This document shows, piece by piece, positions 1 through 64,000 of a stretch of 64,000 nt of DNA (position 1 is the first letter of the stretch; each line of letters starts with the position of its first letter). The notes under the pieces are model-generated. The model searched no databases and was not told the origin of the DNA. It saw nothing but the letters and a program-made list of their open reading frames with translations. The position numbers were made by a program, and so were the translations under genes. This DNA comes from Eucommia ulmoides (Eukaryota; Streptophyta; Magnoliopsida; Garryales; Eucommiaceae), in NCBI GenBank assembly GCA_016647705.1, contig CM028326.1:17981901-18045900 (forward strand). The letters are read 5' to 3'.

Positions 1-1076
1 TCCGAGTAGTTGAACCGTCGCGTTGATCAGACGATTCGTAGCACTTCGATTCATACGCCTTCAGCCATATGTCGTGCATCCGGTCAATGTGACCGTCAAG
101 CTTCCTGGGGAAGCCGAGAGGCACGTCCAGTCAAATTTCTCCAACCGAGCTAGCCTGAGCCCCCGAACTGCGTCATCTCAGTGCTATTGTCCCCACTCTC
201 CATCAGGTCGGCTGACCGTTCCCAGTAGTCCGACGACAGAACCCTCAGCGTCTCATGTCCCATTTCCACTCTAAGGCTTGGGAGGCAACTGATGAGGATA
301 AAATCGGGCTCCCTCCACGTGTCAGCCACTTAGACTGGACTTACCACGTCACCAGCCCCACGTCATGACGACTTGGGTCAGCCCGGTGTATAGATAGCCT
401 AGGTGGATTCCCAGGTCGATGGATTGGAAGCATTCCCGGATTACCAACCAGCAACCTCTCCGAAGGATCATCGCATGATCACAAGTCGGCATACCTAGAC
501 CGACTTGTGCCCTGTTACCCAGGCCAATCTGCTTCTGTGCCAAGTCGGCCCATATTTTCTCCATCTACCGAAAAGGGCCCAAGGTCCAGGCCCATGTCTC
601 TAATCAGCCGTGTTGCCCACGCGCCTGACGACTTAGAGCTAATCCGAGCTTAAGGCCCTAATCTTACTGACGCTAATCACATCTCCACCTATAAATAGAA
701 GACTTCTCCAACACTTTTGGGAGCATGAATTTTAGAGAGAGAAACTCCACTATAGGTCGCTCAGATAGGTCGAGATAACAGTAACTTTCCGATCTATATT
801 TCTACCTCGGGCTCTTACTCCCACGCTGGAGGGGACACGTCGGGAAAAATTTGGTCCGTCCTGTGTAGGTGACAGATTGGAGCTTGGCCGGGACAACGGC
901 AAGGAACATCAGGCCAGGAACACGAGACTTGGGCTCGGACGTAAGTCAGATAACACATGTTCAGCCCGGCTGCGATATACAAGAGACGACAAGGATCACC
1001 CAAGCACTATCTCCATTTTCCCCAATCCGAGGGTGTCCAGACCATACTACTGATCGGTCAATTCCCGACACCAACA
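1..1076 (+). mobile_element. Right end of a long LTR (solo LTR or 3' LTR), cut by the window edge
   Basis: This block is richer in GC than its surroundings and has no credible coding frame. A TATA-like CTATAAATAG lies near 690, followed by a leader-like stretch, and the block ends in ...GACACCAACA at about 1076. Immediately after it begins intron sequence of cellulose synthase-like copy A, which matches copy B from about 29060. Because host sequence rather than a primer-binding site follows, this is read as the 3' end of an LTR inserted in that intron. The left end lies outside the window, so LTR length, target duplication and superfamily cannot be fixed; Ty3/gypsy is only a guess. Confidence 0.5.
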
Positions 1077-1114
1077 CATTTATATTAAGAACAAGGCTAA
1101 GTAAAACTACTGGA

Positions 1115-1117
<3 letters not shown>

Positions 1118-1152
<35 letters not shown>
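1118..1152. repeat. Poly(G) run of 35 bases
   Basis: An uninterrupted run of 35 G lies in the intron after exon 4 of copy A. The corresponding site in copy B (around 29100) reads a short GGGTGGTGATGGG instead, so the run expanded from a modest G-rich stretch or is an assembly artefact. Confidence 0.9.
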
Positions 1153-1153
<1 letters not shown>

Positions 1154-2343
1154 AGGGGAATAGGGATTTATTCTAAAGTCAGTTATAGGAGAAATGTAAA
1201 TAGCATAAAGTACAGGGTACAAAAGAGGAAACCGAACCAGAACGTTCATGGCACCGGCTTTGTAATGATGGTGATGCTTCGGGCGCTTCTCTCTGGAGAT
1301 GTAGACGATATGGGGAAGAGCATTTGGAACATCAGTTGTCTTAGTCTCCCATATAACCTATGAAACATCCATAACTTTTGTAAATTTTTCCTTTCATTAG
1401 TTAGCATTCTTATTAATTTTTTCGAATTTATATTCGTTTTTTTTTCCCACTAATTTTTAAGATTTTTTTAAGCAAAAATAGAGTTTAGAAAAATAAAATA
1501 ATTAGAAATAAACTCTACACGTGTAATTCATAATGATTTAATTGCATTCATCAAATTTTGTCCGACTTTTTAATTCATTCTGTTGATACTCGGTTTTAGA
1601 GATGAGTTACCTTTACAATCGCGGGATGGTTTCTTCGTTCGCTATTTGAGGAAAACAGCAAAGTCGCCATTGGGATCACAAGGTATGGGTGTTTGGGAAG
1701 CATCTTTCGGCAAAGCTCCTTATACTCTTCCTACAAAACACATGAAAGACAAACCAAATTTTTTATTCAACTTTAGAAACTGCCAGCAACAACTTTTTGT
1801 CTATGGTATATGCTGATGTAATCAAGATAAATTCGACAAAAAAAGGGGAAAAAGCACCAATTCAATGGATTATAAGGTTGAAAGTGCAATTATACTGGAT
1901 ATGAATTTAATTATTTACCTTCATTGTTCTCCATTCTTTCTGGAACTCCTACAAAATATGTTCAGCCGATGAGGGATCGGACATAAAATATCGGAACGGA
2001 GCCCTAATGGGAACACTATACTTCTTGGAGAAAGGGACCTAACGCTTAGTGAAATTGGAGGTTTTGACAAGGGAGTAGTAAGTAAGAGGAGAGCCACCGT
2101 CGTCTGAGACATAGCAAGCCAATTTTTCGGCTGGATAATCAACCGCCAACAGCGATAGCACCGTGTTCATGGTGATGATTGGCGGTTCGAGAATGGGGTC
2201 CGCTGTAGTAATGAACACGTCCACCGGAAGTAGCTCGTGTGCCCTATCAGATTAATTTGATAAAAAAAATTATAAGCAAGATGAAATATGTCATCATGCA
2301 TATTGGGAGTTTCACATACAAGCTATACACACACACATATATA

Positions 2344-2375
2344 CTAGCGTATAACCCGTGCCTAAAGGCACGGGT
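2344..2375 (-). other. Helitron 3' terminus: hairpin plus CTAG
   Basis: The arms ACCCGTGCC (2354-2362) and GGCACGGGT (2367-2375) pair perfectly around a 4-base TAAA loop. Six bases separate the stem from CTAG at 2344-2347. This is the canonical Helitron transposition terminator on the minus strand. Confidence 0.9.
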
Positions 2376-2488
2376 GTAAAAAGTATTTAATAATGCGTAT
2401 TACAAATGCAACAAAAATTTCTAAATACTTAATCCGTGACTCATAAAAAAATTGGGAACAAAATATAGAAATACTTATTGCTCCCGAT

Positions 2489-3495
2489 TTACCTTCTTGC
2501 ATTTTCTGGTGATGATCCCACTCCGATCAAACACCCTGCGTTCAAGTCAACCGATCTAATTACACAACCATTTGATGAAAAATAATACCAAACAATCCTT
2601 CAATATACCAATAACCTAACTAAAAACCAAATAGAAACAAAACACATACACACTAATCATTTCATACCCATTCGCATGATGTAAATAAAATATTTAACAT
2701 TAATTCAAACAGTTCACAGACTGAATATGAAATCAGTAGAAACCATAATACTTTTCAATTTCTAGTCTTAATTTCTTTGGTAAAGAAACACTAAACAATC
2801 GTCATCTCTATATCGATATCTCCTTTTTTTTTTGGGACAAAAACACTGTTCTCATATTCCTGTTTTCATTCCAAAAACCTAAGAACAATCATGGGTTCTT
2901 GAAGTTTCTTGAGAACAAAAATAGATATTTTGAGAATAGATAGATATTTCGAGAAATCCAACATCCTACATTATCAAAATCTAAATTTTTATGGACATAA
3001 TTGAAATCCAAATTTTAATCCATAACTTAAACAAAATTGAAATCTTAAATCTAAAACTCAAAACAAATTAAATTCAAAAATAGAATTCATACACGGATAA
3101 GGGAAGCGCGGCTTCATTAGGGTACGACTGTCCATGATTGCATCAATGGTGGTGGTTTCACTACTAATGTCATGGTGCTGGTGGGCTGGCATCGCGTGAT
3201 GGCTGGTATGATTCGGATGTGGTTTGCGAAGGGAGATAAAGAGGGAGTAAAAGATACAATGAATTGGAAGATAAAGACGTTTATGAAAAAAGGATGAGAG
3301 GATTTACCTTTTTGCATTTTCTGGTGATGATCCCACTCCGATCAAACTCCCCTGCGTTCAAATCAACCGATCTAATTACACAACCATTTGATGAAAAATA
3401 ATACCAAACAATCCTTCAATATACCAATAACCTAACTAAAAATCAAATAGAAACATAAACATACACACTAATCATTTCATACCCATTCGCATGAT
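2489..3495 (+). repeat. 194-bp direct repeat inside the Helitron (2489-2682 and 3302-3495)
   Basis: Both copies start ATTTACCTT, share GCATTTTCTGGTGATGATCC, and end at CATTCGCATGATG, with only scattered differences. They lie about 810 bp apart in the same orientation. Between them lies unique sequence with no identifiable gene. Confidence 0.85.
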
Positions 3496-4039
3496 GATAT
3501 ACATACAGTAGAGTGAGTCAGGTTAGAAAATATGGATTTGAGGGTTAAAAATTAAATCTGAGAGTGTTTCGAAATATGGGTGGTGGTGAGACATGCGATT
3601 CTGATGAGTAAGAGCGAGAGAGATGCGAATTTGAGAACTGAAAGAAAAGTGTACCTGTAAGCTACAATTAATGGATGAAGAGGGCAAGACCAAGAGAGAG
3701 AGACCAACCTTAATTACCTTCGACGACTGCTGACCAAGAGAGAGACTATGTTCCCACCGACAATATTGCTCACCGAATCAAAATTATAACATTATTCCTC
3801 ACGCAAATCTGAAAAATTGGGAATTAGAATTTTCAGATCAAATCTGAAAATTTCTCCCAAAAGATGCCACAGGAATTGAACACGGGCATGATGCCACAAT
3901 TCCAACAGAACAACACAATTCAAACTCATATCATATCAATCCAACTATAAATTGCAAAGATTGTGGTTGAGATCAACACACATATGACAAAGTACACTAC
4001 TAATCATCAAATTGATTATCAGACGCAAACATAATTTAA

Positions 4040-4160
4040 AAATGAACAGAACAGGAACAGGAGCAGAACAGAAACAGAAACAGAAACAGGAACAGAACAG
4101 GAACATAACAGGAACAGGAACAGGAACAAAACAGAAACAGGAACGCAAACAGAAACGGAA
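4040..4160 (+). repeat. Low-complexity (ACAGGA/ACAGAA)n tract
   Basis: Irregular tandem hexamers of GGAACA, GAAACA and AGAACA type fill this stretch of the Helitron. Related AGAAACAG words recur at about 4690, 6610 and 6870. Any reading frame here gives only Val/Pro/Phe/Cys low complexity. Confidence 0.85.
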
Positions 4161-6479
4161 TCAAATCCCTAACTGGAAAACTTAGGGATTTGATTTGTGA
4201 ATGCTGAAAACTTACTAAGACCCCCCAACATTTTATATTTTCCAGTCAAAAACCCCTACAAATCAAAGCGAAGGTAATCAGCTGTTGGGTGTATAAATTC
4301 AGCATAAAAATTTAACCCTCCATAACTAACTATTTTTTTTTTTTCTCGTTTAAACTCATTTATAAATTTTGGGTGTATAAAGACAGTTGTATTTTTTTCT
4401 GTTCTGAGAGTTCTGTTTTTGCTTTTTTTGGAAGAAGAAAAAACAGAAATCCAAAAACCATTACATTCAAAACCCATATATTTTTGTTCCAAAACAAAAA
4501 CCCATTTTTTTTTTTGGTTTCCGTATAACTTTTTCCGTTCCCAAAAGAAATTAAGAAAACAAAAATCTGTGACAAAAAACACTAAACGAACGTGACCATG
4601 AAACAACTACCAAAAATGGAATTCACAGCTGTTTAGTGGCGTTTGTTTAGTGTTTCTCTTCCCAGATTTCAACTTTTGTTCCCCAAAAAACATGAAACAG
4701 AAACAGAAACAGATTAATGCGATCATAATAAAACACTAAGTAAACGTGACCTTACAGCTACGAAATTTGGGAAATTCACATTCAAGTTAACATCAAGCAA
4801 ATGTGATTGGAAACAAAAGAAAGTGGGTGCATTATCATCTTACCTATTATTTAAATCAGAGAACATGTTTAAAAAATGCTCACCTCAATTTTCTTCGGAG
4901 AAGGATGGACAAATATCAAATACCTGGAAATTACATCAAAATCCGTCAATAGTCCACAATATTATTTATAATGAATCATTATAAATTCAAATAAAACAAA
5001 ACATAAAGGCTTAAATACCATAAAAGCTTAAAAACTATGTGGTTGTAATAAAAGATTAAAACAGAGAAATAAATCAAATATAAAAATAGTATCATATGAA
5101 TGCAAAACCAAACTATTTTCAGCAAAATTAACCAAATGTTCTAGTACAAACTAACCGAATTGTTTTACTGAACATGTAAAATGTGTGATCTTAAAATGGC
5201 GTATTTTTGCAAGTTCTATTTGGATCATGAGCATTCTAAAAAAGAAAAAGAAAATTGCAATTTAAAATTGTAAAGAAACTCAATTTTGTGTTTGTGAAAA
5301 GTTAGCTTTAACTTCTTGGATATTATAGATTGACACAAAATCAAAAAACAAAAATAAAAAAAACAAAAATAAAAAAATAATACTGCACATAAAATAAGCA
5401 ATCCCAAACTGTAAGAATTATAAAATAAAAAAGTAACTAAATCGATAGCAAGGAAGAAATCTTCAAAATGCACCAAAAATCTATAGATTTCGCATCTACA
5501 ATAGATTTAATTCTCAACTACTGCACAAAAAGAAATATAAAGACGGACAATGAGAACCCATTGATTTAAACAAACCTTGAGGTCGTTGCGAGAGTGAAAG
5601 AGCAAGAGCGAAACATCATTGGCGTCTGGAGCTCAACAACATCATCAGCTTCATCTCTTGAAACATAGGGGGAAGCCCAACAGCATCATTAGCTTCACTT
5701 TCTATTTCAAAAGCAGTGAGTGGACTTACTTGGAAAGAAGTCAATGCGTTAATAAGTAGCAAGCTGAAAAAACTGTAAAAAAGCTTTTGAAATAGAAAAT
5801 GAACTGAGGAATTACTACAGGAGATAAATTAATACTCCCTATAGTTCAACAAACACTTGTTATCTCCTGCATTTAATACCATCCTGCAGTGGAATTACTT
5901 GGAAAGAAGTCAATACTCCCTATTAGTTCTGATGAGCAAGACGTGTCATTGGTTATCTAATTTTCAGATATATATATACAGAGAGGAGAGTACCTATGAA
6001 GCTTTGGGCGGCTGACGACCATCCAAATGCGACCATCGACGAACTTCACCGTCCTCGCCGAACACCGACGACCACCAGTGCACCGTCGTCATTAAGGGTT
6101 TCGAAATAGAAAAACAGAGACAATCAAACCCAAAATCCAAAGAGAGAGGGAGAAATTACAGTGTCTAGATATGGGAACAGAAATTGGGAACATAAACAGA
6201 GATATGGGAACAAAAAAAATATCTTCATGTTCGACTCCTAGATTTTCAGAAACTGGGAACATATGCGAATTCTTCCTAGATTTCTGTTTCAGTTCCAAGT
6301 GTTTTGGGAACATAAACAGTAATCTGGGAACAAAAACACTAAACAAATGCCACCTTCAGTACCATGACCAGTCAATAACAATGCATCCTATTTGCAGGGA
6401 TTAGTGGTCTCAGGGGTGATAATATTAGTTTCAATTCTAGCATACTTTGTTCTAGAGAAACTATAAATTGGCAGGTAAA

Positions 6480-7003
6480 AAATACACAATATTATAAGCA
6501 AAAAGGAAGCAAAAGGCGTGTTTTTGTTCAGCGCTTTTGTTCCTGAAATCTGGGAACAAAAACAGAATTTTTGGGAACCAAAAATATTTTTAGGTTGTTC
6601 TAAATGTTTTCTAGAACAGAAGCAGAAACAGAAACACTAAACAAACCAAAGAGTCCCATTATCAAACAGATGAAATTTCTGTTCCAAGTTTTCTGAGAAC
6701 TGAAACACTAAACAAACGCCATCTAAATGAACATTAAACAAACGCCATCAAAAAGGAAGCAAAAGGCGCGTTTTTGTTCAACGCTTTTGTTCCTGAAATC
6801 TGGGAACAAAAACAGAATTTTTGGGAACCAAAAATATATTTAGGTTGTTCTAAATGTTTTCTAGAACAGAAGCAGAAACATAAACACTAAACAAACCAAA
6901 GAGTCCCATTATCAAACAGATGAAATTCCTGTTCCAAGTTTTCTGAGAACTGAAACACTAAACAAATGCCATCTAAATGAACATTAAACAAACGCCATCA
7001 AAG
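6480..7003 (+). repeat. Tandem pair of roughly 250-bp repeats in the Helitron
   Basis: The first copy runs from about 6498 to 6750 and the second from about 6750 to 7000. Both begin AAAAAGGAAGCAAAAGGCG, carry TTTGTTCCTGAAATCTGGG, and end in ACATTAAACAAACGCCATCA. They differ at only a few positions, so the duplication is recent relative to the element. Confidence 0.85.
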
Positions 7004-7927
7004 AGAAATGGATTTCACCATGAAAAGGAGTCTGATAATTAGGAAACGACATTGCTTCAGCTCCAGGGGTCGCCGTCCAAGCATCAATTGGAGAATCTGA
7101 AATTGAAAAAGAAAAATCGCAAGGAAAAAAAAACAGTCGAAGAAAACCTAAATAGAGAACAGAGAATCAAATGAGATGAAGATGGAAAACCTGGATTCAA
7201 ACCACCGTTGTGTTTTGGAGGTGATGACGCCGTCGAACCTTGAATATGGAAAGAGTAGCGACGGGTGGTGAGGAATCGAAGCTACCTGGCCGGCGGCGAG
7301 TTCGATTGACGGGTGGAGAAGAGAGCGTTGGTGATGGCGACGACGGCGGTGGTGATCGATCGAAGGTTGAGCGAAGAGGACCGATCGATCGATTTTGGTT
7401 GGGAGCATTGAGGATCTAGCAATGGCGATGGCGATGGTGAGGGATAGAGAGACGGCGAGGGCACCGCAGTGCTCTAGAGAGAAGCAACGGCGACGGAGTG
7501 TGAGTGAGAGAGAGGATTGATAGAGAGAAGCGAGAACATGATAGTGAGAGAGAGAATGAGAGGGCATCGGTATCAGTTCCAAAAAAAGGAATCAAATAAC
7601 CTTGTTTGATTTGGACCGTCGGATGTTAGATCAAGGGCCTTAAATGTTTCCCACCCAAGAAAATACTGTAGCTACAGTAAGGCGTTTTCAAACTGAAATG
7701 ATTTTTGATCTAACGGCTACGAATATCTAGAGACATCGGACGGCTGTGAATGTAAATGAGCTGATTTATTATATAGATTGGTTGAGTACCACTTGAGTAG
7801 CCGTTGAGGTGGGTTTTGAAATCAAGCAGAGTCCACTTGGAGTTGACATTGAGAATCCAGATAAAAGTGAACCATGATTTACACCAGAGGCGATAGTCTA
7901 TGATGAGAGTCCATCACCATGGGTTTT

Positions 7928-8330
7928 TGTAAACTTATGCGGAAACATAAAAACGAAAGCGTACCTTTCAGATTTGGCAGACTCTTTTACAACCCGTTTC
8001 TCGTTTCTTCTCTCGTCGGCAAGAAAAATACAACTAGAATATTTTTCGATAATATTCACACATTCACTTATCAAGACCACTCAAATTATCTGTAATCTGA
8101 TAGGATAGAGACCTTAATATATCAACGCATATTTATAGAGAAAATCTCAAAGGATGTGTTCATTCCAATGGGTACATACCGAAAGGGTATATCCATTCTA
8201 ACAGGTGTCTATCGAAAAGACGTGATCATTAAGATCAAGAGGTGCATCTATTTACATGGTGACTCTCCATGAATCATGGAGCCCATGTGGACGCTCCACG
8301 GGTCGACCCGATCCGCTCTATAAGCCAACA
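7928..8330 (-). repeat. 3' LTR of the copia element
   Basis: 403 bp running TGTAAACTTATGC to AAGCCAACA on the plus strand. It aligns throughout with 12395-12797. A TATA-like motif occurs near 8135 on the plus strand. Confidence 0.9.
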
Positions 8331-9477
8331 TCTCCCACTCGGATACAATGGGCACTAAATGTGTTTCTTTCTCTAAATTCATGCATTATACCCTCTTCAT
8401 ACAGGTTAGTGGTGTGTGCGACCGACGAGTGTCTTCAAACAATGTGGGAGCACCATATTAAGTTTCTATCAAACTAATATGGCAATATCCCGCTGCAAAA
8501 TAAAATACTCGTTTATGCCGCAGACCAATTCAGTCATATCAAATTAAGCATTTCTAACCCCTCTAGAGTTTAAAACTCAGAACATGCTTAATCTCCTTTT
8601 ACAGTAGCGTGCTTATTTCCAAAAAATATAATATATATAATATAATTTTGAAAAATAACTTTATATGTGGTGGCCACCATTAAGCACCGTACACTGCAAT
8701 TTTCACAAGATGTGTTACTAAATTGTCTTCCTTTGATCCTCATGTTACTCAACTTCTATTTGACTGCTTTCCTAGACATGTCCCTTTAGACCGCATCATT
8801 CATGGCTATAGGATAACAAACTAAAGTAGCAACATCAAATTTCTGAATCATAACATAGTTCAAAGTCATAAGGGCACAATTAAATCATTATTAGTGATCT
8901 ACATATATATATATATATAGGGCTCACACAGTAAGAAAGTATGAATCTATTTCTCACTCCCTATGTGGTCGTCTTAAAGCACATGTAGTATGATTTTACA
9001 TGCTATGGTATTATACTCACAAAAGAAAATAAAGATATCAATCTAAATTACCGTACGAATTTAAGTCCAATTACTACATAAGTGATTGACTTGAGAACTT
9101 CAAGCTGATATTTCCTCGAGTATCCACTTGAAATCTCACATTTGGCTATTCTCACGCTACATGAAGTGTGGGAAACTTTCATGTTCAGTTTTTCATAAAC
9201 CTCATCTTCGCTCGTCCAAAGCGACATTGTAAAGAATTCTCTAACTCAATCTTTAGAATTCTAAAGCCTCATCTCGCATGCTATCTCAGCGCCGAGGCTG
9301 GTTGCTATGTGAGTAGCCAACCATTTAGCCTTGTGACATCTACCATCATGGTAAAATGTGTGCTATAACAAATATCTTAAATCATTTATCATACTTTTAA
9401 TAAATGCAAATAAAGTATGAAATTGTAAATGTGTATTGCGGTACAAATATATGAAGCCAATAAATCAAACATATCTT

Positions 9478-10389
9478 TTACAATCTACGAAGACCCAAAG
9501 ACCTTACATGAGATTGGAACAAATTTCTAGAAATAGGTTTGGTTAAGGGATCAACCACCATTTTACTCGTAGAAATATGCTTGAGTACCACTTTTCCATG
9601 TGAGACTCTATCTCGGATGTAGTGATATCGAGTCTGAATATGCTTCATCTTTCCATGATATTTAGGATCCTTGATATATGCGAGAGCAACCATACTATCA
9701 CAATGTATGGTTACAAGATTTGTAGAATGTGGTACTATCTCAAGACTTTCTAAAAATCTTTTTAACCAAACAACCTCTTGAACTGCTGAAGCACAAGCAA
9801 CATATTCTGCTTCCATAGTAGATAGTGCTATGTAGGATTAATTTTTGCTAGACCACGAAATAGTACCATTGCTGAATATGAAAGCATATCCTGATGTCGA
9901 CTTACGTTCGTCCAAGTCACCACTCCAATCTGCATCACTATATCCTTGCAAATATATATTCCCACCACGATAACAAAGCATATAGTCTGCAGTTCCACGA
10001 AGGTATCTCAAGATCCTTTTAACTGCTCTCTAATTAACAATTCCTGGATTGCTCTAGAAACGACTAACCAACCCCACATCATAACATATGTCTGGTCGTG
10101 TACACATCATGACATACATTAGACTTCCAATTGCACTTGCATATGGTATACGGGACATCTCATCTTTTTCAGTATTAGTTCTAGGACAAAAATCAAGACT
10201 CAAGGTACTACCTTTCTCTACAGGAGTATCTATAGGATTAGCATTATGCATTCGTAATCGTTCAAGTACCTTTCTGATATAAGCCTCTTGAGACAAAACA
10301 AGAAGTTTCTCAGAACGGTCTCGAATAATTTTAACACCAAGTACATAATTTGCTTCACCTATGTCCTTCATATCAAAAGTAAAGGACAA
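9478..10389 (-). pseudogene. Copia Pol remnant: C-terminal reverse transcriptase and RNase H
   Basis: The minus strand encodes the end of a copia-type reverse transcriptase (DIGEANYVLGVKI, then YASAIGSLMYVMMCTRPDIC) followed by a type-I RNase H (YSDADWSGDLDERKSTSG, then TMEAEYVACASAVQEVVWLK and the DPLTKP terminal motif). An in-frame TAA at 9838-9840 breaks the RNase H just before the EAEY motif, and further frame breaks occur near 10030. The catalytic YVDD region and everything upstream are deleted. It is a non-functional remnant of the surrounding retrotransposon. Confidence 0.88.
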
Positions 10390-10413
10390 TCACTCTTTAG
10401 TGGAGACAATCAT

Positions 10414-10915
10414 TGATAGGTGTAAAATATCTATCTACTTCTAAGCCAAAATTGCCAGTTTTCGAGTGTTTTATTAATGTTTAATTTGCATTTTAGTTGT
10501 TTTTATATAAATCAAGTGTAGGGACATAAACAAGTGACAAACGAGCGAAACGATGAGAAACCAGTAAAGAAAATATAAGAGAATAATGTTTCAAGAACAG
10601 TAAAACCACCGCCTAGGCGAGGAAACCACCGCCTAGGCAGAGAAGGATCAGGGAGTTGGAGTGTAGTCCACCGCCTAGGCGAGAAAACAACTGCCTAGGT
10701 GGAAAACCGTCAGAAAGTTGAGAGTTGTTTCACCTCCTAGGCGAAGAAACCACCACCTAGGCGGAGAAGAGTTATAGAATTGTGTGCCAGCCCACTGCCT
10801 AGGCAGTAAGAAAACCGACTTAACCTCCGCCTAGGCAGTCTGCTCTATATAGAGGAAAATATCTTTTAGATATTTTTGAAACCTTAGGCCTATAAATACC
10901 ACTCTTCCACGTCTG
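10414..10915 (+). mobile_element. Truncated LTR of a second retrotransposon lodged in the copia element
   Basis: The segment starts TGATAGGTGTAAAATATC, carries TATA-like motifs (CTATATAGAGG and CCTATAAATACC, near 10845 and 10890) and interrupts copia coding sequence between Gag and reverse transcriptase. It contains eight copies of a CGCCTAGGCG-like palindrome. No right-hand LTR end was recognised before Gag resumes at about 10926, so it appears truncated, probably by the same deletion that removed the copia protease and integrase. The superfamily is not certain. Confidence 0.5.
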
Positions 10916-10925
10916 AAACTGGTTG

Positions 10926-11497
10926 TTGAATGTTCCTAACCCTAGAATAGTGAGTTTCATTTGCTCCCAAGAATCAGGTAAAGAGCGAAGCACAGTTAGG
11001 ATCTGTTGCTCATCAGATAAGTTGTTAGCAGCTGTTTTTAGGTCGCGTATCATAGCCGATATTTTTTTAAGATGCTTAACCATCTTTGTTTTGGAAGACA
11101 TCTTATAAGTTTCAAACTTAAGTGTCAAGGCTCGCAACCTAATTGTTAATGTACCAGCAAATGCCAACTTCAAGGCATTCCACATCTTTAGTGCGGTGGC
11201 ATAACCTTCATAATCACCAATTAGATCATCATGAATATAGCTTAACATAGTGAATCTTGCACTACGATCTTTCTTGGCCCAACTTTGATAGGTTTCCATC
11301 TCACGCTGGTGTTGGGCAGAATTACCTCCGGGAGGTAATTCCATGTTGTGTGTCAGTATTTCCAAAACCTCTCGCTCATTTAGAAGATACTGGATTTTAC
11401 GATGCCAAATATCGTTGTTATTCTTATCCAATTTCTCAAGTTTAACAAGATCTGCTACTATATTCGTTAAATCCATTTCACTACATTTTATGCACAT
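10926..11497 (-). pseudogene. Copia Gag (UBN2/DUF4219-type) remnant
   Basis: The minus-strand frame starts MDLTNIVADLVKLEKLD (Met at 11476; an earlier in-frame Met is at 11497) and continues with WHRKIQYLLNEREVLEIL, AKKDRSARFTMLSYIHDDLI and LKTAANNLSDEQQILTVLRS. This is the typical helical capsid region of copia Gag that packages element RNA into particles. Homology stops after about 190 residues near 10926, where foreign LTR sequence begins, so the zinc knuckle and protease are lost. Confidence 0.85.
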
Positions 11498-12394
11498 TTA
11501 AGATATTAGCACACACTAATTATTTTGCCACAATAATCGAATATAAAAATAATACATATCTCTATAGTATAAAATTGAAAATTTCGCTATACTCATAATC
11601 ATCTCTTGCATTTATAGATTTAAATATCATTTCTAGATACATTATGCGCAAAACAAAAAAACGAGAAAAACATATCTCAACCCATTATTGTTCACACATT
11701 TTAATTTGGTATTTTTCTAAATGAAATAAATGGTATACCAAAATTAAATAACATGTTGAGAGTGCATTGTAACTTGTGAATATATTAATAAAAAAATGAA
11801 TGGGCATAGCATATGACTGCTTGTCCTAGTGGTGACTGAGTGGCTATAGTCTCCTTGAGGGGAAGGGTTCGGATTCTATTAGGCACTTTCTCTTACTGTT
11901 TTTCGCTATTTAAAAAAGTACTAAAAAAAAAAATGCTGAAAGTTAGACAGCAGGAATCAAACCCATGACCTACCACTCTCAACCAATCCCCACTCCAAGT
12001 GTGCGGCCAATGAACCAACACAAAAATTTAACACCAAGGTGCGAATAAATATTAAAAGAACCAACGCGCCATTTCATTAACTAAACGAAACGACGTCGTT
12101 TTAGGTCGTCTTCTTCACGATTCCAGAACCCAAACAGTGGGCATGAACAGAAGAACAAATTCTACGTTTTCGATCTTGAAAAAATCATATAAAATCAACC
12201 GTACGTACAAATTTTATGAAATTTATATCGTTGAACTCGTAATGAAACGTAGAATTTTTCTGTATAAATTGTTTCCAAAAATATCAAACTTTTCAAAAAA
12301 AATATATATTTCAGCCATGAACAAAAAAAAAAACAATTTTTCTTCCATGGACAACATGATTTGGTGAAATGAGTCTATAAGGCTCCAATACCAA
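11498..12394 (-). other. Copia 5' untranslated leader with primer-binding site
   Basis: About 900 bp separate Gag from the 5' LTR. It is AT-rich with no credible coding frame. The end next to the LTR (about 12381-12394) reads, on the minus strand, TTGGTATTGGAGCC, close to the TGGTATCAGAGC site complementary to initiator tRNA-Met. Confidence 0.6.
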
Positions 12395-12797
12395 TGCAAA
12401 CTTATGCGGAAACATAAAAACAGAAGCGTACTTTTCGGATTCGGCAAACTCGTTTACAACCCGTTTCTCGTTTCTTCTCTCGTCGGCAAAAAAAATACTA
12501 CTAGAATATTTTTCGATAATATTCATACATTCACTAACCAATGCCACTTAAATTATCTGTAATCTGATGGAATAGAGACTTTGATATATCAACGCATATT
12601 TATAGAAAAAATCTCAAAAGATGTGTCTGTTCCAATGGTTACATATTGAAAAGGTATGTCCATTCTAACGAGTGTCTTTCGAAAAGACGTGAAACTTAAG
12701 ACCAAGAGGTATACCCATTCACATGATGACTCTCCATGAATCATGGGACCCATGTGGATGCTTCACGGGTTGACCCAACTAGCTCCATAATTCAACA
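12395..12797 (-). repeat. 5' LTR of the copia element
   Basis: 403 bp running TGCAAACTTATGCGG to AATTCAACA on the plus strand, the partner of 7928-8330. Host exon sequence resumes with ATTTTGATATGG. Confidence 0.9.
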
Positions 12798-12994
12798 ATT
12801 TTGATATGGTAGAGTCGATAAATGAGGATAGAGAAGAGGAGGAAGAGGATGATGAGTTTCACTGTTCGTGAGACCGTGTTCTTACTTGGAATCCTTTCAT
12901 GGAGAGGCAGAGCAGCCATTAATGGAGTAAGACTCTTTTAACAGAAATAACAGAAAAGAGTATTGCAGCCTCTGGCTTGTATTTCTAGTTGTGT

Positions 12995-13012
12995 TTAGTA
13001 TTTATAATGGAT
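12995..13012 (-). promoter_or_regulatory. Possible TATA box of CSL copy A
   Basis: On the minus strand a TATAAATAC-type motif lies about 85 bp upstream of the relic start codon at 12919. The same motif is conserved upstream of copy B. It is assigned from position and sequence only. Confidence 0.35.
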
Positions 13013-13151
13013 TTTGTCTGCTAGGTGGCTTCAAGGCCATTAAAACTATTGAATTGAAAGTCTCGTTTACTTTTAATTTCAAAAATTGTTTTCATCCAAT
13101 AAAAAAATATTTTTCTTGAGAACAATTTATGCACGTGTGTGTATATATAGA

Positions 13152-13549
13152 GCTAATGGCATTTTACCCCTTTAATTGAATTGCAGTTATCCCGTGTTAT
13201 TTTGGTAAGCAATTTATCCCTCTGGTGTTAACTAGAGTGCAACATTTACGTTTTCTGTTAAAACTAACGGTCATGTCTCAAAAACTAAAAATTAATAATT
13301 CATTTAATATTAATTAATATTTATACCTTCGGTTGGGTAGAGTTAAATCAAATAATATCTATTTGGTCTCCTTTTTTTTTCCTTTTCCGTTATACCACGG
13401 GGTCAAATCAAGTCGGGTTTAATATATTTGAAAATTTATTATTTTATGTAATTATTTAACTGTTACATTTAGTTTAAAATATAAGAGGGTAAAGTGCTTT
13501 ATCAAAATACTGCAGGGGCAAACTGTAATTCAGGCAAAGTGTGATACCC
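13152..13549. mobile_element. MITE-like inverted-repeat element, family member 1
   Basis: The left end TAATGGCATTTTACCCC and the right end GCAAAGTGTGATACCC are imperfect inverses of each other. The interior shares ATTTATACC..CGGTTGGGTAG and TTAAAACTAACGGTC with members at 30814-48270 and 49294-49660. It occupies the same place upstream of copy A as member 2 does upstream of copy B, so it predates the tandem duplication. No coding capacity is seen. Confidence 0.65.
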
Positions 13550-14340
13550 GAAATAACTTTTCATTTGGGGAGAGCAATAAACCTTAGAGAAGAACCATGG
13601 ATTATCTTGTTGTGATCAACCGAAAAAATACAAAGAGGCATGGGGTACAGAGGACCATTCTCAATCCACCTCTAGCAGCCACAACCTTCCATCTCATCTG
13701 TATAGCAATTTCCAGCGATTGATTTTCAGTCATAACTGTTCAGCAACTAGGCAAAGGAAAGATTTTTATACAAATTTATTTGGAGGCAATCATGTTATGC
13801 AAAACTCATTCACAAAAATTGTTTGGTTTATCCCATATCGGGCCAATGTAGGCTGGTCTTAGGCCTCTCTCAAATCTCAACCCCAAAAGTTAACTCACGA
13901 CCACCAGTTCCTTTCACATTCAATCTAGGATAAACTCAATAAAGATAACTCAAATTCTGATAAGTTTATGTTATTTGTACTTTAATTTGATTTTTTTTTT
14001 ATTTGTGATAAATAAAAAATCAAAAAATAAAATTTTATAAATTTTAGTAAGTAATGACGTTTTATAAATATCGAAAATAATTATATTATTAAAAATTACA
14101 TAAATAATTATAGTAAAATAGTATTTGTACAAATTAATTTTTTACTAATATACTATAAAATAATAAACAAATAACTATAAATTAAGATTAATTTTATCAA
14201 TTTTTATAAGTCAACAAATTCTAATTTTATATATAAAGAAATAAAAAAAATTAGAACCCATAAAAAAACTTAAAAAATGCATTTTTTAACCTCATTAAAC
14301 CCTTCTCTCTCATCCCACTTTTAAGTATGAGATAGATTTG
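13550..14340. other. Upstream flank of copy A, homologous to 48270-48830
   Basis: From 13550 to about 13990 the sequence matches 48270-48830 (shared CTCAATCCACCTCTAGCA, CAACTAGGCAAA). This shows that the tandem duplication included upstream DNA. It contains a degraded version (about 13826-13945) of the inverted-repeat element at 48537-48767. The rest to 14340 is very AT-rich with no gene. Confidence 0.75.
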
Positions 14341-14344
14341 GGGG

Positions 14345-14720
14345 TAGGAATTCTGATAAGCCCTAAGTGCAAAATCAACATGTTAGAATGGCATATAACA
14401 CTCTTCGAGCGAGTGTCAACTCCGGAAGAAAATGGAAAGAGATAAAAGAGAGAAGAAATAAGAAGAAGAGTAGAGAATTCAAGAGGAAGAGCATAGAGAA
14501 TTGAGAGGAAGAAGATCTATCAATTTCTCATTCTCCTCGTGAACACAAGAGCTATAGTATTTATAGCTTCACCTAACCTACCAAGCTAACAACCCAACAA
14601 ACCAAACCAAACCAACAAACAGCTAATAATACCAAACCAACAAAATAACAACCCAAACTAACAAAGGAATCCATGGCAGCCATGAGATGATGATGATCCT
14701 GGCAGGGTCGTATCAAACTC
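14345..14720 (-). mobile_element. LTR-like sequence, probably a copia solo LTR fragment
   Basis: On the minus strand a TATAAATACTATAGC motif near 14560 is followed by a leader rich in CTCTTC words and the end ...CCATTCTAACA near 14380. This pattern resembles the U3-R-U5 order of a plant copia LTR. The other boundary and a target duplication were not found. The flanking 14720-14930 holds nothing recognisable. Confidence 0.3.
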
Positions 14721-15192
14721 TGCTTCTGGGATAATCTATTAGGACTCCCACCAGAAAGAAATTCAAAAGAACCAAGGAAACCTATGTGCTTAGAAACATT
14801 AAAATGCAAAAGGTTTGCTTTCATTGCTATGATTAATAAGCATAAAATAAATCAAACTAACAACTTGACCCCTACCCAATAATCAAATCCTTTTCTTTAT
14901 CATTATCAAATCCTCGCTCTCAAATTTACCCTAGATCGTTCGGGGTGGTCGACGTTGGTTGTGGCGAGGTCGGATCTGGATGGCCACGGCCAGCAGTGGT
15001 CGGATTTGCATGACCTCTCACCGATTTCACTGATATCTCCCTCTCGCTTCCCCAATCTGTCGCCGCCACTGAGATCGTCGCCATCGCCAACGAATCGCCG
15101 TCGTCGTTTCTCCGCCACTTCGTCATCGCCAACGATTTGCCGTGACCGTCTCTCGATCTCGATCTCCGCTGTCTCGATGGTGTTGGGTAGAA

Positions 15193-15270
15193 ATGGGAAG
15201 GGGAGGAGAAGATCTATGGGACGATTTTGCTCTCATTAACGTCTTCGAAGACGCCATCTCCAAGTACAAG
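15193..15270 (+). pseudogene. SMN-like (survival motor neuron) first-exon fragment
   Basis: ATG at 15193 opens a 26-codon frame ending at a splice donor (AAG then GTCCTC). The peptide contains GEDLWDDFALINVFEDAISK, which resembles the Gemin2-binding segment at the N-terminus of SMN proteins (WDDxALIxAxDxAxxxxK). SMN is the core of the complex that loads Sm rings onto spliceosomal snRNAs. The GC-rich stretch before it (14935-15190) looks like a 5' untranslated region or promoter island. No later SMN exon was found before the LINE or after it. It could be the start of a gene with very long introns, but a stranded fragment is more likely. Confidence 0.45.
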
Positions 15271-16600
15271 GTCCTCTCTCTCTCTAGAAACTCGGCTCCT
15301 TGTTTCTCGCTTTTACTTCAATGCTTAAACACAACATAGAGATCAACACAGAGGTAGAAGACTTAGATAAACTCTGTAATTGCGGTTCATTGAGAAGTAG
15401 AAGACTTTGATAAACTCTGTAATTGAGAGCAATGCGTTGGTGTCAAATTTTCTGTGGCAGAGGTTTCATTGAAAGTGAAGAGAAATTGAGAGGAGAAATT
15501 AATCAAGGACATGAATAATTTATGGTGTGGAATTTGAGATTAATTGTCAGATATGCCTTAGTAGGGCATATTCTTGTTTGATTTTGCAGAAAATTCTCAC
15601 AAGTATATGAACAAAGCTTTACTATTCACTATTAGTTTTGATTTTTCCACCGTCCTCCACCATTCCACGTTTCCAAGTGGTCTAATCTTGCCAGATTTGG
15701 GTTTGATTTGGTTCAAAATGGCCTAGACGAAATCAATTTTAACTTTCACTTTCAATTGCGATGAAGGAGAAAGGCTATTCGTTCGTCTAATTTTCGATCA
15801 AAGGTGACACGGTTTTTGCTTCATTTTCTTCGGTGTTTTGAAGTTTTAGGGAAATCAATTGCTTGGTGTTTGTTTATTGTTCCTATTCTTTCATTTTTGT
15901 CCCTAGAAAACTGGATGGATTTGGTCTCTGTTACCAAATTCTCTATAAAATCCATTTTCGTATCTTTATTGCTTTCATTTTCTTCCTATGGTTCTTAAGT
16001 CTTTTCCTTTGGTTCTTAAGTCTTATTTATTGTTCCAGGAATTTTCAAGAATTTGCAGGGGCTTGAGGTTGAATTTGTTGTTCAAGAACTGTGCCTGAAC
16101 AAAAATTGAGGTTGAATTTTTTTATTTGTGGGTTTTTGAGTTGTGAATTACTGCGACATTTTCTTTATGGGTTTTTGAGTTATGAATTGCTACTGTGAAT
16201 CTGTGCAGATAGTGTTTTATCGGGGCTTGAACTTAAATTTGTTGTTCAAGAACTGCGCTTAAACAAAAATTGAGGTTGAAATTGGACGTGTTTAAAAAGT
16301 CATATTGTTGGATATCCTTTTTTTTTTTTTTTTTTTTTTTACATTTTTCGGATAGTGTTTTAATATATTGTTGTTGATGTATTGAAGAATAAGTGAATTA
16401 TAAGAAGTGAATTATAGTTTTTTTATTAGTGAATTTTAGTAGATTGTTATTGAAGTATTTTGATGGGAAATTTTGGATTACCATGGTACTTCATAGTGAA
16501 ATGTAATTTATTGATATATTTTGATATATTAATATGGTGTATTATGGTGAAATTGTGCAATTTAAAATGTATTAAAAGATCGTATATTTTATGATAATTC
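15271..16600. other. Non-coding spacer with short duplications
   Basis: No credible gene is seen. It holds a near-tandem 40-bp repeat (AAACTCTGTAATTG at about 15372 and 15412), a dispersed 65-bp direct repeat (16060-16125 and 16221-16286, both with TTGTTCAAGAACTG), and a poly(T) tract at 16319-16340. It may be intron DNA of the SMN-like locus. Confidence 0.55.
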
Positions 16601-16842
16601 ATATTTTATTATTTCGATGCATGAGAAAAGCGCTGAAAACCTAGAGAGAGAACCCGCAGCCGCCACATGCAATCGTGAAACCCTAGCCGCTGCCGGCTAG
16701 GGGGGTCACTGCCGATTTCTTTGCCAGTGCGGGAGTTATCGCTCCTCCAAGGCAGAACCACTGTTCTTTGCTGTTTCTCTCTCTCTCTCCTCTCTCTAGG
16801 ATTCTCCCGCTGCAGATACCCTAGTCGCTGCAAGCACTACTG

Positions 16843-18669
16843 TTGTTTGATGTTTACTGCTTTGTTCCGGACACGGAAGCTCCATCAGCACTGCCTGTAA
16901 GAAATACAGGTTTTGTGCGATCCTATGCAGCTACTCTACAAAAAGAAGTTTGTCTTCTACCTATAGAGGTGGAATCTCGATTATACATAAAAGATGGCAT
17001 GCCGGCTGTCTCATTCTCTCCCTCCACGCTGTCCCAATCAGAGGCCCTCTTTGATCAAGCAACGGTTTTGAAATTTCACAATGGTTGTCCCTCTTTGGAA
17101 GTTATCCAAACAGAAATAAGAACTTGGAATCTCACAGGGCAGTTCCTAATGGGGTTGATTGACTCAAAAACGTTTCTTCTTCGATTCCTTAATGATAGCG
17201 ATCTTCTCAAAGTCCTGTCCCGTGAAGTTAACGCGATAAAGGGATTTTATTACAAGGTATTCCGATGGAATAAAGTTTTTAATTCCAAAAACGATGCCTC
17301 TATTCTTCCATTTTGGATTCAATTCCCAAAGCTTCCAATCAATTATTTTGTTCCCGATATCCTAAAAGCGATAGCTAGCACGATTGGTAAAGTTGTCACT
17401 ATTGATTCCACTACTTTAACCTTGACAAGATTGAACTCCGCTAGGGTGTGTGTAGAGGTAGATCTCTCTAAACCTTTACCACCCAAAATCTAGATCGGAA
17501 AGTAAGACGGGTTTTCTCAAGAGGTTATGTACGATCGGATTCATTCCTTTTGTTCCTATTGTAATATTCAGGGTCACTCTCTAGACATATGTTGGAGGAA
17601 AAACCCTCCGTTGAACGACAAGAAAAATGCAAGGGAAGAAGGCTCTGATAATCTAGAAAACACACTATCAAAAAGCTTCAAAAGATGACGTAATAGGGCA
17701 TTGCAGAAATCAGTCCCAGAAGTTCCGATTCAAGGTGCTAGTGGGTAGCAAGAAAGTGGTGCCGATCCGCATGAAAATGATGCAAATTCTGGTATACTAC
17801 AGGAGGCTATTTTGGGTACCGTTTTGATGCAAAATAATGATGTTTTACTGCAAGTTCCAGGTTCAGTTGTTGAGCTTCCGCAGGGGGCCGTTTTGGGTAC
17901 TGTTTTGACGCAAAAAAATTATGTTTTACTGCAGGTTGCAGGTTCGGTTGCTGAGCTAACGCAGGGGGCTATTTTGGATATTGTTTTGAAGCAAAAAAGG
18001 TTGTTTTACCGCAAGCTGCAGGTTCGGTTGTTGAGCTACCGCAGGGGGCTGTTTTGGGTACTATTTTGACGGAAAAAAAATGTTGTTTTACCACAAGCTG
18101 CAGGTTCGGTTGTTGAGCTACCGCAGGGGGCTGTTTTGGGTAATGTTGTGTTGAAAAACACAACTATTTTACCGCAAGTTGCTGGTCCAATTAATGAACG
18201 AACACCGGAGGTTGCTGATACTGGTCTAGATACACTGCAAGGGACTGTTCCAGCAGCTGTTTTATCGCATGGGGCTGTTTTGCTAGACAGTTCTAATATT
18301 GCAGTTGAAACCGGAATGCAATCTGGTCCGACGATGACAGTTCCGTCCGAAAACATGGTTACTGTTGATTCAGGCTCTCCTCCTTTGCATGTAGTGATTC
18401 GTGATCATATTCAGACTTTTCAAGTTCCTTTTGTGGATGAAGAGAGAGGAAATTTTGTCGCCAAAAGGGACTCTCAATCGGAGCAAGTGGATTCTTTGTC
18501 TGATGATAAGGGAACAACTGGTTATGCTACGGATATGACAAACAAGAAACCGGATGGCTTTCAAATCGTCCGAAGAAAGAAAGGAAAATTGCAGGTTCCA
18601 GAGTCGGTTGGAGGTCCCTCCAAGACTTCGGGAATGGTAACACGCCATCAAGTGAAGTTTAATGTCTGA
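16843..18669 (+). pseudogene. LINE ORF1 (DUF4283 RNA-binding type), broken
   Basis: The N-terminal part (16843-17493) carries PSLEVIQTEIRTWNLTGQ, LLRFLNDSDLLKVLSRE, FYYKVFRWNKVF and LPFWIQFPKLPINYF, matching the DUF4283 domain at the start of plant L1 ORF1 proteins. A stop at 17493 and further frame breaks separate it from a C-terminal stretch ending at 18669. That stretch contains GFQIVRRKKGKLQ, a motif typical just before the ORF2 start. Between them lies an 80-82-bp tandem repeat (17800-18145). The protein would bind element RNA. Confidence 0.75.
17800..18145 (+). repeat. Tandem repeat of an 80-82-bp unit, about four copies, in LINE ORF1
   Basis: Each unit carries GTTTTGGGTA, GCAAAAAA, TTTTACYGCAAGYTGCAGG and TTGAGCTACCGCAGGGGGC. 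Successive GGGGGC landmarks fall near 17881, 17962, 18042 and 18124, giving spacings of 81, 80 and 82 bp. The spacings are not all multiples of three, so the array no longer preserves one frame. Confidence 0.88.
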
Positions 18670-19264
18670 CTCCATTCTGTTTTGGAACTGTAGGGGGATC
18701 GCTAAACTAAAACGAATAGTGAAGTCTTCGAAAATTTCTTTTGCCGGAGTTATCGATTCGTGGATTGATGATTCTAATATGCGGAGGGTTAATAAAGCTA
18801 TCAAGTTTCATAATGCAGTGTCTAATCAAGGTGAGTTGGGAAAAAATTGGGTTTTATGGAGAAATAATCTGGAAGTTCAAATAGTTCGTACGCATCGCCA
18901 ATTTTTTGCTTGTAAGTTATCTTGGTTAAATTTAGATTTTTTTATTGTGGTGGTTTATGCTAGCTGCTCTCAAATCGAACGCCGAATTCTCTGGGAGGAT
19001 CTTCTCATTACAATTGCCTCAATCTCTATTTCGATAATTTGGGGGGGTGATTCTAATGTTGTTAGGAGTATGTCCAAGAAGTTGGGTCGTTTAACCCCTT
19101 CTTGGAGCGCCATGCAAGAGTTTAATGTATGTATTAATTTAGCCGGACTAGTGGATCCCCCGTTCGCTGGGTCTACCTTTACTTTTTGTAATAATTGTCA
19201 AGGGTTATCTCGCCAATATTCTCGATTAGATAGAATCCTGGTATCGCCAATGATTTGTAATTAG
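18662..19264 (+). pseudogene. LINE ORF2 N-terminus: EEP endonuclease
   Basis: The frame begins MSDSILFWNCRG, where the asparagine of WNCRG is the first endonuclease motif. It includes VVVYAS, IIWGGDSNVV (normally GGDFN) and ends SRQYSRLDRILVS, the SRLDR motif of plant L1 endonucleases. This domain nicks the target DNA. The frame stops at 19264. A degraded linker follows at 19265-19775 (another open stretch at 19445-19681 with FDQATMKYNNLLKREEVYW), before the reverse transcriptase frame resumes. Confidence 0.85.
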
Positions 19265-19775
19265 TTTGAAGACCGGGTAGAGCATTTGGCATGTATTAAT
19301 TCGGACCACTGCCCGTTGATTATGCATTCCTCATCTTTCTCATATAATGGTCCGAAGATTTTTCGGTTTCAGTGAACGTGGACCCTGCATGAGGGATTTC
19401 TGGACGTGGTTAAACTTGCATGAAAGGCTTCTCATCAAAACCCCTTGGTTCGTTTAAGTCTTAACATCAAATCGACGAGAGCGGCCCTTAAAGTTTGGAA
19501 TGCTCAGACTTTTGGGAACGTTTTTATTGAGTTAAATTCTTGGAAGGATAGAATAGAAGCTTATGATTCTATGCTTCAAACCAACTGGTCTCAGAGTGTT
19601 TCAGATTTATTTGATCAGGCTACTATGAAATATAATAATCTTCTTAAGAGAGAGGAAGTATATTGGAAACAAAAGTCTTGAGAGCATTGGCTAGCAGAGG
19701 GGAATAGCAATTCTAAATTCTTTCATGCATCCATTAAAATGCATAATTCCCCTCTTTGTTTGTCTGTAATTCGTT

Positions 19776-21371
19776 ATGAAGATGGGAGTAGCTTGGCGGA
19801 GCCCAATAAGTTTCATTAAGCTGCAATTGAATTTTTTAACGATATACTCTACTGCCCAGGTGACCGTTTCTGACACTGTCTTTGATTCCATCCCTCGTAT
19901 TGTTACAGATATGGATAATGATATGTTATTGGCTCCTTTTTGGTTTGAGGAAATCAAATATACTCTTTGGTCCATTTCCATTGATGGTGCATCAGGTATG
20001 GATTCTCTATCTTCTAGGTTTTTCAAATTTTCCTGGGAAATAGTGGGTAAAGATATTTGGGAAGCCGCTAATTATTTTCTTAAAAGGAACCCCCTTCCTA
20101 GTGCTCTCTCTAGTACCTTACTGGTCCTTATTCCAAAGAAATCTCAACCGTCTTCTCTAAAAGATTTTTGCCTGATCAGTTTATGTAATATTTGTTATAA
20201 AATCTTTTCAAAGGCTTTAGCTACCACATTGGCATCTCTTCTGCCCAAGTTGATTTATGTTCAGCAACATGGTTTTGTTAAAGGCCGATCCATCATGTTA
20301 GCAATTGGGCTTGCCCAAGAGCTACTCAAGGATTTGGATAAGGATATACGTAGGCGTAATATTATGCTCAAACTCGACATGGCCAAAGCTTATGATCGAA
20401 TCGAGTGGAATTTCTTAATAGAGGTGCTTAATCGATTTGGTTTCAACTTCGGATTTATTGTTGCTGCTTCTAGATGTTTTGACTCGACTTATTTTTCCGT
20501 GGTGTTCCAAGGGGTATATAAGGGTTGGTTTCCTGCTTCTAGAGGACTTCGTCAGGGCGACCCTATTTCTCCTTTATTGTTTATCTTAGCTCAAGAGGTC
20601 CTCAGTCGAAATATCTATCGATCCATGATAGATGGTTGGGTTCGATCTTTTGTTACAAAAAGACGTTGTCCTCTGATTTCTCATTTGATGTTTGTAGATG
20701 ATACCCTTATATTTTGTAACGGAAGCTCTCGCAGCATTAGAAACTTAATGAAGGTGCTTGAAGAATATCAATTAGCCTCGGGTCAACTTGTGAGTGCTCC
20801 AAAAAGTAATTTATATATTCATCATAATAGTCCTAATGCTCGTTGCTTGGCTATCGATCTTTCCACAGGTTTTAGTCAAGGTGTTTTTCCTTATACTTAC
20901 CTTGGAGTGCCACTCACATATGGTCATCTTAAAGTGAGCCACTTTGTTGGTCTTATTGAGAAAGTATTCAAGACCATTGATGGGTGGAAAGCTAAGCTTC
21001 TATCGAGTGGAGGTAAACTTGTTCTGCTAAAGCATGTTTTATCCTCTTTCCCTCTGCATCTTTTGGCTTCCACTTGTGTTCATAATAGCATTCTGGCGGA
21101 TATGGAATCCATGTTTTTGAATTTCTTTTGGGGGTACTCGGATTCAAGAAAGAAAAGGCATTGGGTGGCTTGGCAAAAAATCTGTCAAGATACCTCTTCA
21201 AGCGGTCTTGGTCTTTGTAATCTGAAGAATATGAAGCTGGCTTTCTCTTTCAAGAGGATTTGGGCTCTTCTAAAAGGGAATTCTCTCTGGTGTGATTTTA
21301 TGCGGTCCAAGTACACTAATAATCTACCTTTATCTCTATGGATGGATCAGATTGGGAGTTCCAAAATATGA
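19776..21371 (+). pseudogene. LINE ORF2 reverse transcriptase domain
   Basis: A 531-codon open stretch holds the successive non-LTR reverse transcriptase blocks: VLIPKKSQPSSLKDFCLISL, QQHGFVKGRSIMLAIGLAQE, MLKLDMAKAYDRIEW (first catalytic aspartate), SRGLRQGDPISPLLFILAQE and HLMFVDDTLIF, where FVDD replaces the usual FADD active site. The thumb-like region with YLGVPLTYG, FFWGYSDSRKKRHWVAW and SSGLGLCNLKNMKLAF follows. The frame ends at 21371 with the continuation shifted, so the polypeptide is broken although the domain itself is uninterrupted. Confidence 0.88.
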
Positions 21372-21506
21372 AAAGATATCCTGTCGGCTAAAAATACTTT
21401 TATGTAGTTATCGAGATGGAAAGTTAGTAATGGCGAGCTCACTAGTTTTTGGCATGATGATTGGGGCCTTGGTATCATTGCTAATGACCTAAATTTTACC
21501 AACAAG

Positions 21507-22644
21507 TTGTCTTCTGTCAAAATTTTCTTTCAAGATAAGGAATGGATCTCCCTAGACTTAGAAGATGATGTTCAGGATTTCTTGGAGGGCTCTCTCCCTT
21601 CATTGTCATCAGAATCCGATTCTCTTATTTGGCTTCCTAGCGATAATGGCGTTTTCTCCATCAAATCAGCTTGGAGGGCTATTCAAGGCGAGGTAATCCC
21701 GATTGATCATTATTCTAAGCGTTGGAGTCTTCGCTTTCCTTTTAAGATTAAGCTTTTCATGTGGCGGTTGTTAAAAAATAGACTAGCAGTTGATGCTTCC
21801 ATCCAAAGAATGAGAGTGATTTTGGTTTTGGGATGTCGATGCTGCCTCTTTCATTCTACTGAGAACATCCAACATTTTTTTCTAGAGAGTGAGGTTGCTT
21901 CAAAAGTGTGGCAGAATTTTAGCTCCTTCTTTAATATTCATTTTATCCCTCAACCCTTAATACACCGTATTAAGTTGTGGTGGAGTAGACTTAAAGGAAG
22001 TTCTCAGTTTCATAAATTATGGGCGTTGATCCCATCACTGATTTGTTGGGAGATATGGTTAAGTCAGAACCGTGCCATCCATGATAATATCTCCATGTAT
22101 GATAAATATATTATTTCCAAAGTTAGGAACTGGGTTAATACGCTGAGCCCTCTGATTATCTCTAAGTCGGTTTACTCTTCTTTTGGGGTCTATTCTCTGG
22201 CTCTATTGGGTTGCCCGATCAAGCAGGTTATTCGTCGACAGCCGCTGGTTTGCCATTGGTCCCGTCCGCTTGAGGGGGTTTTCGAGCTAAATGTGGATGG
22301 AGCTTTGACACGGGAGACCATGACGTCTTCTTTGTGGTGGGGTTGTTCGCGACAGTACTAAAGCTGTTAGTTGGGCTTTCTTCTGCCCTCTAACGGTTAG
22401 TTCGAATTTCCTAACTGAGTTTCACGGGTTGTTCTTGGGGATTCAAGAAACTCTGCGTTTGGGCCAGCTCCCCTTGCTGGTGGAGAGCAATTCATTAGCT
22501 TTGGTTCATTCTATAAGGAAGGATAGTCTAGCTAATATTGTTTCGAACAACCCTTTATTATTTTTTATAGATAGCCCATTACCTCACGACGTTCTTTCTT
22601 ACGTTCGTGAGGATCAAGAGGGTTTTCCACGTCTTAGATTGTAA
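21507..22644 (+). pseudogene. LINE ORF2 C-terminus: zf-RVT and RNase H
   Basis: The first frame (21507-22361) contains the zf-RVT region: FSIKSAWRAIQGE, FPFKIKLFMWRLLKNRL and a degraded Cys/His finger, with HSTENIQHFFLE where HxxES/H-F normally lies. It then begins an RNase H domain (FELNVDGA, first catalytic aspartate). After a frame change the RNase H continues at 22429-22644 with ETLRLGQLPLLVESNSLALV. The domain would remove RNA from the hybrid during integration. Frame breaks make it non-functional. Confidence 0.8.
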
Positions 22645-22733
22645 CTTTTTCGCTATTTTAATATAGAGCTCGTTTTTTTTTTGTTTTTTTTTTTTAAATG
22701 TTTGAAGAAATTAATTGTTATATTCATATATAG

Positions 22734-22946
22734 GATACTCTGGAAGTGATCTACAAGCGCTGTGAAGAAGCGGCCATGATGCCAATCAGAGAGCTTGGCG
22801 CAAATATTATCAATGTGAAGGCCAATCAGGCAAGGCGATTAAGATATAGAGATTTTCAAAAGGCAATGACTATAATTAGGCCGAGTCTGCATAAAAGCAA
22901 GTGGCAAGAGCTTGAACAATGGAACCAGGAGTTCGTCTCTAATTAA
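22734..22946 (+). pseudogene. Spastin-like AAA ATPase, terminal-exon fragment
   Basis: A splice acceptor (ATATAG) precedes sequence that reads YSGSDLQAL, then loses two bases at the cysteine codon and continues CEEAAMMPIRELGANI, LRYRDFQKAMTIIRPSL and WQELEQWNQEF before TAA. This matches the end of the AAA lid and C-terminal helix of plant spastin-like AAA ATPases (meiotic-clade family). The AAA core (Walker A/B) is absent upstream, where the LINE ends instead. The missing exons plus the frameshift make this a fragment. The start of the exon is set by the acceptor and the conserved GYSGSDL motif. Confidence 0.68.
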
Positions 22947-24445
22947 GGACTTTCCATAAGTAACTTGAGTTCTATTGTAAAGCATCCAAATTTGAGACCC
23001 TTTTGATTTTGAAAGGTTCAGAAAGCATGTACATGTGTTCATTCATACTACAAATTATGAATCAAAAGAATAAATGTAAGTTATGCTATGTGTTTGAAAT
23101 TTGATTGATGATGGAAAAAAGAGTTATTCTTGAAAAAAAAAATCATATTTTATTATTTCAAATATTATACATTCATTTTATTGTCATAAGCATAGTTAGA
23201 ATTGTAATAACAAACACATAAAATAATTTTTTTTTAGAAAATGAAAATATCTTTGAACAACTTTCAAGTCGGATATTCAATCACATTTGCATTTTTTTTT
23301 TCTTTCCCAAATTCAATCTAATATCACAACCATAATCACTTGAAGAATATGTGGAAAATAAAAATAAGAGAAGTAGGGGTAAGAAATTGTGTTAGAAAGA
23401 TGAATTTTTTGTTAGAAGAGAATAAGGGGTAAAATAAGTATAAAAAGTATGAGTTTTTTAGAGAATCACCAAAAAAACATGCCTAGCTTCATAAATGATG
23501 CGTGAGCTGCAATTCTGTTAACTTTGACAGAAAATGTTAGATTTGTACTTAAATCCAAGACTACAGGGAGGGTAAGTAACGAAGTTCAAACTATAGGAGG
23601 GATAAAGTACAAATGGGTCAAATCACAGGGGGATAAAGTACTATTAACCCTATAAAAAATAGGTAATTTTAAAATGACAATTTTTTTTTTTTTTAATACT
23701 TGTGGCATAAGTTAGATATGACTTGTAATTAAGAATTTAATCTAATCTAATATAATATCAAGACCTAAAATTGAAAGACATTGAAAAACATTTAACTATT
23801 ATTCATCTCTTCAATTCTAGCACATTATTCAATCATATTTGAACGGATGACCAAGATTAATTATTAACATCCATCATTAATATATTCTAACCCTTCTATT
23901 CAAATGGATGGCCAAACATGCTGATAAAACAAATACAAAAAATACCTAAAAAAAAATAAAAACAAAAACCACAATAATATTATAATTTAATTTATATTTT
24001 TTCAATTATAAACACAAAAATTAAGTCGCTAATATATATTTTTAAAATTCGAATTTTAATCAACTAAAATTATAGTATTAAACAAACACTGATATTAAAT
24101 GACTATTTAACACTACATCATATGCAATATAACTTTTTAACACTTTATGATAATATTAATTAAAACCAAAAAAACAATTACCGAATTAATTTCACATAAT
24201 TTTCTAAAATGTGATATTTTTCTGACTATATTATAAATACAAAAAATAATTTAAACACGCATATTTTTTTTAAAAATTAAAATTATGTTGAACTAAAATT
24301 TCGTCATTTTATCGAGCATTAAACAATATTCTTAATTTCAACATCTAACCCTAAAATGTTCATATTACTAATTGAAAATAAATATTACAAAAGAGAAAAC
24401 ATAAATATTTCAAATTCTCCAGTATAATACATAGTTCACTCTTAG

Positions 24446-24485
<40 letters not shown>

Positions 24486-24708
24486 CCTCACTAACTAATA
24501 ATAAATATTTTCTCAAAAACAACAAAATATAAAATTACATTTAAATAATCAAATAAAATATATATGTAAAAATTATTTTAAAACTCATGCTCAGCGCAAG
24601 AATAAAACTAGGATATCATATATTTTGGAAGCCATAAAAAAAATTATAAAAATATTAGCATAATCTGATTTCGGATCTTTTAATAATGTTGTGACCGAAC
24701 TTGCAAGC
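22947..24708. other. AT-rich spacer
   Basis: No gene is seen. It includes simple poly(A)/poly(T) runs (the largest is a roughly 30-base A run at about 24450-24479). At 23500-23660 there is a stretch whose end GGGGGATAAAGTACTATTAACCC resembles the right terminus of the MITE-like family at 49294-49660; its left half is not recognisable. Confidence 0.6.
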
Positions 24709-25269
24709 TTATGAAGAAGTCCAGTTACAGAAGTAAACAAAAGACAGTGCTAAACCAACCGACTTAAAGATGGAAGATAATGGAACCCCATATTTACCTC
24801 TCCCAAATAGCCCTTCAAGAAACCACCAGAACAACGCCACCACCCACGCGCTACAAACAAACTCCTCCACCAACCATAACCCGTTTCCATCGCGGAGGGT
24901 CCTCAATAACCCGACGGTCAACCCGATTAGATTCACCAGCAAAATAGTGAAACCAGGCAGAAATATTGAAGAATCGTCGAAGGTGAACCTGCCGAAATTG
25001 GCATCGTCGTCAGTGGTTGTTTGATCTTTCTTGGTGACTTCAAAAACCGTTTCGGAGAGTCCGAGGAGTTTGAGGATGCATGCGAGGAATCCAAATAACC
25101 AGGCTGTCATAGCAACTATTCTCCACGCTCTCCGGTTATCCTACCATGCATGTGCTGAGAATCCCATTATGTGGTACTCTGACAATGTGTAGAGGTTGAA
25201 GACTACGAAGAGAGCCAAGGGTATGAGTATGGCCGGTTCATTCACCTGCATTGTATGGTTGCCGATAGT

Positions 25270-25757
25270 AAGGGTATGTTTGGATGAAAGAATGGAAAAT
25301 GAAAAGGAAAAAAAAAAATGAGAGGATAATATTTTTATCTATTACAACAATAACAACAACTAAGTTTTTATTCCACTTATGTAGCCTTTGTCAATTGTAA
25401 AAGGAAAATTATTTTTTCTGATATTGTTTGGTTGAGAAAGAAAATGAAAAGAGAGAAAATAATTCACTTTAATATAATTTACTATTTTGCCCTCATATAT
25501 TATAAAAATAAATTAAAAAAATCTATTATTAAAGGAATAATTGTAATTTTGATACCTTTAACCATTTTTCTTCCATTTTCCTCCCAAATTTGTGAGGAAA
25601 AAAGTTGTCTAAAAAATTGTGTTTTATCCATCTTATTTTCTTTTCCCTTTCATTTTTCATCCAACCAAATATGACTTCTTTTTTTTTTTTTTCATTTTCC
25701 ATTTTATTTTTCTTTTTATTTTCTTTCATTCATTTTCCATCCAACCAAATACACCCT
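25270..25757. mobile_element. MITE-like element in intron 8 of CSL copy B
   Basis: The left end GGGTATGTTTGGATGAAAG and the inverse of the right end, GGGTGTATTTGGTTGGATGG, are terminal inverted repeats. Both continue into ATGGAAAATGAA-rich arms. The interior is AT-rich without coding potential. Ends of the GGGTGTGTTTGG type are common in plant non-autonomous DNA transposons. A target duplication could not be fixed. Confidence 0.6.
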
Positions 25758-27354
25758 AACAGTGCGTCTGGATGAGGTAGTTGAAAAATATTTAATGTAA
25801 ATGAAATTATAAAACTTAAAGAATAATTCATTTTGTAAAAAATTTACAAATTTATTTTCAAAAATCAAATTCCTTCTTTTAATACTTTGTTATTCTAATT
25901 ATTTTGTTTTGTTTTTCACTATAGGTAAAAATATTTTTTTATTCTAATATATACTTCTGTGCATGTCAGTTAAAAAATATAATTGGATTGACCTGCAAGT
26001 CGCACAGGTTAAAATGCTAGTTGTAACTAAAAAGTGAAGTTCATTTTATTTAAAATCATCAAAAAAAAAATTGTTATAAATTTGATAGTTTTAATTACAA
26101 AGTGAGTGATGGTGATGGAAGTGGCAGCAGCGGAGGCGACAGATAGTGAATTCCGGTAATAGTCAATGCTGATCAACAACGGAACTTCAATTTCATTGTT
26201 GAAATTCATGGTAAAGTATAGTGTAGAATATGACTATCTTTCTACAATTTTGGGGGAGTGGTCATCACCCCTAACCCCGTCTGCCTTTATGCATGGATAT
26301 AGGCTAAGGTAGTTTCCGGTAGCACGAAAAGCACGAAATTAAAGTCTTGAAATTGAATGAACACATTCAAATTTTCAAATTTTTACATGTGTCCTATTCC
26401 GAATTGGAATTCGAAGGTTTCAATACTGCACAACCACACATAATTTAAAACAAGTTTAAATTGAGTGGAAAAAAAAAAAAAAAAACTCCGTGTTCAAACA
26501 AAAACTAAGCTCATTTTGGTTTGTGATTCAAAAAATTATTTTTGATTTTTGTAATTTTTCATTTTTCAGGGATGAAGCACTAATTCTGAGGGTGGCCCAA
26601 ATGTGACCCTCAAACAGTAAACCCTCATTTTTCGTGCAGTTGCACGGCAATGATCTGTATCCCACATCAATAATGCAATGGAGACAATATATACTTATAT
26701 GAGGGTTCAAAAATCCTAAATGTCACCTTCAGCTGGCATTTTTGGATGAGAGCTACCGCTCGGTCAAACTGATCCCAAAAAACCTTTTTTGCAATAACCA
26801 TCATAAATTATCATTTTTAATTAATGAGATACTTATTGAGTTAAACAGGGATAGTTAACTATAATAACTAATATCAATCACGTATAGAAACTCAACGTGG
26901 TTAACTTACCTTGGACAAGAATTTTGAGTTGGTGATAATACAGTAGGCCGGCAGAACAGCGTAAACTATCTCAGGAATCGATCGCAAAGCCCACACCAAA
27001 ATCCACAAGTAGCCCAAGCATTGCCGGAACCGAAGTTTGCCATAGAGGGTGAGTAGGATTGGACTTTTCGAGCTGAACAAGATTTCCAAAAGTCCTGTGG
27101 CCCATCTCTTTTGTTGGGCCATTGACACTGGCCCACCTGAGGAAGCAATCCTGAGGAAACCGGGCGATCGGGCATACAGAGGTTGGATCTCCAACCCCGC
27201 CCATGGATGGCCAGACCCGTGAGGACATCTTCTGTTGTAGATCCATACATCCAACCAACCTAAATTATCAAAAATAAAATGATATCATTCAGTCAATTGT
27301 CCAACAGATTTTCATTGATGAAAATAATGCTAAAAATTTGTTTCCAAAAAATTG

Positions 27355-27745
27355 ATTTAGGGCGTGTTTGGTTGTTTCCAAAAACAATTTTTTGTTTTCG
27401 AAAATAAAATATTTCTACGACTACTCTTTCAACAACACAACTCAAACAATTTTACAAAAATTATTTTTAGAATACTCAATTTATTCACATACTTTTATTA
27501 TTTTTATATATTTAATTTTAATTTTTTCTCTAACATCTTTATTTTTTATTTTTTTCCCACGAACTTTCTTCACTAGACATTCACCCAACAAACACCATTA
27601 GTCTCTCTTTTTGAATGTCAGATTTCAATCTATCACATCACTTTCACTTTTTTCATATGTTTAGACAATTTTAATAACTATTCCCCCTTTATAATTTTTT
27701 CAATACTAAAACAAACTTTAACAATTTTCCAAAAATTGTTTTAAA
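27355..27745. mobile_element. Possible MITE-like element in intron 7 of CSL copy B
   Basis: The stretch opens TTAGGGCGTGTTTGGTTG followed by TTTCCAAAAACAATTTTTTG, and ends with CAATTTTCCAAAAATTGTTTT, an imperfect inverse. It is AT-rich with no gene. The boundaries are approximate. Confidence 0.4.
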
Positions 27746-30269
27746 AAAAATGGGAGGTTCTTACCTTTGTACCCCAAGAAGATCCATATTCATAGCTACA
27801 ACTTGCAACTTGACATGCAGCCTCAATATGGTCCATAAGAGAGTCTGGAGTAACTTCCTTGACGTTAGACGCCGATAAAATCTGAGCCGTTGATTTGATG
27901 AATTCCTTTGATTCTCCAAATGTCCTTTGTAAATCCACAAAATTCAATTTTCCTTCACCAAAATGAAGAAAATTTAAAGGTGAATGAAGAAAATTCAAGA
28001 TATGATAATAAATTTAACAGGAAAAGAGTCATATTTAGTTGAAGTAAAATCAGGTTACCGTTTGTTATTTTGTCATGTGGCGATAAACCGTAAATAACTC
28101 CTCTTCTGTGGAAACAACCAGTTCCTGCATAAAAGGGTCCTTGAATCCCCCCAATTCCACGTCCGACGTACTGAGACATTTACATGGAAAATTGTTCATA
28201 AACAGTGAAAAGGATGAATTACAGTGAGACCCTCCTAAGTTTTCGAACAAGAACAAACATAAGCATATTGTAAGATGATACAATGAAATTTATTGTCTGT
28301 ATTGTATATTCCTTTTCCTCTTTTGAAAAAAAAAAATCAACAAAATTCTATGCAAATTGTTGGGAAATAATTCATAAACTTTTCTCAATTCCGATAAATG
28401 GAAAAAAGAAAATCATTTTGCAGAGGAATTATTTCTTGAATGCTTTTTCCATTTATTTTTTAGTTCTTTGAACAAGTTTTTAGCCCCTCAATTAAAATCA
28501 ACTACATTGAATCAATTGAGTTAATGTTAACTAGATGTGGAATGTGTATTCAATATTCATATTAACTAAAATATTGGTAAAGATTACAAAATAAGTTGAA
28601 AATAAATTGTTAAGGAACAAAAAATAAGCTGCTCTATTAGTAGAATTAAAATTTTAAAAACCAAAAATAGATAACCATACAATAAGAACCCCTTTCGTTT
28701 CTTTTAGAAATTGCTGCATCTCTATACTTCTTTCCCCGGGGAGGGGGGAGGGGAGGGGGGGTTGTTAAATGTAACTTTACCTACAACATAACTCCGTTTA
28801 AAATGGTGAATTAGTACGCACCTCATGGAGGACATCCAATTGATTACTGTTGTAGAAATATTGTGGGAACTGAACAAACGCGCAATCTGATTCGTGTTGC
28901 ACGTCAAGCAGAGTACACATCGCGTGAAGAAAAATATGGGGGTTGTTTGCGTACATATCACAGTCCACATTCAGCATGAATGGAGCGTTTGTCATCACTC
29001 CAGAGACTCTCGTCTGTTCTTTGCCACAATGCAAAGGAAAAAAAAAACTGACATTAGATTTATATTAAGAACAAGGCTAAATAAAACTACTGGCATTATG
29101 GGTGGTGATGGGATTTATTCTAAAGTCAGTCATAAGAGAAGTGTAAATAGCATAAAGTAGAGGGTACAAAAGAGGAAATCTAACCAGAACGTTCATGGCA
29201 CCGGCTTTGTAATGATGGTGATGCTTCGGACGCTTCTCTCTGGAGATGTAGACAATATGGGGAATAGCATTTGGAACATCAGTTGTCTTGTTCTCCCACA
29301 CAACCTATGAAACATCCATAATTTTTGTAAATTTTTCCTTTAATTAGTTAGCATTCTTATTAATTTTTACGAATTTTTATTTATTTTTTTCACTAATTTT
29401 AAGAATTTTTTAAGCAAAAACAAAGTTCAGAAAAATAAAATAATTAGAAATAAACTCTACACGTGCAATTCATAGTGATTTAATTGTATTTATCAAATCC
29501 TGTCCAACTTCTAATTCTTCCTGTTGATACTCGGTTTTGGAGATGAATTACCTTTACAATAGCGGGATGGTTTCTTCGTTCAATATTTGAGAAAACAGCA
29601 AAGTCTCCATTGGGATCACAAGGCATGGGCGTTTGGGAAGCATTTTCTATCTTTAGGCAAAGATCCTTATACTCTTCCTACAAAATACATGAAAGACAAA
29701 CCAAAATTTTTATTAAAATTTAGAAACTGCCAGCAACAATTCTTGTCTTTCATATATGCTGATGTAATCAAGATTACTTCGACAAAAAAAGAGGGGCAAA
29801 AGCACAAATTCAATGGATTATAAGGTTGAAAGTGCAATTATCCTGGATATGAATTTAATTATTTACCTTCATTGTTCTCCATTCTTCTAGGAACTCTGAC
29901 GAAATACGTTCGGCCAAAGAGGGATCCGACGTAAAATATCGGAACGGAGCCCTAATGGGAACACTATACATCTTGCAGAACGGGACCCAACGCTGAGCAA
30001 AATTGGAGGTTTCGATGAGCGAGTAGTAAGTGAGAGGAGAGCCACCGTCGTCGGAGACATAGCAGGTTAATTTTTCGGCCGGATAATCTACCGCCAACAG
30101 CGATAGCACCGTGTTCATGGTGATGATTGGCGGTTCAAGAATGGGGTCTGATGTAGTAATGAACATGTCCACCGGAGGTAGCTCGTCTGCCCTATCAGAG
30201 AAATTTGATAAAAAATTATAAGCAAGATGAAATCTGTCATCATGCATATTGGGAGTTTCACATACAAGC

Positions 30270-30270
30270 T

Positions 30271-30302
<32 letters not shown>
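30270..30302. repeat. (AC)n(AT)n microsatellite in intron 1 of CSL copy B
   Basis: ACACACACAC followed by ATATATAT. The equivalent tract in copy A (about 2327-2343) is where the Helitron inserted. Confidence 0.9.
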
Positions 30303-30645
30303 TGGTTGAGTACCACTTGAGTAGCCGTTGCGGGTGGGTTTTGAAATCAAGCAGAGTCCACTTGGAGTTGACAGTGAGAATCCAGATGAAAGTGAACCAT
30401 GATTCACACCAGAAGGCGATAGTCCATGATGAGAGTCCATCACCATGGGTTTTGATATGGTGGAGTCGATAAAAGAGGAGAGAGAAGAGGAGGAAGAGGA
30501 TGGTGAGTTCCACTGTTCGTGAGACTGTGTTCTTCCGTGGAATCCTTTCATGGAGAGGCAGAGCAGCCATTGATGGAGTAAGACTCGTAACAGAAATAAC
30601 AGAAAAGAGTATTGCCGCCTCTGGCTTGTATTTCTTGTTGTGCTT

Positions 30646-30660
30646 AGTATTTATATTGGA
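30646..30660 (-). promoter_or_regulatory. Possible TATA box of CSL copy B
   Basis: On the minus strand ATATAAATAC lies about 80 bp upstream of the start codon at 30570. It is conserved in copy A, and no other core element was recognised. Confidence 0.4.
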
Positions 30661-30895
30661 TTTTGTCTGCTAGGTGGCTTCAAGGCCATAAAAATATTGA
30701 ATTGAAAAGTCTCTTTTACTTTTAATTTGAAAAATAGCTTTCATCCAATATAAAAATATTTTTCTTGACAACAATTTATATACATGTGTGTATGTATATA
30801 TATAGAGAGAGAGAGTTATTGGCATTTTACCCTTTTGTGGTTTAACTGAATTGTAGTTACCCAATGTGTTATTCTGATAAGCACTTTAGCCCCCA

Positions 30896-31179
30896 TGTGG
30901 AGAAAGATGAAATTTCTATTCTCATTAATTGATTAGGAGTGGGTACGCGGCTTCTCTTATAGGAGAGAAGATACAGAAAAAAGGAAACAAGACAAATACA
31001 AGAATAGGAAACTAGCTAATCAGGAAACTATCAAGAAAAGGAAACTAACCACTAATTAGCCTAAGAATCTGTCAATTAGTTACAGCTACTAATTAGCCTA
31101 GTAGAGAGAGTTGACCTATTCTATATTTACAGCAGAATATCTACAATATTCGGTAATGACTATACCGAATCCTCCAACA
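30896..31179 (-). mobile_element. Solo LTR, 284 bp, probably Ty1/copia
   Basis: It runs TGTGGAGAAAGATG to CCTCCAACA on the plus strand (TGTTGGAGG at the start on the minus strand). It is flanked by a perfect 5-bp target duplication CCCCA (30891-30895 and 31180-31184). The homologous site in copy A (about 13215-13225) lacks it. No internal retrotransposon sequence is present, so it is a solo LTR left by recombination. The minus orientation is inferred from the TGTTGGAG start common in copia LTRs. Confidence 0.85.
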
Positions 31180-32124
31180 CCCCATATGGTATTAACTAAA
31201 GTGCAATTGTTATATTTTCTTTCAAAACTAACGGTCAAGTCTCAAACACAAAAAAATAAAATAAATAAATAAAATAAAAATAAAAGAATTCATTTAATAT
31301 TAATTGACATTTATACCCTCGGTCGGATCGGGTTGGGTTGGGTTAGATAATATCTTTTTCTTTCTTTTTTTTCCGTTAAACTGTCGGATCGGATATGACT
31401 TGATGCGAAACTTGCAAACCTCATCGGTTGTGATATTGAGACACCTGGTGGACTGCCTAGCTATGAGTCCTACGACACTAGAGTAGGATTCTCTAAAAAG
31501 GATCAAGTCAGGTTTAATATAAGGGCAAATTTGTTATTTCATGCAATTCTATTAAGGGATTTTAATTTTATAGTCCTGAGAGATTTGCATCTTATAAAAT
31601 GAACCTTTAACAACCTAAAAAAATTTTCGAGACCACATAAAAACTTATCAAATGGTCCCTAACTTATGCCCTTTCATTTGGTTCTATTTACACATGCTTG
31701 CCATCGGATTCTCTGTAATTCACATAAATGAGTATATGGGAAGTGACAGTTCACACTATTACTCCCTCGCTCAAGAAACCAGTTGATTCATCGTGAGTCT
31801 TTGTCCAAAATCGATAACAAAGAAACCAAATTAGTCGGAAAAAAATTCTCTTTCTAATGATGTATTTTTCAAATTTCTTGGGTCCGATTTCAGTGTTGGG
31901 GAACATTCATCGTGTAAGTTTTTTGCTGCCCGTTTGGTTATCGACGGCGTTTTCCTAAAATATCGAACACACTTACCACTAATAAAATGCCCCCCCCCCC
32001 CATATAGGAATTCCCTATTGCTAGATTATTGCTCATTGCGAAAACACGCTCGCATCTCAGACCCAGAGCATTTCGACTGAAACCCTAAATTCCAGTTTGT
32101 AAACGGCGGTGCACCGTCTGAAAA

Positions 32125-35100
32125 ATGACGAAGAAGCTTGAAACGCAATCCTCTCCGTCGCGAAAGCAAAAGAATCCCGACTCCTTGCAAGGTTAGTGCG
32201 TTTTTGGACCGACGAGTATGTCGATTTGGACTGTGAATGTTCGTAAATATTGTGAATGTCCATGATTTGGCTGAGACTGTATATTTATACATACTCTGAT
32301 ATTTATGTTCTATTCAGTATAATACAACGCCCCACGTGTTTTATGCTTTTCGGCGGTTGTTTTTTAATGTAGAATGTTCTTGTGGGTCACCAGTTTTTAC
32401 TTTTGATAATATTCTGATAAGTGTGCACTTTTTGTTTGTGGCGTGTGTGTGTGAATGTTCTTATATTTTAGAAAAACGTGTTCCCATTTTTTGTGACTGT
32501 TCTTACATGAAACTTACCTGTTTGTTGATGTATTGTCTTGTGTATGTTCAATTTGATTGTGAATGTTCGTTCGTCTGTGTGAATGTCAAAATATTAACAT
32601 GCATGTGTTTCCATGGTACCCCTGTATTTTTTATTTATGATCTGTTGAAGGTCCGATTGACTGTTTGGGGTCCATGTTCCCGTGAGTTATTTCGACGAAT
32701 GTTTACTTACGGATTTTGTTACTTTTTGTGAATAATCTGATAAGAGTGCCTAATGTGATTGTGCGCTGGTTTTTGACAATGCCATTAGATTGTTAAATGT
32801 ACAAATTGGGGTTGTGAATGTCCATAATTTGTTCCAATTTGTGAATGTTCTTACACGAACTTACCCTGCCGATGTAGTTCGTTAGTGTAAATGTTCATTC
32901 GATTATGAACGTTCCTACTCTGATAAGAGTGCCTAATGTGATTGTGCGCTGGTTTTTGACAATGCCATTAGATTATTAATATGTACAAAATGGAGTTGTG
33001 AATGTCCATAATTGTTCCAATTTATGAATGTTCTTATACGAACTTACCCTGTTGATGTAGTTTGTTGGTGTAAATGTTCATTCAATTATGAATGTTCCTA
33101 GTCTCGTGAACGTCCATGTTTGCTATTTGTCGACTCCTTGTGCATTATTTATGAATGTTTACTTTAGTGCATGCATATACGCTGGCATTCCCTCTTTTGA
33201 AAAATGGTTTATAACATTGAGGATTGTGAAGCCGAAGGCTAAAAATAAGTCTCAATCTCAGAGTAGACAGTTTTCGTACCAATGTAATCTAAAACAAGTA
33301 GTTGACCTTCTTAAAGATTGCAAACTCCACGCGAAGCACAAGGACTCGTTGTCGAAAACACCATTTGCAAAAAAAATTGAGGCATTATATGACAATAAAT
33401 TGTCATTGGAGAACGTTTAAAATAATGATAGCCTGATAGAGCGAGTGGTTATGAGTTACAATCCGTCCAGAGGTACGTTTAGGCTGGGTGATAAGAGTGT
33501 TAGTATGACACCGCTCGATATCCAGGTGATATTCGGGCTGCCTTTGGGGGATGAGCTCGTCGTTCAAACTCGATACACGCTGGCCGACTCTACATTTCTC
33601 AGCAAACTAACGTATCAACCCCGCGAGTTCAATGTCGCGTTCCTCAAATCATTGATTGAACAACGGGTTTCGCAAATAGGTGAAGATGACGTATAAGATA
33701 CTGTGAAACTCCTCTGTTTGCACCTGCTGACGACATATTTCTTTGCAACCACTGGTCAACAAGTCCCTAAGTGGTTGGTGCGCTATATTAAGAACCTTGA
33801 TGATATGTGTACCTACAATTGGCCACAAACGATCTTCACAGATTTGGAAACTAGTTTAAAGAAGTCATACACAGAACCAAGGTCGGTTACGGGGTGTGTC
33901 ATTGCGCTGCAGGTACTTAGTTTTTTTAACATTCTGTGTCAGTCGTATTGAATGTTTACTCTTTTTTTTTTACATTGGATTTTTCTCCGTTTTGACAGTA
34001 CTGGCTGTGCGAACACACCAACTTGATTACCCCAATTGATGGGCGAGATGTTTGAGTGCCATGTATGTTGAGATGGTACCTGACCACATATTCAAACGCA
34101 ATTGGATTGACGCCGTTGACTCACTTGCCGAATCATCAGGTGACTTTTTTGCGGTTGCTAAACGTGTTTGCACATTTATGTTGTTGTTTGAAATGTGAAT
34201 GTTAATCTGAATCCAATCAACGTCCAAAATATGTTTCAGGTGAAGGGGTGCATGACAGAGGAAACGTTGATTGAGATTCGATTAGAGATCATTGGGCGCA
34301 TTGAAAATGACGAAGAAGTTGTTGTCAAAGAAACACCAGTAGACGTGATGCCAAAAGTGGACAAGGGGAAGGCGCCAATGATCGAAGATGACGTTGATGT
34401 TGGTGCAATGATTGATAATCTTATGAGCACATATATCAACCCCGCCCTCACCCAACCAAGGAAAAGCGCCGCGCAGTTAATGTTCGATTTGGGTGTCGAT
34501 TTTACCCAGGCCGAAAGTACTATGCCCACCCAACAAACACAGGACATCGCAGTCGATGACGTTTACTGTGCATTGGATGAAATGCAGGAAGACTACTACA
34601 TGAGGAAGTTGGAGGCTGAAGAACGTAATGAAGCCATGTTGAAAGTTTTGGCAAATGTAACAATGAAGAGCATAAACCCACAAACTGATATTGAAGGACT
34701 AGTCGCGTCACTTGCTAGCCAAAAAGTCAAATACGATAATGATGTGGGTGTTCTCAATGCAAGGATCGCAACTCTCGAAAAAGAGAGGGAGACAATACTT
34801 ATTGAGATGGGCATTCATGAAATCACGCAAAGACATAGGGATCAACCGGTTAATACCGAACTTGAGGAGCTAAAAAAGAGATACGCAGATCTCGAACTGG
34901 AAGTAAAGGTAGCAGATCAGATCGTGAAGGAGGCAAAAGAGTCACAGGAGGCTAGTCGTAGAAGCTACATCTCGAAAATTAAGGAGCTTGCAGACGAATA
35001 CAGAGAGTTAGGGGACTGAATCAGCAGGTGCGTGTGTGCTGGGAAAAGACGTGTTGATTGTGCTCCCACTGCCCATGGGGGAGCTGCGGTCGGTGAACGT

Positions 35101-36201
35101 TCTATTCCATCGTCCGTGATTCCCAAATGTGAATCATCTTCTATTGCAACTGAAAAATCGTCGCGTTCCCCACGTCGTGAAAGGGTAGATCTTATATATG
35201 CATAACCGATAATAATGATTATGCCCGACGACGACGACGTGGTAGATGTGACTCCAATGCCATGTTTGACCTGCCCCCCACAACCAACTGATAACACACC
35301 GAAAGTCAGTTCAATGATAAAACGTATGAAGGGTAGGGTAAGGAATGAACGTAAAATGGGTAGCGATTATGTGTATCCTAAGGAAAAGGGCAAAGGGAAG
35401 ATCGTGGAAGAAAAAGACTCCATCGATGTCAATTAGCTACCCGAGAGGGATTATGAAGACACCGTAAAAATGCCCATCCGGAAACGATCAAAAGTAGCAA
35501 CGATGCTTGACGATAGGGATTGGGAGTTATTGCAGTTGATACATACTGAGGAAGGGGTCGGGTGTGTGCTGGAAATTTTTATACTTGTTACCTTATTTTT
35601 TCTGATGATATTTTTGAGCTGATTGCTTGATTCTCATTTTTTGCAATGCATTTGTGTGGGGTAGTGAGGGTCCGACTTCCACATTCACAGGCGATGATGC
35701 AATATGTTTAATTCAGGGCAAGCAAGTCGCAGATAATGTATGCATCTCAACCGACATTGTTGTTGTGGGGCGTTCATTAAAATTATGATCCCCGTAAATG
35801 TGTTTGTATGATATTACATGTGAATGTTAATGTTTTCGTTTTTCCACTTTTTCAATTCACAGGTTATTGATTCATTTGGCGAATTCTTGGAAATACAGAT
35901 GCGGACAATCAACACTATACGCAACACAAATGGGGTGGGCATGCTGGACCAGTCGAAATTCGTTATCGCGAGTGTGTGGGTAAGCATTAATTGTCTTAAT
36001 TTGTCTACTACTAATAAAATCGAGGCTAACATATGATTTATGCCACACAGACTGTTCTAAAGAAAAAACAACAGAAACTGTTGGATTATTTACATGCAAC
36101 GATCCAAGCTGCGTTTATCAACAACTGCCGGTACCTACTGTTCCCCATAAATTCTGATGGACATTATGCGTACGCAAATCATTGGACGTTATTAGTACTT
36201 G

Positions 36202-36267
<66 letters not shown>

Positions 36268-36760
36268 TGGACATTCTATAACTCCATATTGCCTAGAGAC
36301 CCGATGTCTGACCACTACTTCAAGGATGCTCGATGGGTGGTATGTAATATACAGTGCTTAATTTTCGTACACATTTGTTTGCTAAAAAATCACACAAAAA
36401 TGCTGAAAAAAATCTTATTGTGAATGTTCTATAGAAAACTGTCGTTGAGTTGTTTCTCAACAAACAAATTGACCACGAATGGGGGGATGCTACCATTGAA
36501 CAATGTCTTGGAACGCCACAGCAAAAAGGATCGTAAGTGTCTATAACTACTTTTTATGTACCAACCGTTTTTATGTAAATGTATAAATCAAAATTTCTTT
36601 GCCGTTCACAGGACTGATTATGGTGTGTACGTGATGTATATGATGCTCCAGCATGCCGAGAACAAACTTGTTGCAAAAAAAATAAAAGCAGAAGAGCTTA
36701 AAACGTCCGTAAGACAGTCCTCCATTACTTGTTGAACGATCGGAAACGAACTTGGTCTCT
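32125..36760 (+). pseudogene. MULE-borne Ulp1 (C48)-type protease gene with DUF1985-like N-terminus
   Basis: A multi-exon gene with a probable start at 32125 (MTKKLETQSSPSRKQKNP, donor at 32192) and a long intron 1. N-terminal DUF1985/PMD-like sequence lies at about 33200-33950: FRLGDKSVSMTPLDIQVIFG, then LLCLHLLTTYFFATTGQQVP. A 270-residue acidic and coiled-coil segment follows (34195-35019). The C-terminal Ulp1 domain is in exons near 35863-35979, 36052-36339, 36435-36532 and 36612 onward. The catalytic histidine (YANHWTLLVLD) and glutamine-region GTPQQKGS are visible, but the nucleophile position reads TDYGVYVMYM, tyrosine (TAT, 36619-36621) where DCG is expected. An (AT)n expansion shifts the frame after the histidine, and several stops occur (e.g. 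33418, 33694). Family members remove SUMO-like modifiers or, in VANDAL elements, relate to VANC anti-silencing factors. Confidence 0.75.
36207..36263. repeat. (AT)n microsatellite within the Ulp1 domain
   Basis: About 28 AT repeats lie between the codons for HWTLLVLD and those for KWTFYNSILP. They would encode an Ile-Tyr run and put the downstream sequence out of frame. Confidence 0.92.
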
Positions 36761-37359
36761 TTCAGCTACCAAACTGAGGAAGAAGCATGACGGGTCTCTA
36801 TAAGTGATTGAACAATCAATGGACTTACGGTTTTTGGGTTCCGTTTTGTTGTAGACATTTAGTATGACGGCCACCACATAGGTTTTTTTTGTTGTAGACA
36901 TTTAGTATGACGACTTGTTTTAGATTTAGTTATTTGTACTTAACACGGATTTGGATTTTGGGCTCTATGTGCACATTCACAAGAATACCACCACACACCA
37001 TACCTTCATCACCAAAAATCATATCTGAGTTAGTGAACGTTCATGTGCAACTTGAACATTCAGAATGCACATAGAATAAGACAGCTTTTTGGAAATCTGA
37101 ATGTTCATGTATGGTTGTATTGCATAAGTTTATACTTATGGGTTCGAAAAATTCTGTAATGCAAAAAAACGTAAAAAAACACATGATCACAAGAGAAATT
37201 TGCAAAAAAAATAGGGAATGCTAGATATATACCCATCTTAACAAAAGCAAAATATAAGCATCCATACCCACAAAAAGAAAAAGAAAACAAAAATTGTTCA
37301 AACTTAAAACATATGCTTTCGTAGATTGATGTATCAAAAAATAGACCCAGGTCAGATAA

Positions 37360-38380
37360 TCACTCCGCCATGTCGATGGACGATTCGCTCGGCGCCGGCG
37401 GAGCAAAACCAAGGCCAAGGTAGCTCCTCAGACGCTCGACCTCTTCCTCTAGGTCAGCAACATGTCTGCGAAAGTACTTCACTTCCACCCTCATTTTGTC
37501 AGTCTCGTCACATTTGTCGTGGTACCTCCAGCGTGCCCCGCCCATCCTCCATTGCATCGATCTTGGTAGCTCCATCAGTCTCTTGGCATCCTCGTCCCAC
37601 CGACTAACTTGTGCATCAAACACATCGTTCGCGTTGTTTTGCTGGTTGTCAGCGTGAATGTTTCTCTCGTTATCCATTGTCTAACACACAAAGTCAACCC
37701 ATATGGGTTTGTCAGTCCGAAACATCACGAAAATAGTGTGTGATATTCAACCGCCCACTAAAAAAATCTGAAAAAATATTCATGAATTGGAATTTATAAG
37801 TGGGAGGGGATGAACATTCATACAAGGGGAAAAAAATGTCCCCCCCTAGTTTGCCCGTATTCAAACACACATATTCAAACCATCGAAACCCTGGATGGAA
37901 AAAAAGAGACGTACTAACCATGTGTTCCCATAAATGAAACATGTATCTGTTTGTAAAAAATAGTATACTACATACCACAAATGTGCGGACAAGTAAACGT
38001 GGTTCTTAAAATAGGGCTAAAAAAAACTTAGAACCACCAACCAACAAAAACATCTTACAAAATGTGTTATGATAGTCTGGTCGTAAAAAACCAAAAAGCC
38101 ATATGTGTGCTAACACATGCGAATTGTAGATTAAGAGCGGTAAATAGACTTACCAATTTCTCGTTGTGTTCTCGCCGGTAGAACTTCGAACGTTATTTTA
38201 TGAGGAATGTCAGGTAACTCAAAATCGATCTCTATGTGGGCGTGGATTGGAATGCAGATCGTCATATATATAGATCCATTCCCTTTGGCCTCCGTACCTG
38301 GCTCGATGTTTGGGGTGTGGCGTTCCATTATCCAAAGCACGAAACCGGCGATGTGTGGTGACGCTTCACATAGAGTCATA
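37360..38380 (-). CDS. Possible third MULE gene, two coding-like exons, unidentified
   Basis: Two minus-strand stretches look coding. One (about 38140-38379) contains IAGFVLWIMERHTPNIEPGT and IEIDFELPDIPHKITFEVLP and ends at a strong donor, GTAAGT (near 38145). The other (37360-37677, ATG at 37677) is a 105-residue frame with a coiled coil (VKYFRRHVADLEEEVERLRS). Their exact joining could not be settled: the nearest acceptor does not keep the frame. They lie between the Ulp1-type gene and the transposase, where Mutator and VANDAL elements carry accessory genes. I recognise no family. The hAT insertion at 38568 may have cut off upstream exons. Confidence 0.35.
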
Positions 38381-38567
38381 AATGTTCATTCTAACTCTTT
38401 TCTTATCGATCCACGAAACGACGACTGGCTCATGTCACCAAGGCTAAAATCTGTACGAAAAAATTGGGGAGTTTATAAATGTTAATTTTTTTAAGATGCA
38501 ATAATGAGAAGGGTGAGAAACACTTGAGTTAGTTTTTGTGTATGTTCATATTTGAGTGACTTCCCAG

Positions 38568-41500
38568 CAAGGTTTTAAATCGCAGTATCGTATTACGTAA
38601 CGGTAACGGTCGTGGTGTAACGGTATCGGGAATATCGGCCTGTCCGTAACGGGAATCGGCCGTAACAGGAATCGGCCGTAACGGTCGTGAATTTTTTAAA
38701 ATCACTAGAACATCCCCAAAAACTCAATAAGAGTAATTGTTTCACTTATTTAACAGTTAATAAACACATTATAATAGATATTATGATATTTTAGGGTTAT
38801 ATACAACACAATAAAGACATAAAAAATACAAAAAACCGTTGTACTTAACAATTTTAAAAGAATAAGATGATACACACAATACTTAATAAAAATATATTAC
38901 ACAAACATAATAAAAGAGTAAATTGTACTTTTACATCATATTACAAAAACAATACACTCATATAAAATTATCAATACCAAAACGAATTGCGCGCAGGCTC
39001 TTCATAGTCGGCATCGGCATGATCACCACTCTGATTTTGTTATGCAGCACCATAACCATCAAAGTAGTTAAAGGTGCAATGATCATAAATAGTGTTGCTA
39101 AGACCACTACCATCGGTACCACTAGATTCTGTTTTTTCTTCGTAGTAACCGAAAGTAGAACTCGAACTCTCTTGATGTGGAGGAGGGACACCGTATTGGT
39201 AAGAAGGTGATGGTGGATATGAGTATCCAGTAGCAGGAGGTTGTGGGCATCCTAAAGGACCCATACCCACATAATGTGGTGCCGAAACATATTCCGATGA
39301 AGGATAATAAGGGTAAGGATATGGTTGTGGTTGAGGCCACCGATGATAATTATCCCCTTGATATCCATATCCGTATCCTCCAACTCCAAGCATACCAAAG
39401 CGGTTTGCCATGTCATCATATTCTTCGGAATTTGAGGATTGTGGGTTTGGTCTTCTTCTTGATGATCCAATTGCACTAGAAACAAAATGCCTTCGTGGCT
39501 CACTAATATCCCCACGTGCGACATCGTCTGCAAATCCAGCCATTCCTAACTCTCCATGATATGGCGATCGTCTAGTGTCTCCTCCACTTCCACCATCATC
39601 ACCACTAGACTCTCCACTATGTGGGCTCAAACCACGACCACGATTAGTATCACTTCCATCTCCAGATGGACTATCATTCTGCCAACGTCGAGGTGCTTGG
39701 CTACTGGCAGTAGCGACCTCATCATCGCTTACGTCTAACCATCCAGAGTTGTCCTGATCATCTAGCAATGGTTCTTCTCTCTCTTGAAGCCATGGAGATA
39801 GTGGATCATCTTCCTCAAAGATATAATCCAAGTTTATAGGGTTGAAGTTATCTTCAATTTCACTTTGGCTTAATCTCGTAGCATATCTAATTTTCAACCT
39901 CATATTATAAGCCACGTAAACAAGTTTATTCAGTTTTTGATACTTTAGACGATTTCTCGTCTTTGTATGTATCAAGCTGAATGTGCTCCAATTACGCTCG
40001 CAATTAGAAGACGATGTTGTTTGGCTCAACACTTTAACTGCAATCTCTTGAATTTCAGGGGCAGATGTACCAAAGTGGATCCACCATTCAGCTGTAGAAA
40101 TAATATGAATTAAAACGATACGAAGATTGAGATTCTTATATTAATAGTTAATTGTTCATTGTATTACCCGGATTCGTACGTGTTACTACTTTTTGAGCCA
40201 ATACTGTCCCGAAAGAATGTTTTTTGTCACGAAACGTCATAATCTATATTTAGAACGTAACAAATCAAAAACCCACAAATAAAACACAGAAAACTTAGTA
40301 ACTTGTTAGTCTCTAGTTATTACTTAAAAAAAAAAAAAAGAACTAACTTGATTAATAGCTTGAATTTGTTTATCAATATTCGGCTCCAATCTTTGAATCA
40401 CATTTTGAACTCCCTCCATTACCTCTCTATGGTCAGAAAGTTTACCACCATATTGAAATTGAGGATTTAAAAAATAACTTACATGAATTCAAAACAAAAA
40501 ACACATTTTGTTAAAGGAAGTTTAATTCTAACAAGTAACAAGAGTTTTTAAAATTGAATTTACAATTAGTGAATTACTTACCAGCCGCATGCAAATCATG
40601 GTGTAATTGGAATTGCCATCTTTTGTCGATTATATTCCAATATTTTTTGTAGTAACGACAATTTTTTTCAATGGCCATCTTCGCTTTGTCCATAGCTTCA
40701 GAGACGAATCCCATTGTAGGCTTCTCATCTCCATCAACAAGCCTAAACACCCTCACCAATGGTTCTTGAACTTTTAAAATTTCAATGGCTTTTTTCCAAA
40801 AACCATTGTCGTTCACAATTTTTCTAACTTTTTTTCCACACTTCTCCTTCGCCCATCTTTTGCTTTTCCACTCATCACAATTAAACATATCTTGTAAGGC
40901 ATTCTTATACCTTACAATGTTTTCCAGCATAATGAAATTGGTGGCAAAGCGTGTGATCCCGGGGAATAATAACTCTTTTCCTTCAGTGAATCTCTTCATA
41001 AAATCAAGAACACAACTAGAGTTATAAATGAAGCGTGATATTCTTCTTGCATCATCCAAGACTTTCAGCACATTTGTTTTCTCTCCAATATCTTTCAATA
41101 TCAAATCAAGGCAATGTGCAGCACAACCTGTCCAATATAAATTTGGTCTTTTTAACGTAAGTTTTTTCCCCGCCGCTTTTATTGCAGGCTCATTATCAGT
41201 GACAATTTGGACAATATATTTTTCACTAATTTCATCCACCACCTTGTCCATAAACCCGAAGTAATAATCAGCAGCTCTGTTAACATCGGTGGCATCCACT
41301 GATTTATGAAAAACAGTTCCTCAATTACTATAAATCAAAAAATTGATAATGTGCTTCCGGGTAAGTCCGCTCCATCCATCATACATGATCGTAACGCCCC
41401 TCTCCTCCCAACTTGGTTTATGAGATTCGATCCACTTTCTCAATTCTTCATATTCTCTAGGTAAGAAAACTTCAATCACCTCGTAAGGAGTAGGGACTTT

Positions 41501-43180
41501 CACTCTTTTTCCAACCTCCCTCGCAACATCCAACATTAGCTCAAGCCATGGCGAATTAACGTTTGTTGGCAAACGTGTGTATAACACAAATTGACTAACT
41601 GCGACCCTTAATTTTTTCCTCAACCCTTTTATTACCCTTGTTGAGATCTTTTGTTGTTTGGGGGCTTTGCTACGGTGTAGATCAACATCAATCTCGGCCA
41701 ACCGTGCTTCAGGTAAAGACGAATCAATCCAAGTTTTTTTCGAACTCGATTCACGGACAGTAGAAGATCGTCGAAACATATTAGCAATGCGAGTAGTAGT
41801 GCTTCCCTGCCTAGTGCTTTCACCAACCCCGCTATTACTCCCAGTCTCATATCGGTTGCCTGCATCCCTCCTATATCTCTCCCTATCTTCTTCTTCTCTA
41901 TGCAACCTCATACTTTCTTTTCGTGCATAAGCCATATCCGGATCATCCGAGTTATCATCATCACTCAAATCGTAAGGATCATCTTCATCACGTTGAGAAG
42001 CTCGAATTTGTTCAATCACTTCTTCTCTTTGTTTTCTTTTATTCATTTTTTTCTCCAAGCTACCTTCAAGATGTTTCATCATAAGCGTTCTAACATCGGC
42101 ACTAACACTTTGGCATGGAGCTACTTGACCCTTTTTGGCCGCCACGTGTTGCTTCAATCTAGTTATTCCGCTATTTATCTCTCTACCACAAAATTTACAT
42201 TTTAATTTGTGTCTAGAACCACTAATAGGAATCCCGAATTTCCATCCAATATCATCACTAAGAGGATGTGATCCTTCTTCACCCGATATTGTTAAATTTT
42301 AATTTTCTGTAATTTACATACACAAATTTAATTCATACTATTTACTAAAATTATAATTGAAGCTAATTAACACCACATTAACCATTATATATATATATAT
42401 ATATATATATAATGTGATAAATAATAATGACAAAAAAACAAATTGCTATTAAAATATAAGTTAAAAAATTTTAGGACTAAATTGTAATTGTAAAAAAAGC
42501 TAATTAACAATTTTAGGACTAAATTGTAATTGTAAACAAGTTAATTAACAATTTTAGGACTAAATTGTAAACAAAAATTATTTCTAAACCCCCTAATTAT
42601 ATTCAGCATTTCAGCCATACCCACACACCCAAATCAAACGCGACACTCACACACCCGAATGGAGAGAGAGAGACAAACGGAGCGGAGGTGAGTAGGCGAC
42701 AGAGACGGCGACGAGCTGCAACGCAAAGGAGAGAAGACGTCGCCGGCGACGCGAGAGCTACGTTCGGCGGCGGCGAGCTGTTTCTGTTACGGTTTGGCAA
42801 CACCGCGACGAAAATCTCAATGTTTTACGAGCTCTTTGGATGGATACGGTCTAATTGGTAAGTGTTTTGTTATCTTCTATTAGTTTTTTCTCCTCCTTGC
42901 TCAATTATATGAAGAATCTCTGAAGAAAGCTGAAAAGCTTGAGCTGGCTGTCGGTCTGTGAAGAATTTCTGAAGAAAGCATGTCTTTACAGACCGTAACG
43001 GCCATTACAGTCTCAGTAACGGCTGTAACGGCCCATATCGGCCCGTATCGGGCCGTAACGGCCCGATACGGTGTGATTCAGCCCTAGATTCCGGAATCGG
43101 CCGTGTATCGGTATCGGCCTACCCATTTTCCGGTACAAATCGGCCGTTACGGTACATAACGGCCGATATTTAAAACCCTG
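38568..43180 (-). mobile_element. hAT transposon, 4.6 kb, nested in the MULE
   Basis: The ends CAAGGTTTTAAATCGC and (inverse) CAGGGTTTTAAATATCGG are flanked by a perfect 8-bp target duplication CTTCCCAG (38560-38567 and 43181-43188), the hAT hallmark. Both subterminal regions (about 38585-38695 and 43005-43165) carry clusters of CCGTAACGG, CGGCCGTAACGG and TATCGG words in both orientations, likely transposase-binding sites. The interior encodes a hAT transposase on the minus strand with one visible nonsense change. It is a former autonomous copy of the family that includes 44480-45680. Confidence 0.93.
39040..42295 (-). pseudogene. hAT transposase (BED finger, DUF659, hAT dimerisation), nearly complete
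   Basis: The domain order on the minus strand is complete. A BED-type zinc finger (KLKCKFCGREINSGITRLKQ, then HVAAKKGQVAPC) comes first, then an acidic/charged region. DUF659 follows (YDGWSGLTRKHIINFLIYSN, then VTDNEPAIKAAGK and WTGCAAHCLDLILKDIG), with the catalytic core continuing (FPGITRFATNFIML). Small exons near 40346-40477 (FLNPQFQYGG) and 40170-40254 (FGTVLAQKVV) lead into the C-terminal dimerisation region (SSSNCERNWSTFSLIHTKTR). A long Gly/Tyr/Pro-rich tail ends at 39040. A TGA at 41321-41323, probably from CGA, sits in the N-terminal third, so full-length protein is not made from this copy. The start codon was not resolved. Confidence 0.85.
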
Positions 43181-43188
43181 CTTCCCAG

Positions 43189-43644
43189 TGAAAATTTGTG
43201 TTGAAAAAAAATTGAAATCTAATATCTGTACTTATTTGATGCAAAGTAATTGTGAGAGAGCGTAAGTGCAAACATGTGTTGTTGATGGGTTGCGTGAATA
43301 TTCATGATGACTTTCACCAAAAGCATATCTTTGTTACTCTGTCCGATAAAAATTGGGTGCATGGTCATGATGGCTTCCTTTTTTTTTTTTTGCTAATGTC
43401 AACTGTACATATTCTGCTTAGTTCTGTGGGAATGGAACCCCTTCAAGATAACTAATGTTATTGTGTGGTCAAAACATCCCACTCCACAAAATACATAAGA
43501 AAAATGAAGCTGAAATTAACAATCTGAAAATTTATATAAATCATCTAAGTAGCAATAAAACGAATCAAAAAAGGATGCATTGTCTCGGAAAAAATGCTCC
43601 AAACGTCTATAAAATGAATAAATGAAACAAAATAAATTGAGATG
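43189..43644. other. MULE sequence between the hAT element and the transposase
   Basis: No gene is recognised. It has a T-rich run at 43379-43392 and otherwise ordinary AT-rich DNA. Confidence 0.5.
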
Positions 43645-46600
43645 CTAAATTGGGTCTGTGCACGTCTTTCGATTGTGACGCCCAATCTTTTTGCAACGGC
43701 TGCAACAAATTTCAGCGATCTCGCCCTTGGACGGTATACGCTTCTTCCTGGGACGTCCAAGTTGCTTTTTGGTAATTAGTAGGATGATAAAAGTTTCGTC
43801 TTCTTTCCACACCGGCCTCTCAAGTATCAGGACGCCAAAAATTCCTTCCACGTATGTTTGTCTATAGTAGTCCACTAAGAAGTAAACTTCAATAAATGTA
43901 TGCATGTTCTGGCCGCTCTTCAAAATAGCTGAACACGCATGTGCGCATGGGAAACCGTTGACTTGCCAGCTCAAACATGTGCATGACATGTTCTTCAAGT
44001 CAACCAACACAGACGGGTATGATAGAACTTCGTAAACGTTATTCCCACATTCAATGACCATCCAAGTTCGTCCTAAGCTAATATTTTGTGCAATCATTTC
44101 GTCGCGGCACGGCAAAATAACTCCCACCATCGTCAATGACTCAGCGCATTTGGCTAACATTTGTGCCATTAACTTACATCTGATTTTGTCGATCATCGTT
44201 ATAATTGTCAGGTGTCATAGATCACGAATCCATGCATTGAATGATTCCGCAAGGTTTGATGACATTTCGCCGTACCGTTGGACTTGAAAGAACAGGTTAC
44301 AAAATCTATCCGGCAGGACGTCATGTAATAAAATTTCAACTCGAGCTCTACCCTCGGCCTTCAGGGCATCAAGCATTTCGTTGTATTTGTCAAATGTCAT
44401 GGCATATGCCATTTTTGTAAATTTGAAGACCAAGCTCTCTTTCAATCCTTGCTTCATTCCGGTTAACTTGTCCTTCAGGCAAGGTTTTAAATCCCGGTAT
44501 CGGGTTACGGAACGATAACAGTCGCGGTGTAACGGTATCGGGAGTATCGGCTTGTCCGTAACGGGAATCGGCCGTAACGGTCGTGAATTTATTAAAATCA
44601 CCAGAATATCCTCAAAAACTCAATAAGAGTAATTTTTTTACTCATTTAACCTTTAATAAACACATTATAATAGGTATTATGACATTTTAGGGTTATATAC
44701 AACACAATAAAGACAAAAAAAAAGACGAAAAACCGTCGTACTTAACAATCTTAAAAGAATAAGATGATGCACAAAATACTTAATAAAAATATATTACACA
44801 AACATAATAAAAGAGTAAAATATACTTCTACATCATATTACAAAAACAATACACTCATATAAAATTATCAATACCAAAACGAATTGCGCTCAGGCTCTTC
44901 ATAGTCGGCGTCGGCATAATTCATACTATTTACTAAAATCATAATTAAAACTAATTAATACTAAATTAACCATTATATATATAGTTATACATATAATGTC
45001 ATAAATAATAATGACAAAAAAAATGCTATAAAAATAAAAGTTAGAAAATTTTAGGACTAAATTATAAACAAGTCATTTATCATTTTATAAATCAATATTA
45101 TTTCCAAACCCCCTCAATTATCAACCAAACACACCCATGACCCACCCAAATCAACCGACACACTCACTCACACGCCCAAATGAGATGGAGAGAGAGAGAG
45201 AGAGACGAACGGAGTGAGGCGAAGACGAGGAGCTGCGACGCGACGGAGAGAGCTGCGACTGTGATGTCTCCGGCAACAGCGAGAGCTATGTTTGGCGACG
45301 AATTGTTTCTGTTAGGGTTTGGCGACGCCGCGATTAATATCAGCTCTTTGATTTTCTGCTAATTGGTAAGTTTTTTTTTGTCTTCTACTATTTTTTTCTT
45401 CACCTCTGCTCAATTATATGGAAGATTCTCTGAAGAAAGCTGAAAAACTAGAGCTCACATGGGTGTTGGACCTAAAAATAGAGCTGTAACGGCCGTAACG
45501 GCTATAACGGCTGTAACGGCCTCAGTAACGGCCGTTACAGCACCGTATCGGTCCGTAACAGCCCGATACGGTGCGAATCGTCCCTAGACTCCGAAATCGG
45601 CTGTGTAACGGTATCGGAGGGTTCGATTTCCGATACGAATCGGCCGTTACGGTATGTAACGGCCGATATTTAAAACCTTGCCTTCAGGTGATTGAGGTAG
45701 AATGCGTGGAAACAGTTTGGGAACATTCTCCCCACACCATCGATGATTCCGTTGTGTCTGTCTGATATGAATGTTAACACTTGTTCGTGCGAAACAATTA
45801 TGGATAAATTGGTTAAGAACCACCGCCAATTGTCGTCGTTCTCCGTATCTACGACCGAAAACACAATCGGGAACATTTCTGTGAATACCAACAAATCGTC
45901 AAAGTTATGTATTAGACTGTCGCCAAAAAATGCAGAAAAGAAACTAAATATATTTTACATTGGTTTATCATTTTAATTACCATTTGCTCTTTCTTTTGCA
46001 TTCGCTGCCAACAGACATTCCTTGTACCAACCACATAGGAAGGTCCCATCCAGAAAAATCATGGGGCAGCAATTGTTGAAACCTTTAATGCTAGCGTTAA
46101 ATGCAATAAAAATTCTCTTAAAGTGACCCGTTTCTTTGTCATAATCTAGAACAAAATGACTCCCTGGGTTCATACAAGCATCGATGTACCATCAGACTTG
46201 GTCGTATGAAAATTTGTAATCCCCGTATAACTCATTCCGGGCTTTCTCAACGCCGTTTCACGCAATGTGGTATGGGATATCAATCCTGTAATCATTCTTA
46301 AACGCATGAACGACATCAATGGGGATAACATCAAGTGTGTTTCTCACCAAATCAACCAAGCAAGACTTCACAACATTTGAATTCATGTTTGCGTTCAGGG
46401 CCGACATATAAACAGCCCCGCATGAATGTACATTGTTGAACTTCCATATGTAGAAAAACTCATTGCTCTCATCCACCCTCCCGTGTACTTCCCATTCGCA
46501 CCCTATTTCTTCATTTCGTGAACATTCTGCCGTGACTCTCTTTTTATCGTTTTTCTTCAATTTGAAGGTAAAACCTCCATTAACAGCAAACTTCCTAAGA

Positions 46601-47079
46601 ATTTCCCTAAATTCGGGAACCCCACCCATAAAAATTTGTCCCACCTCTTTGATGCCTTCACCCCATCAATCCGACAACAATGTTTTTTGTGACAACGGAC
46701 AAAAAATCGACAACAAATCATGATCTCTCAATTCGTCTCCTCCGTTGCCCCAACACGTTGATGGCTCAATTGTCATTATGGGTCCATTGCCATCCGATCC
46801 ACTCCCGCTGCCACACACTTTGATGTTGACACAGATGTATTCGAACTTCAAAATCCGAGAAATTCTATAGACAACTTCAAAGTCGGCTTCGGATGACAGT
46901 ATATACTTGTCGTGTCCAGTGATGGAATAGTATAGCTCAAAAGTGTCACGCCTCAGTATCTCCCACCTCGCTATTATTTTTTGAACCAACATGTCAAACG
47001 TGACATAATCCGCACGTTTAATTCCGTATGAATACCCATCAAGCTTGCACATCAACACTAGTTTGTATGCCATATCCAT
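43645..47079 (-). pseudogene. MULE transposase (MuDR/MURA type) interrupted by a hAT element
   Basis: The domain order on the minus strand is: an N-terminal region (46666-47079); the MuDR DNA-binding domain (46258-46644; FTFKLKKNDKKRVTAECS, GCEWEVHGRV, VHSC); the DDE core with CPMIFLDGTFLCGWYKECLL (first D), SVVDTENDDNWRWFLTNL and LTFISDRHNGII (second D) down to 45689; and, after the 1.2-kb hAT insertion, YGEMSSNLAESFNAWIRDL (E). It ends with a SWIM zinc finger CTCLSWQVNGFPCAHA (near 43960) and a C-terminal zinc-knuckle-like ICCSRCKKIGRHNRKTC. Stops near 46664, 46256 and 44213 and the insertion destroy the frame. The intact enzyme would cut and paste the element by binding its ends. Confidence 0.88.
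44480..45680. mobile_element. Non-autonomous hAT element, 1.2 kb, in the MULE transposase
   Basis: The ends CAAGGTTTTAAATCCCGG and (inverse) CAAGGTTTTAAATATCGG carry a perfect 8-bp target duplication CCTTCAGG (44472-44479 and 45681-45688). The first 440 bp match 38568-39010, including the last codons of the transposase gene, and the last 700 bp match the other end of that element. It is therefore an internal-deletion derivative of the 4.6-kb hAT. The same CCGTAACGG-type clusters occupy both subterminal regions. Confidence 0.93.
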
Positions 47080-48160
47080 TTCGTTTGTTATCTGCCCATT
47101 TACAAACTAAGGCTCACAAAAAATAACATATTAATGTGCGGAAAAAATTCGAAAAGTATGCTACCATTAAAAATGCAATTTGGAGTTTCTCTGTCTGTTT
47201 CAAACACACCAATTGACAAAGTGATTTTGAAAGAACATTCACAACGTATTAACATGTTAAAATCCATTTTACAAAGAGATGTTTCTTTGTTCATTCCATG
47301 CACACCCTTCACATGTTGAACATTCGCTCCGCCCCTGAACATTTCATATTCATATGTTCATCCTGTGAATGTTCTCGAATGCAGGTTAAAAATAACATTT
47401 TTCATAATAGTTTAGTGAATGTTCTCTAACACTCCTCTCCCCCCCCCCCCCCCCCCCCCCCAGTATTCCCATACACTGTGACTTTGTTCATGTCTCACAA
47501 CTATAGATAATGCAAAACAAAACCTTCTTTGTGAATGTTATCGAATGTCACCAAATATGAGGTTTTTCATAACATGTTGTAAATGTTCTACTCTATGGAT
47601 ATTCCCATACACTGTGCATTTATGTGACTTGTTCAGATCTCAAAACTATGGATATGGCAAAATAAAACCGAACTGATTTTGCAGAATGAAAATTGATTTT
47701 TGCAAAAAGCATAAACGGGTGAAACTTTGACAGTCGAAAAAAACACAATATACTCACCACACCACACGATATCTTGCTTCCGTTTCAATACATAACCCCG
47801 AGCTCGATGGATCAAATAAATCGTGACTACAATCCACAGTTCCACCTGTTCTTTCTAATGGATTCGAACTCTGTTTTGGTCGTCTCTTCGTTTACCAAAA
47901 TTATGGGTTGATTGAATTAAGAAAAGATGCCATAAATAAGATGGATTAATGAACCTACCTAATTAATCTGTAAATGGGAACTTATCAAAATCGCCTGCTC
48001 AGCCAACATGGAGGTATCGACGTCCATGCATTTTGTATTTTGAACTGTCAGAGATCATATTATTAGAATGTTTTATAAAAGGTTGAAATAATAATCTCTA
48101 ATCCATATTGGTTTGATGAGGAAAGAGAATATGCAATTTGGTCTAAATAATAAAAATCCC
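47080..48160. other. Right terminal non-coding region of the MULE
   Basis: No gene is recognised. It holds a dense group of the motif GTGAATGTTC and variants (47233 inverse, 47326 inverse core, 47365, 47415, 47531 and 47579 variants) and the poly(C) run. It would contain the transposase promoter and 5' leader. Confidence 0.6.
47439..47461. repeat. Poly(C) run of 23 bases
   Basis: An uninterrupted C run in the right non-coding end of the MULE. A shorter C run (about 12) lies near its left end at 31990. Confidence 0.9.
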
Positions 48161-48536
48161 TTGTATTAATTATTTAAATGTTGCACTTAGTTTAAAACAT
48201 AAGGGGGTAAAGTGCTTTATCAAAATATCATAGGGGGCAAACTACAATTCCAGCAAAGTGTTATTAACCCTAAATATATTTTCATGTGGGGAGAACAATA
48301 AACCTTAGGGAAGAACCTTTGATTCTCTTCTTGTAATCATCCGAAAAACCACAAAAAAGCATGGGATACAAGGGACCATTCTCAATCCACCTCTAGCACC
48401 CACAACCTTCCATCTCATCTGAATAGCAATTTCCAGCCATTGATTTTCAATCATAACTGTTCAGCAACTAGGCAAAAGAGAGCTTTTTATACAAATTTAT
48501 TTTGGAGGCAATCATATTATGCAAAACTCGTTCACA

Positions 48537-48767
48537 AAATTTGTTGAGTTTATTTATCCTACGTCGGATGTGGAAGAAGTTGGTAGTCAGATTATAATTG
48601 TCAAGGAAAGCCTCACTTCATGAGCTAACTTTTATGGTTGAACTCTGTCCAAGACCATCCTACAGTGGTATCAAGAACTAGCTTACGAGACAAGACTTTC
48701 CCACACATTTATAATCTGACCACCAACCCCTTTTATATCCGATGTGGGATAAACTCAACAAAATTTT
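48537..48767. mobile_element. MITE with terminal inverted repeats of about 55 bp
   Basis: The left arm (TTGTTGAGTTTAT..ATCCTACGTCGGAT, then GTTGGTAGTCAGATTATAA) and the right arm (inverse: TTGTTGAGTTTATCCCACAT, then CGGAT and GTTGGTGGTCAGATTATAA) are inverted repeats of about 55 bp. The central 110 bp is unique and non-coding. A decayed orthologous copy lies at about 13826-13945 in the duplicated flank of copy A. The interval 48768-49293 that follows is AT-rich with no gene. Confidence 0.75.
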
Positions 48768-49293
48768 ATGGTTTTCAAAAAAATAACTCATATTCTGATT
48801 AGTTAATGTTATTTGATAGTTTTGAAGAAAAATACAATATCGGTGACAAAGGGAATGACGTATCAGTTTCTTGGAGAATATAGTACAAAATCACATAGAT
48901 AAAGCAGTAAGCGATTTGAACTCTTTTTGTATTATCTTTTTGTTTTCTTATCATCTTCAAGTATCTTCAAGCAACAAACATATGGCCCTCATTTCAACAC
49001 ATAAAATTGGTTCAATAATGATGTAATTTCTAAAGCATGCTCTTGCAAATGCAAACAAAACCACGCCGCGATTTTCCCAATTGCTCTAGTCCAAACAAAT
49101 AGTCTAAACTGGACAAACAACAAAAGAAATAATGCTAGATAATGATTAGGAACAATCACAGATATTAAGAATAAGAAGAAACCTGAATTTTTTAATATCC
49201 CAAATGACATAAATAGACCAAAAGGTCAATGTAACTTTAGATACTATTGGCCAAATTTCACTTTCAACACCACTGTATTGGCAAAATTTGAAA

Positions 49294-49660
49294 GGGTAAA
49301 TGGCACTTTGCCCCCTGAGATTGACTGAATTGCACTTTACACCCCTATGGTAAAGTTAACAATCAAATTTCAAAAAGTCAAAATTAATAGATCATTTAAT
49401 ATTGATTAACAATTATACCCCGGGTCGGGTTGGGTAATACTCCATTTTCTCTTTCTTTTCTTTTATTTTTTCCTTTCCTTTATTCCTTGGGGTCGGGCCG
49501 GGTCGGGTATAAGGGTAGATTTGTCATGTTACAAAATTTTGTTAATTATTTAATCATTACACTTAAGCTGAATCACAGAGGAGTAAGTGATGACGAAAAT
49601 AACATAGGAGTATAAAGTTTTATTCGGACAAACCACATGGGGATAAAGTGCCACTAACCC
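49294..49660. mobile_element. MITE-like inverted-repeat element, family member 3, complete
   Basis: The left end GGGTAAATGGCACTTTGCCC and the inverse right end GGGTTAGTGGCACTTTATCC pair over about 25 bp. The interior has TTATACCCCGGGTCGGGTTG, as in the two members upstream of the CSL copies. It has no coding potential. This is the best-preserved member and defines the family termini. The 280 bp after it (49661-49941) holds nothing recognised. Confidence 0.78.
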
Positions 49661-49941
49661 AATTTTAAATAAAAAAAAATTTATCTTTCGCTAAGTGCAA
49701 AATTTTAGATAATAAAACAAAGAGTGATATAATACTTAATCAAGCAATAAAATCTGATTGAAAAAATTATAGGTAAAATAGGTGGCCGTTTACTAGGCAT
49801 TAGAGTAGAGTCAATAATGAGAATAGATGTCAATTAGTTGTCTTCTTAATGAACATTAGGTAGGTAGTAAGGAGGTTTGAAGTCTCCAAAAAATTAGTCT
49901 AATTGGAGGCTTTAGCCGCCTTCCCCATCAAAGTAGGTTTT

Positions 49942-50292
49942 TGATAGGCCTCAAGTTCGTTTTACTTATTCCAGGTACAGGGGCAGGTTGGACAATTAGG
50001 GCAGGGGGAATCTGTTAACCTCAGGCAGTCTGTTGGGGTGAGAATATTTGTTAGATTCTGTGTATTTTCTGTTAAGCAAATTAGTTATGCTTTTGGGGGG
50101 GAAGGTCGATTTAAGGAGAGAAGAGAAGAGAGAGGGATATGTGTGATTTCTTGGTGAATTTGAGCTTTGCTCTTGAGGAGAGTCCTAAGTCTTTCGAATA
50201 CTTGGTGAACGTTTAAGGTAATTTTATTTCCATTCCAATACTCAATAAAATTCTCATTCCATTTCCATACGATTACTAGTTAGAGCTTATCA
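49942..50292 (+). repeat. 5' LTR of the gypsy element
   Basis: 351 bp. AATAAAATTC motifs near the end are candidate polyadenylation signals. Confidence 0.93.
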
Positions 50293-50308
50293 TTTGGTAT
50301 CAAGAGCA
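50293..50308 (+). other. Primer-binding site of the gypsy element
   Basis: TTTGGTATCAAGAGC directly after the LTR resembles the initiator tRNA-Met complement (TGGTATCAGAGC) with an extra base. Confidence 0.75.
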
Positions 50309-50359
50309 CCTGGGGTGTTGCTGTGCGATCGTTGAATTTGTTCATCATCATCTTCACCA

Positions 50360-51450
50360 TTGATGACTGATGGCAGCCAAAAATGTTGCTCAATGGATCG
50401 ATGCGATGGAGGAGGACCAGAAGGAAATTCAACAGGAAGTAGAATCGATGAAGAGATGCAGAATATGAATGAGGAGATGCAGAATATAAACAAAAGATTG
50501 GACCAACTCCTTAAGTTCTATGAGGATTCAGCTCGACATGCTTCATCTTCGTCGTTTGGCAAAGTGACGAAGGGTAGGGTGCTCAGACCAATGGTAGGAG
50601 ATTCACAAGCAAATGAAGGTAACCCCAATTTTCCCAATTCGATTACCCATCTTCCCGATCCGACAACCCATCTTTTCGATTCGCACTCTGATTTCTGATT
50701 TCAGAAATTAGAGATGCCACCGTTCGATAGCATTAATCTCGATGGTTGGATCTTGAAGGCCAAATGCTATTTGCTCTCCACCGGTTCACGAACGACGAGA
50801 AGATTGAAGCGGCGGTCATTGGCTTCGAAGGTGACGCCTTACTGTGGTACCAGTGGGAAACCAAGCGCTGATCCATCGCGTCATGGGAGGAATTTAAGAC
50901 CCCGTTGCTAAAACAATTTCGTTCAACTCATATGGGGTCGCTCCACGAACAGTGGTTGGCCTTGGAGCAAGTCGGCGACGTTCGTGGGTATCGCCGGAGC
51001 TTCATTGAGTTATCGGCACTACTGGAGAATGTACCGAATGAGCTAGCTTTGGGACATTTCATCAATGGGCTAAAACTTGATATACGGGCCGAACTAATGG
51101 TGTTGGACCCAAGTAACCTGGGCCGGGCCATGGAGTTAGCCCAACGAATTGAATAGAAAATGGTGGCCCAATCTGCCAACCTCAATTTCCCAAAACAAGC
51201 TGATGATGCTTTAAAGTTCGGCCAATATTTCAGGGCCAGCAGTTTGGGCTGACCCACTACTCCAGCAGGGGGATTTCAATCGTCCGTGGCTAGTAGCATT
51301 TCCGGAACTAAGCCGTATGGTGAAGTATGAAGATTGACGGATTTTGAATTACAAAAGAAAGGCGAAAGAGGATTGTGTTATCAGTGTGACGATAAGTGGT
51401 CACCTGGGCATAAATGCAAAAACAAAGAATTGAGTGTTCTGGTTACCTAA
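50360..51450 (+). pseudogene. Gypsy Gag, broken
   Basis: The first frame (50360-50698) gives a polar N-terminus with a coiled-coil stretch (MQNMNEEMQNINKRLDQLLK). The capsid region continues in other frames (50905-51156; MGSLHEQWLALEQVGDVRGY, FIELSALLENVPNELALGHF). A CCHC zinc knuckle at about 51377-51420 reads CYQCDDKWSPGHKC. At least two frame changes and a stop before the knuckle show it is dead. Gag would form the particle and bind element RNA. Confidence 0.8.
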
Positions 51451-51453
51451 GAA

Positions 51454-51900
51454 ATGGAAGATGACTTGGAGGACACAGAGGAACAACTGGAACATGATGG
51501 GCTGATGTTAGAAACTATCGAATTGTCTCCAATTGCAGAAGTATCGCTAAATTATGTAGTTGGTCTTACTTCACCGAAGACTATAAAGGTGGAAGGGCTA
51601 ATTGGGGATCAACGAGTGGGGATCAACGAGTGGTGACCCTAGTGGATACCGGGGCCACACATAATGTTATATCCACAGCTCTGGTTGAGAAACTGAAGTT
51701 ACCAATTACAGCTACAGAAGCTTATGGAGTGACTATTGGTATAGGAGAAGCAGTTAAGGGAGAAAGCGTGTGTAAGGGCGTTCATTTGCAACTTCAAGGA
51801 ATTGATATTGTGAAAGAATTCATGCCCCTGGGGTTGGGAAGTTCTGATGTTATTTTGGGAATTCAATAGCCGGTTTGGGCATGACGTATACGAATTGGAA
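51454..51900 (+). pseudogene. Gypsy aspartic protease
   Basis: The retropepsin active-site motif VTLVDTGATHNVIS lies at 51633-51674, followed by IGIGEAVKGESVCKGVHLQL and the end motif SSDVILGIQ. The Asp-Thr-Gly catalytic triplet is intact, but stops and a short internal duplication (GGGGATCAACGAGTGG, near 51605 and 51621) break the polyprotein around it. Confidence 0.82.
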
Positions 51901-52201
51901 GACACAAGTTATGAAATTCCAATTGGGCAATGATACAGTCACGCTGCGAGAAGATCCTTCTTTGGGAAAGACCTTGGTGTCTTTAAAGGTCATGATGCGT
52001 ACTTTGAAACGTGAAGGGTCGGGCATTTTAGTAGAGTTGAATCCACTCTCTATGGAATTGGAGAAAGTAACAGACACGCCGGCGTTCGTGTAACCCGTCT
52101 TATCCAAATATAACCAGGTTTTCTGTCTGCCAGCAGGATTACCACCAACATGGGGATGAGAACACTCCATCATCCTTAAGGACGGCACGTCTCCAATCAG
52201 T

Positions 52202-53440
52202 GTGAGACCTTACAAGTACCCACAAGCCCAGAAGGATGAGATCGAGAAGCCCATTAAGGAGATGCTAACTGCTAGAATTATTCAAGTGAGTACTAGCCCA
52301 TTTTCTAATCTGGTGCTGTTGTTCAAGAAAAAATATGGGAGCTGGAGGTTCTGTGTAGATTATAGGGCTTTAAATAAAGCCACCTTATCTGACAAATTTC
52401 CAATCCCAGTCATTGATGAGTTATTGGATGAAGTATATGGGGCTCAAGTTTTCTCCAAGTTAGACCTCAAGTCTGGTTATCACCAGATTCCAATCAAGAA
52501 TGCCGATGTGCCAAAGACCGTTTTTCAAACACATGAAGGACATTACAAGTTTCTGGTGATGCCCTTCGAGCTTATGAATGCACTGGCCACTTTCCAATCC
52601 TTGATGAACGAGGTATTCCGACCTTTTGAAAATTTGTATTGGTGTTTTTCGATGACATTCTAGTGTATAGCCCGACGGAGGAGTTACATGTGGAGCATTT
52701 GGCTGAAATGTTGGAGTTGCTGCAGCTCAATAGTCTATATGCCAACTGCAAGAAGTGTGAGTTTGGAAAAACTCAACTTGCTTATTTGGGGCACATAATA
52801 TTAGGAGATGGGGTAGCAGTTGACCCATCTAAGGTTCAAGCAATGCTATCTTGGCCCACGCCTAATACATTTAAGGAGCTTCGTGGATTTTTGGGGCTAA
52901 TAGGGCCACAGGAAGTTCATTTCTGGTTATGGGAAGATAGCTCGGCCACTGACTGAGCAACTTAAAAAAGATAAGTTTGGGTGGAGTGTGGAGGCAAAAG
53001 AGGCTTTTCAAAATTTGATGCGCGCTATGACTCAAGTGTCTGTGCTAGCTATGCCCGATTTTACTCAGTCTTTTACTATTGAGACGGACACGTTTGGATT
53101 TGGCTTGGGGCCGGTGCTACTTCAAGGGCAACATCCAATAGTTTTTTATAGTTGTACTCTCAGGCCTCAAGCACACCTAAAATCTATCTATGAAAAGGAG
53201 CTAGTGGCAATTGCGTTTGCGGTATTGAAGTGGCAGCCTTACCTCTTGGGTCGCAAGTTCATAGTTAAAACCGATCAACAAAACCTCAAATTTTTACTGG
53301 AATAACGATTTGTGGGTACTGGACACCAAAAGTGGATCACCAAATTGATGAGCTATGATTTTGTTATCCAGTACAAACTGGGGACTTGTAACAAGGTAGC
53401 GGATGCTCTATCTCGTATTTCGGACCGCATCTCTTGCAAC
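52202..53440 (+). pseudogene. Gypsy reverse transcriptase and RNase H
   Basis: Reverse transcriptase starts [16 protein letters not shown] and shows [31 protein letters not shown] (catalytic aspartate) and the [11 protein letters not shown] active-site block (52639-52674), across a frame change near 52640-52660. Connection sequence follows (AYLGHIILGDGVAVDPSKVQ). RNase H at 52988-53305 has TIETDTFGFGLGPVLLQ and VKTDQQNLKFLLE, and the domain ends with YKLGTCNKVADALSR. There are frame breaks near 52950 and a stop at 53303. The catalytic residues persist although the frame does not. Confidence 0.88.
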
Positions 53441-54840
53441 CAACTAGCCGTACCTCAGTGGCAACATTGGGACAACTTACGAGAAGAATTGGAGGATGAT
53501 GCCTTCTTACAAAAGTTACGGACAGATATCACCACTAGCACAGTTGTACATGCGGGTTTTTCGGCTGAAAATGAGGTATTGTACTACAAGAGCAGGTTAG
53601 TCATTCCCCAAAAATCTCAATTAATTCCGATTATCATTGCTGAGTTTCATGGTTCTCCTTTGGGTAGTCATTCGGGTGAAACGAAAACCTATCAGCGGAT
53701 TGTAGCAAAAGTGTATTGGTTCGGCATGAAGAAGGATATCATTCAGTACGTGCCGGAATGCGAAGTGTGTCAATGAAACAAACACTTGGCAACTTCACCG
53801 ACAGGACTCTTACAACCCATTCCTCTTCCAGCGCAAATATGGGATGAATTGACGATAGATTTTATCGAAGGGTTACCTCGCTCAGATGGATGGGACACTA
53901 TCTTAGTCGTGGTAAACCAGTTGAGCAAGTACGCCCATTTTGTGGGGCTTAATCACCCATTTACTGTTGTTTTTGTGGCTGGCATTTTTATGAAAGAGGT
54001 GGTCGGGTTACATAGAGTTCCAAATTCAATAATCTCTGATCGTGACAAGATCTTCATAAGTCAATTTTGGCAAGAATTGTTCAGATTACAAGGTACTACT
54101 TTGAAAAGTAACACTGCCTACCATCCTCAAACTGATGGACAGTCGAAGGTGGTCAATAGGTGCTTGGAGACATACCTCCATTGTTTTGTGTCTAAGAAAC
54201 CACGTTGTTGGTTCCGGTGGTTGGCATGGGCCGAGTATTGGTACAACACAATCGTTCATTCCGCCACTCGTTGTACTCCTTTCTGTGCCCTGTATAGGAA
54301 AGATCCACCACCGATTCTTCGTTATAAAAGGGGGCCCACTCCGATGTCTGCGGTCAATGAATTGTTGGAGGATAAGAATGCTATTTTGGATGATTTGAGA
54401 ATGTACTTGCTCTGTGTACAACAGCGAATGAAGGCGCGACCTGATGGGAAAAGAAGCGATGAAGAGTTTTTTGTAGGGGACTTAGTTTTCCTCAAGTTGT
54501 GCCCTTATAGGAAGCATTTTCTTGCTCAATGACGAAATGAGAAGTTATCAGCTCGCTATTATTAGCCTTTCCAAATCCTTCAGCGTATTGGGCGGGTCGC
54601 ATATAAGTTGGAGCCTCCATCTTCCGCAACTTTACATCCTGTTTTTCATGTCTCTCAGCTGTGGTGTGCTAAGGGAGTCTCCAACTCTTCCCCTGTTATT
54701 CCACAACAGCTTTCACCGGACTTGAAGTTAGTGGTCATTCCTGAAGTGCTACTTGGAGTACGTCTCAAATGGAATGGCAGCCCGAGGGAGCTGTAAGTAT
54801 TGCTACAATGGAAATCTTTACCTTATTTTGAAGCCATTTA
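53441..54840 (+). pseudogene. Gypsy integrase with C-terminal region
   Basis: The integrase zinc-binding region includes IIAEFHGSPLGSHSGETKTY and VPECEVCQ; the first histidine is followed by a spaced Cys pair. The rve catalytic core (53786-54532) includes DELTIDFIEGLPRSDGWDTI (first D), PNSIISDRDKIFISQFWQEL (second D) and AYHPQTDGQSKVVNRCLETY (E). After a frame change near 54530 the C-terminal part reads YKLEPPSSATLHPVFHVSQL, typical of integrases that lead into a chromodomain-like tail. A full chromodomain was not recognised. Confidence 0.85.
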
Positions 54841-54918
54841 GGAAGATTACCACTCCATATTGGGGCAATTTCCGGATTTTCACCTTGAGGACAGGGTGAA
54901 AGTTTGGGCAAGGGGTAA

Positions 54919-55269
54919 TGATAGGCCCCAGGTTCGTTTTACTTATTCCAGGAGCAAGGGCAGGTCGGGCAGTTAGGGCAGGGGGAATCTATTGTCCTCA
55001 GGCAGTCTATTCGGGTGGGAATATTTATTAGATTCTGTGTATTTTCTGTTAGGCAAATTAGTTATGCTTTTGGGGGGGAAGGTCGATGTAAGGAAAGAAG
55101 AGAAAAGAGAGGTATATGTGAGATTTCTTGGTGAATTTGAGCTTTGCTCTTGAGGAGAGTCCCAAGTCTCTCGAATACTTGGTGAGCGTTCAATGTAATT
55201 TCATTTCCATTCCAGTACTTAATAAAATTCCCATTCCATTTCCATACGATTACTAGTTAGAGCTTATCA
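54919..55269 (+). repeat. 3' LTR of the gypsy element
   Basis: 351 bp, partner of 49942-50292 with scattered substitutions. It is followed by the target duplication GTTTT. Confidence 0.93.
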
Positions 55270-55274
55270 GTTTT

Positions 55275-55489
55275 TTCATCCCCCTTACATATATTCATTA
55301 TATTATTATTTTTTTATTTAGAAAACTAATGTTAATTAGATTATTATTATTATTAGCTTCAAACCAAAAGCATGTGTGGGGAATGAATTTGAATTTTAAG
55401 CGGCCAATTCATTCCTAATGCAATTTGACTTTGAGGGCAAGGGTAAATTTTGATCGAGGATGAATAAGTAATTTCACGAGCCTTCCTCC
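55275..55489. other. AT-rich spacer
   Basis: Nothing recognised between the gypsy element and the LINE fragment. Confidence 0.6.
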
Positions 55490-56270
55490 TGACTAGTAGA
55501 GTTGACTACATAAATCAGTTTGCGTCATAAAGATCTTTCCAAAATTATCGCCTTAGTTAAGTTCAAGGCCATCAAATCCTTACTAATTGTTTCGTCCCTT
55601 GTTTTATTAGGCCGCCATCTCCCTCTTGTAGCACCCTCACTTGAATAAATCACATTTCCTCACTGGTGCTTCTCTAGGTCTTCCATGCACATATCCGAAT
55701 AATCATAAATAATTTTTCTCATCTTCTCCTCTATGAGTGTTATTCCTAACTTCTCTCTAATAACTTCATTCATAACTTTATTCATTATAGTCTTGTCACT
55801 CATCCATCTTAGTATCCCCACCTCTGTTACACTTAATTTTTGAGCATGCTTCTTGTTTTACTGCCCAACATTCTAGACCACATAGAATTATCGGTTGTAT
55901 TGTAATTTTGTAGAATTTTTCTTTGAACTTCAATTATATCCTATGATCACATATTATCTCGACTACACTTTTCCAATTCAACCATCCAGACTTGACTCTA
56001 TGCATAATATCATTCTCAATTTCACCGTTAACCTGAATCATAGAACCTAAATATCTAAAATGATCAATCTTAGGACCTCCTAATCTCCAATTTTTGCCAC
56101 ACCATCATATCTTTGAGTATTACTAGCAGTACATGTATTCCATTTTATTTCTACTAATCCTTAAGTCCATAGACTTTAAAGCTTCTCTCCCAATTTCTAT
56201 ATTAGTGTTAATCCCTCTTCAAGTTTCATCAGTTAGTACTATGTCATCCGACATACTCCAGAGTACGCAA
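55490..56270 (-). pseudogene. RTE-type LINE fragment (C-terminal reverse transcriptase)
   Basis: Conceptual reading on the minus strand, through several stops and shifts, gives MSDDIVLTDETRRGINTN, LKSMDLRISRNKMEYM, then GPKIDHFRYLGSMIQVNGEI, CDHRI, KITIQPIILCGLECWAVK and a terminal GYVHGRP..APVR. These are the RT-thumb and downstream motifs of plant RTE-clade LINEs (usual forms ADDIVLVDET, FRYLGSIIQ, GHVQRRP). Only the last quarter of the ORF remains and no 5' part or target duplication was seen, as expected for a 5'-truncated insertion. Confidence 0.78.
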
Positions 56271-56540
56271 GTCACAAGAGTTCTAACAAAATTTTACGTT
56301 GGTTGTTAACTACCTAAGGCAACCCTCTTTCTTTACTTGGAATTTGGGACCGATTGTGTAAAGAACAAAGAAAAAAAAAAAAACACAAGCACGTCATCAT
56401 TAGCCCTATAAATAGAAGTGCATACAAATGCATACATAATATTTTTAAAAGGAGAGAACCTTACCCATGAGAGAGTCTTTGGGCATTAGTTAACGAGAAC
56501 TTCATTTATCCTTCGACTCAAACCGGGTTCAAAGCAATAT
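56271..56540. other. 3' flank of the PPR gene
   Basis: No gene is seen. A-rich run at about 56370-56383. It presumably contains the PPR 3' untranslated region. Confidence 0.5.
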
Positions 56541-57956
56541 TCACATTGAATTGGTCACACAATAGGCAGGAATCTTATGAATTCCAGCATCCATCATTGC
56601 CCTCCTCAGAGCAGCAGCATGGTCCCATTTCTCAGCTTCAGCATAAATAATAGACAGAAGCACGTATCGTCCACAATGCTGTGGCTGCAACTGAAGCAGC
56701 CTTCTCCCCACTTCATTTCCCAACTCAACAGCACCATGAACTCTACAAGCACCAAGAAGAGCCCCCAAAACAGAGGCGTCAGGCTCAAAAGGCATCATTT
56801 TCACAAACTCATAAGCTTCCCTCAACAGCCCAGCTCTACCCAAGAGATCAACTACACATCCATAATGCACCATTTTTGGAATAACCCCACGTACACGTGA
56901 CATTGATTGAAACAACTCCAAACCCAATTCCAAAAGTTTCCCGCGAGAACATGCAGCCAAAACAGCCACAAAAGTAACCTCATTTGGTTGTAAATTCCTA
57001 ACCTTCATCATTTTAAACATGTCTAATGCCTGCTTTTCCCTACCATTTAGAGCAAGAGATGAAATCATAGAGTTCCAAGTGCAGATCTCCTTTGCCGCCA
57101 TTTTATCGAACACTCTCAAGGCGTATTCCAAACAACCCATTTTCCCATAGAGAGCTATCATTGCTGTTCCCATGTACACTGTCAATCTTGTCTGGTTTTT
57201 AATCATATACCCGTGAATCTGTTTTCCTTGATACAAAGCTCCTGCAGTATCCGAATTAGCACATGAAAAGAGAAGACTAACAAATGTAGCTTCATTGGGT
57301 TTCACAAAACCAAACATTACATCTCTATGCCCCATCATCGCCTTAAAGAAACGCATTGCCTCACTAAAATACCCATTCCTTCCGTACCCGTTAATAATAC
57401 TCGTCCAGGAAACAACATCTCTCTCGGGCATGCCTCGAAAAAGCAAAACCGCAGAACCCATATCCCCATTTTTCCCAAAAGCATCGAGCATGGCATTATA
57501 AGAAACAATGCACGGTTCAGAAATTTCATCGAACACATTGCGCACATGGCCAAGATCACCAAGTTGCCCATACATCGTCACGAAGGAAGTCCGCACAAAT
57601 GGGTCATTCAACACACCACGCTTTAGGGCCTGCGTGTGGAGGGAAGCCAGAGAGGGCTGGGAAGAGACGGCCTTGATGACGGAAGGGAAAGTGTGGTCGT
57701 TGGGTGGGGCTCGATGGGAAAGCATTTGAGCGAAGAGAATCAAGGTTTTGTGAGGCTGATCAAGATTGACGTAGGCTCTAATGAGAGCGTTGTAGAGGAG
57801 AGTGTTCATCCATCTGAAAATCGGTGGAACTTGCGACTCCGAGATAAATTGGCCGGTTGTGATTAGGAGGGAATGGATTTGGCGGATTTGGCGGGACTGT
57901 TTGATGAAACGCTGGAGGAGTTGAACCAAGAACTCGGGTGAGCGTGACACTGACAT
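56541..57956 (-). CDS. Pentatricopeptide repeat (PPR) protein, PLS class, E subgroup
   Basis: An intact single-exon frame of 471 codons, the usual architecture of plant PPR genes. The start at 57956 (MSVSRSPEFLVQLLQRF) is the first Met and is followed by RQIRQIHSLLITTG, the common opening of this subclass. Degenerate 31-36-residue helical repeats follow: NTLLYNALIRAYVNLDQPHK, PCIVSYNAMLDAFGKNGDM, RDVVSWTSIINGYGRNGYFS, KEICTWNSMISSLALNGREK and PNEVTFVAVLAACSRGKLLE. An E-type C-terminal region (MPFEPDASVLGALLGACRVH, RYVLLSIIYAEAEKWDHAAA) ends the protein without a DYW deaminase domain. Such proteins act in mitochondria or plastids as sequence-specific RNA binders, often in C-to-U editing together with a separate DYW partner. 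It resembles Arabidopsis At1g10330-type genes. There are no stops or frameshifts, in contrast to everything around it. Confidence 0.93.
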   Translation of the reverse strand: MSVSRSPEFLVQLLQRFIKQSRQIRQIHSLLITTGQFISESQVPPIFRWMNTLLYNALIRAYVNLDQPHKTLILFAQMLSHRAPPNDHTFPSVIKAVSSQPSLASLHTQALKRGVLNDPFVRTSFVTMYGQLGDLGHVRNVFDEISEPCIVSYNAMLDAFGKNGDMGSAVLLFRGMPERDVVSWTSIINGYGRNGYFSEAMRFFKAMMGHRDVMFGFVKPNEATFVSLLFSCANSDTAGALYQGKQIHGYMIKNQTRLTVYMGTAMIALYGKMGCLEYALRVFDKMAAKEICTWNSMISSLALNGREKQALDMFKMMKVRNLQPNEVTFVAVLAACSRGKLLELGLELFQSMSRVRGVIPKMVHYGCVVDLLGRAGLLREAYEFVKMMPFEPDASVLGALLGACRVHGAVELGNEVGRRLLQLQPQHCGRYVLLSIIYAEAEKWDHAAALRRAMMDAGIHKIPAYCVTNSM

Positions 57957-58011
57957 TCCAACGCCACCTAATTGTACGAGTTCTTTAACTATATATTGTT
58001 AAATTAAGGAT

Positions 58012-60022
58012 GGTATTGAATGTTCGAGTTTTTTACTTTTCTAGAAATTTTTTTTAAAACTAAAATATTGAACTAGTGTTGTTTAACTTAATTACAAAAA
58101 TAGAGTTATCCGAGGATCACATCTCCGGGTCTGTGGGGCCCCCTGTATACCGGGGTTCGGAACCCCGGGTATTCAAAAAAAAAGTATTTTTTTTTGGCAT
58201 TTTATACCCAGAGTTTGGAACCCCGGGTTCTATATAGAACCCGGGGTTCCAAACCTCGGGTTTAAACCAACCCCCCCCAAAAAAAAAAAAAAAAATTCGT
58301 TTTGGCCCACTAAATTTATAAAATTTTCGGCAACTTTGAGTTGATTAACGGCGATCTATCGATATTTTAAATAAATCTAATTTTTTTGTGCATAAATTAG
58401 ATTCAAAACACTCCATAATACTTTTTACAACACTAAAAACGGACATGTGGATGAATTTTAAAAAATCGTCAAAGTTGACCAGATGAACTATTTCAATAAC
58501 GGCAGAATTTTTTTCGGCAATTTAGAATTAATAAAAGATTGTATTATTCATAACAGAAATGAACTAATTTTTTTGTATATAAATTATATTCATAACACTA
58601 CATAACAAAATTTAGAACACTAAAAACGGATTAGTGAATAATTTTTAAATAATCGTCAAAATTGGTCGGATGAGTTGTTTCGATGATGATGCAGTTTTTT
58701 TTTAAAACTTAGTTAACAAAAAATGGTCGTCTATCCGTAACAAAAATGAATCTGATTTTTTTGCATACAAACTACGTTCATAAGAGCGATTATTTAAAAA
58801 TTATTTACTAATTCGTTTTTGGTGTTCACAATTCAAAAACACTATATTGCACTTAAAAATTTGGATGAACATAACTTTGCACTCGGAGGTCCGTTGAGGG
58901 CGATTTTATTTTTAAAAGTTGGATCTGATTTGAGTCATTACTCTGGATTTTGAAGATTTCAATTTTACCAAGAGGACAAGACGCACGCTCTCGACAAAGA
59001 TTACAAATTTAGTCACCTAACACTTGAAATTGAAAATTGAAGGTGAAAACGGACTTTATTTGAAAAAAATACTAGACCAAACCACCTACGGCAGTTTGCG
59101 GCGCCTAGATCTCAAAAAAATATCTGAAATCAAAAAAAAAAAAAAAATCGGCCCAAACGGACCATCAAGCGCAAAATTATGTCCATCCAAACTTTTTCTA
59201 TTATTTTACGTAAGTTTTATTTTCTCTCGATAACATATTATCCGTTTTTGGTATTTTCGATTTTATTATTTAGCGTTATGAACGTAATTTGTATGCAAAA
59301 AAATCAAATTCATTTCTGTTACGGATAGACGACCATTTTTTGTTAATTAAGTTTTCAAAAAAAACTGCATTGTCATCGAAACAACTCATCCGACCAACTT
59401 TGACGATTATTTAAAAATTATTCACTAGTCTGTTTTTAGTGTTCTAAATTTTGTTATGTAGTGTTATAAACATAATTTATATACAAAAAATTTAGTTCAT
59501 TTCTGTTATGAATAATGCAATCTTTTATTTATTCTAAATTGCCGAAAAAAATTCTGCCATTATCGAAATAGCTCATCTGGTCAACTTTGGCGATTTTTTA
59601 AAATTCATCCATATGTCTATTTTTAGTGTTGTAAAAAGTATTATGAAGTGTTTTGAATCTAATTTATGCAAAAAAAAAAATTAATTTTATTTAAAATATC
59701 GATAGATTGTCGTTAATCAACTCAAAGTTGCCGAAAATTTTATAAATTTAGTGGGCCAAAACGTTTTTTTTTTTTTGGGGGGGGTAAACCCAGGGTTTGG
59801 AACCCCAGGTATAAAATGCCAAAAAAAAAAAAAAAATGCAATTTTTTTTTTTTTTTTTGTATACCCGAGGTTTCGAACCCCGGGTATACAAGGGACCCCA
59901 CAGACCCGGGGATGTGATCCCCGGGTAACTCTATTTTCGTAATTAAGTTTAAAACAGCACTAGTTTAGTATTTGTGTTTTAAAAAAAATCTAGAAACGTA
60001 AACAACTCTTGAATATTCTACC
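58012..60022. mobile_element. Foldback element with inverted repeats of about 850 bp
   Basis: The left arm (58012 to about 58870) and right arm (about 59230 to 60022) are inverse copies over nearly their whole length. Matching landmarks are TTTTCTAGA..ACTAGTG, AATAGAGTTA, CCCCGGGTAT, ATTTTTTAAAATTCATCC-like and GGTCGTCTATCCGTAAC on the left against the inverse of GTTACGGATAGACGACC on the right. The central 360 bp is unique and non-coding. No transposase is encoded and no target duplication was identified. Long-TIR MULEs or classical Foldback elements are candidate classes. Transcription across it would give a long hairpin RNA. Confidence 0.85.
58214..58253. repeat. Perfect 40-bp palindrome in the left arm of the foldback element
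   Basis: The arms read TTTGGAACCCCGGGTTCTAT and its exact inverse, with no loop, centred at 58233/58234. CCCCGGGT-type words recur around it (58140-58260) and in the right arm (59790-59930). Confidence 0.93.
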
Positions 60023-60090
60023 TCTACAATTATAACAATTTTAATGATATAATTACAATAATAATACCAATAATATCTTCTATTAATAAT
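60023..60090. other. Short AT-rich spacer
   Basis: Nothing recognised. Confidence 0.5.
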
Positions 60091-62215
60091 TGAAACATTT
60101 TATAGATATAAGACTTAAATATTCTTGATTTGAATAAGAATATTAGTAATTATTAATTGTACAATTCTAGACTACATATAGGAGCAGCTGTGCAACAATC
60201 ATGCCTAACAAAGAACACAATCTTAGGAACAAAATCAGCAATTAAATAATTCCTAATAAGCTATTTTTCTAATTTACATATTTGATTTTTCCTATGTTAG
60301 TAAATACAAATAAGAAAATATCAATCAAATCTTTCAACACTCTCCCTCAAACTCGTATAAAGATATCTTCTAATGTTAGCTTGCCTATTAGATAGTCGAA
60401 TCTCTTCTTTAGTAATCATTTTGTTAGAATATTTGCGATATGTTCGGTAGTTGCTATATATGGCATACATATTTGTCCACTCTCGATATTTCCATTGATG
60501 AAATGCTTGTCAACTTCCACATATTTTGTCCGATCATGTAGCACCGGATTGTAAGCAATTGTAATAGTTGATTTGTTATCACATTGGACTTTCATAAGTG
60601 TTGAATTGGATATCTTCAACTGTTCTAATAATCTGTTAATCCATAATACTTCACACATACCGTGAGTCCTTGATCTGTACTCCGATCTGTGCTACTTCTA
60701 GTTATGACATTTTATTTTTTGCTCCGACATATGATGAGGTTTCCACCAACAAATATGCAATAACCGGAGGTTGATCTTCTGTCTGTGATGCTCCCAGCCC
60801 AATCTGCATCGATATATAATTATACCAGTTGGTGGCCACGTTTTTCATACAAAATTCCTTTTTCGAGTGTACCCTTCAAGTACCTTAGGATTCTATAGGC
60901 AGCTTCAAAGTGTTCTTGTCCCGATAAGTGCTTAAATTAGCTAACCCTGATTACAACAACAACTATATCTGAACGGGTATGTGACAAGTAGATTAACCGC
61001 CCCACTAGCCTTGGATATTGTTCTTAGTTTAGCACTACTTCAGGTTTGAGTTGTAGTTTCTCATTCGGTTCGCTTGGAGTTTATGCATGAGTGTCCCCTG
61101 TTTCATTTAATAGGTTGAGTACATACTTCCTTTTACTCAAAAATATGCCTCCCTTTGATCTAACAAACTCTATTCCAATAAAATACTACAACGGACCTAA
61201 GTCTTTGATCTCAAAGTGACTCACAAGTTTTCTTTTAAGTCTTCTTAACTCGTCACTATCACTTCCTAGTAAGATGATATCATCTACATAGACAATTAAA
61301 ATGACAATCTTACCATCAGTTGAGTGTCTATAAAACATAGTATGATCTACTTAACTTTGTTGATAACCATAACCTTTTAAAGTAGTTCTGAAGCGTTCAA
61401 ACCACACTCTAGGAGACTATTTTAGGCCGTATAGTCACTTTCTTAACTTACACAGCTTTTCTTGTCCTATTTTTTTTCCAAAGCTCGGTGGTAAACTCAT
61501 GAACACTTCCTCTTTCAAGTCTCCATTTAGAAAGACAATTTTAACGTTTAATTGATATAAGGGCCAATCAAAATTCACTACTAAGGACAATAGAACCCAA
61601 ATAGAGTTTATCTTAGCAACTGGAGTAAACGTTTCTTGATAGTATATCCCATATATCTGTGTGAATCCTTTAGCTACAAGCCTTGCTTTGTACCGTTCTA
61701 TACTTCCATCTGTCTTACACTTGACGGTGAATACCCACTTACACCCGACTATCTTTGTTTATTTTGGCAAATCAACTATTTTTCGCGTACCACTTTTTTT
61801 AAGAGCATTCATTTCTTTCAAAACTGCTAACTTCCAATCTCGATCACCTAGTACTTCCGCAATATTCCTTGGAATAAACAGATTATTATCCTTAGAAGTA
61901 AAGGCTCTATACGGTTTGAAAAGTTTTGTGTAGGATACATATCTGAATATGGGGTGATTAATGTATGTTCCGACTCCTTTCCTGATGGTTATAGGAATAT
62001 TGACATCTAAAGGAATATTGGAATGAGAGGGTTCATTAGGTGGTGGTAAAGAAATAGGATTATCTGGATGAGAGAGTTCATTAGGAAATAGCAGAGAAAT
62101 AGGATTACCTAGATCATTACCTGGAGAGTCGGATTGATCTTGTCCTAGAACGGTAGGCTGGTCTTTGTTCTTCTTTGTATCTCTCCAAGTATAAGTATAA
62201 ACCAACCCACAACTC
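60091..62215 (-). mobile_element. Ty1/copia remnant: Pol C-terminus and 3' LTR, 5' truncated
   Basis: On the minus strand, coding remnants end in the RNase H (60416-60658; LWINRLLEQLKISNS, VQCDNKSTITIAYNP, VDKHFI). They are followed by the purine tract TTTGAGGGAGAG (about 60340-60352) and an LTR that starts TGTTGAAAGATTTG (60339) and plausibly ends near 60091 (..AAATGTTTCA). Upstream, conceptual reading gives the linker before reverse transcriptase (61759-62205; RDWKLAVLKEMNAL), then motifs like ERYKARLVAKGFTQ, VFLNGDLKEEVFM and LGRLIYLSHTRSDI, with many stops. Gag, protease, integrase and the 5' LTR are absent from about 62216 on. Confidence 0.82.
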
Positions 62216-64000
62216 AGAATGTGATCGTGTTATTTCCTTATATGTTTGTAAGGGAATTATACTCGGCACTAGTTGTAATTCCCTAAAAATTTATATTTTG
62301 GGAAATATTATTTTATATAAGTTTAATATTTTTGGGATTTATTTTATAAATTTATGGTATAAATAATATTTGATAATTTTGTGAATTGGACTATTGTATT
62401 ATTTAAAATATACTTTTTCAGAATTTTGAGATATGATTAATATTTTTTTTATTTTAAAGAGGATATTGTGTAAATAAATAAATATATGGTTGAATTAGTT
62501 TCCTTCGTAACGAAGGAAACTAATTATAACCACAATATATATATATATATATATATAATGTCTTTGAGCGAAAAATTATTCGAGTTAGATTTCGGTTTCA
62601 GATTTCAGGTAGAATTTTTAACTCATTTAATATATGTATTTAATCTCTCTACTGTGTAATTTATGCTATTATTATTTCCATGTAATAATGGTGATTATGT
62701 GGAAATCATGCCAATGTGTTTAATTGTTGTATTAAATTAGATACACGTATTAGAGGGGTTGAAATTCTACTGAGTGTTGATTCACAACCCTACAATTTTA
62801 ATTGTAGGGCCGATAGGAGAATAAAACTGCGTCGGAAATTTTATTTGGATTCCTATTTAATTTGTAATAGTTGTATTAGCAATTATAAAATTGAGAAATA
62901 ATTCAGTTAAATTATTTGAACAATTATTTGTAACGATATATGATCACGGCTATATTTGAAACAGTGACACATATTAAAATATAGCCATTTCAAGATGGGA
63001 AAAACCTATATGATCATATTAACTGTTTTCAAAATTCACCACCCACAAATAGCATAATATAAATCCATTCAATATGATTTATAATGATTATAAATTTTAT
63101 TACTGTTTTATTTATGAGAAACCTATAAATTTTATATCAACACATATACAACTTTATTTCGACATGTATTAAATTTTGAACAATTGTTTCCCAGTTACAT
63201 TTTACTATAACTGAGAAATATTTGCAATTTGCCGGTAAGAATAAAATGGCGCCGGGAATTTATTTGAATGTATTTGAAAATAGTGCTGTGCCAGGAATAA
63301 CATAGGAATTCCTATTTAACTTGTAATAATTGTATTTATTATTCACTGTCGTAAAATTGATTCAATAAATGGATATTTATAATTATCGTGTTTATTATAA
63401 TTATAATTCAATTTACGGTTATACATTTATTAGTTAAACTTGATCAAGCTGATTAATAAAACACTCAAAAATGTTTTGTAAAAATTAGCGTCCATTATGA
63501 CGCTTTGTACTCCTAAAGTTTGACATGAATTTCGTTTTGGACCATTTGGTTTCAAATTGAACATATTAACATCGTAGTACAAAAATTGACTCAATGAAAT
63601 CGGGGTTAGAAATTAAATTATTATTTTTTTGTAATAAAATATTTGTAGATTCGCTATAATTCGATAATTATAATTATCGCCGTGATAATTATAATAAAAT
63701 ATTTGTGGATAATTATAATATACAAAAATTTATATATTTCTGTAATTTATTCCCTAACAACATGATGTAATGGGCAAAAATATAATTTGATATTGGCCAA
63801 GTTTAATATTGTATACACAGTGTCATACAAATATAAATTTGCATTAATTTATACAAATTCATTTTCTAACAACATGAATTAACTTGGAGCGTTAATTCTC
63901 CAAGCATATTTTATACAAATATAAATGTTGTTGATGTAAAATCAACTCAAAATTTTGATAATTATAATTATCGCCTTAAAATTTGAAATTTCTCGGATTT
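62216..64000. other. AT-rich, hairpin-rich DNA of unknown nature
   Basis: No coding frame is credible. It has (AT)n at about 62539-62559; a perfect 15-bp-stem hairpin at 62493-62525; a 10-bp-stem hairpin (CCCTACAATT, then its inverse, near 62790-62811); and ATAATTATAATTATCG-type inverse repeats at 63661-63720 and 63955-63975. A diverged direct repeat recurs at about 62810-62890 and 63230-63360 (shared TATTTAAYTTGTAATARTTGTATT). It may be the end of a repeat continuing outside the window. Confidence 0.6.
62493..62525. repeat. Perfect 15-bp-stem inverted repeat with 3-base loop
   Basis: AATTAGTTTCCTTCG, loop TAA, then CGAAGGAAACTAATT. It lies just before an (AT)n tract and just outside the truncated copia remnant. 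Confidence 0.92.

Follow-up and report, generated by a model that had tools for sequence, protein, structure and literature searches.

Why is one short motif scattered through the non-coding DNA of a MULE in Eucommia ulmoides? The question arises from a stretch of 64,000 nt, hereafter the window, in which a candidate anti-silencing or transposase recognition site had been predicted. The exact 10-mer is GTGAATGTTC, its core is GAATGTTC, and the best consensus is TTGTGAATGT[T/C]C. The answer favored here, with a probability of roughly 0.65, is that the motif would be the recognition site of an element-encoded protein, most likely the DUF1985 protein, acting like VANC in Arabidopsis VANDALs. This reading starts from four direct observations: the motif forms an array, its copies lie mostly in non-coding DNA, related elements have kept it, and different DUF1985 groups are paired with different motifs.

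The limits first proposed for the MULE (Table 1) are upheld by its inverted ends and by flanking duplications that are alike at eight of nine positions. In the related copy C10:29048248, the 9-bp target-site duplication is identical throughout (9/9), and about 40 relatives of the left part of the MULE were found in the genome. The transposase gene is supported by Pfam (PF03108, 5.8e-13; PF04434, 6.9e-8), with DBD_Tnp_Mut and SWIM both above cut-off, and the 106-aa frame gave no Pfam match. The second nested insert resembles the first. A DUF1985 gene, also part of the original prediction, is confirmed by tblastx relation to 30/30 DUF1985 loci, the direct Pfam score of one exon being 18.1 bits, under the 35.1 cut-off. 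The Ulp1-type C48 protease domain reached 13.9 bits in one piece of L071, versus a cut-off of 20.7. A search of solved structures with the DUF1985 query gave no relative, the best E value being 0.36.

Table 1. Features of the MULE and its motif matches, in window positions
Feature	Position	Strand	Remarks
MULE	31556..48160	.	short inverted ends GGGATTTT/AAAATCCC (8 bp), read in the sequence; two inserts inside
Left target-site duplication	31547..31555	.	TTCTATTAA; 8/9 identical to right partner
Right target-site duplication	48161..48169	.	TTGTATTAA; 8/9 identical to left partner
DUF1985 gene with weak Ulp1-like 3' part	32126..36740 (approximate span)	+	stops interrupt the window copy
Intron 1 array	32193..33231	all +	13 matches to GTGAATGTTC (<=1 mismatch), 4 exact
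Tandem repeat	32736..33104	+	183 bp x 2 copies; several motif copies within
Single motif matches	34195..36429	+	34195, 35093, 35820, 36420; outside coding model
Matches downstream of DUF1985 gene	36971..38547	.	36971, 37033, 37054, 37097, 37654 (coding), 37812, 38538
Small open frame	37360..37680	-	106 aa; from ORF list
Nested insert 1	38568..43180	.	hAT as first annotated; 8-bp duplication CTTCCCAG; zero motif matches
MuDR-type transposase gene (DBD_Tnp_Mut, SWIM)	43645..47106	-	split by insert 44480-45680; has stops
Nested insert 2	44480..45680	.	8-bp duplication CCTTCAGG; zero motif matches
Right subterminal array	47233..47588	mixed	six matches, three exact

The eight exact 10-mers originally listed were all recovered at their positions; they are the only ones in the window, and every one lies in the MULE's own DNA. 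The core occurs 20 times, 18 in the MULE and two outside (10928 and 58018, as had been noticed), against 3.34 expected per whole window under dinucleotide shuffling (highest of 100 shuffles, 9). In the original core list, the entries 37100, about 46523, and 47326 are now corrected to 37099, 46520, and 47318, and two overlooked inverted cores, 31901 and 45721, are added. When one mismatch to GTGAATGTTC is allowed, the window holds 37 matches versus 5.76 expected (shuffle maximum, 13), so that the proposed shuffling control returned strong enrichment. These are distributed as 34 in the MULE without its inserts (10,791 bp), three outside the MULE (47,395 bp), and none in the inserts (5,814 bp), both of which are indeed devoid of the motif, as had been claimed.

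Placement is largely non-coding. With an approximate coding model, 31 of the 34 MULE matches fall in the 5,949 of 10,791 bp outside it (binomial P 6e-6); adding 35030-35660 to the coding part gives 30/34, and the status of the match at 35093 hinges on the model. The earlier wording, introns and terminal regions rather than exons, holds in its main part, although 'terminal' should read subterminal and two of the 18 cores (45721 and 46520) are coding. Spacing is irregular, and copies of the motif occur in several introns as well as near both ends, in the subterminal DNA. Within the intron 1 array, one 8-mer reaches a multiplicity of 8, a value attained by none of 300 shuffles. Related copies lacking the motif, the outcome named beforehand as contrary to the prediction, did not occur: all 21 other copies are positive, with 9-29 matches each (288 in 114 kb).

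A second DUF1985 group in the same genome is accompanied by another motif, the dispersed palindrome AGTAGATATCTACT, in 30/30 loci examined (27 places); these are not 30 independent cases, because the loci are interrelated. The two motifs do not mix: the core GAATGTTC was found 0 times in 102 kb of the second group, and AGTAGATATCTACT was absent from the MULE family, versus 488 matches in the second group. The second-group motif flanks the DUF1985 match on both sides, and none of 767 looser matches lies inside it. Searches with PF10551 and PF02902 revealed no transposase or Ulp1 match tied to this group among the best candidates scored. Motif copies of VANC-type elements are said, from work by Sasaki in 2022, to be helically spaced; here, over non-independent loci, the best periods were 13.75 and 9.25 bp, with no 10.5-bp peak. 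A third lineage carries a shifted motif form, GTGNATGTTAAC, in one 900-bp stretch.

The preferred explanation would operate as follows. The DUF1985 protein would bind the dense motif arrays in introns and subterminal DNA; once bound, it would remove or block DNA methylation there, and its own family would be re-activated while the rest of the genome stayed untouched. The anti-silencing half of the original prediction fits well, given a MULE with DUF1985, a dense non-coding motif, 13/13 intron 1 matches in one orientation, related copies that have kept the motif, and a second DUF1985 group that is accompanied by a motif of its own. This points to a VANC type of self-specific anti-silencing in Eucommia ulmoides. 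DUF287 is present in VANC21-type proteins, and gave no match here among 10 pieces of the broken gene, which was scanned piecewise; this may be a difference from the VANC21 type, although DUF287 is not known to be required by all VANCs. VANDAL21 (Hiun) of Arabidopsis is a MULE whose DUF1985 protein, VANC21, has the short motif YAGTATTAY, dense, non-coding, in a single orientation, and renewed by tandem-repeat turnover (PMC5735166). The likeness covers the MULE, DUF1985, the dense short non-coding motif, the single orientation of the left arrays, with 177 plus versus five minus matches past the first 600 bp of 18 left ends, and tandem-repeat turnover, whereas the motif here is differently worded. 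VANDAL6, with VANC6, is described as having a related protein with its own motif and tandem repeats in non-coding DNA, a further likeness, but its motif is AGTTGTCC/AGTTGTAC (PMC5735166). Finally, another report describes the KIU-carrying (Kaonashi) VANDALs, which have captured an Ulp1 domain (PMC13317346); a weak Ulp1-like remnant adjoins DUF1985 here too, but with a score below cut-off.

Distribution along the related copies bears on the other half of the prediction, a subterminal transposase binding site for cutting and pasting the MULE. The two main clusters do lie 0.6-1.7 kb from its two ends, and maize MURA is reported to act on inverted ends (PMC10398659). The same text reports that Spm TnpA and MuDR MURA, both element proteins, lower the methylation of their own families, yet these act at element ends, where the present motif is sparse. 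In 18 left ends (six of 24 elements, not spanning the left region, were omitted, one of which, C16:44985300, was nevertheless used in single k-mer tables), the outermost 600 bp hold 13 matches in 10,800 bp and the remainder 182 in 16,894 bp, nine times fewer per base at the end. Matches also occur 3-6 kb inside the MULE, and the second group carries its different motif on both sides of DUF1985; a transposase site, therefore, fits poorly and is unlikely.

The motif could also be functionless, an old minisatellite or intronic repeat that was inherited and partly duplicated. The two 183-bp tandem copies suit this idea, and motif counts across copies are not independent because the copies are homologous. 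Among the 18 elements, this unit is present twice in three, once in 14, and not at all in one. With the window copy excluded, motif sites outdo their flanks in conservation at 10 of 11 aligned sites (P ~0.006), a modest gain, as 25% of single random windows score at least as high as the mean of the motif; this comparison supersedes a k-mer figure of 66% versus 34%, which lacked a local control. Irregular spacing, presence in both subterminal parts and several introns, and this conservation speak against a mere repeat, from which different motifs at different DUF1985 groups would not be expected either; this origin is quite improbable.

Sequence composition addresses host transcription factors. 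Heat-shock elements have the form GAAnnTTC, shared by the core, and some plant elements are heat-driven. In 17 left ends without the window copy, the core was observed 96 times versus 1.7 expected; 96 of 107 occurrences of GAANNTTC in these ends are one sequence on either strand, unlike an element with free central bases. The frequent variants GTGAATGTCC and GTGAATGTTA disrupt the TTC half, the strongest 8-mer is TGTGAATG, and the motif of the other DUF1985 group is unrelated, all of which renders binding by host transcription factors very improbable. The motif matrices were built from seed matches with <=2 mismatches and are partly circular. A de novo search with home-made EM returned poly-A in both sequences tried and was dropped. 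If the motif served the splicing or transcription of intron 1, the 13/13 matches on the transcript strand there would be explained, but hardly the six mixed-strand ones of the right non-coding part, outside the DUF1985 gene; this proposal, too, is very improbable.

Across the whole genome, the 10-mer shows an enrichment of roughly seven-fold. Enrichment in this MULE family only, a check named beforehand, was not borne out: seven of 11 other places picked from the genome-wide motif list have no detected similarity to the MULE. Arrays of this kind contain the motif and a palindromic form, so that ownership by the MULE family's protein is no more than probable. Inspection by eye gave no clear co-location of palindromic arrays with DUF1985 matches among the matches listed; the genome-wide DUF1985 search scored 150 of 1,723 first-look candidates. 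More tentatively, DUF1985 proteins might form a large class of sequence readers in which protein and target word diverge together. Some of their sites would be dyad-symmetric, whereas the motifs of VANC21 and VANC6 are asymmetric; such symmetry would imply that the proteins bind as dimers. Coexisting lineages may then include TTGTGAATGT[T/C]C, GTGNATGTTAAC, AGTAGATATCTACT, and perhaps TGTGAATGTTCACA. If so, the genome would constitute a natural protein-to-motif code. One genome yields a testable set of DUF1985 protein/motif pairs, and related proteins with different motifs are needed to learn how DNA is chosen; epigenome tools directed at given sequences could profit from this knowledge. A strong starting target is the perfect 14-bp palindrome, with 4,120 genomic sites versus six for the reversed control.

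The MULE of the window carries an array of the 10-bp motif GTGAATGTTC, which is placed mostly in non-coding DNA and retained in related copies, and the DUF1985 groups differ in their motifs. At up to one mismatch, the window holds 37 matches, against 5.76 in shuffles (largest shuffle, 13): 34 in the MULE proper (10,791 bp), 3 in the 47,395 bp outside the MULE, and 0 in the 5,814 bp of the nested inserts, bounded for these counts by the 8-bp duplications flanking each. The absence from the inserts agrees with the original prediction, whose eight exact motifs and cores were also recovered, with coordinates slightly off in places. The proposed non-coding placement holds for 31 of the 34 MULE matches by an approximate coding model, in which certain junctions are not clean, and for 30 of 34 when 35030-35660 is counted as coding.

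Features of the MULE and of its surroundings in the window
Feature	Coordinates	Strand	Description
MULE and termini	31556-48160		GGGATTTT/AAAATCCC; 9-bp duplication, 8/9 identical in window copy
Transposase gene		minus	MuDR DNA-binding and SWIM domains
DUF1985-like gene	33277-34028 (tblastx match)	plus	Matched by 30/30 DUF1985 loci
Nested inserts	38568-43180; 44480-45680		8-bp duplications; mutual similarity over parts; many GTAACGG repeats
Open frames	28798-30669	minus	Cellulose-synthase-like by eye
Tandem duplication	6499-7002		250 bp, near-identical

The window copy has stops in its genes, and an insert splits the transposase gene. One exon of its DUF1985-like gene, taken singly, scores 18.1 bits (Pfam cut-off, 35.1), and a C48-like piece in the copy L071 scores 13.9 (cut-off, 20.7). 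The target duplication of the copy at C10:29048248, read by eye, is 9/9.

Genome searches returned at least 90 matches to the left part of the MULE (best 40 of 325 first-look candidates scored), in three identity tiers and about 40 elements, and at least 73 to its right part (best 40 of 676 scored). Across 21 further elements, with 114,186 bp in all, there are 288 motif matches, 9 to 29 per element, and the 8-bp core GAATGTTC occurs 96 times in 17 left regions, against a shuffle mean of 1.7 (largest of 200 shuffles, 6). Because TGAATGT is the leading 7-mer in all five tabulated copies (tied in one), the best motif form, derived from seed-based matches, is TTGTGAATGT[T/C]C. This 7-mer also leads in two copies about 25-30% diverged from the window; the right ends of four diverged copies (L072-L075) hold 1-3 matches each to an 11-mer form (up to one mismatch), and the window has more.

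Past the first 600 bp of 18 left regions, 177 matches lie on the plus strand versus 5 on the minus strand; the outermost 600 bp contain 13 in 10,800 bp. Conservation exceeds that of the flanks at 10 of 11 aligned sites, with mean pairwise identity 0.903 at motif sites versus 0.844 in other columns (resampling P about 0.006), a motif mean that 25% of single random windows reach. A 183-bp unit ranges from 0 to 2 copies among elements.

A Pfam search for DUF1985 gave at least 105 matches (best 150 of 580 candidates scored), the best 30 of which were taken as loci, at 27 places. These second-group loci are mutually related and are therefore counted as one case. All 30 have in common another dispersed word, the palindrome AGTAGATATCTACT, with 488 matches at up to two mismatches (144 exact); none of 767 looser matches lies inside a DUF1985 match. 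Their 101,904 bp contain no core GAATGTTC, and the 11 matches to GTGAATGTTC at one mismatch are about as many as chance would give. Conversely, 30 first-family loci (22 elements including the window, overlapping loci being counted twice) have 392 matches to their own motif and 0 to the palindrome. Across the whole genome this palindrome, perfect over 14 bp, is found at 4,120 sites, compared with 6 for a reversed control. The second-group DUF1985 matches (L039-L068), which it surrounds, are often paired on the same strand, ~5 kb apart.

In a third lineage, a single stretch of 900 bp, located upstream of a DUF1985 gene with 53% identity to the L071 query, contains five copies of ATGTTAAC (form GTGNATGTTAAC). 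None of 300 shuffles has any 8-mer at five copies; a control stretch (L082) resembles its shuffles, 64 of 300 equalling its top 8-mer count. Genome-wide, GTGNATGTTAAC has 1,299 sites versus 507, a weaker excess with clear clusters. Two of these, G000:C1:16518917-16519468 and C2:616200-616463, are same-strand, their copies following one another at 60, 60 and 47 bp.

In Arabidopsis, VANC21 is reported to bind YAGTATTAY in same-strand non-coding arrays, from which it removes methylation, and VANC6 to have another motif (PMC5735166); the same non-coding parts are described as RdDM targets (PMC10398659). The window MULE fits this design, with its DUF1985 protein as putative reader: the protein would bind the motif array, the array region would be demethylated, and the element could thereby activate itself. 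Ulp1-carrying VANDALs are reported in a review (PMC13317346) citing Sasaki 2022 on eudicots, a study outside our search scope; the literature listings showed no description of a VANC motif from any plant outside Brassicaceae, and the texts searched did not print GTGAATGTTC.

The motif also appears to extend beyond the family. Genome-wide counts are 10,372 for GTGAATGTTC versus 1,469 reversed, 1,113 for TGTGAATGTTCACA versus 15 and 167 for AGTGAATATTCACT versus 9. Inspection covered eleven motif places drawn from the first 100 entries, five of them dense clusters and six taken from L001-L008: four resemble the window MULE (L001, L002/L003, L008 and L079), and in the other seven similarity to it was not detected. 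Shuffling confirmed L076, L077 and L078 as real arrays, with flanking letters of their own. L076 (G000:C1:1424850-1425450), among those without detected similarity to the window MULE, packs copies of TGTGAATGTTCACA and of its inverse into a dense array; L077 and L078 are a related pair of arrays built on AGTGAATRTTCACT.
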